Of a stretch of DNA of 43,716 nt, positions 1 through 43,716 are shown piece by piece. Below the pieces are notes generated by a model, which did not search any database, was not told the origin of the DNA, and saw only the letters and a program-made list of their open reading frames with translations. Every line of letters begins with the position of its first letter. The first letter of the stretch is position 1. Made by a program: the position numbers and the translations under genes. The stretch spans positions 1 through 43,716 of IMG/VR virus record IMGVR_UViG_3300032223_000299; one strand, given 5' to 3'. This DNA is from a virus.

Positions 1-1
1 T

Positions 2-922
2 GCGTTTAAAAAAGTTGAATCCAAAATTGAAAGCAAGATATCCCAAGTGGGAACAGATAGAGAATTCTATGAACACAATGCTGATTGCCCAACGTGTAGG
101 CAGGCCATTACCTTGGAGTCTAAAGAACGGCACTTGGGCGATCTACTATCAAAACAGCAGGAACTTGCTAGTGGTCTGACAGAACTTCAAGCAAAGATAG
201 CAGAGCATGAAACTCTGTTGTTATCGATGCGTGAACAAGAAAAAGAATTATCAAATGTTCGTATTCAATTAGCCACAACACAAACAGGTAAGTCAGGTTT
301 AGAAGCAACGATTACAAAATTAGAAAAGCAGATTGCAGACTTAAATGCACCAGAAGAAAATGCCGATGCAAATGAGTTGGTTGTTTTGCAAGAACAAATC
401 TCAACATCAAAATCTGATTTGAGAGTTTTGATTTTAGAAAAAGCATATTATGATGCTGCATCAACTTTATTAAAAGATACTGGCATCAAGACGAAGATTA
501 TTAAACAATACTTACCAATAATCAATAAACTAGTAAACAAGTACCTTGCTTCGTTAGATTTCTTTGTCAACTTCAATCTTGATGAGTCATTCAAAGAAAC
601 AATTAAGTCACGCCACCGTGATGACTTTAGTTATCATAACTTCTCTGAAGGTGAGAAGCAGCGTATTGATATGGCACTGATGTTGACATGGAGAGCGATA
701 GCAAAACTTAAAAATTCATCCAGTACAAATCTGTTGATATTGGATGAAGTGTTTGATTCAAGCCTAGATACATCAGGTACAGAAGAATTGATGAAGATAC
801 TACACACACTTGATGGGGTAAATCTATTTGTTATTAGTCACAAAGGTGATATACTTCAAGATAAATTTGCAAACACAATCAGATTTGAGAAAGTTAAAAA
901 CTTTTCGAGGATAGTAAAATGA
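2..922 (+). CDS. 46: Recombination endonuclease subunit gp46 (SbcC/Rad50-like), 5'-truncated
   Basis: This is the C-terminal part of the large ATPase subunit of the phage Mre11/Rad50-type complex (gp46/gp47), which resects DNA ends for recombination-dependent replication. The frame is open from base 2, so the true start lies upstream of the window and the GTG at 47 is not the start. Visible are a zinc-hook CPTC motif (bases 86-97), a long Glu/Lys/Gln-rich coiled coil, the ABC signature FSEGEKQR (near base 638), and Walker B with the D-loop (LLILDEVFDSSLD, near base 733). A late H-loop-like segment, FVISHKGD, follows. The stop overlaps the next start (ATGA). Position upstream of gp45-gp44-gp62 matches T4. 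Identification is secure. Confidence 0.95.
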   Translation, partial: AFKKVESKIESKISQVGTDREFYEHNADCPTCRQAITLESKERHLGDLLSKQQELASGLTELQAKIAEHETLLLSMREQEKELSNVRIQLATTQTGKSGLEATITKLEKQIADLNAPEENADANELVVLQEQISTSKSDLRVLILEKAYYDAASTLLKDTGIKTKIIKQYLPIINKLVNKYLASLDFFVNFNLDESFKETIKSRHRDDFSYHNFSEGEKQRIDMALMLTWRAIAKLKNSSSTNLLILDEVFDSSLDTSGTEELMKILHTLDGVNLFVISHKGDILQDKFANTIRFEKVKNFSRIVK

Positions 923-1095
923 CAGAGATAAGCGGTCACATGGACAAGGGTCGTAAAGCAGTTGTGTATCTAGATGAAGATGCCAAGAAATATGTAGTAA
1001 AATGTACGGATACTTTTGGTGTAAATTATTCGTCAACTTTTATAACTTTACATGCAGCAGAAGATTTTGCTGAAGAATGGGTGCTAAACAAATGA
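919..1095 (+). CDS. Small hypothetical protein, 58 aa
   Basis: This short open frame begins with an ATG overlapping the gp46 stop (ATGA) and ends with a TGA overlapping the deformylase ATG. It fills the 170-base space exactly and reads as a translationally coupled gene. The product starts MTEISGHMDKGRKAVVYLDE and is mixed alpha/beta in character, with many Asp/Glu/Lys and no membrane segment or signal peptide. I do not recognise the family. The support is the double ATGA coupling and the absence of any other gene in the interval. Confidence 0.65.
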   Translation: MTEISGHMDKGRKAVVYLDEDAKKYVVKCTDTFGVNYSSTFITLHAAEDFAEEWVLNK

Positions 1096-1685
1096 GTGAA
1101 ATTCTAACAATCGATACCTCAGCCGGTATACAATCAACAGAGAAACTTGATCCTTTACCAATATATGGTGAAAATTATCCTTTATTGCTTACAGTGATGC
1201 CAGAATATACAGGGGGATTTCCTAACCCCGCATTAGTTACTTTAGCTAAACGATTAAAGATGACGATGAAATTGTATGCAGGTTTGGGTTTGTCGGCTAA
1301 TCAATGTGGGGTATCTGAACGAATGTTTGTTCTCGGTACAGATGAATTTCAACTTGTTTGTATTAACCCTAAGGTAGTAAAGAGTTCGGATAACTTGACC
1401 AAGATCAAAGAAGGTTGTCTTTCCTATCCAGGCTTATTCCTAAATATTGACAGACCAGAGTGGATCGAGATAGAATATCTAGATGAACATGGTGCAGTTA
1501 AAGAAGGTAGACTTGAGGGTATTAGTGCCCGATGTTTCTTACATGAGCTTGACCATTTGAACGGAGTGAGATATACTGATTATATTAAACCTGTTGCATT
1601 ACAAATGGCAAGAAAGAAGCAAACGAAGATAATTAAATCTATTGCAAGGAAAGCAAAAAATGAAAGATTGGCAACACGGGTATGA
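1092..1685 (+). CDS. def: Peptide deformylase
   Basis: This enzyme removes the N-formyl group from nascent polypeptides. All three metalloprotease motifs are present: GLGLSANQ (residues 64-71), EGCLS (107-111, metal-binding Cys109) and HELDHLNG (141-148, two His ligands and the catalytic Glu). At 197 aa it is the length of a normal single-domain deformylase. I chose the ATG at 1092, which overlaps the upstream stop, over an in-frame ATG at 1077 that would lie inside the preceding gene. Deformylases are known auxiliary genes of T4-like marine phages. The role inferred here is keeping up with high phage translation, by boosting or replacing host deformylase. Confidence 0.93.
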   Translation: MSEILTIDTSAGIQSTEKLDPLPIYGENYPLLLTVMPEYTGGFPNPALVTLAKRLKMTMKLYAGLGLSANQCGVSERMFVLGTDEFQLVCINPKVVKSSDNLTKIKEGCLSYPGLFLNIDRPEWIEIEYLDEHGAVKEGRLEGISARCFLHELDHLNGVRYTDYIKPVALQMARKKQTKIIKSIARKAKNERLATRV

Positions 1686-2754
1686 ACTTGAGTATCTTAA
1701 AGGACTAGCAGCCAAATATGATCATTATAATTCGTTTACCTATTCACCATTTGCACAGGTAAAGAAAAATAATATTGCAGAAGGTCTGCATAAAAAAACA
1801 CTCTATCATTTATGGGGTAATACTTTACTCAGTATCAAACATGTAAAAGCAAAAGGCAACATCACCATGCATGGCGACACTGTAATTGGTGTCAAGCAAA
1901 AAGGTGATGTTGTTTTTTCTGATATGGTTGGTGATCCAAAATATCTAGAACTTGAAATTAAAAAGTATAATCAAGATGCTTGGATGTATGTTTGGGCTGA
2001 AGATAAGTTAATGAATGACTTTGCAGTTAGTTTAAATTTCTGTAAAATAGGTCCAAAGATTACTACGTTTGGTGAAATGTATATGATTTATTACCGTGGT
2101 AAGCCAAGACAGTTTCCAAAGTTTGATATTGCTGAGTTACAAAGTATCTGCAAATTGTCTGATGTTGATTTGAAACTAATCAATAAGATTCATGATAAGT
2201 TAAATCTTTTACCTGAGTTCACCAATCACTATTCAAATTATAACAAAGGCAAATCATGGTCTGCGTTATCTCTGCGTGGTTATACTGATGACCCATCATT
2301 CATCACTAAGCCAATTGAGATGAGTGACAAATGGAAAGAAGAAAACAAAGAGATAGATTTTTGTTTGCAAGATACACCTTTGTTTGAACACTTTCCAGAA
2401 GTTCGTGAGTTGTTGAAACCTTTCGGGCAGACGTTACATCGTGTACGTTTTATGAGACTGAAACCAGGCGGTGGTGAACTAGAACGACATACCGATCAAG
2501 TTGACCCAGACTCAGGTGGTTCAATAGGTAAACTTGCACGACTTCATTTCCCCATTAAGACCAACAAAGATGTTATATTCACTGTATGTCATACTGATGG
2601 TACAGAAAGAAAAGTGCATATGAAAGAAGGTGAATGTTGGTTTTTAGATACCCGCAAACCACATCAAGCAATCAATGGTGGTACCGAAGAAAGAATCCAT
2701 TTAGTAGTTGATGTATTGACAGAGAAAGATTTACATGATAGAATTACTAAGTGA
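1660..2754 (+). CDS. 2-oxoglutarate/Fe(II) oxygenase, aspartyl/asparaginyl beta-hydroxylase-like
   Basis: The C-terminal third carries the double-stranded beta-helix facial triad of the Asp/Asn hydroxylase family: H277-T-D279, then the distal His335 in KPHQAINGG and the 2OG-binding Arg in ERIHLVVD shortly after. The first ~200 residues match no family I recognise and may give substrate specificity. The ATG at 1660 is preferred over the upstream TTG at 1642 because AGGA lies 9 bases upstream. The gene overlaps the deformylase end and the next start. It sits directly before a PLP-like enzyme and a DNA methyltransferase, so the substrate could be DNA, a protein or a small molecule. The substrate is unknown. 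Confidence 0.82.
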   Translation: MKDWQHGYELEYLKGLAAKYDHYNSFTYSPFAQVKKNNIAEGLHKKTLYHLWGNTLLSIKHVKAKGNITMHGDTVIGVKQKGDVVFSDMVGDPKYLELEIKKYNQDAWMYVWAEDKLMNDFAVSLNFCKIGPKITTFGEMYMIYYRGKPRQFPKFDIAELQSICKLSDVDLKLINKIHDKLNLLPEFTNHYSNYNKGKSWSALSLRGYTDDPSFITKPIEMSDKWKEENKEIDFCLQDTPLFEHFPEVRELLKPFGQTLHRVRFMRLKPGGGELERHTDQVDPDSGGSIGKLARLHFPIKTNKDVIFTVCHTDGTERKVHMKEGECWFLDTRKPHQAINGGTEERIHLVVDVLTEKDLHDRITK

Positions 2755-3472
2755 TTGGGAAGACCCTAATCCAAAACCGATTATTGAAATGCATAATGGG
2801 TTCTATATTGTGCGTGATGATTTATTAGAGTATGGAAGCAAAAGCAGATTCATTGATTACCTGATTAAAAGTGAAGGCAATGAGTGGGTATTTGGTGGTG
2901 CAAATAAAGTCGGTTGGGGTCCAATATCACTGACGTATGTTTGCAATCTATACAATAAAAAAGCAACATTCTTTATGGCTAAAAGAAAAGAACCCACTTG
3001 GCATCAACAAAAAGTTTTAGATATGGGTGGAACAATTCATTGGGTTGATAATGGAATGTTGAATGTAACAAAAGCAAAAGCACGTAAGTATTATGAAGAA
3101 GACCCAACGAATCGCAGAGTATTACCTTTAGGCTTAGAACATCCTTCAGTGTTAGCATCAATCGTTAAGGTTGCAAAAGGTCTAGAAGTAAAGCCAACAG
3201 AGATTTGGACAGTAGCATCGAGTGGTACACTAAACAGAGGATTGCAATTGGCGTTTCCTGAACTGCCAGTGTATGCTGTTGAGATTGGTCACAAGATGAG
3301 TGATTATGAAAAAGGTCGTGCAGTAACTATGCGTTCACCTTACAAGTATGATCAAGCAATTAAAGAAGAAGAAGCCCCACCATATCCATCAGAGAAATAC
3401 TATGATGCAAAGATATGGCCATTTGTTATTGAACACGCCAAACCTGGCGCACTAATTTGGAATGTTGCATGA
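2735..3472 (+). CDS. Probable PLP-dependent fold-type II (ACC deaminase-like) enzyme
   Basis: The 245-aa product resembles the tryptophan-synthase-beta/ACC-deaminase fold. An early YGSKSRFIDYL segment resembles the GNKxRKLEYL stretch carrying the PLP-binding Lys. VFGGANKVGWGPISLTYVC sits where the GG-QSNHAR substrate loop lies in that family. ASSGTLNRG resembles the Gly/Ser/Thr phosphate-binding loop. It is shorter than ordinary ACC deaminases (about 330 aa). It overlaps the oxygenase before it and the methyltransferase after it, so the three are probably co-translated. Fold assignment is by motif resemblance only, and the reaction is unknown. Confidence 0.45.
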   Translation: MIELLSDWEDPNPKPIIEMHNGFYIVRDDLLEYGSKSRFIDYLIKSEGNEWVFGGANKVGWGPISLTYVCNLYNKKATFFMAKRKEPTWHQQKVLDMGGTIHWVDNGMLNVTKAKARKYYEEDPTNRRVLPLGLEHPSVLASIVKVAKGLEVKPTEIWTVASSGTLNRGLQLAFPELPVYAVEIGHKMSDYEKGRAVTMRSPYKYDQAIKEEEAPPYPSEKYYDAKIWPFVIEHAKPGALIWNVA

Positions 3473-5037
3473 ATTATTTTTACGAAAAAAATACCGAACT
3501 TCTTAACTCTGAAGTAAACAAAAAGTTTGAAGAAGTCTTAGCGATGACCAAAGACGAATTTCGTCAATGGGTTATTGACTTGCGTAAGACTGTTGTTTAT
3601 CTTTGGGATGAGAAAGGCAACCCACCACGTGTAGGATATAACGAACATGAAATCGTTGATCAGTTCAATGAGATGACTTCGTTTCCAGTTTGGAAGTTCG
3701 AAGTAGAAGATGAACTCACTGGTGAGAAAGATGTTATTCGTAATACAAGTGTAGTTGGTAATGCTGTCAATCAATGGTTCCCTACCATGATGAAAACACG
3801 CATCAACTATACTAAAGATGTAAACAAAGGCAAATCAATTTATGATTATTTTGCTAAAGATGAATTGCTGGACACATTCGTCACTTATGCTACCCGTCAT
3901 TTCAAGCGTGATTCATTCTATCACTACTCGACACCAGTACAAGTTGGTCAGACACTAGAAATTGGTTCGTTGCGTTTTCAGCCACAGACTGCACAAGAAT
4001 TCTTTGATTGGTTTGAACTTAATGCAAGAGAATATGATACACATGATTATTGGCTTGATGCTACTGAAGAAGATAAAGAGTACACTGGCTACAATGAAGA
4101 ATTGAAGAACAAAAAATATCTCATGATTAAACGTGAAGATATTCAGAACGTTCCACACAGTTGTTTGACTAATCTTGATCACAAAGAAGGTAACACAATC
4201 TTTAGAATTCGTTTGTATGAGAAAGGGCAAAAACTATTTCCTATTGGTTTGAAAGCATTCCGTGTTTCATTCTGTCAATATGCAGTGAACTTTCCACCAC
4301 TGACTGCAAAGTATTTGTATGAAAAATTTACTGAATCATTTAAAGATCAAGAGCAGATAAACATCTACGATCCATCATCTGGTTGGGGTGGTAGACTATT
4401 GGGTGCAATGTCTGTTAGTGATGAACGCAATATTCATTACATCGGCACCGATCCAAATACAGATCATAACACACACGATGGAAGAACAAAGTACCATGAA
4501 TTCGCAGACTTTTTTAATACAAAGACTTACCGAGCAACTGGATTGTTTCCTAAGACACACACATACGAAATTTTTCAACATGGTTCCGAAGAGATATCTA
4601 ACGATCCAAAATTTCAAAAGTATAAAGGTAAGATTGATTTAATCTTTACTTCTCCTCCTTACTTTGCAAAAGAAGCATACTCAGAAGATGATGCACAATC
4701 ATATAAGAAGTTTTCTCAATATGATTTGTGGCGTGATGGATTCTTACGTAAGACACTAGAAACTTGTGTTGAGTATTTAAGAAACGACCGCTATCTACTT
4801 TGGAATATTGCTGATGCAGTTTTTGATGGTGACATGCTACCATTAGAACAGGACTCAATCGATATACTAGAAAGTTTAGGCATGGTATATAAGGGCAAGT
4901 TGAAAATGTCTTTAGCACAAATGCCTGGCGGTAATCGTATAGATACTGAGACTGGTCTACCGAAAGCCAAGAACTTTTGCAAGGTCAACGGCATGTGGCT
5001 CAAATACGAACCCATCTTTGTGTTTCATAAAAGATAA
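3469..5037 (+). CDS. DNA methyltransferase, TSPPY type
   Basis: This is an amino-methyltransferase of the N6-adenine/N4-cytosine kind. The SAM-binding motif I is DPSSGWGG (residues 301-308), followed by IHYIGTDPN, and catalytic motif IV is TSPPY (394-398). Motif I precedes motif IV, unlike the beta-class order. Roughly 290 N-terminal residues precede the catalytic domain and are unassigned; they may hold target recognition. The start is the ATG at 3469 overlapping the previous stop (ATGA), not the in-frame TTG 12 bases upstream. No partner restriction enzyme is adjacent. A host-restriction-evasion role, or a step in base hypermodification with the two upstream enzymes, is inferred. Confidence 0.82.
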   Translation: MNYFYEKNTELLNSEVNKKFEEVLAMTKDEFRQWVIDLRKTVVYLWDEKGNPPRVGYNEHEIVDQFNEMTSFPVWKFEVEDELTGEKDVIRNTSVVGNAVNQWFPTMMKTRINYTKDVNKGKSIYDYFAKDELLDTFVTYATRHFKRDSFYHYSTPVQVGQTLEIGSLRFQPQTAQEFFDWFELNAREYDTHDYWLDATEEDKEYTGYNEELKNKKYLMIKREDIQNVPHSCLTNLDHKEGNTIFRIRLYEKGQKLFPIGLKAFRVSFCQYAVNFPPLTAKYLYEKFTESFKDQEQINIYDPSSGWGGRLLGAMSVSDERNIHYIGTDPNTDHNTHDGRTKYHEFADFFNTKTYRATGLFPKTHTYEIFQHGSEEISNDPKFQKYKGKIDLIFTSPPYFAKEAYSEDDAQSYKKFSQYDLWRDGFLRKTLETCVEYLRNDRYLLWNIADAVFDGDMLPLEQDSIDILESLGMVYKGKLKMSLAQMPGGNRIDTETGLPKAKNFCKVNGMWLKYEPIFVFHKR

Positions 5038-5040
5038 CGC

Positions 5041-5069
5041 TTGACAAACTTCCGCACCTATGAGATAAT
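5041..5069 (+). promoter_or_regulatory. Sigma70-type promoter
   Basis: TTGACA (5041-5046), a 17-base spacer and GATAAT (5064-5069) form a near-consensus host-type promoter starting four bases after the methyltransferase stop. It would drive the 58-aa gene at 5097 and what follows. Confidence 0.8.
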
Positions 5070-5096
5070 ACGTATATTGATTGATTAGGAGAAGAA

Positions 5097-5273
5097 ATGT
5101 CAAAGTTACAAGACTTAGTTGACAAAAATGAAATGGATTATGAATTTGCTATTCTTGATATCAAGAATGCAATATCTACCTACGGTATAGATATACTGGC
5201 AGAAGTGTTGCCGTCACACCTTATAACCCACTTGACAAACGTGGTTGTTCCTGATACAATGTTAGTTCAATAG
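5097..5273 (+). CDS. Small hypothetical protein, 58 aa
   Basis: This short gene has its own promoter (5041-5069) and a clear Shine-Dalgarno AGGAG six bases upstream of the ATG. The product begins MSKLQDLVDKNEMDYEFAIL and looks helical, with a hydrophobic C-terminal third (SHLITHLTNVVVPDTMLV). It has no recognisable domain. The last part of the gene contains the next promoter (5232-5260), which drives the VWA gene. Family and function are unknown. Gene status rests on the promoter and ribosome binding site. Confidence 0.7.
   Translation: MSKLQDLVDKNEMDYEFAILDIKNAISTYGIDILAEVLPSHLITHLTNVVVPDTMLVQ
5232..5260 (+). promoter_or_regulatory. Sigma70-type promoter for the VWA protein gene
   Basis: TTGACA (5232-5237), a 17-base spacer and TACAAT (5255-5260) lie within the 3' end of the 58-aa gene. 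The transcript would start about 20 bases before the ATG at 5289. The leader carries TTCAATAGTTGATTGGA, which is repeated before the AAA+ gene. Confidence 0.8.
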
Positions 5274-5282
5274 TTGATTGGA
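5266..5282 (+). repeat. Leader repeat, copy 1
   Basis: The 17-base sequence TTCAATAGTTGATTGGA is identical to 7636-7652. Both copies lie between a sigma70 -10 box and the start codon of one member of the CobT/CobS-like gene pair. A related block (AGTTTCAA, then TGGAGTTTA) is found before the gene at 17509. A shared translational or early-transcript control element is inferred. Confidence 0.6.
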
Positions 5283-5288
5283 TATCAA

Positions 5289-7586
5289 ATGAGCAACATT
5301 CAAAATCAAAAGTCTGGTCTAGCCAAACTGCTGGCTACAGAGAATCTTACTATTCAACACCAGAAAATTTCTACCGCAGCATTCGATCCTAAAAATCGAG
5401 TGTTGTACTGTCCCATTTGGAAAAACATGTCCGGCGACCTGTATGATTTGTTGATGGGTCATGAAGTTGGTCATGCATTAGATACCCCTTCCGACGGTTG
5501 GCATGATACAGTCCATGCTATGGGTAAGAACTATAAAGGTTTCTTAAACGTAGTTGAAGATGCACGTATCGAAAAACGCCAGAAGCGCCGTTATCCTGGT
5601 CTACGTTCATCATTCATTAAAGGTTATGATGAATTGATGAAGCGTAATTTCTTCGGCATTCAAGACCGTGATGTTAATACAATGACTTTCATTGACCGCT
5701 TGAATATTTTTTCCAAGTCTGGTTACACAATGCAAATCGCATTCACTGATGATGAATTGGTGATGATTGAAAAAGTTAAAGAGTGTGAAACATGGGATGA
5801 TGTTCTCCGTGTCACCAACGAGATTTGGGAATACTCAAAAGAAGAACAGCAAAAAAATGAATTGCCTGAAGAGTATGATTATCGTGCGGGTCAGTCTGAT
5901 GTTGGTGATGATTCTGAAGAATCTGAAACAGGTCAGAACGAAGGTGATACTGAGACTGACGGCGAAGGTAATGAGCCAGGCAAATCTAAATCTAAACTTG
6001 ATGAAGACGGCGATGAATCAGAAGGTAGCGGTCAAGGTGATGATGATTATGACGGTGACGATGAAGATGAGGATGATGAACTATCCGATATCATCAACCG
6101 CAAAAAAGAATCTGCTGGTACTGATGAGGACTTCGAACCAACTTGTGAAACCGATGACAACTTCCGTCGAAATGAATCATCATTGGTTGCAGCCAAGGCA
6201 CGTGAGTATGTGTATATAAACATACCTACCCCTAATCTGAATCGTATTGTAACACCCGCTAAACGTGTTCAAGAATTATTGACCGAAGCATTCACTGGTC
6301 AAGTTGGTGCTACAGCATATGCCTCCGGTGCTAATGATTTGTATATTGAGTTCCGTAAAAAGAATGAACGTTATATTTCTTTGTTAGCAAAAGAATTTGA
6401 GATGCGTAAAGCAGCATCCAAGTTTGCAAAAGCAAAAGTATCTGAGACTGGTGACATTGACGTAAACAAAATTTACAAGTACCAGATTGACGATAATATT
6501 TTCAAAAAGATTATGCGTGTACCTAAAGGTAAATCACACGGCATGATATTGTTGTTAGATAAATCTGGTTCGATGGCAAACAATTTGAATTCATCATACG
6601 AACAGATTCTTATCCTTGCAATGTTCTGCCGTAAAGTAAATATTCCTTTTACAGCATATGGTTTTGGTAATGCACGTGGTCTACGTGAAATGGATTATCC
6701 GAATGAAAGAAAATCAGATTTTGATGCGGAAGGTCAATATAAACTTGGTTATAGTTCTGATTGCTTTACTGAGAATGTAAAAGATATGCAATGTTCTGAA
6801 GTATATCTTCGTGAGATGATTAATTCTAAAATGAGCAATGCAGAGTTTTCAAAATCAGTAAAGAATATTCTTTGCTTAATGGATGCATGGGCACACCGTT
6901 ACGGTGCAGTAGGTAAGTTCTACCGACCACAATGTGATGCATTGTCGAATACACCGATGACCGAAGCATTGATTGCTATGCAACCTATCATCAAAGAGTT
7001 TCGCCGTGTTAATAATCTTGACATTGTAAATACTACAATCGTTCATGACGGTGATGCCGATGATATCATTTGGTATCACAATAATACCGGTGACAGAAAA
7101 ACTTATTTTTCTACCAATCAACAAAATGTTTTTCTGGTAGACAAGAAAAATAAAGTGCAAGTGAATTTGAGTGCAGGTGAAGATGATGTTCGCCGAGGTA
7201 TCTGTGAGTGGCTTCAGAAAACAACTGGTACTAAAATTGTTGGTTTCTATCTTACAGCAATGCCTAATGCAAAAGCAGCATTGAAGCGCCGTTTGTTTAC
7301 TGATGAATTAAATAAAATTCGTCACGATTATTATCAAGCGGGTGAATTGTTGACAAAGTATGTGAAGCAATTGAAAAAAGAAAAGTATCTTGAATCTAAA
7401 AATGCAGGTTACGATTCTTTCTATATTTTACCTGCTGGTTCTGATTTGTCTGTTGATGATGAATCTTTTGAAGTGACTGGTAAAGTAACTACCTCGACAC
7501 TGACAAAGGCGTTTATGAAATTCAATAAAACCCGACAAATCAACCGTGTGTTAGTTTCAAGATTCATAACACAGATAGCAGTTTGA
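5289..7586 (+). CDS. CobT-like VWA-domain protein with HExxH motif
   Basis: The 765-aa protein has an N-terminal zinc-metallopeptidase-like motif HEVGH (residues 58-62), with a downstream NVVEDARIEK segment able to supply the third ligand. A very acidic Asp/Glu/Ser/Gly linker spans about residues 200-285. The C-terminal von Willebrand A domain has a MIDAS motif DKSGSM (424-429). This layout resembles the cobaltochelatase CobT subunit, and with the AAA+ gene downstream it forms a MoxR-VWA pair. No cobalamin gene is nearby, so remodelling of a phage or host complex is a better inference than cobalt chelation. The ATG at 5289 is chosen over the upstream TTG at 5274; the ribosome site (TTGGAT) is weak. 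Confidence 0.82.
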   Translation: MSNIQNQKSGLAKLLATENLTIQHQKISTAAFDPKNRVLYCPIWKNMSGDLYDLLMGHEVGHALDTPSDGWHDTVHAMGKNYKGFLNVVEDARIEKRQKRRYPGLRSSFIKGYDELMKRNFFGIQDRDVNTMTFIDRLNIFSKSGYTMQIAFTDDELVMIEKVKECETWDDVLRVTNEIWEYSKEEQQKNELPEEYDYRAGQSDVGDDSEESETGQNEGDTETDGEGNEPGKSKSKLDEDGDESEGSGQGDDDYDGDDEDEDDELSDIINRKKESAGTDEDFEPTCETDDNFRRNESSLVAAKAREYVYINIPTPNLNRIVTPAKRVQELLTEAFTGQVGATAYASGANDLYIEFRKKNERYISLLAKEFEMRKAASKFAKAKVSETGDIDVNKIYKYQIDDNIFKKIMRVPKGKSHGMILLLDKSGSMANNLNSSYEQILILAMFCRKVNIPFTAYGFGNARGLREMDYPNERKSDFDAEGQYKLGYSSDCFTENVKDMQCSEVYLREMINSKMSNAEFSKSVKNILCLMDAWAHRYGAVGKFYRPQCDALSNTPMTEALIAMQPIIKEFRRVNNLDIVNTTIVHDGDADDIIWYHNNTGDRKTYFSTNQQNVFLVDKKNKVQVNLSAGEDDVRRGICEWLQKTTGTKIVGFYLTAMPNAKAALKRRLFTDELNKIRHDYYQAGELLTKYVKQLKKEKYLESKNAGYDSFYILPAGSDLSVDDESFEVTGKVTTSTLTKAFMKFNKTRQINRVLVSRFITQIAV

Positions 7587-7589
7587 TAA

Positions 7590-7620
7590 GTAACTGGTCG
7601 CTTGACAAACGACCGGTTAC
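7590..7620 (+). terminator. Hairpin after the VWA gene, overlapping a promoter
   Basis: An 11-base inverted repeat, GTAACTGGTCG (7590-7600) with CGACCGGTTAC (7610-7620), has one G:U pair and a 9-base loop and is followed by CTTTT. It reads as an intrinsic terminator of the upstream unit. The loop contains the -35 box of the next promoter. Confidence 0.6.
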
Positions 7621-7630
7621 CTTTTATAAT
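7602..7630 (+). promoter_or_regulatory. Perfect consensus sigma70 promoter for the AAA+ gene
   Basis: TTGACA (7602-7607), 17 bases, then TATAAT (7625-7630) is an exact match to consensus. The -35 lies in the loop of the hairpin at 7590-7620 and the right arm of that hairpin fills the spacer. Confidence 0.9.
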
Positions 7631-7635
7631 GAAGT

Positions 7636-7652
7636 TTCAATAGTTGATTGGA
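7636..7652 (+). repeat. Leader repeat, copy 2
   Basis: Identical to 5266-5282. Its last bases (TTGGA) run into the ribosome binding site GGAG of the AAA+ gene, so anything pairing with this block would affect initiation. Confidence 0.6.
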
Positions 7653-7661
7653 GTTTATATT

Positions 7662-8852
7662 ATGACAAGTCGTTCCGATAAGCGTCAAGTTTTTCTTGAT
7701 GCAATTTCAGCAACCGGTAAGTCCTCAGTGACTATCGACGAGATTAAAGATATTGCAACTAATCTCGGAATTGCTCCACCCCAATGGTTCACAAAAGATG
7801 AACAGAACCGTATCGGTCGTGGTGTATATCGAGTACCCAACCCCGTAGCAAAAGCCGCCCAAATGCCGGCTCCTGCGATTCAAATGGCAGCCCAAGTGAT
7901 ACCCCTTGCTGCTCCCGAAAACAAATCAGGTCATCGTATTGCGAATGTGACAACTGACCTTGAGATGGAAGACCTAGTGCCTGTTCAATATAGCAACTAT
8001 GTTCCTTTTGGTAACTTTGACGATGTGTTGTCAATCGTGCAATCAAAGCAGTTCTTCCCAGTGTTCGTTACCGGTCCTTCTGGCAACGGTAAGACAATGA
8101 GTATCGAACAAGCCTGTGCCAAAGCAAAACGTAAATTCGTTTGCGTATCAATGACACCTGATACCGATGAAGGTGATTTGCTAGGTAACTATGTTCTGAT
8201 TAACGGTCAGATGGAATGGCGTGACGGTCCAGTTACACTTGCTGCCCGCCAAGGTGCCGTGTTGTGTATCGACGAGATTGATTACGGTTCCAATAATCTG
8301 TCATGCTTACAACGTGTATTCGAAGGTAAACCATTCTTGCTAAAGAAAAAGAATGAGTTGATTACACCAGCACCTGGCTTTACAGTGTTCGCTACTGCTA
8401 ACACAAAAGGTAAAGGTTCAGAAGATGGTCGTTATATGTTTACGAATGTTTTGAACGAAGCGTTCCTTGAGCGTTTTCCTAATACATTCGAACAAGAATG
8501 GGCACCTGCAACAGTTGAGAAAAAAATTGTTGCTAAAGAATTGGAATCAGTCGGTCGTGAAGATAAAGATTTTGCCGACAAACTTGTATCATGGGCTACA
8601 GTAATTCGTACCACATTCGATGAAGGTGGTTGCGACGAAGTTATCTCTACCCGCCGTTTGGTTCATATTGTTAAGACCTACGGTATCTTTGGTGATAAGT
8701 TAAAAGCGATTCAGTTCTGCTTAAATCGTTTCGATACTGATACCAAGGTTACGTTCCTTGACTTGTATACCAAACTTGATGCGGGTGTCGATCCAACAGT
8801 TGCACCAGTTCAAGCCGAAGTAAAAGAAACATCGGTAGAAGTTCCATTCTAA
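7662..8852 (+). CDS. CobS/MoxR-like AAA+ ATPase
   Basis: This 396-aa AAA+ protein has Walker A GPSGNGKT (residues 138-145), Walker B VLCIDEID and the sensor segment FTVFATANT. The order and spacing are those of CobS/MoxR ATPases. About 60 N-terminal residues resemble a small helical domain, followed by an Ala/Pro-rich linker. It probably works with the VWA protein encoded upstream, as CobS does with CobT. Both genes have their own sigma70 promoter and share a 17-base leader repeat, which suggests balanced early expression. The start is the ATG at 7662 with GGAG ten bases upstream, not the TTG at 7644. CobS-like proteins occur in many T4-like phages and their role there is not established. Confidence 0.88.
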   Translation: MTSRSDKRQVFLDAISATGKSSVTIDEIKDIATNLGIAPPQWFTKDEQNRIGRGVYRVPNPVAKAAQMPAPAIQMAAQVIPLAAPENKSGHRIANVTTDLEMEDLVPVQYSNYVPFGNFDDVLSIVQSKQFFPVFVTGPSGNGKTMSIEQACAKAKRKFVCVSMTPDTDEGDLLGNYVLINGQMEWRDGPVTLAARQGAVLCIDEIDYGSNNLSCLQRVFEGKPFLLKKKNELITPAPGFTVFATANTKGKGSEDGRYMFTNVLNEAFLERFPNTFEQEWAPATVEKKIVAKELESVGREDKDFADKLVSWATVIRTTFDEGGCDEVISTRRLVHIVKTYGIFGDKLKAIQFCLNRFDTDTKVTFLDLYTKLDAGVDPTVAPVQAEVKETSVEVPF

Positions 8853-8853
8853 C

Positions 8854-8882
8854 TTGACAGAGGCTCACGCCTCTGTTATAGT
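8854..8882 (+). promoter_or_regulatory. Sigma70 promoter with palindromic spacer
   Basis: TTGACA (8854-8859), 17 bases and TATAGT (8877-8882). The whole spacer is an 8-bp perfect inverted repeat, ACAGAGGC (8857-8864), loop TCAC, GCCTCTGT (8869-8876). It may be an operator or the terminator stem of the AAA+ gene. No clear T-run follows, so terminator function is doubtful. Confidence 0.75.
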
Positions 8883-8964
8883 ATCACTTGTAATATAGCA
8901 GTAAACACCCTGCCAATTGTGGCAACCAACCAAACGCTGCGGCGTATAGTAAAGGACCATCACC
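8883..8964 (+). promoter_or_regulatory. Long structured 5' leader of the DUF262-HNH gene
   Basis: This 80-base leader is far longer than others in the window. It contains a small hairpin, TGCCA-ATTG-TGGCA (8911-8924), a second, ACGC-TGCG-GCGT (8934-8945), and the ribosome site AAGGA (8952-8956) before the ATG. Structure-dependent control of translation is inferred. Confidence 0.4.
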
Positions 8965-10398
8965 ATGACTACACAAGTAGTGTATCGATTCGACACGTAT
9001 AACGTCGAGATTTGGACAGTTGAAGATATTCTAGCCTGTCTGAGTTCACCAACAAATAAAATTCAAATTATGCCACCTGAGTTTCAACGTGATTTTGTGG
9101 CGAGTTTGAAATGGAAACAAGATATGATTAATTCGTTCTACTACGGATTATCTTCCAATCTTATTCATTTTCGTAAATTAGATAAAAAGAAATCTTCTAA
9201 AATTGGTTTTGCTTATCAATGCCTTGATGGTCTACAACGACTCTCTTCAATGTTAGAATTTGCAGATAATCAATTTCGTGACAAAGAAGGTCGTAAATTT
9301 AAAGACTTGTCCGCAGAACTGCAAAATAAATTTCTGAGCTATACATTTACAGTTTATGTCTATCATGACACAATGACAGATCAACAAGCTGGCGAAGCAT
9401 TCTGCCGAATTAATAATGCAAATGATTTAAACGATCAAGAAAAACTTAATGCTATTCCTGGTTATGTGTCGCAAGTAATTCGTAATCAAGCACGTTTAGG
9501 ACCAGTTCTTCCTATCTTTGAAACACAATTATGTGATGATAAAAAACGCCGTTCAGTTGTCGGTCTTGGTATGTTACCTGGCGTTAGAATGAAATATGAT
9601 TCGTTATTGGCACGTTGGTATACGATTGAGTACGACAAACAAACCAACCCATTGAAAAAAGCGTTTCATGGTTCGGGTATTAATTTACCACATACACAAA
9701 AAATGTATAATGATCCTAAAATGAAATCGCAATACGATGCAAAAGGTGAAGCGATTTATTTGAATGATTATATTTGGCCACAACCTAAACTGTTTGCTCC
9801 TATCGAAAAAGAAGTTGTTCGTCGTGCTAAATTTGTATATGATTGTATGGTGGCTGATGTTGAATCAAATAAAAAAGTATTTACCACCGACGGTAAAATC
9901 GATATATTATATGATATAACTTATTTTCTTGAAGAACATTTTGGTAAAAATTGCGTCAAAGACTTTAAGAAATTTGTACGTGGAATAAAAAAAGTTCTTG
10001 TTGAAAATTTAGATCAGAGTGTAAACAAAGATCGTGCATTATATTTTCAGCGTTTACTTGGTTGTGGAACAGGGCATGAGATTATTACGAAGATTGATAT
10101 TTTTCTAAATGAAATTCATGCTGATCCAGAAGGATTCGGAATCGTTGAAATGGATCATGGTAAGATCAGCGATTCTGAAAAAATGAAATTGTGGGCAGCA
10201 CAAGATTACAAGTGTTGGATTGATGAAGAAGAAGCTGACATTGGTGAACTTGAAGCGGCGCATATCGTTGCACGTTCCTTGGGTGGTAAAAATACAATCG
10301 ATAACTATGTTTTGGTTCGTAAACAATATAATCGCAATATGGGTACAATGACACCGGAAACATATAAAGAACATTATTTTGAACATCTTTGCCAATAA
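8965..10398 (+). CDS. DUF262 (GmrS-like) plus HNH nuclease protein
   Basis: The N-terminal DUF262/ParB-like nucleotide-handling domain is recognised by PPEFQRDF and the DGLQR motif (residues 88-92). The C-terminal HNH-type nuclease segment has EAAHIVA (catalytic His433), a GG turn, the Asn of IDNYVL and YNRNMG. This resembles single-chain GmrSD-type, modification-dependent nucleases (DUF262 with a HNH/DUF1524 domain). The gene has its own promoter, a hairpin on each side and a long leader, so it looks like an independently acquired transcription unit. Possible roles are exclusion of competing phages, host DNA breakdown or homing; none is proven by sequence. Confidence 0.8.
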   Translation: MTTQVVYRFDTYNVEIWTVEDILACLSSPTNKIQIMPPEFQRDFVASLKWKQDMINSFYYGLSSNLIHFRKLDKKKSSKIGFAYQCLDGLQRLSSMLEFADNQFRDKEGRKFKDLSAELQNKFLSYTFTVYVYHDTMTDQQAGEAFCRINNANDLNDQEKLNAIPGYVSQVIRNQARLGPVLPIFETQLCDDKKRRSVVGLGMLPGVRMKYDSLLARWYTIEYDKQTNPLKKAFHGSGINLPHTQKMYNDPKMKSQYDAKGEAIYLNDYIWPQPKLFAPIEKEVVRRAKFVYDCMVADVESNKKVFTTDGKIDILYDITYFLEEHFGKNCVKDFKKFVRGIKKVLVENLDQSVNKDRALYFQRLLGCGTGHEIITKIDIFLNEIHADPEGFGIVEMDHGKISDSEKMKLWAAQDYKCWIDEEEADIGELEAAHIVARSLGGKNTIDNYVLVRKQYNRNMGTMTPETYKEHYFEHLCQ

Positions 10399-10423
10399 TT
10401 AGAAACTTTTACCGTTCGAAAAG

Positions 10424-10452
10424 TTGACACAGACTTCGGTCTGTGTCATACT
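10424..10452 (+). promoter_or_regulatory. Sigma70-type promoter with palindromic spacer
   Basis: TTGACA (10424-10429), 17 bases and CATACT (10447-10452). The -10 is weaker than in the other promoters. The spacer is the terminator-like hairpin described at 10425-10448. Confidence 0.6.
10425..10448 (+). terminator. UUCG-tetraloop hairpin after the DUF262-HNH gene
   Basis: A perfect 10-bp stem, TGACACAGAC and GTCTGTGTCA, closes a TTCG loop and is followed by the T-rich stretch TACTATTATTTT. UUCG-capped stems are typical T4-type terminators. It overlaps the promoter of the next gene. Confidence 0.7.
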
Positions 10453-10462
10453 ATTATTTTAA

Positions 10463-10497
10463 GAGAGAAGTATCGCCTCTCAATATTTGTGCGATAC
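10463..10497 (+). promoter_or_regulatory. Candidate H-type pseudoknot in the leader of the winged-helix gene
   Basis: Stem 1 pairs GAGAG (10463-10467) with CTCTC (10477-10481). Stem 2 pairs GTATCGC (10470-10476), inside the loop of stem 1, with GCGATAC (10491-10497). Loop 1 is 2 nt, there are no bases between the stems, and loop 3 is 9 nt, a classical H-type geometry. It ends 8 bases before the GGAG ribosome site. The T4 gene 32 leader has a pseudoknot used for autoregulation; a similar role is inferred here. Confidence 0.5.
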
Positions 10498-10515
10498 AAA
10501 CTATGGAGTTTTATT

Positions 10516-10770
10516 ATGTCAGTAGCTAAATCTCAAAATGAAAAACTGGTCGAGTTTTTCAAGACCGGTAAAGATTTATCTGAAGGTCAAGCACGTGCCC
10601 GTTTTGGCGTTGCAAATCTTCCAGCACGAATTGCTGAACTTCGTGCAGAGGGTTATAGCATCTACAAAAACAAATCCAAGAACGGTCAAACCACATACCG
10701 TTTGGGTACACCAACACGTGCTATGGTAGCAGCAGCATACTCGTTGATGGGCGCACAGGCGTTTGCCTAA
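10516..10770 (+). CDS. Small winged-helix/HTH protein
   Basis: The 84-aa protein has the pattern of a winged-helix domain. An N-terminal helix (QNEKLVEFFKTG) is followed by a DLSEGQARARFGVANLPARIAELR-type turn-helix region, then a beta wing (YSIYKNKSKNGQTTYRL). The C-terminal tail is Ala-rich. Small proteins of this kind are common in T4-like phages and are presumed DNA-binding regulators. The start is the ATG at 10516 with TGGAG upstream, not the earlier GTG at 10489, which lies in the pseudoknot. Having its own promoter and a structured leader suggests that its level is controlled, perhaps by itself. Confidence 0.72.
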   Translation: MSVAKSQNEKLVEFFKTGKDLSEGQARARFGVANLPARIAELRAEGYSIYKNKSKNGQTTYRLGTPTRAMVAAAYSLMGAQAFA

Positions 10771-10793
10771 AATAGTTTGAAACTTTGCGGGGT

Positions 10794-10828
10794 GGAGGCA
10801 TATATATTATGTGTCTCTACTCTTTTTT
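10794..10828 (+). terminator. Possible intrinsic terminator
   Basis: About ten pairs, three of them G:U, form between GGAGGCATAT and ATGTGTCTCT around a 5-base loop, followed after ACTC by seven T. This would separate the winged-helix gene from the replication operon. The stem is weak. Confidence 0.4.
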
Positions 10829-10840
10829 TATGGATAAATT

Positions 10841-11656
10841 ATGCAAATACAAGTAAACCTTGAAGAATTGAGAAAGAACAAACTGTTCGTAGCAACACCA
10901 ATGTATGGTGGTATGAACCACGGCCTCTATATGAAATCGTGCCTTGACTTACAAACTGTAATGATTCGTTATGGTATTGAAGTTAAATTCTCTTTCCTTT
11001 TCAATGAATCTCTCATCACACGTGCCAGAAACTATTTGGTAGATGAGTTTCTCCGCACAGACTTCACACACATGATGTTCATCGACTCGGACATTCACTT
11101 TGATCCGAACGATATCGTAGCACTGATGGCACTTGATAAAGATGTTATTGGTGGTCCTTACCCTAAGAAATCTATCAATTGGGGTAACGTAGCAGAAACC
11201 GCACGTAAGAATCCAGACTTGAATCCTAAAGAACTTGAAAACCTAGTAGGTGAGTATGTGTTCAACGTGGTTAAAGGTACACAACAATTCCAAGTTTCTG
11301 ATCCTCTAGAAGTTATGGAAATTGGTACTGGTCATATGATGATCAAGCGTCAAGTATTTGAAAAAATGGAAAAAGAATATCCATCGATCAAATACAAACC
11401 AGATCACATTGGTCAAGCACACTTTGATGGTTCACGTTATATCCATGCATATTTTGATACAGTGATCGACCATGCCAACTCTATCGTTGGTGGTGGCTCA
11501 GAACGTTACCTGTCAGAAGATTATATGTTCTGTCAGATGTGGCGTAAGATGGGTGGTCAAATCTATCTGTGTCCATGGATGAAAACACAACACATTGGTA
11601 CGTATGCATTCACAGGTAATATGCCAGCGGTTGCACAGTACACTGGTAGACTGTAA
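10841..11656 (+). CDS. Glycosyltransferase-like protein (GT-A fold)
   Basis: The 271-aa product has a nucleotide-sugar-binding pattern. NKLFVATPMYGG lies at the start, RARNYLVDEFLRTDFTHMMF follows, and a DSD metal-binding motif (DxD) is in FIDSDIHFDP. The SEDYMFCQMW and LCPWMKTQHIGTYAF segments are typical of phage-encoded GT-A proteins. The acceptor is unknown; modified phage DNA or a surface glycan are both possible. The stop overlaps the next start (TAATG), so it is co-translated with the nucleotide hydrolase-like gene. No Shine-Dalgarno stronger than GGAT is seen upstream. Confidence 0.7.
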   Translation: MQIQVNLEELRKNKLFVATPMYGGMNHGLYMKSCLDLQTVMIRYGIEVKFSFLFNESLITRARNYLVDEFLRTDFTHMMFIDSDIHFDPNDIVALMALDKDVIGGPYPKKSINWGNVAETARKNPDLNPKELENLVGEYVFNVVKGTQQFQVSDPLEVMEIGTGHMMIKRQVFEKMEKEYPSIKYKPDHIGQAHFDGSRYIHAYFDTVIDHANSIVGGGSERYLSEDYMFCQMWRKMGGQIYLCPWMKTQHIGTYAFTGNMPAVAQYTGRL

Positions 11657-11991
11657 TGGATAAGGATGCTATCAAAGCATCCCAAACAGCAACAACTGGT
11701 GGTCGTAAATTTGATGGTGGTAAAATTCGTTATGGTCTTTTACCACCATTAGCTTTAAAAGCGACAGCAGATGTTCTGACGTTCGGTGCTGAAAAATATG
11801 AACCAGGTAATTGGAAACACGTTCCAGATTCAATCAATCGATATTTCGATGCTGCTCAAAGACACATGTGGGCATACAAAGAAGGTGAAGCGATTGATCC
11901 AGAATCAGGAAGACATCACTTAGCACATGCACTTTGTTGCCTTATGTTTTTGTATGAGCATGATATACTGTATTCTGCAAGTGAAAAATAA
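11656..11991 (+). CDS. DUF5664 family, dATP/dGTP diphosphohydrolase-like
   Basis: The 111-aa protein shows the DUF5664 pattern. GGRKFDGGKIRYGLLPP is followed by an ADVLTFGAEKYEPGNWK segment and by RHMWAYKEGEAIDPESGRHHLAHALC, whose acidic and His residues resemble the metal-binding helices of all-alpha NTP pyrophosphatases. It probably adjusts the dNTP pool for phage DNA synthesis, which fits its place next to the sliding clamp gene. The start codon overlaps the glycosyltransferase stop. The family assignment is good, but the exact substrate is inferred. Confidence 0.75.
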   Translation: MDKDAIKASQTATTGGRKFDGGKIRYGLLPPLALKATADVLTFGAEKYEPGNWKHVPDSINRYFDAAQRHMWAYKEGEAIDPESGRHHLAHALCCLMFLYEHDILYSASEK

Positions 11992-12011
11992 ATTTAATTA
12001 TGGAGTAAATT

Positions 12012-12695
12012 ATGAAACTGTCTAACGACACATTGAATGTATTGAAGAACTTCGCTTCTATCAATCAAGGTATTCTGTTTAAAAAAGGTAAGACTATTCG
12101 TACCGTATCTTCAGGTAAGAATATCATGGCAGAAGCAACCGTTGGTGAAGAAATACCTACTGAGTTTGGTGTCTATGATCTAAACAACTTCTTGTCTGTT
12201 ATAACTCTACACAAAGAAGAACCAACAATCGATTTTGAAGATAACAATGTGCTTATCTCTGGTCTACAAGGTCGCAGTAAAATCAAGTATCGTTTTTGTA
12301 AACCAAATATGATTGTGACTCCACCAGAGAAACCAATCGCTATGCCTGACCCAGAAATTTCTTTTGAACTGACCGCAGAAGATTTTGAATGGATTCTTCG
12401 TGCTGCGAATGTTCTTTCTTCTCCACATATTGCAATCGAATCTGATGGCGATAAAATCTTTGCGACAACACTTGATATCATTAATAATTCAGCACACACT
12501 GACTCCGTTGAAATCGCAGACGGTAATGGTGACAAGTATCGCATGATATTTAAAACAGAAAACTTTAAGATGCTGTCGGGTGGGTATGATGTTAAGATAT
12601 CATCTAAAGGTATTTCAAATTTCAAACATAAAACCTTAGCTATTCAGTATTGGATTGCAACTGAAACTGGTTCTACTTTTACAAAGGCAAAATAA
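12012..12695 (+). CDS. 45: DNA polymerase sliding clamp gp45
   Basis: The 227-aa length and the sequence pattern (MKLSNDTLNVLKNFASINQ at the N-terminus, FGVYDLNNFLSVI, ISGLQGRSKIKYRF, and the late LAIQYWIATE strand) are those of T4 gp45. It forms the trimeric ring that tethers gp43 and is required for late transcription in T4. The gene order gp45 - small ORF - gp44 - gp62 - regA confirms it. The ribosome site is TGGAG. The stop overlaps the next ATG (TAATG). Confidence 0.95.
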   Translation: MKLSNDTLNVLKNFASINQGILFKKGKTIRTVSSGKNIMAEATVGEEIPTEFGVYDLNNFLSVITLHKEEPTIDFEDNNVLISGLQGRSKIKYRFCKPNMIVTPPEKPIAMPDPEISFELTAEDFEWILRAANVLSSPHIAIESDGDKIFATTLDIINNSAHTDSVEIADGNGDKYRMIFKTENFKMLSGGYDVKISSKGISNFKHKTLAIQYWIATETGSTFTKAK

Positions 12696-12910
12696 TGGCA
12701 CTGAAAATGTTTACTAATGCATCGGCATCATTTGAAGATGAATCGATTGCAATTAATCCTGATATCGTAGCATCAGTATTTGAGTTGATTACTCCAGATG
12801 CAGATGCTAAACTACAGATTCGTACAGTCATCTATGGCGTCACTGGTACTGATTGGCATGTGAAAGAACCTTACCTTGAAGTAGTTGCAAGACTGAACGA
12901 AAAAGATTAA
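12695..12910 (+). CDS. Small hypothetical protein between gp45 and gp44
   Basis: This 71-aa acidic protein (MALKMFTNASASFEDESIAI at the start) overlaps the gp45 stop by one base and sits 38 bases before gp44, inside the clamp/clamp-loader operon. It looks like a small alpha/beta protein with no recognised motif. T4 has no gene at this exact spot. A replisome accessory role is suggested only by position. Confidence 0.75.
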   Translation: MALKMFTNASASFEDESIAINPDIVASVFELITPDADAKLQIRTVIYGVTGTDWHVKEPYLEVVARLNEKD

Positions 12911-12948
12911 ACTGTTATTTTATATTATGATTTATGTGAAAGGTTTTC

Positions 12949-13881
12949 ATGGAACATCTTCTGTGGACAGAAAAGTATCGCCCCCAAACAGTAGAAGATT
13001 GTATACTGCCAGAACGATTGAAAGTTCCGTTTCAGGAATACGTCAATCAGAAACAGATACCAAATCTTCTGCTGACTGGTGGAGCGGGCGTAGGAAAAAC
13101 GACGATAGCCAAAGCGATGTGCAACGAGATCGGCTGCGACTATCTAGTAATCAATGGTTCTGATGAATCGGGTATCGATGTATTTCGTACCAAGATAAAA
13201 AACTATGCATCATCAATGTCGTTTGCTGGTGGGCGCAAAGTTATTATCATCGATGAAGCAGACTATCTAAATCCAAACTCAACACAACCTGCTCTTCGTA
13301 ATGCAATCGAAGAGTTTGCAGGTAACTGTTCGTTCATCTTTACTTGTAACTTTAAGAATCGTATCATCGAACCATTGCACTCACGATGTGCAGTGATTGA
13401 ATTTGGTTTGAAGAACGGTGAGAAAGCAAAGATGGCATCTGCTTTCTTCAAACGCATCGAATCAATTCTTGATACAGAGAAAGTTGAATATGATGAGAAA
13501 GTAATTGCTGAACTTGTCAAGAAACACTTTCCAGATTTTCGTCGTGTTATTAATGAACTACAACGCTACTCTCAACTCGGCAAGATTGATGTAGGCATCC
13601 TCTCTCAGATTGGTGACGTATCTATTTCTCAGGTCGTCAAACATATGAAAGAAAAAGACTTTACATCCGTCCGTAAATGGGCAGCGACAACAGAAATTGA
13701 TAGCACGACACTTTTCCGCAAGTTGTATGATAGTCTGTATGATATACTAAAACCATCCAGTATTCCTGGCGTGGTTCTAGTTCTTGCAGACTATCAATAC
13801 AAACAAGCCTTTGTTGCTGACCATGAGATTAATATCGTCGCTTGTCTCACAGAGATCATGGCTAACGGTGAATTCAAATGA
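12949..13881 (+). CDS. 44: Clamp loader large subunit gp44
   Basis: This is the AAA+ ATPase of the clamp loader. It shows LWTEKYRPQTVEDCILP at the N-terminus, Walker A GGAGVGKT (residues 44-51), Walker B IIIDEAD and the arginine-finger segment LHSRC (SRC motif), over 310 aa. It loads gp45 onto primer-template junctions together with gp62. The ribosome site AAAGG lies 7 bases upstream. The end overlaps the gp62 start by four bases (ATGA), ensuring coupled synthesis of the complex. Confidence 0.96.
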   Translation: MEHLLWTEKYRPQTVEDCILPERLKVPFQEYVNQKQIPNLLLTGGAGVGKTTIAKAMCNEIGCDYLVINGSDESGIDVFRTKIKNYASSMSFAGGRKVIIIDEADYLNPNSTQPALRNAIEEFAGNCSFIFTCNFKNRIIEPLHSRCAVIEFGLKNGEKAKMASAFFKRIESILDTEKVEYDEKVIAELVKKHFPDFRRVINELQRYSQLGKIDVGILSQIGDVSISQVVKHMKEKDFTSVRKWAATTEIDSTTLFRKLYDSLYDILKPSSIPGVVLVLADYQYKQAFVADHEINIVACLTEIMANGEFK

Positions 13882-14264
13882 GTAATCCATTTGATTATGT
13901 TAATGAGATTCTTCAAGGTAAAAAGCAACTTATCGTCGATGAATTAACCGAGAAGGAGTATGTACCTTTCCTAACTAATAGGTCGCTATCTCAGCACAAA
14001 GACTGTGTTTTATTCGCAAATGAGATGAATCTTCGTCACCATTTAGACAAAAAGATGCAGAATGACTTTTTACTAAATACTGTCAGGTCTATGAAAAGAC
14101 CGTTTGCGAAGTGGGCAAAGTCGGAAAAAGATGATGATATAGCATGTGTCAAAATGGTCTACGGACTTTCCGATAGCAAGGCAAGAGATGCCATGCGCTT
14201 ACTAACCAAAGAACAAATCCAACAACTAAAAAAAGAAACCTTCACAGGTGGGTTAGGAAAATGA
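13878..14264 (+). CDS. 62: Clamp loader small subunit gp62
   Basis: Identified by position directly between gp44 and regA and by the MSNPFDYVNEILQGKK start and the RHHLDKKMQNDFLLNTVRSMKRPF core typical of gp62. At 128 aa it is shorter than T4 gp62 (187 aa), consistent with the compact forms in marine T4-like phages. It stabilises the gp44 ATPase ring and contacts the clamp. The ATG overlaps the gp44 stop. Confidence 0.88.
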   Translation: MSNPFDYVNEILQGKKQLIVDELTEKEYVPFLTNRSLSQHKDCVLFANEMNLRHHLDKKMQNDFLLNTVRSMKRPFAKWAKSEKDDDIACVKMVYGLSDSKARDAMRLLTKEQIQQLKKETFTGGLGK

Positions 14265-14265
14265 C

Positions 14266-14670
14266 ATGGTTGATATATCTAAATTTGTTGAGGTTACCCT
14301 AGTAGAACAGGATGACTTCCTGAAGGTACGTGAGACTCTGACCAGAATCGGTGTGTCTTCACGAAAAGAAAAGGTACTGTATCAATCTTGCCATATACTG
14401 CACAAGCAGGGCAAGTATTATATTGTACATTTTAAAGAACTATTTGCTTTAGATGGTAAGTTATCTACAATTACCGAGAATGATATCCAAAGACGTAACG
14501 CTATTGCCAATTTATTAGAAGAATGGGGCTTGTTAAAAATTGTGAACTATGATACAGTAGAACATAATATGGCGCCAATTCATCAGATCAAAATTATTGC
14601 TTTTAAAGAGAAGGATGATTGGGAACTGATTGCTAAATATAACATAGGTAAAAAGAAATCTGATTATTAA
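14266..14670 (+). CDS. regA: Translational repressor RegA
   Basis: RegA binds the initiation regions of several early phage mRNAs and blocks ribosomes. The 134-aa protein matches T4 RegA closely over the core: DDFLKVRETLTRIGV, then KEKVLYQSCHILHKQGKYYIVHFKE, and RRNAIANLLEEWGLLKIV. The C-terminal WELIAKYNIG is also conserved. It has about 10 extra N-terminal residues (MVDISKFVEV). Targets likely include its own cluster, as in T4, but no operator can be assigned by eye. Confidence 0.95.
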   Translation: MVDISKFVEVTLVEQDDFLKVRETLTRIGVSSRKEKVLYQSCHILHKQGKYYIVHFKELFALDGKLSTITENDIQRRNAIANLLEEWGLLKIVNYDTVEHNMAPIHQIKIIAFKEKDDWELIAKYNIGKKKSDY

Positions 14671-14684
14671 GATGGTGAGATATC

Positions 14685-14867
14685 ATGTACAAAGCGAAAA
14701 ACAATTTGGTGAAACTTGTAAATAAGTATACCAAAGAAGAAGTATTTACTAGAGATTACGATGATGTGATTAAAGAAGGAGCCAATGAATTCATTCGGGT
14801 CTTCACTCAATCAAATCCTCAAAGAACTTATCTTGTCAATCGCACAGCATTTGAGGTTGCCAAGTAA
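14685..14867 (+). CDS. Small hypothetical protein, 60 aa
   Basis: A 60-aa basic/mixed protein starts with MYKAKNNLVKLVNKYTKEEV. It lies 14 bases after regA and just before a strong terminator, so it is the last gene of the clamp/clamp-loader/regA unit. No motif is recognised. Confidence 0.65.
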   Translation: MYKAKNNLVKLVNKYTKEEVFTRDYDDVIKEGANEFIRVFTQSNPQRTYLVNRTAFEVAK

Positions 14868-14869
14868 GT

Positions 14870-14896
14870 CGTGATGCCTTCGGGGTCACGTATTTT
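14870..14896 (+). terminator. Intrinsic terminator with UUCG loop
   Basis: CGTGATGCC and GGGTCACG pair with one G:U and one bulged G around a TTCG tetraloop, followed by TATTTT. It ends the gp45-gp62-regA transcript and lies before the Hsp20 gene. Confidence 0.8.
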
Positions 14897-14920
14897 AACT
14901 TGCTTAATAAGGAGAAACAT

Positions 14921-15397
14921 ATGACTATTACTGGTCGATTCGGTCCATCTATTCTAAATCAAACGTTGGGCTTTGAAAACTTTATTCGTGATGTAGAAGC
15001 AATTCTGAATGACACTAAACCCGTAAGTAATTTCCCACCACATAATATCATCAAAGCAGATGAGAATAAGTATGTGGTAGAACTTGCCGTTGCAGGTTTT
15101 GCAAAGAATGAAATTGATATTCAAGTACAAGAAGGTAACTTGACAATTAAAGGTGAGAAGAAAGAAGGCACACCTGATATTCAATATCTACATCGTGGTA
15201 TTGGTAATCGTTCTTTCACTAAAGTGATTACGATTGCAGACACCATTGAAGTGAAAGGTGCTGAATTCAAAGATGGTATTCTACGCATTGGTCTTGAGAA
15301 CATCATTCCAGAACATAAGAAACCACGCAAGATTGAAATTGGTAATGAATTAAAAGAGTTTACGCCACAACTTCTACAAGAAGCTGACGCTGCATAA
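14921..15397 (+). CDS. Small heat shock protein, Hsp20 family
   Basis: The 158-aa protein is an alpha-crystallin-type chaperone. It has a short N-terminal arm, then the crystallin beta-sandwich starting at FPPHNIIKADENKYVVELAV with LTIKGEK and the IEVKGAEFKDGILRIGL edge (the G-I-L stretch of the conserved A-x-x-x-n-G-v-L motif). The I-x-I oligomerisation element is partly represented by the C-terminal RKIEIG. Hsp20 is common in T4-like cyanophages and relatives. The start is the ATG at 14921 with AAGGAG eight bases upstream, not the TTG at 14900. It is flanked by terminators on both sides. Confidence 0.92.
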   Translation: MTITGRFGPSILNQTLGFENFIRDVEAILNDTKPVSNFPPHNIIKADENKYVVELAVAGFAKNEIDIQVQEGNLTIKGEKKEGTPDIQYLHRGIGNRSFTKVITIADTIEVKGAEFKDGILRIGLENIIPEHKKPRKIEIGNELKEFTPQLLQEADAA

Positions 15398-15399
15398 AC

Positions 15400-15425
15400 G
15401 GTGGGGCTTTATGCCCCACTTATTG
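15400..15425 (+). terminator. Intrinsic terminator after Hsp20
   Basis: GTGGGGC (15401-15407) and GCCCCAC (15413-15419) form a perfect G+C-rich stem with loop TTTAT, followed by TTATTG. The short T-tract makes it of moderate strength. Confidence 0.7.
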
Positions 15426-15436
15426 AAAGGTATATA

Positions 15437-16000
15437 ATGGATAGAAATATAGAATCATACGTCAAAGTGTTCAAGATGCTTTCCGAAGAAGATTGCATTA
15501 AGACTGTCAATGCTCTTGAAGAAAAAGATAAAGAGTTTCAAACACATACTTTTTATAATTCACAAAACAATACTTACCACTCATACGAACATGAACTTTC
15601 GATAGCATATTCTCAGATCGAGACTAAAGAATTGATCATGAAGGAGATATGGAATACGTTACAAAAGTATCATAGAGAATTCAACTTTAAATGGTATCAA
15701 AGTTGGAATGGCTATTCAGAAGTTCGTTTTAATAGATATCGTACCGATACACAGATGGCATTGCACTGTGATCATATTCATTCCATGTTTGATGGACAAC
15801 GCAAAGGTGTTCCAACACTCTCAATCTTAGGTTCTTTGAACAATGATTATGAAGGTGGCGAACTTGTATTTTGGGATGATACAACTGTTGAATTAAAAGC
15901 GGGTGAGATTATGATATTTCCTTCTAATTTTTTATATCCACATGAGGTTAAACTAGTGACAGAAGGCACTAGGTACTCATTCGTTTCTTGGGCATGGTGA
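15437..16000 (+). CDS. 2OG-Fe(II) oxygenase, prolyl 4-hydroxylase-like
   Basis: The 187-aa protein carries the HxD iron ligands (HCDHIHS), the strand-rich core LSILGSLNNDYEGGELVFWDD, the AGEIMIFPS turn, and the distal His with 2OG-binding Arg (LYPHEVKLVTEGTRYSFVSW). This is the P4Hc pattern widespread in T4-like marine phages. The substrate is unknown. The ATG at 15437 follows GAAAGG; the earlier in-frame GTG at 15401 lies in the terminator stem and is rejected. Confidence 0.85.
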   Translation: MDRNIESYVKVFKMLSEEDCIKTVNALEEKDKEFQTHTFYNSQNNTYHSYEHELSIAYSQIETKELIMKEIWNTLQKYHREFNFKWYQSWNGYSEVRFNRYRTDTQMALHCDHIHSMFDGQRKGVPTLSILGSLNNDYEGGELVFWDDTTVELKAGEIMIFPSNFLYPHEVKLVTEGTRYSFVSWAW

Positions 16001-16164
16001 TGAAACCTAATTCAAACTTTAAAATGACAAAACCATTGAAGGTCATGTTGATCAATATGGAAGGCGAACGCAAAAAAGATTTTCGTGATGCTATGATCTC
16101 GTCGATCATAGCACCGAAGATGGACTTCAAAAAGAAAAAGAAAGAGGAGACTACCGATGAATGA
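16000..16164 (+). CDS. Small basic hypothetical protein, 54 aa
   Basis: This ORF overlaps the oxygenase stop by one base (TGATG) and the following gene by eight. The product (starting MKPNSNFKMTKPLKVMLINM) has a Lys-rich C-terminus, including a run of five Lys. It bridges an otherwise empty 156-base gap with start/stop overlaps on both sides, which supports it as a gene. Function is unknown. Confidence 0.6.
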   Translation: MKPNSNFKMTKPLKVMLINMEGERKKDFRDAMISSIIAPKMDFKKKKKEETTDE

Positions 16165-16969
16165 CATCTTAATGTTAAGTCATTTTCATAAAGAGTTTCC
16201 TTTTAACTTTAAATCATCATGGCTGAAAGCATCATACGCTGGTGAGAAAGCTCCTTATGGTTGGCACCCACCTTTTCCTGGTGAGTGGATAAACACAACA
16301 GCACAAAAAAGTATTCATGAATATCAGCATTATTATTCTGGTGTAAGTGAACATGACTTTTTAAAAGCGATGGGACAACAAGCCACTGAATATTATCTGT
16401 GGAAATATGGTCAAGCAGATTATATTGGCGTTGGTAGTTATCGTCGTTACTTGATGATAAATTTTCAAGATGTTCCATCACACAAAGTATCGGTTGCAGC
16501 GACACAAGAAAATGCAGACATTCTTTCCTCTGAAGAACAGAAAATGGGTGCGCTTCATATGCTGCAAAGATATGATGTGATTACGAATCGACCAATACAA
16601 ATTAATGGCACAATTGAATCACAATACTTAGAATCACAGCCATATGAGTATTGGGATTTGTTTATCAAAGGCATCATGGAATTGTTTCCAGATTATCGTA
16701 AAGAAATTCATTGGTTCAATGGCAACACAATTAATTTTGAAACATCTTATATTATGCGTAAACAGATGTTCAAAAAATATGTGAGTGAATTATTTGAGTT
16801 GCTTGAATATGTTTGGAAGAATTGCAGCACTGCTTACCCAACAAAACAAACAACATCTGAAATATATCCATGGCGCTATCCTGGATTCTTAGGTGAACGA
16901 TTCTTCCCGTTCTTCATTCATGCAAATGGGTTGAAGCCTGCTTACGTACCTTTGGTTATATTAGAATGA
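16157..16969 (+). CDS. DUF4422-like glycosyltransferase
   Basis: The 270-aa protein shows the DUF4422 pattern: ADYIGVGSYRRYL near residues 90-100 (family HYRRY motif), an MLQRYDVI segment, a central NTINFETSYIMRKQMF and the C-terminal YPGFLGERFFPFFI stretch. DUF4422 proteins are putative glycosyltransferases from polysaccharide gene clusters. Its place among replication genes is odd for surface-glycan synthesis. The stop overlaps the dCMP deaminase start (ATGA). Confidence 0.7.
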   Translation: MNDILMLSHFHKEFPFNFKSSWLKASYAGEKAPYGWHPPFPGEWINTTAQKSIHEYQHYYSGVSEHDFLKAMGQQATEYYLWKYGQADYIGVGSYRRYLMINFQDVPSHKVSVAATQENADILSSEEQKMGALHMLQRYDVITNRPIQINGTIESQYLESQPYEYWDLFIKGIMELFPDYRKEIHWFNGNTINFETSYIMRKQMFKKYVSELFELLEYVWKNCSTAYPTKQTTSEIYPWRYPGFLGERFFPFFIHANGLKPAYVPLVILE

Positions 16970-17463
16970 AACAAAAATTTATTGATGCACACATGAAAGC
17001 AGCAGAGGTATATGCTGAACTTTCTACCGCAAGAAGATTACAAGTAGGCTGCGTAATCGTCAAAGACAACACAATTATTGGTATTGGATACAATGGTATG
17101 CCATCAGGTTGGGACAATGATTGTGAGGAAATTTCATATGTCCTGAAAGATGAATGTTACTATACCGAAAAGCAAATGAAAGAAAACGGCTATAATGAAA
17201 CTTCTCATGGATGGTCTAAAATGCGATCCAAGCGTGAAGTGCTTCATGCCGAAACTAATGCTATTGCTAAAGTTTCAAGGTCTACTAATTCTTCCGAAAA
17301 CGCTTCATTATTTGTTACCCATGCACCATGCTTAGATTGTGCTAAAATCATTCATCAAGCAGGAATCAAAGAGGTATATTACAAAAATGCTTACCGAACT
17401 GAAGAAGGTGTTTATTTCCTAATTAAATGTGGAATACATGTAACTAAACTTGACAACGAGTAA
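16966..17463 (+). CDS. cd: dCMP deaminase
   Basis: This is a zinc-dependent deaminase that converts dCMP to dUMP for thymidylate synthesis. The zinc motifs are HAE (residues 94-96) and PCLDC (121-125), with the early VGCVIVKDNTIIGIGYNGMPSG substrate region typical of T4 Cd and its homologues. At 165 aa it is slightly shorter than T4 Cd. It pairs with the DUF5664 gene in dNTP-pool control. The -35 of the next promoter lies within its last codons. Confidence 0.93.
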   Translation: MKQKFIDAHMKAAEVYAELSTARRLQVGCVIVKDNTIIGIGYNGMPSGWDNDCEEISYVLKDECYYTEKQMKENGYNETSHGWSKMRSKREVLHAETNAIAKVSRSTNSSENASLFVTHAPCLDCAKIIHQAGIKEVYYKNAYRTEEGVYFLIKCGIHVTKLDNE

Positions 17464-17478
17464 GTAGTTTGTTATACT
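17450..17478 (+). promoter_or_regulatory. Sigma70-type promoter
   Basis: TTGACA (17450-17455), a 17-base spacer and TATACT (17473-17478) overlap the end of the dCMP deaminase gene. The leader shares AGTTTCAA and TGGAGTTTA blocks with the leader at 7633-7660. It drives the two small genes and probably gp43. Confidence 0.85.
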
Positions 17479-17508
17479 GTTTATAGTTTCAATTTTATGG
17501 AGTTTACT

Positions 17509-17739
17509 ATGAGTAGCACAACTAAAGTAGCAAAACAAATCGCAGAAACAAATCCAAAGTATCCTAAAGCATACAAGTACGATGTTGTCTATCGTGAGTT
17601 TGATAACAAAGTTGAGTTGATCGGTCTTGTTGACGATCCTACATATGACATCGCAGACTTTCGTGGTCGTGAGATGTTGTTCCCTAAAAAGTGGGTAACA
17701 CTTGATGTTCTTGAAACATCGATGAGGGTAGCAGCATGA
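17509..17739 (+). CDS. Hypothetical protein, 76 aa
   Basis: This small protein (start MSSTTKVAKQIAETNPKYPK) follows a strong promoter and a TGGAG ribosome site. The in-frame ATG at 17497 is part of that site and is rejected. The central DVVYREFDNKVELIGLVDDPTYDI suggests a small beta-rich domain. It overlaps the next gene by four bases (ATGA). The family is not recognised. Confidence 0.78.
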   Translation: MSSTTKVAKQIAETNPKYPKAYKYDVVYREFDNKVELIGLVDDPTYDIADFRGREMLFPKKWVTLDVLETSMRVAA

Positions 17740-18044
17740 GCAAAATAAAGCTAGTTACTTTCAAAACACAACAAACAATTATCTGTGATTTAGAATACAC
17801 AGATGATTTCGATTTAATCGTAAAGAATCCTGTTCAAGTTATTTCTGTACCACCAAGAACTGCAAACGATACTGGTGGTGTTGGGTTTGCTCCTTACTTA
17901 GCATATGCAGAAGAATTTGATAAGGGCATCACAATCAAACAAGAAGATGTATTCTGTGTCACAACACCAGTAGATGACTTACTCAATCAATACACTAGAA
18001 TGTTTAGTCGTATTGAAATCGCCCCACCTGGCTTAAAACTATGA
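17736..18044 (+). CDS. Possible Sm-like protein upstream of DNA polymerase
   Basis: The 102-aa protein is beta-rich: KLVTFKTQQTIICDLEYTD, DLIVKNPVQVISVPP, then a Gly-rich turn, VGFAPYLAYAE, ITIKQEDVFCVTTP and a C-terminal helix. The short strand order with a 'nPvqV' strand resembles the Sm-like proteins described from cyanophage-type sequences. This is recalled family resemblance, not a measured match. It sits between a promoter and gp43. An RNA-binding role is inferred. Confidence 0.55.
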   Translation: MSKIKLVTFKTQQTIICDLEYTDDFDLIVKNPVQVISVPPRTANDTGGVGFAPYLAYAEEFDKGITIKQEDVFCVTTPVDDLLNQYTRMFSRIEIAPPGLKL

Positions 18045-18050
18045 TATAAT
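18042..18050 (+). promoter_or_regulatory. Possible extended -10 promoter at gp43
   Basis: TGATATAAT is an extended -10 element (TGnTATAAT) with no -35 at normal spacing. It ends only six bases before the gp43 ATG, so a transcript from it would be nearly leaderless. It could be a middle-type promoter or chance. Confidence 0.3.
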
Positions 18051-18056
18051 ATCTTA

Positions 18057-20597
18057 ATGTCAAAATACTACACCAACGTTGCCGTACATGGCAATCATAT
18101 TTTGTTTCGTGGTGTAAACAACGGTCGGAGGATAAAGACGAAAGTTCAATATTCTCCGACTTTGTTTTTACAGTCGAACAAATCTTCCGAATGGCGTTCA
18201 TTGTTTAATGATTCGCTTGAACCCATGCAATTCGAAACTATCAGAGAGGCTAGAGACTTTGTTAAACGTTACGAAGAAGTTTCAAACTTTAAAATCTACG
18301 GTAATACACGTTACGAATATGCCTATATCGCAGACAATCATCGAGGCATTGTTGATTGGGATATTACTGAGCTATCAGTTGTTATAATCGATATTGAGGT
18401 CGGCTCAGAGAATGGCTTTCCTGATCCATACAAAGCACAAGAACCAATCACTGCTATTGCTGTTCACCAATTGAATGGTGGCACTACAGTCTATGGCTGT
18501 GGTGAATATAAAGTTCAAGGTGAAGAGACTTATATTCTATGCAAAGATGAAATAGATTTATGTAAGAAGTTTCTTGCTGACTGGTCAGACAACTGCCCAG
18601 ATGTTGTGACTGGTTGGAACATTAAGTTCTTTGATATTCCATATATCGTCAATCGATTCACACGTGTTCTTGGTGAAGATAGTGTGAAGAAACTTTCTCC
18701 TTGGGGTGTCTATTCACATCGTGAGACAGTATTCAAAGGTAAGACACAAACTGTCTATGATATAGTTGGTGTTGCTGCACTTGATTACCTCGAACTCTAC
18801 CAATGGTATGCGCCAGGTGGTAAAGCAGTTGAGAACTATCGACTAGAAACGATTGCACAATCTGAGTTAGGCACTGGTAAGTTATCGTATGATGAGTATG
18901 ATAATCTTCATCAGTTATATAAACTCGACTATCAAAAGTTTATCGAGTATAACATCAAAGACGTTCACTTGATCCTTGAGTTGGAAGATAAGTTGAAGTT
19001 GATTGAATTGGCTTTGACTCTTGCATATGATACCAAGTGTAATTATGATGATGTGTTTGCACAGACAAGAATGTGGGATGCACTGATATATAACTATCTG
19101 CTTGAACGTAAGATTGTTGTACCACCACGCCGAATCAAAAATAAGACTGAAGCATTTGAAGGTGCTTATGTTAAAGAACCACAAATTGGATTGCATAATT
19201 GGGTTGCATCATTTGACTTGAACTCACTGTATCCACACTTGATTCAAATGTATAATATCTCACCAGAAACTTTGATTGAGATTGATGACTATACAGATGA
19301 GATGAGATCAATATCATCCAAAGCATCAGTTGAAACATTACTGAATATGGAGATTGATACTAGCAAACTGAAAGGTGTAACAATCACTCCAAACGGGCAG
19401 TTCCTCAGAACAGACAAGCTAGGCTTTCTGCCGAAGATGATGGATGATATGTATGAAGATCGTAAGAAGTTTAAGAAAGAGATGTTGAAAGCGCAGCAAG
19501 ATTATGAGAACGAAAAGGACCCGAAGAGGAAAAACGAAATCAGTAAATTAGTTGCAAGGTATAATAATCTACAGTTAGCTAAGAAAGTTTCATTGAACTC
19601 TGCTTATGGTGCGATGGGTTCACAGTATTTTAGATTCTATGATTTGCGTCAAGCACTTGCTGTAACTTCTGCTGGTCAATTGTCTATTCGTTGGATTGAA
19701 AACAAACTGAATGATTATCTAAACAAACTATTAAAAACTGAAAAAGATTATGTCATTGCTTCTGATACGGATTCGATTTATCTCAACCTTGGTCCACTTG
19801 TTGATAAAGTGTATAGTGCGAATGGCAACTTATCAATCTCTGGAACCAAAGTTATTGAATTCATGGACCGTGTCTGTGAAGATAAGATACAACCGTATAT
19901 TGATAAAAGTTATCAAGAACTTGCTGATTATGTTCACGCATACGCACAAAAAATGCAAATGAAACGTGAAGGGCTTTCAGACAAAGGTATCTGGACAGCC
20001 AAGAAACGTTATATTTTGAATGTGTATAATAATGAAGGTGTGCAATATGCAGAACCGAAACTAAAAGTTATGGGGCTGGAGATGGTCAAGTCTTCGACTC
20101 CAGGTATCGTTCGTGGTAAGATGAAAGAGTTGATTGGTCTGATTGTTAATACCGATGAAGAAACTGTGCAAAAGTTTATTGCAGACTTCAAAGAATATTT
20201 CAAAACATTGCCAGTAGAAGACATATCTTTTCCACGTGGATGCAATGGTCTGAAAGAATACTCTGACTCTGTAACGATATATAAAAAAGGAACACCTATT
20301 CATGTTAAGGGTGCCATTCTATATAATCATTACCTGAAGCAGAAAAATCTTGTAACCAAATATCCTCTGATACAAGAAGGTGAAAAACTCAAGTTCACTT
20401 ATCTCAAATCACCGAACGCATTTAAAGATATTGTAATTTCTTTCCCAACACGATTGCCAAAAGAGTTTGAGTTGCAAGATTATATTGATTACGATACACA
20501 GTTCAACAAAACTTTTCTTGAACCAATCAAGTTGATTTTGAATTGTGTTGGCTGGGAAACTGAGAAGCAATCTACATTGGAGAGTTTTTTTGGATGA
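18057..20597 (+). CDS. 43: Family B DNA polymerase gp43
   Basis: This is the replicative polymerase of the phage. The exonuclease motifs are DIE (residues 112-114), TGWNIKFFDIPYI, and the third motif YNIKDV. The polymerase motifs are A DLNSLYP (387-393), B KxxxNSAYG (from about 509) and C DTDS (570-573). The length of 846 aa is compact compared with T4 gp43 (898 aa). The C-terminus, QSTLESFFG, is a textbook PIP-box (QxxLxxFF) for binding the clamp. No Shine-Dalgarno is visible before the ATG, so initiation may depend on coupling to, or regulation through, the upstream gene. The end overlaps the next start by four bases. Confidence 0.97.
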   Translation: MSKYYTNVAVHGNHILFRGVNNGRRIKTKVQYSPTLFLQSNKSSEWRSLFNDSLEPMQFETIREARDFVKRYEEVSNFKIYGNTRYEYAYIADNHRGIVDWDITELSVVIIDIEVGSENGFPDPYKAQEPITAIAVHQLNGGTTVYGCGEYKVQGEETYILCKDEIDLCKKFLADWSDNCPDVVTGWNIKFFDIPYIVNRFTRVLGEDSVKKLSPWGVYSHRETVFKGKTQTVYDIVGVAALDYLELYQWYAPGGKAVENYRLETIAQSELGTGKLSYDEYDNLHQLYKLDYQKFIEYNIKDVHLILELEDKLKLIELALTLAYDTKCNYDDVFAQTRMWDALIYNYLLERKIVVPPRRIKNKTEAFEGAYVKEPQIGLHNWVASFDLNSLYPHLIQMYNISPETLIEIDDYTDEMRSISSKASVETLLNMEIDTSKLKGVTITPNGQFLRTDKLGFLPKMMDDMYEDRKKFKKEMLKAQQDYENEKDPKRKNEISKLVARYNNLQLAKKVSLNSAYGAMGSQYFRFYDLRQALAVTSAGQLSIRWIENKLNDYLNKLLKTEKDYVIASDTDSIYLNLGPLVDKVYSANGNLSISGTKVIEFMDRVCEDKIQPYIDKSYQELADYVHAYAQKMQMKREGLSDKGIWTAKKRYILNVYNNEGVQYAEPKLKVMGLEMVKSSTPGIVRGKMKELIGLIVNTDEETVQKFIADFKEYFKTLPVEDISFPRGCNGLKEYSDSVTIYKKGTPIHVKGAILYNHYLKQKNLVTKYPLIQEGEKLKFTYLKSPNAFKDIVISFPTRLPKEFELQDYIDYDTQFNKTFLEPIKLILNCVGWETEKQSTLESFFG

Positions 20598-21139
20598 AAC
20601 ACATACGTATAATTAAGACTGGCATTAATGTTAAGAAGATTCTGAAACAATTAGAAGAAAATGCTTCTGATTGGAACTATCAGAAAGAACTTCAACATGC
20701 TGTGGTACTTGACCCTAAGGTATATTTAAGTCAAAGTGGTGTGCTTCAATTAGTTATCGGCACGATTGATAAGCCAGGTGAATATGTATTTAATTCTGAA
20801 GGCTGTCAACCTGCTCCTGCTTATTACCGACACACTGAAGCAGTTGCATTTATGAAACGACACTTCAAAGATTTTAAACGAGCAGGCTTTCTTTCAATAC
20901 CTGTTGGTGGTGAAGTTGGCAAACATAGAGACTTTGGCACTTATTACCTGGATAAAGACCGATATCATCTTTCAATTCAAGGGAGATACGAGTATACTGT
21001 AGGTGATGAAACAGCAATTATTGAGCCAGGTACTTTGTTTTGGTTTCAAAATAAACTTGAACATTCTGCAAAAAATATAGGAGACAATGTTCGCATATCA
21101 TTAGTGTTTGATGTGCCACACTCTAAAAACAATCCATGA
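20594..21139 (+). CDS. 2OG-Fe(II) oxygenase, aspartyl/asparaginyl beta-hydroxylase-like
   Basis: The 181-aa protein has the minimal Asp/Asn hydroxylase core: GKHRDFG (HxD iron ligands), the strand YHLSIQGRYEYTVG, the PGTLFWF turn, and LEHSAKNIGDNVRISLVFDV supplying the distal His and the 2OG-binding Arg. It resembles the C-terminal domain of the gene at 1660 but lacks that N-terminal extension. It overlaps gp43 and the following membrane protein gene by four bases each. The substrate is unknown. Confidence 0.82.
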   Translation: MKHIRIIKTGINVKKILKQLEENASDWNYQKELQHAVVLDPKVYLSQSGVLQLVIGTIDKPGEYVFNSEGCQPAPAYYRHTEAVAFMKRHFKDFKRAGFLSIPVGGEVGKHRDFGTYYLDKDRYHLSIQGRYEYTVGDETAIIEPGTLFWFQNKLEHSAKNIGDNVRISLVFDVPHSKNNP

Positions 21140-22047
21140 TACACGCTATCTTACCTTTTCTAACTGCTATTGCTCTGTCTGGTATTGCAGCATACTATTC
21201 AGTGATAGGTCTTGCACAGATATTTCCTGGTTCATACTGGCCAATTATTATCATGGGTTCAGTGCTTGAAGCAGCAAAATTGGTAACTGTATCATGGGTG
21301 TATAACAATTGGAAGAATACATTCTCTGCATTGAAAGTATATTTTCTGATTGCTGTAGTATTGCTCATGTGTATCACATCTATGGGTATCTTTGGTTATC
21401 TTTCAAAGGCACACATCGAACATTCATCGAGTATTGCACCATTGATTGAGAAGGAATTCATTTATGATGAGAAGATCAAAACGCTTAAAGAGACGATCGA
21501 GACTAATCGCAAAAATGTCTTACAGTTGGATGCGGCGGTTGACCAAGTCATGGTACGCTCGTCGGACGAAAGGGGGGCTGAGAGGTCGAACCAAATCCGC
21601 AAAGCCCAACAGAAAGAGCGCCTACGAGCGGCTGATGAGATTGCTAGGGCGCAGACCGAAATACAAAAAATTACGGAAGAAAAGTCTCCTATATCATTGG
21701 AAATTAAAAAGGCTGAGTCAGACTTGGGACCTATAAAGTATGTTGCAGATGTAGTTTATGGTACACAAGATCGTGATTTGATTGATAAAGCAGTTAGATT
21801 AGTAATATTTACAATCATCGTTGTGTTTGATCCATTAGCAGTATTGTTGTTGATTGCTGCTAATCAAACATATCGCAGATTGAAAGGTGAACCAAAATTA
21901 GACTTGAAACAAAAGGTAGTAAAAAGAAAAAGGCTTGACAAGAATGATATGCCTAGTTTAGAATCATTCTTTGCAGATGATAAACACCAAGTAATACCGA
22001 AAGATAAAATTGCTGATATGAATGGAGATATGAATGAGCGTTCTTGA
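21136..22047 (+). CDS. Membrane protein with coiled coil and PIP-like tail motif
   Basis: The 303-aa protein has two or three N-terminal transmembrane segments (from about residues 4-90, e.g. YFLIAVVLLMCITSMGIF). A long charged coiled coil follows (about 100-195), then another strong membrane segment (VIFTIIVVFDPLAVLLLIA) and a basic cytoplasmic tail. In the tail, MPSLESFF (272-279) closely resembles the gp43 clamp-binding C-terminus. Similar membrane proteins sit between gp43 and uvsX in marine T4-like phages, but I know no function. A stretch of the coiled-coil coding region (21541-21660) has much higher G+C than its surroundings. Confidence 0.75.
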   Translation: MIHAILPFLTAIALSGIAAYYSVIGLAQIFPGSYWPIIIMGSVLEAAKLVTVSWVYNNWKNTFSALKVYFLIAVVLLMCITSMGIFGYLSKAHIEHSSSIAPLIEKEFIYDEKIKTLKETIETNRKNVLQLDAAVDQVMVRSSDERGAERSNQIRKAQQKERLRAADEIARAQTEIQKITEEKSPISLEIKKAESDLGPIKYVADVVYGTQDRDLIDKAVRLVIFTIIVVFDPLAVLLLIAANQTYRRLKGEPKLDLKQKVVKRKRLDKNDMPSLESFFADDKHQVIPKDKIADMNGDMNERS

Positions 22048-23095
22048 TAAGTTAAAAAAGAGTTCAACAATTAAAGAGACTTCGATTCTTGCGAAGTCTC
22101 AGTTCTTTACAGAAAAGGACATGATACAAACAGGAGTGCCTATGGTCAACGTAGCACTATCTGGTAATCTAGATGGTGGTTTGACTCCAGGTCTGACTAT
22201 GTTTGCTGGTCCATCTAAACACTTTAAAACTGCATTTGCTTTATTGATGGCATCTGCATACATGGAGAAATATAAAGATGCTGTTGTTTTATTCTATGAT
22301 TCTGAGTTTGGCACTCCTCAATCTTATTTCGATACATTCAATATTGATACCGATCGTGTGTTGCATACTCCTATTACTGACGTAGAGCAGTTGAAGCATG
22401 ACATTATGGTGCAGTTGCAGCAGATCGAGAAAGGTAACAAAGTAATTATCATTCTTGATTCGATTGGTAATCTAGCATCAAAGAAAGAAGTTGATGATGC
22501 AACAGAAGGTAAGACTGTAGCCGATATGAGTCGGGCGAAACAAATGAAGTCATTGTTCCGTATGGTCACACCACACTTGACTATCAAAGATATTCCAATG
22601 ATTGTTGTGAATCACACATACAAAGAGATTGGTTTATATCCTAAAGATATCGTTGGTGGTGGTACAGGTTCATACTATTCAGCAGATACAATTTGGATTC
22701 TTGGTCGTCAGCAAGAGAAGACCGGCACCGAAATCACAGGCTACAACTTTATTATTAACGTTGAAAAGTCCCGCTTCGTTCGTGAAAAGTCTAAGATTCC
22801 TGTGACAGTTTCATTTGATGGTGGTATCAATAAGTATTCTGGTCTACTTGATATTGCACTTGAAGGTAACTTTGTGAACAAGCCATCGAATGGTTGGTAT
22901 GCAAAAGTTGACCAAGAGACAGGTGAGATTGGTGACAAGAAACGATTTGATGATACACAGAATGCAGAATTCTGGAATGATATTCTTGCTAGTGAGAAGT
23001 TTAAAGAGTATGTAAGGAAACGTTATGAGATCACGTATGGAAGCATTATGGGAGAAGATACAGTTTTGGAAGAAGAATCCAAAGATGCAGCTTGA
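22034..23095 (+). CDS. uvsX: Recombinase UvsX (RecA-like)
   Basis: This is the strand-exchange protein of phage recombination. Walker A is GPSKHFKT (residues 59-66); VIIILDSIGNL is Walker B; a conserved RAKQMKSLFRMV segment and VVNHTYKEIGLYPKDIVGGGTG (loop region) follow, over 353 aa. The ATG at 22034 overlaps the membrane protein gene by 14 bases. The C-terminus is acidic, as in UvsX/RecA. Gene order next to gp41 matches T4. Confidence 0.95.
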   Translation: MSVLDKLKKSSTIKETSILAKSQFFTEKDMIQTGVPMVNVALSGNLDGGLTPGLTMFAGPSKHFKTAFALLMASAYMEKYKDAVVLFYDSEFGTPQSYFDTFNIDTDRVLHTPITDVEQLKHDIMVQLQQIEKGNKVIIILDSIGNLASKKEVDDATEGKTVADMSRAKQMKSLFRMVTPHLTIKDIPMIVVNHTYKEIGLYPKDIVGGGTGSYYSADTIWILGRQQEKTGTEITGYNFIINVEKSRFVREKSKIPVTVSFDGGINKYSGLLDIALEGNFVNKPSNGWYAKVDQETGEIGDKKRFDDTQNAEFWNDILASEKFKEYVRKRYEITYGSIMGEDTVLEEESKDAA

Positions 23096-23405
23096 ATTCC
23101 GTGAAGACTACGACTTGTTTCAAGAAGACGGGTACACCAGTGTAAATATCCTCAAGGGTAAATATGCTGGTGTAGTTTACCACTACGGTTATGCACAAAT
23201 AAAAGAGGAAGAAGAAGTTGCAAGAGTACACTTTGATTATACTCTTGTTGAGTCTGGCGACTTTACATTTGATGAACTAACCGAAGATAAAGAACTGCAC
23301 AAAATCATGGGTGATATTCTAACTGAAATCTTGTGGTCTAAGATTGAACATGATAAAATGCAATCTGAGACTGAAATACAAGAAATCAAGGACTTTGACA
23401 TTTAA
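23085..23405 (+). CDS. Hypothetical protein between uvsX and gp41
   Basis: This 106-aa acidic protein starts MQLEFREDYDLFQEDGYTSV, with a KGKYAGVVYHYGYAQI beta-rich section and a Glu-rich end. The ATG at 23085 overlaps the uvsX stop (23093-23095) and is preferred to the longer upstream frame starting at 23025, which lies wholly inside uvsX. It ends with TAATG into gp41. It occupies the place of T4 gene 40 but I see no membrane segment and no clear relation to it. Confidence 0.75.
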   Translation: MQLEFREDYDLFQEDGYTSVNILKGKYAGVVYHYGYAQIKEEEEVARVHFDYTLVESGDFTFDELTEDKELHKIMGDILTEILWSKIEHDKMQSETEIQEIKDFDI

Positions 23406-24811
23406 TGAAACGACTAGAAACTACCATCCTAAAGAATTTGATTTTTAACGAAGACTATACCCGAAAAATCTTACCATTCATCAAGAACGAATACTTTCAA
23501 GACTCTACAGAAAAGATAGTATTTAATGAAATCAACTCACACATACAAGAATACAAACATCTACCAACCTACGAATCTCTAGTAATCAATTTCACAGAAT
23601 CTAAAAAACTGACCGAGCAACAAGTTCGTGATGCAGTTGAAATGATTCGTGAGATTAATTCCGAGAAAGATGAACCGACTGATGTTGATTGGTTGACGAA
23701 TCAAACTGAAAAGTTTTGTCAAGATAAAGCAATCTATAATGCCATCATGAAGTCGGTGAAGATTCTTGATGACAAAGATAACCGAGATAGCAAAGGCGCT
23801 ATTCCTCAGTTATTGAGTGATGCTCTTGGTGTATCGTTTGATTCATCTGTGGGGCATGATTATATTGCTGATTCAGATAATCGATATGACTTCTATCATA
23901 AGCACGAAACAAAAATTCCTTTTGACTTAGACATCTTCAACAAGATTACCAAAGGTGGATTACCACAGAAAACTTTGAACATTGCGTTGGCTGGTACTGG
24001 TGTTGGTAAGTCTTTGTTCATGTGTCACGTTGCGGGTTCTTGTTTGTCACAAGGTTTGAATGTATTGTATATCACAATGGAGATGGCTGAAGAACGAATC
24101 GCCGAACGTATCGATGCGAATTTATTGAACATTGATATTGCAGATTTAAACTCTATCAGTAAACAAGATTATGACCGCAAGTTCTCTGCGTTGAAAGTGA
24201 AAACACAAGGTAAGCTAATCATTAAAGAGTATCCGACTGCGGCAGCATCATCGTTGCACTTCCGTGCTTTGTTAAATGAATTGCAACTAAAGAAGAGTTT
24301 CAAACCTGATATCATCTTTATTGACTATCTTAACATTTGTGCAAGTGCTAGAATCAAAGCTGGCTCTAACGTCAACAGCTACTCCTACATCAAAGCAATT
24401 GCAGAGGAATTAAGGGGTCTAGCGGTCGAGTTCTCTGTGCCAATCGTATCTGCTACTCAGACAACACGAAGCGGCTTCTCCAGCTCTGATCCGGGTCTAG
24501 AAGACACGTCCGAGTCCTTTGGTCTACCTGCAACCGCTGATTTTATGTTTGCTTTGATAAGTACCGAAGAGTTGCAACAATTGAATCAAATCATGGTCAA
24601 ACAGTTAAAGAATCGATATAATGATCCGAATACATTCAAACGATTCATGGTAGGTATTGACAGAGCCAAAATGAAACTGTATGATGTAGAACAATCTGCA
24701 CAAGAAGATTTGGTCGATGCTGGTCAAGTAGATGACAAGCCATTAAATTCTTTCGGCGAACGTGAAAGACTTAGTGGTATGAAAAACAAGTTTGGGGGAT
24801 TTAAAGTATGA
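23405..24811 (+). CDS. 41: DnaB-like replicative helicase gp41
   Basis: This is the hexameric replicative helicase of the primosome. An N-terminal helical domain is followed by the RecA-type motor with Walker A GTGVGKS (residues 197-203), the LYITMEMAEERIAERI H1a-like segment, Walker B IIFIDYLNI and the SATQTTRSGFSSSD hairpin region. The length of 468 aa is as in T4. The start overlaps the previous stop (TAATG) and the end overlaps the next ATG by four bases. Confidence 0.95.
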   Translation: MKRLETTILKNLIFNEDYTRKILPFIKNEYFQDSTEKIVFNEINSHIQEYKHLPTYESLVINFTESKKLTEQQVRDAVEMIREINSEKDEPTDVDWLTNQTEKFCQDKAIYNAIMKSVKILDDKDNRDSKGAIPQLLSDALGVSFDSSVGHDYIADSDNRYDFYHKHETKIPFDLDIFNKITKGGLPQKTLNIALAGTGVGKSLFMCHVAGSCLSQGLNVLYITMEMAEERIAERIDANLLNIDIADLNSISKQDYDRKFSALKVKTQGKLIIKEYPTAAASSLHFRALLNELQLKKSFKPDIIFIDYLNICASARIKAGSNVNSYSYIKAIAEELRGLAVEFSVPIVSATQTTRSGFSSSDPGLEDTSESFGLPATADFMFALISTEELQQLNQIMVKQLKNRYNDPNTFKRFMVGIDRAKMKLYDVEQSAQEDLVDAGQVDDKPLNSFGERERLSGMKNKFGGFKV

Positions 24812-25371
24812 GTTATGTAAGAACGTATGAGAATGTTCTTCCTAAGATTTTTTGTGACAGCACTATCAAGAAATTTGAAAAGCATACAGCACAACAGAAA
24901 GAAACTTATCTTGAGGGGCATCGTTCGTTCACAGAAATTAATCTGAACGAAAATACTATTATCTGGAAGAAAGAAATCGATTATCTCATCGACACGATGC
25001 AATCATGCTTGAAACAGTATAAAGAAGATGTTGGCATCGATCCTATGTCATGGCCACAGAAGCATGGCTATGAGCAGTTGCGTATGAAGCGTTATCTACC
25101 GAACGACAAAGACGAGTTTAAGTTCCATGTCGATGTACAAGATTATTCTTCAGCACGTAGATTCTTGGTTTACTTCTGGTACTTGAATGATGTGGAAGAG
25201 GGTGGCGAAACAGCATTTCAGTTGAATCAAACTCAGCCGGTTAAACTGAAAGTAAAACCTCAGATGGGTAAACTGCTGATGTTCCCACCGCTTTGGACTC
25301 ATCCTCACGTTGCATTCAAGCCAGTCGGTAGCCCCAAGTATATCATTGGGGGGTATTTACACTACGTTTGA
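24808..25371 (+). CDS. 2OG-Fe(II) oxygenase, prolyl 4-hydroxylase-like
   Basis: The 187-aa protein is of the P4Hc type. FHVDVQDY holds the HxD ligands, FWYLNDVEEGGETAF is the characteristic strand pair, KPQMGKLLMFPP is the turn, and THPHVAFKPVGSPKYIIGGYLHY holds the distal His and the basic 2OG-contacting residue (Lys rather than Arg). It is the last gene before the late promoter and overlaps gp41. It is the fourth oxygenase of this superfamily in the window. The target is unknown. Confidence 0.86.
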   Translation: MSYVRTYENVLPKIFCDSTIKKFEKHTAQQKETYLEGHRSFTEINLNENTIIWKKEIDYLIDTMQSCLKQYKEDVGIDPMSWPQKHGYEQLRMKRYLPNDKDEFKFHVDVQDYSSARRFLVYFWYLNDVEEGGETAFQLNQTQPVKLKVKPQMGKLLMFPPLWTHPHVAFKPVGSPKYIIGGYLHYV

Positions 25372-25373
25372 AG

Positions 25374-25381
25374 TATAAATA
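25374..25381 (+). promoter_or_regulatory. T4-type late promoter
   Basis: TATAAATA exactly matches the T4 late promoter -10 consensus recognised by gp55 with the gp45 clamp. It lies just after the last replication-region gene and 22 bases before the next start codon, marking the switch to late genes. Confidence 0.85.
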
Positions 25382-25402
25382 CTCTAATAAACTGGAGGAT
25401 TT

Positions 25403-26155
25403 ATGGCAGCGCAACAAGGCTTTGAGTATGAAAAAAATGCTGCAACAGAATTGAAAAAATATGGCTTAGTACCAAAAACTTTCGTTCCAGCCGGTGCCGG
25501 ACATGACCAACCAGATTTGATGTTAGAATACAAAAAAATTAAAGCTGGTTGTGAGTTAAAAATCAGTGCCGCTTCGGCTGGCTCTTTAGTTTTAAAATAC
25601 GATTCTAAAGACAAGAAAAACCCTTGGAAATTTGGCGATATAAAACAAGATGACAGTGAAAAATTATTCATCAAAGATTTAGCAAATGAAGTTGGGTTGT
25701 TTAGTATTATTAAAAAACAATGGACTGAAATTCCATATAAAAGAGAAAAAGATACAACATGGGAAGCAACTGCTGGTAAGTTGACACCGAAAAAAAGATA
25801 TGAGCGTGATCGTGATACATTCAAAGATATACGTGGTGAAATACCAGCGACTAAAATAGAAGAGTATTATAATAAAAAAGATACTTATTATGTGAATGTT
25901 GGAACACATGGGTTTTATTTGATGGGAATTAGAAATCCTTTAAAACTTTCTGATGTTCCTAGATTTGGTAGTTCTGCAAAAGCAACATATAGGGCACGTG
26001 TACAATACAAAGGAAACGATAATTATCAATTCACATTCGAAATGCAATTTTCGATTCCTGCAAACAAAAAATCTACTTATAATATTGCTCCAGTTGACGG
26101 TAAAACAGTAAAAATTATAAAAAACGAACTCAATTTAAGTTGTTTTAATCTATGA
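25403..26155 (+). CDS. PD-(D/E)XK nuclease-fold candidate
   Basis: The 250-aa protein begins with a helix and a loop followed by PDLML (Asp38) and GCELKIS (Glu51-x-Lys53). The spacing is right for the D...ExK catalytic core of restriction-endonuclease-like folds. The rest is Lys-rich and beta-rich without a known domain. A strong GGAGG ribosome site and the perfect late promoter upstream make it the first late gene. It could process DNA during packaging or be a virion protein. Assignment rests on one motif only. Confidence 0.5.
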   Translation: MAAQQGFEYEKNAATELKKYGLVPKTFVPAGAGHDQPDLMLEYKKIKAGCELKISAASAGSLVLKYDSKDKKNPWKFGDIKQDDSEKLFIKDLANEVGLFSIIKKQWTEIPYKREKDTTWEATAGKLTPKKRYERDRDTFKDIRGEIPATKIEEYYNKKDTYYVNVGTHGFYLMGIRNPLKLSDVPRFGSSAKATYRARVQYKGNDNYQFTFEMQFSIPANKKSTYNIAPVDGKTVKIIKNELNLSCFNL

Positions 26156-27378
26156 AATTTTCAGAATACATAACCGAAGCAAAAGAAGGTAAGAATGTTC
26201 ACCTAGAACATCTTGAAGATAACATTTTTAACAATGGTGTGTCTGGCGCAAGAGAAGCGATTAACTTTTTGCGTTCACTACGTAATATGTTAGCAGGGCA
26301 TTCTGATGTTAAAGTAAACGTGACAACAAAATGGGATGGTGCACCTGCAATATTTTGTGGTATCAATCCAGAGAATGGTAAATTCTTTGTTGGTACAAAA
26401 TCGGTATTCAACAAGAATGCTAAACTAAATTACACCGATGCCGACATTGACGAGAATCATCCATCAGAAGGTTTGAATGATAAGCTAAAGATTGCACTTG
26501 CATATCTACCTAAGTTAGGCATCAAAGGTATTCTGCAAGGTGATATGATGTTTACCAACAGCGATTTGAAACATGAAACAATTGATGGTGAAGAGTATAT
26601 TACATTTCAACCAAACACGATTGTCTATGCAGTTCCAGTAAATACTAAACTAGCGAAGATGATGATGGCTGCACAACTCGGTATTGTGTTTCATACATCG
26701 TACACGGGTAAAGATATTGAGAACATGAAAGCATCATTTAATATTGATATCGGTCATTTGACAATGACTAAAGATGTTTGGTTCCGTGACGCATCATTCA
26801 CTGACGCATCTGGCTCAGCCACGTTCACAGAAAAAGAAACAGCAGATTTAACATCTATTCTTTCACAAGCGGGTAGATTGTTTAATACAATACCTGCACT
26901 GACTATGAATAAGATATCATCGTCCGAAACATATTTGCTACAAATTAAAACATACAACAATACAAAAATACGTGAGGGGCAAGAGATTCGTGATACCAGA
27001 GCGCATGTAAATGGTTTAATGAAGTGGGTAGAAGATAGATTAAATAAAGAAATTTTAGCAGCAAAGAAAGAAGAAACAAAACAAAAACGCATCAAAGAGA
27101 AAACCGAAGTCATGCGTTTCTATCGCACCAATGCTGCACAGTTGAAACAGATATTTGACTTGATGAATTTGATTATTGAAGCAAAGTTGATGATCATTCG
27201 CAAGTTAGAAACTATTCGATCAATCGGTACATTTGTTCGTACTGATGATGGATTCAGAATCACAGCACCAGAGGGGTTTGTTGCTGTGGATAAATTAAAA
27301 GGTAATGCATTGAAACTTGTTGATCGTTTAGAGTTCAGTCATCAAAACTTTAATGCTGCTAAAAATTGGTCTAAGTAA
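26152..27378 (+). CDS. DUF6267-like protein with KWDG nucleotidyltransferase motif and capsid-targeting-like N-terminus
   Basis: The 408-aa protein starts MKFSEYITEA, close to the T4 capsid-targeting peptide with a prohead-protease type ITE-A site. Then TTKWDGAPAIF (K60-W-D-G63) resembles motif I of covalent nucleotidyltransferases (KxDG, lysine-AMP ligases). FFVGTKSVF and GILQGDMMF resemble later motifs. A C-terminal helical region is rich in Lys/Glu. I recall relatives in marine T4-like phages annotated only as DUF6267. An RNA/DNA ligase-like activity packaged in the head is inferred. The ATG overlaps the previous stop. Confidence 0.65.
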   Translation: MKFSEYITEAKEGKNVHLEHLEDNIFNNGVSGAREAINFLRSLRNMLAGHSDVKVNVTTKWDGAPAIFCGINPENGKFFVGTKSVFNKNAKLNYTDADIDENHPSEGLNDKLKIALAYLPKLGIKGILQGDMMFTNSDLKHETIDGEEYITFQPNTIVYAVPVNTKLAKMMMAAQLGIVFHTSYTGKDIENMKASFNIDIGHLTMTKDVWFRDASFTDASGSATFTEKETADLTSILSQAGRLFNTIPALTMNKISSSETYLLQIKTYNNTKIREGQEIRDTRAHVNGLMKWVEDRLNKEILAAKKEETKQKRIKEKTEVMRFYRTNAAQLKQIFDLMNLIIEAKLMIIRKLETIRSIGTFVRTDDGFRITAPEGFVAVDKLKGNALKLVDRLEFSHQNFNAAKNWSK

Positions 27379-27398
27379 TAATTTAATGGAGAATTGTC

Positions 27399-28163
27399 AT
27401 GGAAATACAATCAGGACCCGTAACATATAATTTTGTAGGTGGTGGCGTACCAAGCGGACCAGCTAAAATATCACCGCCCATCAATCAAGCTGCACCATGG
27501 CGTGTGGTTGGTATGAAAAAAGTGATTGAAGAATTTGAACGCCCAATTAATGCATTAGAAATCGGTGCTTGGTATGGTGAAGGTTCAACACGTATTTGGT
27601 TAGAAGCTCTGCATGAAAAGTCAAGTATCACATTGATTGATTCTTGGAAGCCATATTCGACACCGAGAGATTATCAAGATTCGATGTTCGATTACAAGAA
27701 GATGGATGATATGACACATGATGCATATATCAATACTATCGATGTTGTTAGAGAATACGAAGCAAAGAAAGACCTAGATATTACTATCATTCGTGGTAAC
27801 TCAAAAAATTATCTTAAAAACTTTGCTGATAATACATTTGATTTTATTTACATTGATGGTGACCATCATTATGATGCAGTCAAAGCTGATATCGTAAATG
27901 CTAAACGAATGATTAATCAGAACCTTGGAGTTATCTGTGGTGATGATTATGAGAATGATCCCACACCAGAAATGGTTGAACTTGCAAGAAAGAATACCGA
28001 CATCGATTTTCTCAAAGAGCCTGGCGTAAATCATTTCCATCCAGGTCCATTACTTGCAATCTTTGAAGAGTTCGATGGTGAAGTAAATCGTGATGATGGA
28101 TTCTGGTGGGTATACATAAAAGATGGTAAATTTACAAAAGACAAACCAGAGGGTTTTAAATAA
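27399..28163 (+). CDS. Class I SAM-dependent methyltransferase
   Basis: The 254-aa protein has motif I NALEIGAWYGEGSTR, an acidic SAM-ribose contact in ITLIDSWKPY and the FDFIYIDGDHHYDAVKADI strand typical of the Methyltransf_24 family (small-molecule/sugar O-methyltransferases). The ribosome site TGGAG lies upstream. It starts a run of transferase genes (27399-33870) that looks like a glycan-modifying cassette. Acceptor unknown. Confidence 0.82.
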   Translation: MEIQSGPVTYNFVGGGVPSGPAKISPPINQAAPWRVVGMKKVIEEFERPINALEIGAWYGEGSTRIWLEALHEKSSITLIDSWKPYSTPRDYQDSMFDYKKMDDMTHDAYINTIDVVREYEAKKDLDITIIRGNSKNYLKNFADNTFDFIYIDGDHHYDAVKADIVNAKRMINQNLGVICGDDYENDPTPEMVELARKNTDIDFLKEPGVNHFHPGPLLAIFEEFDGEVNRDDGFWWVYIKDGKFTKDKPEGFK

Positions 28164-28436
28164 ATGGCATATGACATAAACAAGATTATGGCAGAATATG
28201 GAGATAATGATTTTGGTTTCTCCACAGTCGATGAAGTCGAGTATCAAGCAGTTATTGCTGAGAAAGATGGTACAGTTCAAGAGTATAAAGATCGATTGAC
28301 AGAGATTGAAAAAATCATTATGCCATTTCTGACTAATCTTTTAAAGTCGCAATCACAACCTTATATTCATTGGCCTAATCGTGGTCCAATCATCGAGAAA
28401 CAAATACAGAAAATTCTTACTTTAACGAGGGGCTAA
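28164..28436 (+). CDS. Hypothetical protein, 90 aa
   Basis: The ATG directly follows the methyltransferase stop and the stop overlaps the Fe-S carrier ATG. The product starts MAYDINKIMAEYGDNDFGFS and contains a helical EYKDRLTEIEKIIMPFLTNLLKS segment and a WPNRGPIIEKQIQKIL end. It has no recognised domain. The tight linkage to the Fe-S carrier gene suggests co-expression. Confidence 0.75.
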   Translation: MAYDINKIMAEYGDNDFGFSTVDEVEYQAVIAEKDGTVQEYKDRLTEIEKIIMPFLTNLLKSQSQPYIHWPNRGPIIEKQIQKILTLTRG

Positions 28437-28759
28437 TGGTTAGTATCACGCCAGCAGCAGCAAAGAAAATCAAAAGCATCATTGATGCTGAGGACCCATC
28501 TTTAAAGTTGCGTGTATTTGTTGAGGGTGGTGGCTGCACAGGATTCAAATATGGATTCTCTGTAGAAGAACTGCCACCCGCAGATGATGATTTTACATTT
28601 GAAAAAGATGGTGTTGGAGTTGTTATAGATAGTGTTAGTATGCAGTATATGACTGAAGCGGAAATAGATTATACCGAAAGTTTGATGGGTTCTAATTTTA
28701 CTATTCGTAATCCTAACGTCACTGCAACCTGTGGTTGTGGTTCATCTTTTGCCGTATGA
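28436..28759 (+). CDS. A-type iron-sulfur cluster carrier (IscA/ErpA-like)
   Basis: The 107-aa protein has the three invariant ligands: Cys34 in GGGCTGFKYG and the C-terminal Cys99-Gly-Cys101 of CGCGSSF. Length and the early ITPAAAKKIKSII helix fit the ErpA/IscA family, which delivers Fe-S clusters to apo-enzymes. No obvious Fe-S client is encoded in this window, so it may serve a phage enzyme elsewhere, or a host protein. The gene is embedded in late genes and overlaps both neighbours. Confidence 0.92.
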   Translation: MVSITPAAAKKIKSIIDAEDPSLKLRVFVEGGGCTGFKYGFSVEELPPADDDFTFEKDGVGVVIDSVSMQYMTEAEIDYTESLMGSNFTIRNPNVTATCGCGSSFAV

Positions 28760-29160
28760 AAACATTTAAAGAACATATAAACGAAGCCAGTATCTATGAT
28801 AAGGATGTGATAACTCTAGGTAAACTAGAAAAGACTGGAAAGATTGTCCGAATACTGAAAAAGGCACACACTGTTGCTTTCAGTAAGGACAAAGATTGGT
28901 TAATGATTGATACTGATTTTGCTAGAGGTAAGAAAAGTAATAGTCAGAGATGGATTCCTGCATCAACAAAGTTTAGTTGGGTAAAAGAATTCAATAATAA
29001 AGACGATGTGGCGTATTTGACAAATAAACCAATCCGTGAAAAACAAGAGTTTGTTTCAAAAGCAGGTGCTGGTGAGTGGGGTAGACCAGAACTTAGAGAC
29101 AAATATATAAAAGATACTCCTGGTCAAAGTAAGAAACTATATAAGAAATACACTAATTAA
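28756..29160 (+). CDS. Hypothetical late protein with capsid-targeting-like N-terminus
   Basis: The start is the ATG at 28756 overlapping the Fe-S carrier stop, not the TTG at 28735. The 134-aa product begins MKTFKEHINEA, nearly the T4 internal-protein targeting peptide with an INE-A protease site. The remaining sequence is strongly basic (many Lys/Arg) with a WVKEFNNKDDVAYL centre and KKLYKKY end. A small packaged, injected head protein is inferred. The function of the mature part is unknown. Confidence 0.7.
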   Translation: MKTFKEHINEASIYDKDVITLGKLEKTGKIVRILKKAHTVAFSKDKDWLMIDTDFARGKKSNSQRWIPASTKFSWVKEFNNKDDVAYLTNKPIREKQEFVSKAGAGEWGRPELRDKYIKDTPGQSKKLYKKYTN

Positions 29161-29178
29161 TTTTCACGTGAGGATATT

Positions 29179-30021
29179 ATGAAAGATTTGATCGTTGGCT
29201 GTGCCACGAATTATGATTGGTCCAAATTAAAGTATTGGGTCAACTCTATCAACGAATCGGGCTTTACAGGCGATAAAGTTTTGGTTCTCATGAACTGTGA
29301 TAAAGAAACTGTAGGTAAAATAACCGAAGCAGGTTTCTCAATCATAGGTTTCAATCAAGACAAAGAGGGCAACTTAACCTATCAGTCAAACTTGATGGTT
29401 CACGTTGAACGTTTCATTCACATCTATAAACTATTGGCTAAGAATGAATATCGTTTTGTAGTTACTACTGATGTTAAAGATGTTATCTTTCAAAAGAATC
29501 CATCTGAATGGTTAGAAAAGAATTTACCTGATTCAGAAGATTTGGTATTTTCTTCCGAAAGCATGAAGTATAAAGATGAGCCGTGGGGTCGTCAGAACTT
29601 AACAGAATGTTTTGGTCAAGGTATCTATGAAGACTTTAAGAACAACACTATCTTTAATGTTGGTGTAATTGCAGGTCGTGGATATGCAATGAAAGATTTG
29701 ATGTTGAATCTGTTCGTGCATTCAATCAATCGACCAATTCCTATTGTTGATCAAGCAGTATTCAATCAACTTATTTCGAGACACCCATATTTAAAGACAA
29801 GCAAGTATACCGTATCAGAAGACGGTTGGGCATGTCAATTGGGCACCACTGCCGATCCAAGTAAGATTGATGAGTTCAGACCTCATTTGCTAGAACCTTC
29901 ACCGAAAATTGAAGGTGATAAAGTTGTAACTTCTACTGGAATAGAGTATACTATAGTTCATCAATATGATCGTGTTTCTGAATGGAAGAAAGTGATAGAG
30001 GAAAAATACAATGGTCTATGA
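29179..30021 (+). CDS. Glycosyltransferase-like protein
   Basis: The 280-aa protein has a nucleotide-diphospho-sugar transferase pattern: KDLIVGCATNYDWSKLKYWV at the start, RFVVTTDVKDVIFQ (DxK/DxD-like metal site) and NVGVIAGRG in the centre, ending with VDQAVFN. It belongs to the glycan cassette. The ribosome site GAGG lies 9 bases upstream of the ATG. Confidence 0.72.
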   Translation: MKDLIVGCATNYDWSKLKYWVNSINESGFTGDKVLVLMNCDKETVGKITEAGFSIIGFNQDKEGNLTYQSNLMVHVERFIHIYKLLAKNEYRFVVTTDVKDVIFQKNPSEWLEKNLPDSEDLVFSSESMKYKDEPWGRQNLTECFGQGIYEDFKNNTIFNVGVIAGRGYAMKDLMLNLFVHSINRPIPIVDQAVFNQLISRHPYLKTSKYTVSEDGWACQLGTTADPSKIDEFRPHLLEPSPKIEGDKVVTSTGIEYTIVHQYDRVSEWKKVIEEKYNGL

Positions 30022-30733
30022 AAAAATGTACATTGATGGAGAAGAAACTACTTCATCTAAACCGAATCTAAAAGAAATATTTTGGAAGTTAGACAAAGGT
30101 TCTACTAAATGGTCAGGTTACTTTGATGTATATGAAAGACATCTGAGTAAGTTTATTGGTAAGAAACCACGTATACTTGAGATTGGTGTTCTTGGTGGCG
30201 GTTCTATTGAGATGTGGTTGAAATACTTTGGTGAAGGCACAGAAGTTGTTGGTATTGATATTAATCCAGAATGCAAGAACTATATGTATGATGGTCAGGT
30301 AGAAATTGTGATGGGTGATCAAGGTGATCCACAATTTTGGGATAAGTTTCTATCAGATCGAAAAGCATTTGATATTGTTATCGATGATGGTTCACATGTA
30401 ATGAATCATCAAATTACTACATTGAATAAAGTATTTCCACATTTAAACACTGGTGGTGTATTCATCTGTGAAGATACTCACACAAGCTACTGGCCACAAC
30501 CTTGGGGTGGTTCATTCCGTGGTGCTGGCACGTTCTTAGAACATGCTAAACGCACGACAGACATTTTAAATCAGCAGCACTTTCAAGGTCAACCAATGAT
30601 GCCTGAAGTTTTATCAAACTATCAGTGCTTGTACTCTGTTGCATTTTACAACAGCATGGTTGTATATGAAAGAGAAGCACTGAAACCATTTGCCATTACT
30701 GATAACAGAGAAAACATTGGGCGTGATCTATGA
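30011..30733 (+). CDS. Class I SAM methyltransferase, macrocin/sugar O-methyltransferase-like
   Basis: The 240-aa protein has RILEIGVLGGGSIEMWLKYF (motif I), VVGIDINPECKNY, FDIVIDDGSHVMNHQ and CEDTHTSYWPQPWGG. These are typical of the sugar/macrolide O-methyltransferase group with an acidic metal site (DDGSH). Probable substrate is a sugar made or moved by neighbouring enzymes. The ATG at 30011 with GAGG upstream overlaps the glycosyltransferase gene. Confidence 0.82.
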   Translation: MVYEKMYIDGEETTSSKPNLKEIFWKLDKGSTKWSGYFDVYERHLSKFIGKKPRILEIGVLGGGSIEMWLKYFGEGTEVVGIDINPECKNYMYDGQVEIVMGDQGDPQFWDKFLSDRKAFDIVIDDGSHVMNHQITTLNKVFPHLNTGGVFICEDTHTSYWPQPWGGSFRGAGTFLEHAKRTTDILNQQHFQGQPMMPEVLSNYQCLYSVAFYNSMVVYEREALKPFAITDNRENIGRDL

Positions 30734-31425
30734 AAATAGCATTGTGTTTGTCTGGTCAAGCCAGATCATTTAAAAAAGGTTTTGAGTATCACAAGAAAAA
30801 TTTACTAGACAAGTATGATGTGGATGTATTCATTCATACGTGGAAAGCAGATGGTATTGATGAACTAGCAGAACTTTATAAACCTGTTGATATTCAGATC
30901 GAAGAGCCTTTAACAGAAGACTATGATTCGTTCTATACAAATACACCGAATCCTGCTAAATGGCCACCACGTTTCACTGTGGCTATGTTTTACTCCATGT
31001 ATAAAACAAAAGAGATGAAAGTCTCTTACGAAATGAAAAACAAATTCACATACGATTGGGTTGTCAAATCACGACCAGACTATGCTTTGAATATTGTGAT
31101 ACCATTTGAAGAACTTGACAATACAAAGCTATATGCTCCTAATTGTCGTATGTCACCTAACAGAGATTTTTGTAATGATCAATTTGCTTTTTCTTCATCA
31201 GCAATTATGAATGATCGCATGGCAATCTATACTTACATGGATCACTTTTATGATCAACAAGTTGATATGATTGGTGAAGATATGCTTCAAGCGTTGATGT
31301 ATGAAAAGAATTTGGTTGGTGATAAACTTGTGTATGTTGATATGGACAATCCATTTCCTCCTGGTCCACACAATGGCACATGGCATTCATTGATTCGTGA
31401 TGACTATGAGCGATGGACAGGGTAG
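30730..31425 (+). CDS. Glycosyltransferase-like protein
   Basis: The 231-aa protein starts KIALCLSGQARSFKKGFEYH and contains VDVFIHTWKADG, DWVVKSRPDYAL and a NDQFAFSSSAIMNDRMA segment. This pattern is seen in small glycosyltransferase-like proteins of polysaccharide and phage clusters. The stop lies inside the next gene (13-base overlap). The acceptor is unknown. Confidence 0.65.
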   Translation: MKIALCLSGQARSFKKGFEYHKKNLLDKYDVDVFIHTWKADGIDELAELYKPVDIQIEEPLTEDYDSFYTNTPNPAKWPPRFTVAMFYSMYKTKEMKVSYEMKNKFTYDWVVKSRPDYALNIVIPFEELDNTKLYAPNCRMSPNRDFCNDQFAFSSSAIMNDRMAIYTYMDHFYDQQVDMIGEDMLQALMYEKNLVGDKLVYVDMDNPFPPGPHNGTWHSLIRDDYERWTG

Positions 31426-32150
31426 TAAAAGAACTGAAGGGTCATTCTGGTAGTAAAGTATATTTGATGCAGAATGATGATAGACTTTTTATTCGTAAAG
31501 TGGGCAACATAGAACGAAACATAGAAAGACTTTCTCATCTAGCAGAAAACTATCCAGTACCTAAGATATATCAAACTGAACCTCATTTCGACATGGAATA
31601 TTTTCATGGTATCGATATGAAGAATTATCTTAGGGCTAACACAGTAAATGAGTTAGCAAATTTTATTATTAGTTTGCTGGAGAAGTTTGCATCAAATTCT
31701 GTAGATAAAGATTATACAGACACTTACTATCAGAAGTTGAGTTGGTTGGATGATAACACAGAACTTCCATTTAGTAAAGAAGAGTTCATATCTAAACTAC
31801 CAAAAGTTCTACCACATTCAAACTATCATGGCGACTTGACTTTAGAGAACATACTCAAAACTAAAGATAGATTCTGCCTGATTGATGCTGTAACGATTGA
31901 ATATGATTCTTACATATTTGATGTAGCCAAACTAAGACAAGATTTAGAATGTAAGTGGTTTCTGCGAAACAATCGAATCAAGTTGGATGTCAAGTTGCAA
32001 AATTTGCAAGACACTATACTGAAACGATTTGAACTGGCTAATAACGATTACATTTTAATTTTGATGCTACTAAGAGTTTATCTACATACAGAACCAAATG
32101 ATAGTAATCGAAAATTTATATTAAGAGAGATTAATAGATTATGGAAATAA
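31413..32150 (+). CDS. APH/choline-kinase-like phosphotransferase
   Basis: The 245-aa protein has the kinase catalytic loop HGDLTLEN (His139, Asp141, Asn146) and a DFG-equivalent metal Asp in CLIDAV. The N-lobe carries an ATP-binding Lys in RLFIRKVG. The fold is that of aminoglycoside phosphotransferases, choline kinases and sugar kinases. Its overlap with a nucleotidylyltransferase suggests that it makes the phospho-substrate which that enzyme activates, as LicA and LicC do in phosphocholine pathways. Substrate not provable from sequence. Confidence 0.78.
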   Translation: MDRVVKELKGHSGSKVYLMQNDDRLFIRKVGNIERNIERLSHLAENYPVPKIYQTEPHFDMEYFHGIDMKNYLRANTVNELANFIISLLEKFASNSVDKDYTDTYYQKLSWLDDNTELPFSKEEFISKLPKVLPHSNYHGDLTLENILKTKDRFCLIDAVTIEYDSYIFDVAKLRQDLECKWFLRNNRIKLDVKLQNLQDTILKRFELANNDYILILMLLRVYLHTEPNDSNRKFILREINRLWK

Positions 32151-33166
32151 TTGTACCGGCAGCAGGAGCATCGAGTAGATTTCCTGGTATGAAACCGAAA
32201 TATTTGTTATATGATTATGCACACAAGATGATGATTCAACGTGCGTTGGCACCATATTATGGTCATAATATCACCATCGGTATTCTCAGAGAACATGATG
32301 CTCATCATTGTGCATCAGAATATCTTAGACATGAATTTGAAGATGATTTGTCTATTCATATATTAGATAAATTGACTAGAGGTCCTGCCGATACTGTCTA
32401 CCAAATAATTAAAAGTCGCAATATTAATCCCGATGCAGCACTATTAATCAAAGACTGTGACAACTTCTTTGACCATGAAATGACAGAAGGTAATTATGTT
32501 TGCGTTTCTAATATCTCAAATCATGAAGTATTGAAGAAACTTGCATCAAAGAGTTTTGTTATCTCAAACGAACAGGGTATCATCACCGACATCATAGAAA
32601 AAAATGTTGTCTCTGATACATTCTGCGTTGGTGCATATAAGTTTGCAAGTGTAAGAATGTTCTGTGAAGCATTTGAAGAACTTGATACCCAGAATGAAAT
32701 CTTTGTCTCTGATGTTATTCAACGTTGCCTGCACAAAGGACATATTTTTACGGAGAAGATGGTAACGAATTATATTGATGTTGGAACCGCAGCAGACTGG
32801 TTTGAATATAACGATAAGCCTGTTATCTTTTGTGACATCGATGGAACAGTAATGGTAGCACAGGGGCGTGTAGGCAAAAACTGCTACGACGATGCACCAA
32901 TCCCACTACAAGATAACATAAACAAGATACTAGAGTATCAATCTAAAGGCGCACAAATTATATTTACCACAGCAAGAAAATGGAACACGTGGAATAGAAC
33001 CGTAGAACAACTAAATGAGTTGGGATTCAAAGACTACAGAATAATTATGGAACTGCAAAATTCTAAACGAATTGTTATTAATGATTTTAATAATGCTAAT
33101 CCATATCCACGTGCAGAAGCTATAAACATTCAACGTGACACTAACGAATTAACGAGATATCTATGA
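32141..33166 (+). CDS. Nucleotidylyltransferase fused to HAD phosphatase domain
   Basis: The N-terminal domain (residues 1 to about 225) is a sugar- or choline-phosphate nucleotidylyltransferase with the GxSSRFPGxKPK motif near residues 10-20, ALLIKDCDNFF as the metal site and NYIDVGTAADW near its end. The C-terminal domain is HAD-like with DIDGT (Asp232, Asp234), FTTARKW and a late VINDFNN acidic motif. A single chain of activating enzyme plus phosphatase is unusual but is known in capsule-type pathways. It overlaps the kinase gene by 10 bases. Confidence 0.8.
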   Translation: MEIIVPAAGASSRFPGMKPKYLLYDYAHKMMIQRALAPYYGHNITIGILREHDAHHCASEYLRHEFEDDLSIHILDKLTRGPADTVYQIIKSRNINPDAALLIKDCDNFFDHEMTEGNYVCVSNISNHEVLKKLASKSFVISNEQGIITDIIEKNVVSDTFCVGAYKFASVRMFCEAFEELDTQNEIFVSDVIQRCLHKGHIFTEKMVTNYIDVGTAADWFEYNDKPVIFCDIDGTVMVAQGRVGKNCYDDAPIPLQDNINKILEYQSKGAQIIFTTARKWNTWNRTVEQLNELGFKDYRIIMELQNSKRIVINDFNNANPYPRAEAINIQRDTNELTRYL

Positions 33167-33870
33167 GTATATTACCAAACAAAACATTATTCATTGTAAC
33201 GTCAGCACTTAATGCTGACATGGGTACAATCAGTCGTGATGATAGATTTGAGCAAACACTGAGAGGTTTGCTATCTCTTCGTAAGAAAGTTCCAAATGCA
33301 ATAGTTCTATTGGCTGATGGTTCACCACATAAACTTGAACAAGAAAAAATTCAAGCATTATCACGTTATGCCAACTTTGTTGCTGACTTTTCTGGCGACA
33401 AACAAATCAATGAGTTCTCAGTAAATCATCGTAAGAGTGAAGCGGAAAATGTGTTGCTTATTAAAACTCTTCTTTTGTTCAAGCAAGACTATGGGCTGAT
33501 GAAGATGCTACATTCAATCAATAGAATCTTTAAGCTGTCTGGTCGGACTGATATCCTAGACGATTTTAATTTAGAAGGTCATAATCACTTTGGTAGATAC
33601 GTATTCAAGAAACGTATACCAACTTGGCTCACTGATTCCCGCAAAGAGTTGGCCACAGATTTGTTGATTACCCGCATGTTTTCGTTCTGTCCATCACTGC
33701 TTAATGACTATATTGACGTTATGGATAGCAACATCAAGCTAATGATACAGACTAGAATCGACACAGAACATGCTCATTTTTTGAACATCGACAAAGATTA
33801 TTTGGTAGAATTAGACAAAATTCACTGTCAAGGGGCTGTAGCCTCAACCGGTGAGATTGAGATTTACTAA
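33163..33870 (+). CDS. Glycosyltransferase-like protein, end of glycan cassette
   Basis: The 235-aa protein has a Rossmann-like start (TLFIVTSALNADMG), AIVLLADGSPHKL, then HRKSEAENVLLIKTLLLF and INRIFKLSGRTDIL. This looks like a GT-A-type transferase core, although no clear DxD is visible. It overlaps the previous gene by four bases and is the last gene of the cassette. Confidence 0.5.
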   Translation: MSILPNKTLFIVTSALNADMGTISRDDRFEQTLRGLLSLRKKVPNAIVLLADGSPHKLEQEKIQALSRYANFVADFSGDKQINEFSVNHRKSEAENVLLIKTLLLFKQDYGLMKMLHSINRIFKLSGRTDILDDFNLEGHNHFGRYVFKKRIPTWLTDSRKELATDLLITRMFSFCPSLLNDYIDVMDSNIKLMIQTRIDTEHAHFLNIDKDYLVELDKIHCQGAVASTGEIEIY

Positions 33871-33875
33871 ATACA
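33868..33875 (+). promoter_or_regulatory. Weak late-promoter-like site
   Basis: ACTAAATA retains the AAATA half of the TATAAATA consensus. It sits between the glycan cassette and the first long virion polyprotein gene, where a late promoter is expected. Confidence 0.35.
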
Positions 33876-33907
33876 AGAAAACGTAACCCTGCTGTAGAGG
33901 CGGATAG

Positions 33908-36253
33908 ATGAAATTTAGCGATTTTCTGCGAGAGCAGAAAGAAAAACATGCTGTATTAGCGTATGGGCGTATGAACCCCATAACTGCTGGTCACGAAAAA
34001 TTAGTCCAAAAGGTCACAGATGTGGCTGGCGCTGTTCGAGGCTCACATCAAATCGTTCTGTCACATTCACACGATTCCAAGAAAAATCCTCTATCCGTAA
34101 CACAAAAAATCAAACACGCTAAACGTGCGTTTCCTGGCGTCAATTTCAAAGCCGCATCTAAAGAAGCAGCAACGTTCTTCGATCATGCTGAAAAGCTATA
34201 TCATCAAGGCGTAACTCATCTTCATATGGTCGGTGGTTCTGACCGTGTAGAAGAATATGAAAAACTTCTAAACAAATACAACGGCACACATCCAGGTGCT
34301 CGATTCAATTTCAAATCAATCAAATTACATTCTGCTGGTCAACGTGATCCAGATGCAGAAGGCGCCACTGGCATTTCAGCAAGTAAAATGCGTGAGTTTG
34401 CTGGCAAGGGTAACTACAAAAAATTCAAACAAGGTGCTCCATCTACAATGTCGGATGAGCATGTCAAACAAATGTATAATGATGTACGCAGAGGCATGAA
34501 TCTGCATGAACAAATTCTAGCAGAAGGTGTGCATGATAAAGGTATCTTCAAAGCAGTATTCTTAGCAGGTGGTCCGGGTTCAGGTAAAGACTATGTTCTA
34601 TCAAACACACTTGATGGGCAAGGTTTAGTTGAAATTAATTCAGATAAAGCACTAGAGTATCTGATGGATAAAGAACAACTCGATAAGACGATGCCAGGTA
34701 ATGAAGCAGCACAACGAAATGCTGTTCGTAAAAAAGCAAAAGATATCACAGAGATTCGCAATCGTTTAGCACTTCAAGGTCGCAATGGTTTAATCATTAA
34801 TGGCACTGGCGATGATCCAGAAAAGTACGCTAAGATTAAAAAGAAACTTGAAGCGATGGGCTATGATACTTCAATGATTATGGTTAACACTGATGATGAA
34901 GTATCGAGACAGCGAAACATTGAACGTGGGCAACGTGGTGGACGTACTGTACCAGAAAACATTCGTAAAGAAAAATGGGAGTCTGTACAAAAAGCACGTG
35001 GCGAAATGGCAAAGATATTCCGTAACAACTATGTTGAGTTTGATAACTCTGAAGATTTGCGTCAAGCATCACCTGATGTTGTAAAAGCAAAAAAAGAAGA
35101 GATGCAACAAATCTTTAAACAAATTCAAAAGTTTGTTAATGCACCACCAAAACATGAAAACGCAAAGAATTGGATTGCTTCTGAGTTAGGTAAGAAAGAT
35201 ACTGCACCAATCAGCAAAACAGCACAACCTCATCCAAAAGCACAAACACATGGTGAAATGAACACGATGGGTCTAGAGTATTATGGCTTTGGTCGTTACG
35301 GTAAGAATGGTAAAGTAACACATCGTTCAGTGCATGATCGTTTAGTGCCTGTAGATAAGATTGCTAAGACTGTAGAAAAGCATAGAACTAAAATGGCTAA
35401 GGTTGCTGAGAAAACAAAGCCTAAAAAAGTAAACGAAGCATTTGAAGATTTCTTACAAGAAGCAGTCACAGTTACAATCACTGGTGATACAGCAGAAGAA
35501 GTCAACAAAATGTTCAAAATGCTAAAGAATGAAGGTGATGATAGAGATGATGTTGAAGAATCCGCAGAAAAGTATGGCACAACATTATCAAACAATGGTG
35601 CTATCAATGCACTGTTGCTTGGCACATCAATGATTAAAGAAGCTGTGGAGAAGAAACAAAAACTCATGCACGATAAGAATGGAAAACCAAGAGTGTTTCA
35701 TTTCCGTATGTCTGCTGCAAAAGAAGCACATCGTAACAATGGCACAGTTCATAAAGTTGGAAAAAATTACGTTGTCAAAATTAGAGAGGACTTAAATGAA
35801 ATATCTTCACCAGATAATAATTCTATTGAAGCGGTTTATGGACAAAATTTCTCCACCCCCGATGCAAAACAACTCGGTAAAGTCAGAACCGGTGTTAGAG
35901 CCTCTAAACCAGCCCTCGACAAACCAGTCTCAGAACACTGTGGATATGAAGACGGACACCCCGAAATCCAAGCCCGCAAAAAAATCACCCTCATCGACCT
36001 CAAAAAGAAAGTCAAAGAGTCCATCGACAAAGGCATAGAACCTGGTCTATCAATGGCAGGTGCTGGTGAATCACCTGCTAGAGATATGGGTGAGAAGTTG
36101 AGCAAGAAAGGTAAAGCAACACAGATTGTTCCATCTTCAATCACTGAATTGACTGGTGATGAAACTGGTGCATCTATTGGCGATCAAAAAGAAGATGAGT
36201 TGAAGAAAAAAGGTATCTCACTTACAACATTTAAAAAGAGAAACTATGTATGA
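33908..36253 (+). CDS. Multidomain late protein: nucleotidylyltransferase, P-loop kinase and further modules with protease-type cut sites
   Basis: The 781-aa protein starts MKFSDFLREQ, a capsid-targeting-like peptide (LRE-Q site). Residues 15-165 form a cytidylyltransferase-like domain (YGRMNPITAGH, a TxGH variant of HxGH, then ISASKMR). ILAE-G (203-207) lies exactly before a P-loop kinase domain with GGPGSGKD (221-228), an SRQRNIERGQRGGR region and a zeta-toxin/adenylate-kinase-like layout. FEDFLQE-A (512-519) precedes a VTVTITGD module and a basic tail. The sites between domains have the prohead-protease form (I/L)-X-E. I infer cleavage into separate enzymes inside the head. A NadR-like bifunctional enzyme is the alternative. 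Confidence 0.72.
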   Translation: MKFSDFLREQKEKHAVLAYGRMNPITAGHEKLVQKVTDVAGAVRGSHQIVLSHSHDSKKNPLSVTQKIKHAKRAFPGVNFKAASKEAATFFDHAEKLYHQGVTHLHMVGGSDRVEEYEKLLNKYNGTHPGARFNFKSIKLHSAGQRDPDAEGATGISASKMREFAGKGNYKKFKQGAPSTMSDEHVKQMYNDVRRGMNLHEQILAEGVHDKGIFKAVFLAGGPGSGKDYVLSNTLDGQGLVEINSDKALEYLMDKEQLDKTMPGNEAAQRNAVRKKAKDITEIRNRLALQGRNGLIINGTGDDPEKYAKIKKKLEAMGYDTSMIMVNTDDEVSRQRNIERGQRGGRTVPENIRKEKWESVQKARGEMAKIFRNNYVEFDNSEDLRQASPDVVKAKKEEMQQIFKQIQKFVNAPPKHENAKNWIASELGKKDTAPISKTAQPHPKAQTHGEMNTMGLEYYGFGRYGKNGKVTHRSVHDRLVPVDKIAKTVEKHRTKMAKVAEKTKPKKVNEAFEDFLQEAVTVTITGDTAEEVNKMFKMLKNEGDDRDDVEESAEKYGTTLSNNGAINALLLGTSMIKEAVEKKQKLMHDKNGKPRVFHFRMSAAKEAHRNNGTVHKVGKNYVVKIREDLNEISSPDNNSIEAVYGQNFSTPDAKQLGKVRTGVRASKPALDKPVSEHCGYEDGHPEIQARKKITLIDLKKKVKESIDKGIEPGLSMAGAGESPARDMGEKLSKKGKATQIVPSSITELTGDETGASIGDQKEDELKKKGISLTTFKKRNYV

Positions 36254-36720
36254 AATCATTTAATAAATTCTTAGATGAAGCTGGTCCTTGTTGGGCAGGA
36301 TACAAACCAGTTCCAGGTAAAAATAAATTCGAAAAAGGTTCATGTGTTAAAGAAGATGCAAACGCAGCAAAACAAGCAGCGATTGCCATTCACATGAAAC
36401 AAAAAGGAATTAAACCTAAGAACGAAGAAGTCGAACAGATTGATGAGACTGAAGCATGGCAGCGTAAAGAGGGGCAGAATCAAGAAGGTGGTTTGAATCG
36501 TAAAGGTATTGCTTCATATCGTGCAGCACATCCGGGTTCACACTTGTCGATGGCTGTAACAACAAAGCCAAGTAAATTGAAAGCTGGTTCTAAAGCAGCG
36601 AACAGACGCAAATCATTTTGTAGTCGTATGAGTGGTATGAAAAGTAAACTAACATCTGCAAAGACTGCACATGATCCAGATTCACGTATTAACAAAGCAT
36701 TAAGAAAGTGGAATTGCTAA
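36250..36720 (+). CDS. Late protein: targeting peptide, Cys module, cut-site linker, DUF6321-like domain
   Basis: The 156-aa protein begins MKSFNKFLDEA (LDE-A site, residues 8-11). A small Cys module, PCWAGYKPVPG with a later SCVKED, follows. The linker NEEVEQIDE (58-66) comes next, then a conserved basic domain (EGGLNRKGIASYRAAHPGSH, RRKSFCSRMSGMKSKL, ending ALRKWNC) that I recall as DUF6321 in marine T4-like phages. If cut at both sites it gives a Cys mini-protein and a 90-aa basic DNA-binding-like protein. The ATG overlaps the previous stop. Confidence 0.72.
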   Translation: MKSFNKFLDEAGPCWAGYKPVPGKNKFEKGSCVKEDANAAKQAAIAIHMKQKGIKPKNEEVEQIDETEAWQRKEGQNQEGGLNRKGIASYRAAHPGSHLSMAVTTKPSKLKAGSKAANRRKSFCSRMSGMKSKLTSAKTAHDPDSRINKALRKWNC

Positions 36721-37890
36721 ATGGCACAATGGCGTGGTGATACTCAAACGTTTGATCAAGCAATATCTAGAAGATATGAGGTGATGATGTTGGCTAATAA
36801 TGCCAACGGAGACATCGTATCTGCTAGTAATCCATTACCTGTAACACTAGGTTCTAGTAATATTACAATTACTGGAGATGTTAATGTAGGAACAACAGTT
36901 AATGTTGCTAGTTCTCCAGAGAATCCAGTTCATACTCATATTACAGAAGTTGGAACAAGTGGATTATTAACAGTGCCGTATTTACCAGTCGGTGGCACTG
37001 TTAATATTGGCACTATGCCAGAGGTAGAAATTAAAAACGATTCTGGTAATCCTGTACCAGTATCAGGCACAGTAGAATTAGCCAACGCAACAATAAATGC
37101 ATTAGGAATACTTTTTGATTCTTTAAATATAGGAGGACCAGTGGACAGATTAGTGACTGGAACCAAAGAAGCGATTCTTTCATCGAATGGCACATTAATA
37201 GTTCCAGGAAGTATAATACCTTCACTTAATACTGTATTTTCATTAGGCGATCAGTATCACAAGTGGGGTGATCTTTGGGTTGGTCCAAATACCATCAACA
37301 TGACAGACACAGCAACTGGTAATATCGCTGCTTTGTCTGTTACGAATGGCGTATTACAAATAGATGGTGCTAATCAGTTACAAGTAGGTCAGTTGAAGTT
37401 TGTTGATAATACAATTCAGTCTACTACTGGTAATATTACTATTCAAATTGGACAGACAGGTGATACATCCAATTTAGTATTCAATCGTAATGTAGTTACC
37501 GCCGAAGGTAAAACTATTACTGCTAATGGAGCATTCTATCCACTAAAAGGTATCACTCATCCAGTAAGATTAACAACAATACCCGCCAATACGGTTTCTA
37601 TCAATTTTGAAACCGATGAATTAATTCACATTCATACACCAGCACCCAATACAATAGTTACAGCCACAATATTAAATTTAGCAAATAATATAGGCAAAAC
37701 GATTGAAATTTGGACTATGAGTTCTGCTGGAGGCAACACACAATTCAATCATGGTGTAAATAGTTCACAAGCAACAAATGGACAATCATTTTTTCTAACA
37801 TCAAGAATTTCAATGTATATCAAATATTTCAACTTAGATGGAACTACAGGAAATCTTTTCGTAACTGCCATCGGAAATAATTTAATATAA
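36721..37890 (+). CDS. Virion structural protein, fibre/decoration-like
   Basis: The 389-aa protein is Gly/Asn/Thr/Val-rich and beta-structured, with short repeats (PVTLGSSNITITGDVNVGTT, PVSGTVELANATINALG, LFSLGDQYHKWGDLWVGP-like turns). These are typical of phage fibre or decoration shafts, and it lacks Cys and the acidic linkers of its neighbours. The N-terminus (MAQWRGDTQTFDQAISRRYE) may be the virion attachment part. It begins immediately after the previous stop. The exact virion location is unknown. Confidence 0.6.
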   Translation: MAQWRGDTQTFDQAISRRYEVMMLANNANGDIVSASNPLPVTLGSSNITITGDVNVGTTVNVASSPENPVHTHITEVGTSGLLTVPYLPVGGTVNIGTMPEVEIKNDSGNPVPVSGTVELANATINALGILFDSLNIGGPVDRLVTGTKEAILSSNGTLIVPGSIIPSLNTVFSLGDQYHKWGDLWVGPNTINMTDTATGNIAALSVTNGVLQIDGANQLQVGQLKFVDNTIQSTTGNITIQIGQTGDTSNLVFNRNVVTAEGKTITANGAFYPLKGITHPVRLTTIPANTVSINFETDELIHIHTPAPNTIVTATILNLANNIGKTIEIWTMSSAGGNTQFNHGVNSSQATNGQSFFLTSRISMYIKYFNLDGTTGNLFVTAIGNNLI

Positions 37891-37893
37891 AAA
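37886..37893 (+). promoter_or_regulatory. Late-promoter-like site
   Basis: TATAAAAA differs from the TATAAATA consensus at one position and overlaps the stop of the structural gene, 19 bases before the next start. In this AT-rich stretch it could be chance. Confidence 0.35.
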
Positions 37894-37911
37894 TAAAAAT
37901 AGGAGAATCAA

Positions 37912-39627
37912 ATGTCATTTTTAAAAGACAAATCACTAAAAGGCGTAGCAGAAGCAGTAATGAAAGTTATTGAAGCTGAACAAAAAGCAAAACAAGATTA
38001 CGACCATGATGGTAAAGTCGAAAGCCCAAAAGCTGAGTATCTTGGTTCACGCATTCGTGCTGCCAAACTTGCAGGTAAACTGAAAGAAGAAACTCAACCA
38101 GAAATGCTGAGTGAAAGTGATAAATGGATCGCTGGTGCAATCAAGAAGCCAGGTGCTTTGCATCGTAAACTTGGTGTACCTGAAGGTGAAAAGATTCCTG
38201 CTGCTAAAGTTGCAGCCGCAGCAAAAAAAGGTGGTGAGTTGGGCAAAGAAGCACGACTAGCACAAACATTAAAAAAGCTGCCACGCCATCACGGTCCACG
38301 TAACGAAGAAGTTGAACAGTTACAAGAATATGAATCCAAAAATGGTGTGTTTAAACACAAAGCCAAACTTGCTATGGGTGCAAAGTATGGTGAATCCGAC
38401 TACTCAAAAGGTGGTGAAGAAGATACCGAATCGAAAAAAGATTTAGATTATCAAAAGAAATCTAAAACTACTGGCGCTCGTCAGAACAATTTCAATCGTG
38501 GCAAGTCAACTGGTTACACTTACAAACCAAAATCTAAAGCTATGAAAGAAGATACAGAAGAAAAATTATCTTTCACAGAAATGCTACAACTGTATAATGA
38601 AGCTGGCGTAGAAGTTATTGCTAAGATTGTTCCAGAAACAGTTAAGTTTGGTGACCAAGAAGTTGAAGTTATCGACGCAGATAAAATCAATGGTGCAATC
38701 GAAACTACTGTTGTTGAAGGTGCATCGAATGACCAATTTAATGCACAACTAAAAACAGCGGAATGGAAATCAGCAACGAAAGATGATGACACTGTTAGAC
38801 CAATAAAGAAAAAAGCAGATGTTGCTGGTGCAGCCTCTCTTGGAGTCAAAATACAAAAAGAAGAAGCGGAACTTGAAGAAAGAGCAAAATGGAGAACATC
38901 TAGCATTGCTCATGACACAGGTTATCGTAAAGATGGCTATCATGGTGGTATTGAAAATACAGCCGATACTGGTAAGGAAGATTTGTTGAGAGGTCGTTCT
39001 ATGAATTCTCGATATGGATCACCAAAAAAATCTGACATAAAGGTATTGAAAAAGAGCATCACAAAAAATCTTTCTCAAATGAAAAAAGAAGAAGCGGAAC
39101 TTGAAGAAGCCAGAGGAAAAGAAATTATTTTAGATAAGCCTGCTAAACATGGCGAATTTCAAAATAGAGGTAAACAAACTGGTGGCGGACTTAGAAAACT
39201 TCAAACAGCCATTACAAAAAGAATGACTGATGACAAGCCAAAGAAAACAAACGAAGAAGTGGAACAGATTGATGAAATCTCTAAAGAGACTGCTGGTAAA
39301 TATTTGACTGCACCACAAGGTAAAGGCGCTAACAAATATAAAGTTAGTGCAGATAAAGCAAGTTATCCTGATATCGGAACAATGAATAAACATGCCACTA
39401 ATGTACGTAGAGCATTGCAGAGAAGTGATAGCAGTTCAATCTATAAAAAACCATCTTACTACAAAGAAGAAGAGCAGTTAGATGAAACATTGCCAGCAAG
39501 TGCAACAGCTGGTGATTACATCGATGATTTTGTTCATTCAAAAAATCCAAAATTTGAAGGTAAGTCTAAAGAAGAACGTAAGAAAATGGCATTAGGTGCA
39601 TTCTACGCCAAGAATAAAGGTAAGTAA
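37912..39627 (+). CDS. Modular late polyprotein D with repeated (I/L)-X-E linkers
   Basis: The 571-aa, Lys/Glu-rich protein is a chain of modules. An N-terminal region ends at LSE-S (66-69). A basic domain (KWIAGAIKKPGALHRKLG to ARLAQTLKK, about 71-122) resembles one found in many phage virion proteins. Linker NEEVEQLQE (131-139) is followed by YESKNGVFKHKAKLA, which has a copy in the next gene. EEAELEE occurs twice (317-323, 393-399). NEEVEQIDE (447-455) and EEEQLDE (519-525) bound C-terminal modules. The linkers fit prohead-protease sites. The AGGAG ribosome site is strong. Probably an internal head polyprotein. Confidence 0.7.
   Translation: MSFLKDKSLKGVAEAVMKVIEAEQKAKQDYDHDGKVESPKAEYLGSRIRAAKLAGKLKEETQPEMLSESDKWIAGAIKKPGALHRKLGVPEGEKIPAAKVAAAAKKGGELGKEARLAQTLKKLPRHHGPRNEEVEQLQEYESKNGVFKHKAKLAMGAKYGESDYSKGGEEDTESKKDLDYQKKSKTTGARQNNFNRGKSTGYTYKPKSKAMKEDTEEKLSFTEMLQLYNEAGVEVIAKIVPETVKFGDQEVEVIDADKINGAIETTVVEGASNDQFNAQLKTAEWKSATKDDDTVRPIKKKADVAGAASLGVKIQKEEAELEERAKWRTSSIAHDTGYRKDGYHGGIENTADTGKEDLLRGRSMNSRYGSPKKSDIKVLKKSITKNLSQMKKEEAELEEARGKEIILDKPAKHGEFQNRGKQTGGGLRKLQTAITKRMTDDKPKKTNEEVEQIDEISKETAGKYLTAPQGKGANKYKVSADKASYPDIGTMNKHATNVRRALQRSDSSSIYKKPSYYKEEEQLDETLPASATAGDYIDDFVHSKNPKFEGKSKEERKKMALGAFYAKNKGK
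38302..38328 (+). repeat. NEEVEQLQE linker repeat
   Basis: Codes for NEEVEQLQE, the first EEVEQ-type linker in polyprotein D, followed by the YESKNGV module. Other copies of the linker are at 36421, 39250, 39466, 39971, 40214, 40901 and 41093. Confidence 0.8.
39250..39276 (+). repeat. NEEVEQIDE linker repeat
   Basis: Codes for NEEVEQIDE, identical in protein sequence to the linker at 36421-36447 in the 156-aa gene. It separates the GLRKLQTAITKRM module from the C-terminal modules of polyprotein D. Confidence 0.8.
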
Positions 39628-39628
39628 T

Positions 39629-41824
39629 ATGGCAACGAAGAAAATGAAAATTAACTTCAAGATGCCAACACCGACTGCTGCTGAACGGCTACATGCACAG
39701 CAACAAAAGAACAGGAAGGCCGCTGGTCTTCCTGACCCTTCCGAGTATAAGAAGAAGTTGGATGCTATGAAGTCTGAAAATTACGAAGAAGATGATGGTC
39801 CACTGTCGCAAGAGCAGTTGAATGAAATTTCTGCACAACTCAAAGCATCGTATGTATCTGGTGCCAAGAAACAGATAAAACAATCTATGCCATTTACTAA
39901 AAAGAGTGATGAGTATAGAGATATTGCCAAGAACTTTATTGCCAAACGTCAAAAAGGTATTGCTAAAGCAAATGAAGAAGTTGAGCAATTGGATGAGTAT
40001 GAATCAAAAGGTGGTGTGTATAAGCACACAGCAAAACTTGCCAGCTCACATAGTTATGGTGGTGAACCAAGAAAATTGCATGATCCAGGCAGTGTTTTAC
40101 ATAAATCACAAGTAAGTCGTGATGATAAAACATTTGATATAAAATGGGGTAATGGTGCTTTATCCAAAGCACAATCAAAGAAAACTTTGATGAACGTGCA
40201 TAAGAATCTTCCAGAAGAAGTTGAACTGCTGGACGAAATGCCAGAATCAAATATGAAAGTCAGAGATGTACATTCACATTTGAAAAAAGCAGGATGGGAA
40301 CTAGCACGTAGCAAAGGTGGGCATGATGTATTCAAGCATCCAAAAGCAAAACATTCAATTCCTGTTCCACGCCATGCACTCAAAGCGCCTTTAGTTCGTG
40401 GTATTTTGAAAGCATCGAAAGTTCAAGAACAATTAGAAAAGAAAGGGCGATTCGTGTCTGGACCAATAAAACAACCATTCAAGTCCAATACTATTGTGAC
40501 TTCAGTGAAAGAAGCAAAAGATTCTCATGAGTATGATTACGAAGGAGAAATGGCACTTAATCAATTAGATACTATCATGCGTCACGCAGAGTATTTGAAA
40601 GATATGATAAAGCCAGATACTAATTTGCCTGAGTGGGTACAAGCAAAGATTACTTTGGCTACCGATTACATTCAAACTTCATGCGATTATCTGACTTCAG
40701 AAATGAATGAAGAAGTTAAGAAGAATGAATATCACATTTCGAAAAAACATAAGTTTCCTACTCCCAATGAACATGCAGTAACAGTAAAGCACACCGAAAG
40801 TGGTCGTGAGCATGTTCATAGTGGCAAAGGAAAATATCTGTCAAAATTGATTAAGACAAGATACAACATCAATCATCATTTTGAAGAAGTTGAGCATAAT
40901 GATGTTGAACAGTTAGATGAAGTTAATGTTGGCGATAAAGTCAGCTTTGACCATCCAATGACTGCTATTCCAGGTAAAACCATGAAGAAAATTGGAACAG
41001 TACATAAAATTGAAGGTGATACTGCTCATCTAAAATCTTCAACCAAGTATGGTACATTAAGATACACAAAAAAAATGAGTGAACTTAAAAAAGAAGAAGT
41101 TGAGATTGATGAAATGGTTGTTGTAAAAACCAACAAACCAATCGGAACAAGAGTTGCAGACATTGGTCCTGGTGGTAAAGAATACAACGTGAAAACTGAC
41201 AAAGCATACGATGACGCTAAAAAGAAACAACCACAAGGTGCAGAATTTGCAGCACAAAGACGCAAAGAACGACTTGCAACGAATGGTCGCATGGATGAAG
41301 GTCGTGCATCACAACGTCATCCACTAGAAGGTCATGAGTATCACAAGAAGTCTAATGAAGCATTGGTTCACATTGCCAAAGATGCACATGCGGCTGCTGA
41401 AGCAATGAAGAGTCACAATCCACAAGCAGAAAACAAATATCGTGACCAAGCAAATGATTCTGCAACTGTTAGATACTTCCGTCAAAAGAATGGTATGCCT
41501 GACTGGTACAAAAAGAAATACGGTCATGTCAAAGAAGAAGTTGAAATGGCTGAAGATGCTGATCCATGCTGGAAAGGTTACAAGATGGTCGGTTTCAAAA
41601 ACAAGAATGGTCGTAAAGTACCAAATTGTGTTCCAGGCGAAGGTGTTCCAGCGATGAAGAAAGAATCTGCTGAAGACCCATCAGAAGGTGAAATGAAAGA
41701 TAAACAAAGCTATTCCCGCAAAGCACAAATTGTAAGAAATGCTGCTGGAAAAGGTAAGAAATCAGACAATCCAGATAAGTTTCAGAAAGACCCTGAGTTG
41801 TCAAGTGAAATTCATAAGACTTAA
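39629..41824 (+). CDS. Modular late polyprotein E with HicA-like domain
   Basis: The 731-aa protein is a chain of modules separated by (I/L)-X-E sites: LNE-I (64-66), LDE-Y (121-123), LDE-M (201-203), LDE-V (429-431), IDE-M (493-495) and a weaker MAE-D (640-642). Modules in order: YESKGGVYKHTAKLA (paralogue of one in polyprotein D); a HicA-like domain (206-268, GGHDVFKHP with His232); a YEGEMALNQLDTIMRHAEYL domain recurring in marine phage proteins; a KOW-like VNVGDKVSFDHPM part; a HPLEGHEYHKKSNEAL basic domain (565-630); and a Cys-pair module (PCWKGY to NCVPG). The ATG at 39629 follows AAAGG; the upstream in-frame start at 39596 lies within the previous gene. Confidence 0.72.
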   Translation: MATKKMKINFKMPTPTAAERLHAQQQKNRKAAGLPDPSEYKKKLDAMKSENYEEDDGPLSQEQLNEISAQLKASYVSGAKKQIKQSMPFTKKSDEYRDIAKNFIAKRQKGIAKANEEVEQLDEYESKGGVYKHTAKLASSHSYGGEPRKLHDPGSVLHKSQVSRDDKTFDIKWGNGALSKAQSKKTLMNVHKNLPEEVELLDEMPESNMKVRDVHSHLKKAGWELARSKGGHDVFKHPKAKHSIPVPRHALKAPLVRGILKASKVQEQLEKKGRFVSGPIKQPFKSNTIVTSVKEAKDSHEYDYEGEMALNQLDTIMRHAEYLKDMIKPDTNLPEWVQAKITLATDYIQTSCDYLTSEMNEEVKKNEYHISKKHKFPTPNEHAVTVKHTESGREHVHSGKGKYLSKLIKTRYNINHHFEEVEHNDVEQLDEVNVGDKVSFDHPMTAIPGKTMKKIGTVHKIEGDTAHLKSSTKYGTLRYTKKMSELKKEEVEIDEMVVVKTNKPIGTRVADIGPGGKEYNVKTDKAYDDAKKKQPQGAEFAAQRRKERLATNGRMDEGRASQRHPLEGHEYHKKSNEALVHIAKDAHAAAEAMKSHNPQAENKYRDQANDSATVRYFRQKNGMPDWYKKKYGHVKEEVEMAEDADPCWKGYKMVGFKNKNGRKVPNCVPGEGVPAMKKESAEDPSEGEMKDKQSYSRKAQIVRNAAGKGKKSDNPDKFQKDPELSSEIHKT
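39971..39997 (+). repeat. NEEVEQLDE linker repeat
   Basis: Codes for NEEVEQLDE in polyprotein E and is followed by the YESKGGV module, mirroring the linker-module order at 38302-38376 in polyprotein D. The linker and module were therefore duplicated together. Confidence 0.8.
40244..40432 (+). other. Segment coding for the HicA-like domain
   Basis: Residues 206-268 of polyprotein E follow the HicA toxin layout: a first helix VRDVHSHLKKAGWE, strand ELARSKG, the GGHDVFKHP catalytic-His turn, a basic strand IPVPRH and a final helix APLVRGILKASKV. HicA proteins are double-stranded-RNA-binding-fold mRNA interferases. No HicB antitoxin is seen in the window. Confidence 0.7.
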
Positions 41825-41831
41825 TCAATAA

Positions 41832-41839
41832 CATAAATA
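41832..41839 (+). promoter_or_regulatory. Late promoter candidate
   Basis: CATAAATA has one mismatch to the T4 late consensus. It lies 31 bases before the start of a structural gene that also has a strong AGGAG ribosome site. Confidence 0.65.
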
Positions 41840-41869
41840 ACAAACGAAATAGTTTTTTAGGAGAAAAAC

Positions 41870-42445
41870 ATGTCACTTTGGGGAAATTTAGATGCGTCAA
41901 ACAACGCACCACAATTCTCTGGTCTGGGCGGTTATAAGGTAACTACTAACGTAGCTAATGCACAGATCGATGCAATATTCAACAACGTAACAATTAGTGC
42001 TACAGAATCAAACGTAGCTCTAGGTGTATTTGCTGTTGACACTACAGAAATTAGAGACGTATCATTCGAGGATCATTCTGGCGCACATGCTGGCTGGATT
42101 TCTCGTCGTGCATTCACGGGTCCAGTTGTAAGCATCACTGCTAACGCAGGTGCGACTGGCGTTAATAGCTACATCATATTCAGTGGTGGTTCCGCTGGTG
42201 CGGCTGCTGGCCAAACTGGTAACACTGCTGCTAATGCATACGTATATGTCAATTCAACTGGTCAGATTGTCAACGTAACCATCATTAACGCTGGTTCATA
42301 TGCCAATACACCATTTGCAAATGCCAATGTTGGTAATGCAGTTTATACAGTAACTATGGGTGGTCGTGCTAATCGTGTTCAGCAAGAATGCTTAGTAGCA
42401 ATGGGTTCTATGTCTGGCGATTCTGGTGGTATTCCATACCCATAA
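41870..42445 (+). CDS. Virion structural/decoration-like protein
   Basis: The 191-aa protein starts MSLWGNLDASNNAPQFSG and is rich in Ala, Gly, Asn, Thr and Val. It has beta-strands (PVVSITANAGATG, YVYVNSTGQIVNVTIINAG) and no coiled coil. Similar 'M(S/A)LWGN' proteins are found as virion structural proteins in marine T4-like phages. A late promoter and an AGGAG ribosome site support high expression. The exact location in the virion (head decoration or tail) is not decided. Confidence 0.65.
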   Translation: MSLWGNLDASNNAPQFSGLGGYKVTTNVANAQIDAIFNNVTISATESNVALGVFAVDTTEIRDVSFEDHSGAHAGWISRRAFTGPVVSITANAGATGVNSYIIFSGGSAGAAAGQTGNTAANAYVYVNSTGQIVNVTIINAGSYANTPFANANVGNAVYTVTMGGRANRVQQECLVAMGSMSGDSGGIPYP

Positions 42446-42449
42446 TTGA

Positions 42450-42809
42450 ATGAACTTTAAAAGTTATCTCCAAAGTCATGTTGAGAAATCTCCGTTTTCT
42501 GACCCACAAGTCAGAGCGGAGATTAATCGTGCTTTAGAAGCGGAGATAGATAGTACAGTTATGATGACACCAGAAGGCGGCGTTCAACGAATGCGGAAAG
42601 TTCTATCACGTTACAGTATAGATTTTCCTGCATTTGAAGATTTAGATACAGATGGTGATGAAAGCATTTATGAATTAGATGCAAACGTTTATCTGTATTT
42701 CATTTATTATCTCACCGATGATGGTAATTACGAATTCCATGCTGAAATCACAGACGATGAAGGTATAGAAGAAATTCTGTCGGATGTGGAGGAAGATTCC
42801 GAGGAATAA
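42450..42809 (+). CDS. Acidic hypothetical protein, 119 aa
   Basis: This late protein starts MNFKSYLQSHVEKSPFSDPQ, reminiscent of the targeting-like peptides of neighbouring genes but without the acidic cleavage residue. The remainder is strongly acidic (EEILSDVEEDSEE end), with a hydrophobic VYLYFIYYLTDDG stretch. It overlaps the next gene by one base. Function unknown; a scaffold or assembly role is only a guess from acidity and place. Confidence 0.65.
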   Translation: MNFKSYLQSHVEKSPFSDPQVRAEINRALEAEIDSTVMMTPEGGVQRMRKVLSRYSIDFPAFEDLDTDGDESIYELDANVYLYFIYYLTDDGNYEFHAEITDDEGIEEILSDVEEDSEE

Positions 42810-43201
42810 TGTATTTTGATAATTTGAGTGATGAGAATGTCATAATGTATGCAGTAAAAGCATATGACAAACCAAATTGTATAATGAGTGAGTTTACTGA
42901 AGATATGAAGCGATTGAATTATCTAAAGCGTTTATTCCGTAGGTATCGTAAACATGGTGAGATGCGTGAGCGCCTCATTCTAAATCATATTGTAGTATTA
43001 AACAATCTGTTTGGACCAGAAGTCACAACCAGATTGTTATTTTTTCGTATGTCAAAAGATGATTACAGTATATTGAAAACATATTTGGTATTTTTAAGCC
43101 TGATGCCCGAAAGAATTTATGGTATCAATGGTAAAGATATTATATCATCAGATATTCAAATTGATATGAAAATAGCAGAAGAACTTAGAAAAATAAAATG
43201 A
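42809..43201 (+). CDS. Conserved phage protein of unknown function, 130 aa
   Basis: The protein (start MYFDNLSDENVIMYAVKAYD) is helical and basic in its middle (RLNYLKRLFRRYRKHGEMRERLILNH), followed by hydrophobic helices. I recall similar proteins at this position in marine T4-like phages, near tail/head genes, without known function. It overlaps its neighbours at both ends (TAATG and ATGA). Confidence 0.7.
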   Translation: MYFDNLSDENVIMYAVKAYDKPNCIMSEFTEDMKRLNYLKRLFRRYRKHGEMRERLILNHIVVLNNLFGPEVTTRLLFFRMSKDDYSILKTYLVFLSLMPERIYGINGKDIISSDIQIDMKIAEELRKIK

Positions 43202-43428
43202 GCAACGAATTCAAAAAACAATGTGGTGCTGGATACTATTGGTGTTCTACTGATAAAGTCTGCAAACCACTTCAAGAAGATGGAATGGCAGGTGGTGCTC
43301 CCACCAATGCCGTGGGTGGTGGTGCAATTGCTGGTTTGGGTGTTGGTTCAAAGGGTGAGCCTGGCGTGAGAAAAAAGCCAGCATCATTCATCGCATACAT
43401 GAATCGAAGGATGCCTAAAATATCATGA
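43198..43428 (+). CDS. Small late protein with Cys motif and Gly-rich tail
   Basis: The 76-aa protein begins with three Cys in KQCGAGYYWCSTDKVCKPL, similar in style to the Cys modules of the 156-aa and polyprotein E genes. It contains a LQE-D site of prohead-protease form, then a Gly-rich GGAPTNAVGGGAIAGLGVG stretch that recurs in phage virion-associated proteins. Function unknown. Confidence 0.65.
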   Translation: MSNEFKKQCGAGYYWCSTDKVCKPLQEDGMAGGAPTNAVGGGAIAGLGVGSKGEPGVRKKPASFIAYMNRRMPKIS

Positions 43429-43716
43429 TGTGGATGATGCATCTGTTACCAGATTCGTTTCTAATATTCATAATTCATGCACTGTTAGCCGTTGGGCTGA
43501 TTGGCATGGTGATAGGTTTCATTGGTGGTAAATTACCTTTTGTTGGAACATATGCAACTATCATCAAGATAGTTTCTATTGTTCTTTTCTGTGTTGGTTT
43601 GTACTGGAAAGGAGGCTATAGCGTAGAGCAAGATTGGAGACAACGTGTAGCGGAACTTGAGGAGAAAGTGAAAGATGCGGAAGAGAAATCACGACAGACA
43701 AATGTGGTTATTGAAA
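43425..43716 (+). CDS. Spanin-like membrane protein, 3'-truncated
   Basis: The frame starts at the ATG overlapping the previous stop and runs off the window. The visible 97 residues have two hydrophobic N-terminal segments (LIFIIHALLAVGLIGMVIGF and IIKIVSIVLFCVGLYW). A charged coiled coil (VEQDWRQRVAELEEKVKDAE) then begins and would lie in the periplasm. This is the plan of inner-membrane spanin (Rz-like) proteins known from marine phages, which fuse the membranes during lysis. The two membrane segments are unusual for classical Rz (one). A lysis role is inferred. Confidence 0.55.
   Translation, partial: MMWMMHLLPDSFLIFIIHALLAVGLIGMVIGFIGGKLPFVGTYATIIKIVSIVLFCVGLYWKGGYSVEQDWRQRVAELEEKVKDAEEKSRQTNVVIE

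Follow-up and report, generated by a model that had tools for sequence, protein, structure and literature searches.

Do T4-like phages load polyproteins into the prohead, to be cut there into many separate cargo proteins? The question is raised by a 43.7-kb virus contig, which was analysed over its whole length (the window). It is a fragment of a T4-like genome, with a replication block that encodes the sliding clamp, clamp loaders, RegA, Hsp20, DNA polymerase, UvsX and helicase. On the 3′ side of this block lie, in order, ORF A, ORF B, a fibre-like gene (36721-37890) that carries no linker, ORF C, ORF D, a short structural-type gene, a DUF7207 gene and ORF E (Table 1). Ahead of the block, at 1077-3472, a peptide deformylase gene and a threonine dehydratase-like gene were observed. 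A sequence-only reading of the window had described four ORFs of 781, 156, 571 and 731 aa, whose coordinates and lengths we confirmed, as strings of modules joined by acidic linkers with the cleavage signature of the T4 prohead protease gp21. The start of D was set at the ATG at 39629, as in the relative L087, and not at the GTG at 39596. No T4 late promoter (TATAAATA) was found near the module-protein genes of the window.

Table 1. Features of the module-protein region (positions in the window; arrows mark the putative cleavage position).
Feature	Position	Strand	Description or basis
ORF A, 781 aa	33908..36253	+	nucleotidyltransferase (NMNAT/cytidylyltransferase-like), then P-loop kinase (Zeta/AAA_33); C-terminal half poorly ordered
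T4-like capsid targeting start of A, MKFSDFLRE↓Q	33908..33934	+	sequence
Conserved L-A-E of A (ILAE↓GVHDK)	34517..34525	+	joint of two folded domains; relatives and model
ORF B, 156 aa	36250..36720	+	targeting start MKSFNKFLDE↓A, CWxGY module, linker, DUF6321
Linker EEVEQIDE↓ in B	36424..36447	+	directly before DUF6321; motif scan
DUF6321 module (PF19846) of B	36448..36717	+	domain match, residues 76-154, 1.4e-17
ORF C, 571 aa	37912..39627	+	module string, five linkers, other N-terminus MSFLKDKSLKGVAEAVMKVIEAE
Linker EEVEQLQE↓ in C	38305..38328	+	motif scan
Linker EEAELEE↓ in C, first copy	38860..38880	+	motif scan
Linker EEAELEE↓ in C, second copy	39088..39108	+	motif scan
Linker EEVEQIDE↓ in C	39253..39276	+	motif scan
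Linker EEEQLDE↓ in C	39466..39486	+	motif scan
ORF D, 731 aa	39629..41824	+	module string, five linkers
Linker EEVEQLDE↓ in D	39974..39997	+	motif scan
Linker EEVELLDE↓ in D	40214..40237	+	directly before HicA; motif scan
HicA mRNA-interferase-like module (PF07927) of D	40238..40426	+	residues 207-266, 1.8e-10
Linker DVEQLDE↓ in D	40901..40921	+	motif scan
Linker EEVEIDE↓ in D	41093..41113	+	motif scan
M-D-E of D	41291..41299	+	directly before GRASQRH module; phase as VLEE↓, ELDE↓, VLSE↓, TLKE↓ in relatives
Linker EEVEMAE↓ in D	41534..41554	+	before CWxGY module; motif scan
DUF7207 gene	42809..43201	+	synteny marker of virion-protein slot; domain match
ORF E, 76 aa	43198..43428	+	GYYWCxTDKxCK module, LQE↓, APTNAVGGG tail

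The motif scan returned 11 octamers of the EEVEQ(I/L)DE type or variants of it, one in B and five each in C and D; in shuffles of the same proteins, at most 0.0002 were expected for each. B, C and D are the only window ORFs with the tight linker motif, and a nucleotide pattern likewise matches these three only. The acidic linkers described earlier are thus present in B, C and D and absent from A, which has only plain [IL]xE triplets and had been overcounted as a linker string. All linkers end in (I/L)-X-E, as had been claimed, apart from the last one of D, which ends in M-A-E. The frequency of bare [IL]xE does not exceed chance in A, C and D (7-10 seen, about 6 expected), and the argument therefore has to rest on the octamer and on comparison with relatives.

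Cargo with a targeting sequence, and gp21 itself, are textbook T4. In the targeting start of A, [ILMVF]xE is kept in 13 of 16 relatives. A structure model of A, for which 21 rows were aligned, shows two domains with confidence, at residues ~10-200 and 211-425 (pLDDT about 90 and 85). The L-A-E at residues 204-206, kept in 5/5 aligned relatives and 6/6 module contexts, falls within the disordered segment 201-210 that links both domains, and those [IL]xE triplets that the domains themselves contain (163, 242, 282) sit in helices or strands. Comparison with solved structures matched the domains to nucleotidyltransferases and to polynucleotide/adenylate-kinase folds; on account of the latter, the Pfam label "Zeta toxin" was read as a P-loop kinase of unassigned substrate. 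One may speculate that an NMNAT-like activity of A restores NAD+. Residues 444-497 of A are homologous to a module of the virion protein S-CREM2 gp14, where it directly follows the targeting start.

Several effector-type domains per chain were found: two folded enzyme domains in A, HicA together with other modules in D, and DUF6321 in B. The expectation that sites fall between recognisable domains holds for DUF6321, for HicA and for A with its two domains; for most of the remaining modules, no known domain was matched. Structure prediction places the L-A-E of A in a disordered joint; for D, a model built from the sequence alone (pLDDT 45) is too poor to place linkers. The HicA module of D keeps its GGH motif in the alignment, and no HicB partner was recognised in a search covering all but some small window ORFs. 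A HicA without HicB would fit, as a speculation, a toxin kept in its precursor until delivery. Both C and D are net basic in composition, and both lack a canonical T4-type targeting start, having other N-termini. Domain searches revealed no peptidase families in A-D, and a tblastn search with C against named phages gave zero matches.

IMG/VR was then scanned with the linker pattern, which gave at least 120 stretches with at least 133 linker-bearing ORFs of up to 1431 aa. Since loci fetched in this way are enriched for linkers, the analysis of phase rests on module anchors, that is, module starts located by their own sequence and independently of the linker, and on contexts without the linker pattern. 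With the linkers masked, local homologies ended at linkers 425 and 471 times, against 137±29 and 142±29 at random, among the matches listed. This is three times the random value (z about 10), and none of 300 shuffles of these matches reached the observed count. Equal decoy masks left a smaller yet clear effect, with 80% stops at linkers versus 61% at decoys, among the matches listed. Module shuffling at linkers, for which the sequence-only reading had proposed to compare relatives, is thus seen. Two weak matches in linker-bearing proteins were noted: one to intein splicing in the 1431-aa polyprotein (L052:1939-6231, residues 873-1027), and one to the RNA-polymerase-binding domain of SutA (L090:10577-12883, residues 153-176), a hint, at the level of sequence similarity, of transcription-directed cargo.

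As another reading, linkers might be recombination seeds or fusion scars at the DNA level, with no role in the protein. Linkers on the same contig share 76% of their codons, against 58% predicted by codon usage, among the matches listed, which makes DNA exchange or duplication at linkers plausible. The peptide is kept, however, although about a quarter of the codons differ synonymously, and the phase and the P1/P3 pattern described below persist behind unrelated upstream sequence. We consider a purely DNA-level origin very improbable.

Among the matches listed, [ILVMF]xE stands immediately before the kinase module in 6/6 contexts, the GRxSQR module in 5/5, the YESKxG module in 4/4, HicA in 2/2 and the SKxTLxSY module in 42/43, and 0-1 aa before DUF6321 in 11/11. 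CWxGY modules are looser: of their 38 contexts among the matches listed, only 25 have [ILVMF]xE within 6 aa. The background frequency of [IL]xE is 0.9%. In 26 contexts that have no EEVEQ part, again among the matches listed, the only constant features are Glu at P1 (96%; the DUF6321 patterns among these contexts required a Glu) and Leu/Ile at P3 (84%). Furthermore, one and the same module is found preceded by a linker in one phage and immediately by a T4-like targeting start in another, as in MKSFKQFINEEVINEA↓TPAWQR of L083 and MIKFNEYTVLEE↓GRPSQRH of L058. Modules directly behind such a start are DUF6321 (L083, L086 and L049), GRPSQRH (L058) and CWxGY (L046 and L108).

As a control, DUF6321 was followed into cultured phages. 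In 11 T4-like isolates with gp21 (S77), a Glu directly precedes the module in 11/11, and in phages without S77 (Pelagibacter and Prochlorococcus podoviruses and a Planktothrix phage) the module begins at the gene's own start, leaderless, in 6/6; the isolates are related to one another, and neither count is made of independent cases. P3 before DUF6321 is I/L in only 3/11 of the cultured marine cyanophages and another residue in 8/11. Judged by sequence, marine isolates follow a rule that fixes Glu at P1 and leaves P3 loose. A first query with ORF B, mostly DUF6321, matched 518 named phage records, podoviruses included; podovirus DUF6321 stands alone, and in two podoviruses it adjoins capsid genes.

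These observations bear on the possibility that the proteins are packaged but stay uncut, as multidomain virion proteins whose modules work joined by flexible acidic spacers. Polyvalent proteins, with 2 to 15 domains and delivered with DNA, are described (PMC5512222). A sequence such as EEVEQIDE could plausibly act as a flexible spacer, and if the spacer is constant, this alone makes the phase constant. Such a spacer fits poorly with a P1 Glu and P3 Leu/Ile that persist where the acidic stretch is lost and all else varies, with the interchange of linker and targeting start before the same module, and with a DUF6321 that is leaderless in phages without gp21. It is unlikely, in our view, that the chains remain uncut.

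Cleavage at the linkers, which we favour, calls for a protease. T4 gp21 cuts after L/I-x-E, and the 10-residue targeting sequence ends at such a Glu (PMC9026906). Peptidase_S77/gp21 (PF03420) was present in 11/30 linker-bearing fragments, and in 6/8 of those above 70 kb, and gp23 in 10/30, all among the matches listed; a gp21-type protease is encoded by 15/15 T4-like isolates checked. It was not found within the window fragment. In 8/8 major capsid proteins from linker-bearing genomes among the matches listed, the N-terminal propeptide ends with L-x-E. Phase, the equivalence of linker and targeting start, the coupling with gp21 and the capsid sites thus argue for cutting at linkers, as had been proposed; the P3 residues of the cultured marine cyanophages speak against it.

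Three further observations concern capsid-like sequence. Short proteins or tails in which [ILVMF]xE is followed by (A)PTNxVGGGxIAG occur in the window (43198-43428) and in L021, L034, L043, L057 and L063, and resemble the start of the mature major capsid protein (LxE..APTN). The virion proteins S-CREM2 gp160 and S-SCSM1 gp97 contain a capsid-protein-like GFTGxxAxEGPxAGYDPLM stretch. The 256-kb contig of L067 (G016) has partial gp23 matches at 222213-222356 and 223390-223542, besides an intact gp23 at 148016.

T4-like targeting starts are not commoner in linker-bearing proteins (12/117) than in neighbouring ORFs (69/860; p 0.38), among the matches listed, because the neighbours carry such starts too; both frequencies are above those of shuffles. 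Two other N-termini recur on linker proteins, among the matches listed in L005-L124: DKxxKxVAxAVxKIMxE (11/117 versus 5/860 other ORFs) and LxEAYxxVY (10/117 versus 1/860), the latter also present in S-SCSM1 gp89. Both patterns were defined after inspection of the data, and their enrichment is only a lead; from their sequence, they are possible alternative targeting signals.

Evidence on packaging comes from cultured relatives. The window and cyanophages share the gene order phrog_455 gene, cytidylyltransferase, module proteins, DUF7207. ORF A matches S-SCSM1 gp91, S-SZBM1 gp140 and S-CREM2 gp154 (7e-31, 9e-30 and 2e-21), and the DUF7207 and phrog_455 genes of the window also match their cyanophage counterparts. 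Published mass spectrometry of virions detected gp154, 155, 156 and 160 and the distant gp6 and gp12-15 of S-CREM2, with co-purification considered possible by the authors (PMC10665884), gp136, 139 and 140 of S-SZBM1 (PMC9146016), and gp89-93, 95 and 97 of S-SCSM1, whose record marks them as virion proteins (PMC9602691). Two of the latter carry a linker, gp92 (NKEEVELDE↓R) and gp89 (KKEEVENVDE↓R), and gp91 has the T4-like targeting start MKSFLQFLKE↓A. The strict EEVEQ motif is absent from S-CREM2 and S-SZBM1. In S-CREM2, virion proteins account for 5/6 genes with a T4-like targeting start versus 47/213 others (p 0.003); S-SZBM1 is weaker, as gp191 and gp192 have T4-like starts yet were not detected in virions. 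Packaging, as proposed earlier, is backed indirectly by synteny and homology with virion proteins of three cyanophages and by the targeting starts on A and B.

Packaged and cut proteins might also be disposable core proteins, cut to clear the head for DNA, with modules that are structural filler. T4 core proteins such as gp22 and gp67 are cut into many fragments that are mostly removed (PMC9026906), and linker-bearing proteins have high contents of Lys+Arg (19.6%) and Asp+Glu (16%), among the matches listed. Filler would not be expected to show enzyme and toxin folds whose motifs are conserved (HicA, kinase, nucleotidyltransferase) or to have relatives detected in mature virions, and the net basic C and D resemble the T4 internal proteins that stay. 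A disposable role is therefore doubtful, with a chance that we rate as small.

We conclude that A-D are probably T4-type internal head proteins, and B, C and D modular polyproteins that gp21 cuts at the linkers. B, C and D would be precursor chains of small, mostly basic modules joined by acidic linkers ending in L/I-x-E. A chain would enter the prohead core by its T4-type targeting start (A and B) or by another N-terminal element (C and D), and gp21 would cleave it at the linkers, after Glu, during capsid maturation. The freed modules would stay associated with the DNA and reach the host on infection, where those with a recognisable fold (HicA mRNA interferase, P-loop kinase and NMNAT-like enzyme) suggest host take-over. 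Of these steps, packaging in the head is probable, with good though indirect support from sequence comparison. Cutting in this phage, the targeting of C and D and retention of the pieces are inferred from sequence, injection with the DNA would follow by analogy with T4, and the modules may act in host take-over. The head-packaged, cut cargo system first proposed is thus partly supported, with the exceptions that A is no linker string and that a canonical targeting start is missing from C and D.

The closest known system is that of the T4 internal proteins (IPI, IPII, IPIII and Alt). Common to both are basic or enzymatic cargo, a gp21-type protease (here in relatives), virion-located relatives and an N-terminal 10-residue targeting sequence ending in L/I-x-E, here on A and B. 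The T4 proteins, however, each consist of one propeptide and one mature protein (Alt has also a C-terminal propeptide), whereas here cleavage at internal sites would release several products from one precursor, and modules are shuffled. T4 gp22 and gp67 are also cut by gp21 into several fragments, some of which stay in the head, but they are scaffold proteins, in which enzyme or toxin modules are not strung together and shuffled. Polyvalent proteins share the many effector-like domains per DNA-delivered chain, and their authors themselves draw the polyprotein analogy; in the available portion of that paper, release is ascribed to embedded peptidases, and no linker repeat for a separate prohead protease is described (PMC5512222). 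An embedded peptidase is a feature of many polyvalent proteins, not of all, and is absent in A-D. The ejection proteins of the giant phage SPN3US have a gp21-related protease and several cleavage sites per protein, but these sites lie in removed propeptides and the motif is A-x-E (PMC10052503). The virion NMNAT/cytidylyltransferases of S-SCSM1, S-SZBM1 and S-CREM2 are homologous to domain 1 of A, occupy the same slot and have a T4-like targeting start, but the reports present them as single enzymes and describe no processing.

In the open-licence literature, a text search for EEVEQ in phages returned no phage paper, prohead protease combined with polyprotein gave only the polyvalent-protein paper as relevant (PMC5512222), and shuffled effector-module polyproteins with repeated prohead-protease sites were not found. 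Targeting-sequence cargo of T4, gp21 and multi-fragment cutting of core proteins are already known; the polyprotein form is apparently new within that literature.

For uncultivated T4-like phages at large, we lean, by a modest margin over an even chance, towards a general system of modular cargo: polyproteins of up to ~1,400 aa whose modules are swapped at gp21-cleavable linkers, such that one targeting event loads many effectors, HicA-like toxins included. If true, the capsid maturation protease would double as a polyprotein processor, and a large class of "hypothetical" virion-linked proteins of T4-like phages, in at least 120 stretches with the linker, would be explained. Head-packaged effectors could then be sought by a sequence rule, and the T4 protein-delivery platform would gain natural examples of how several cargoes are loaded together.
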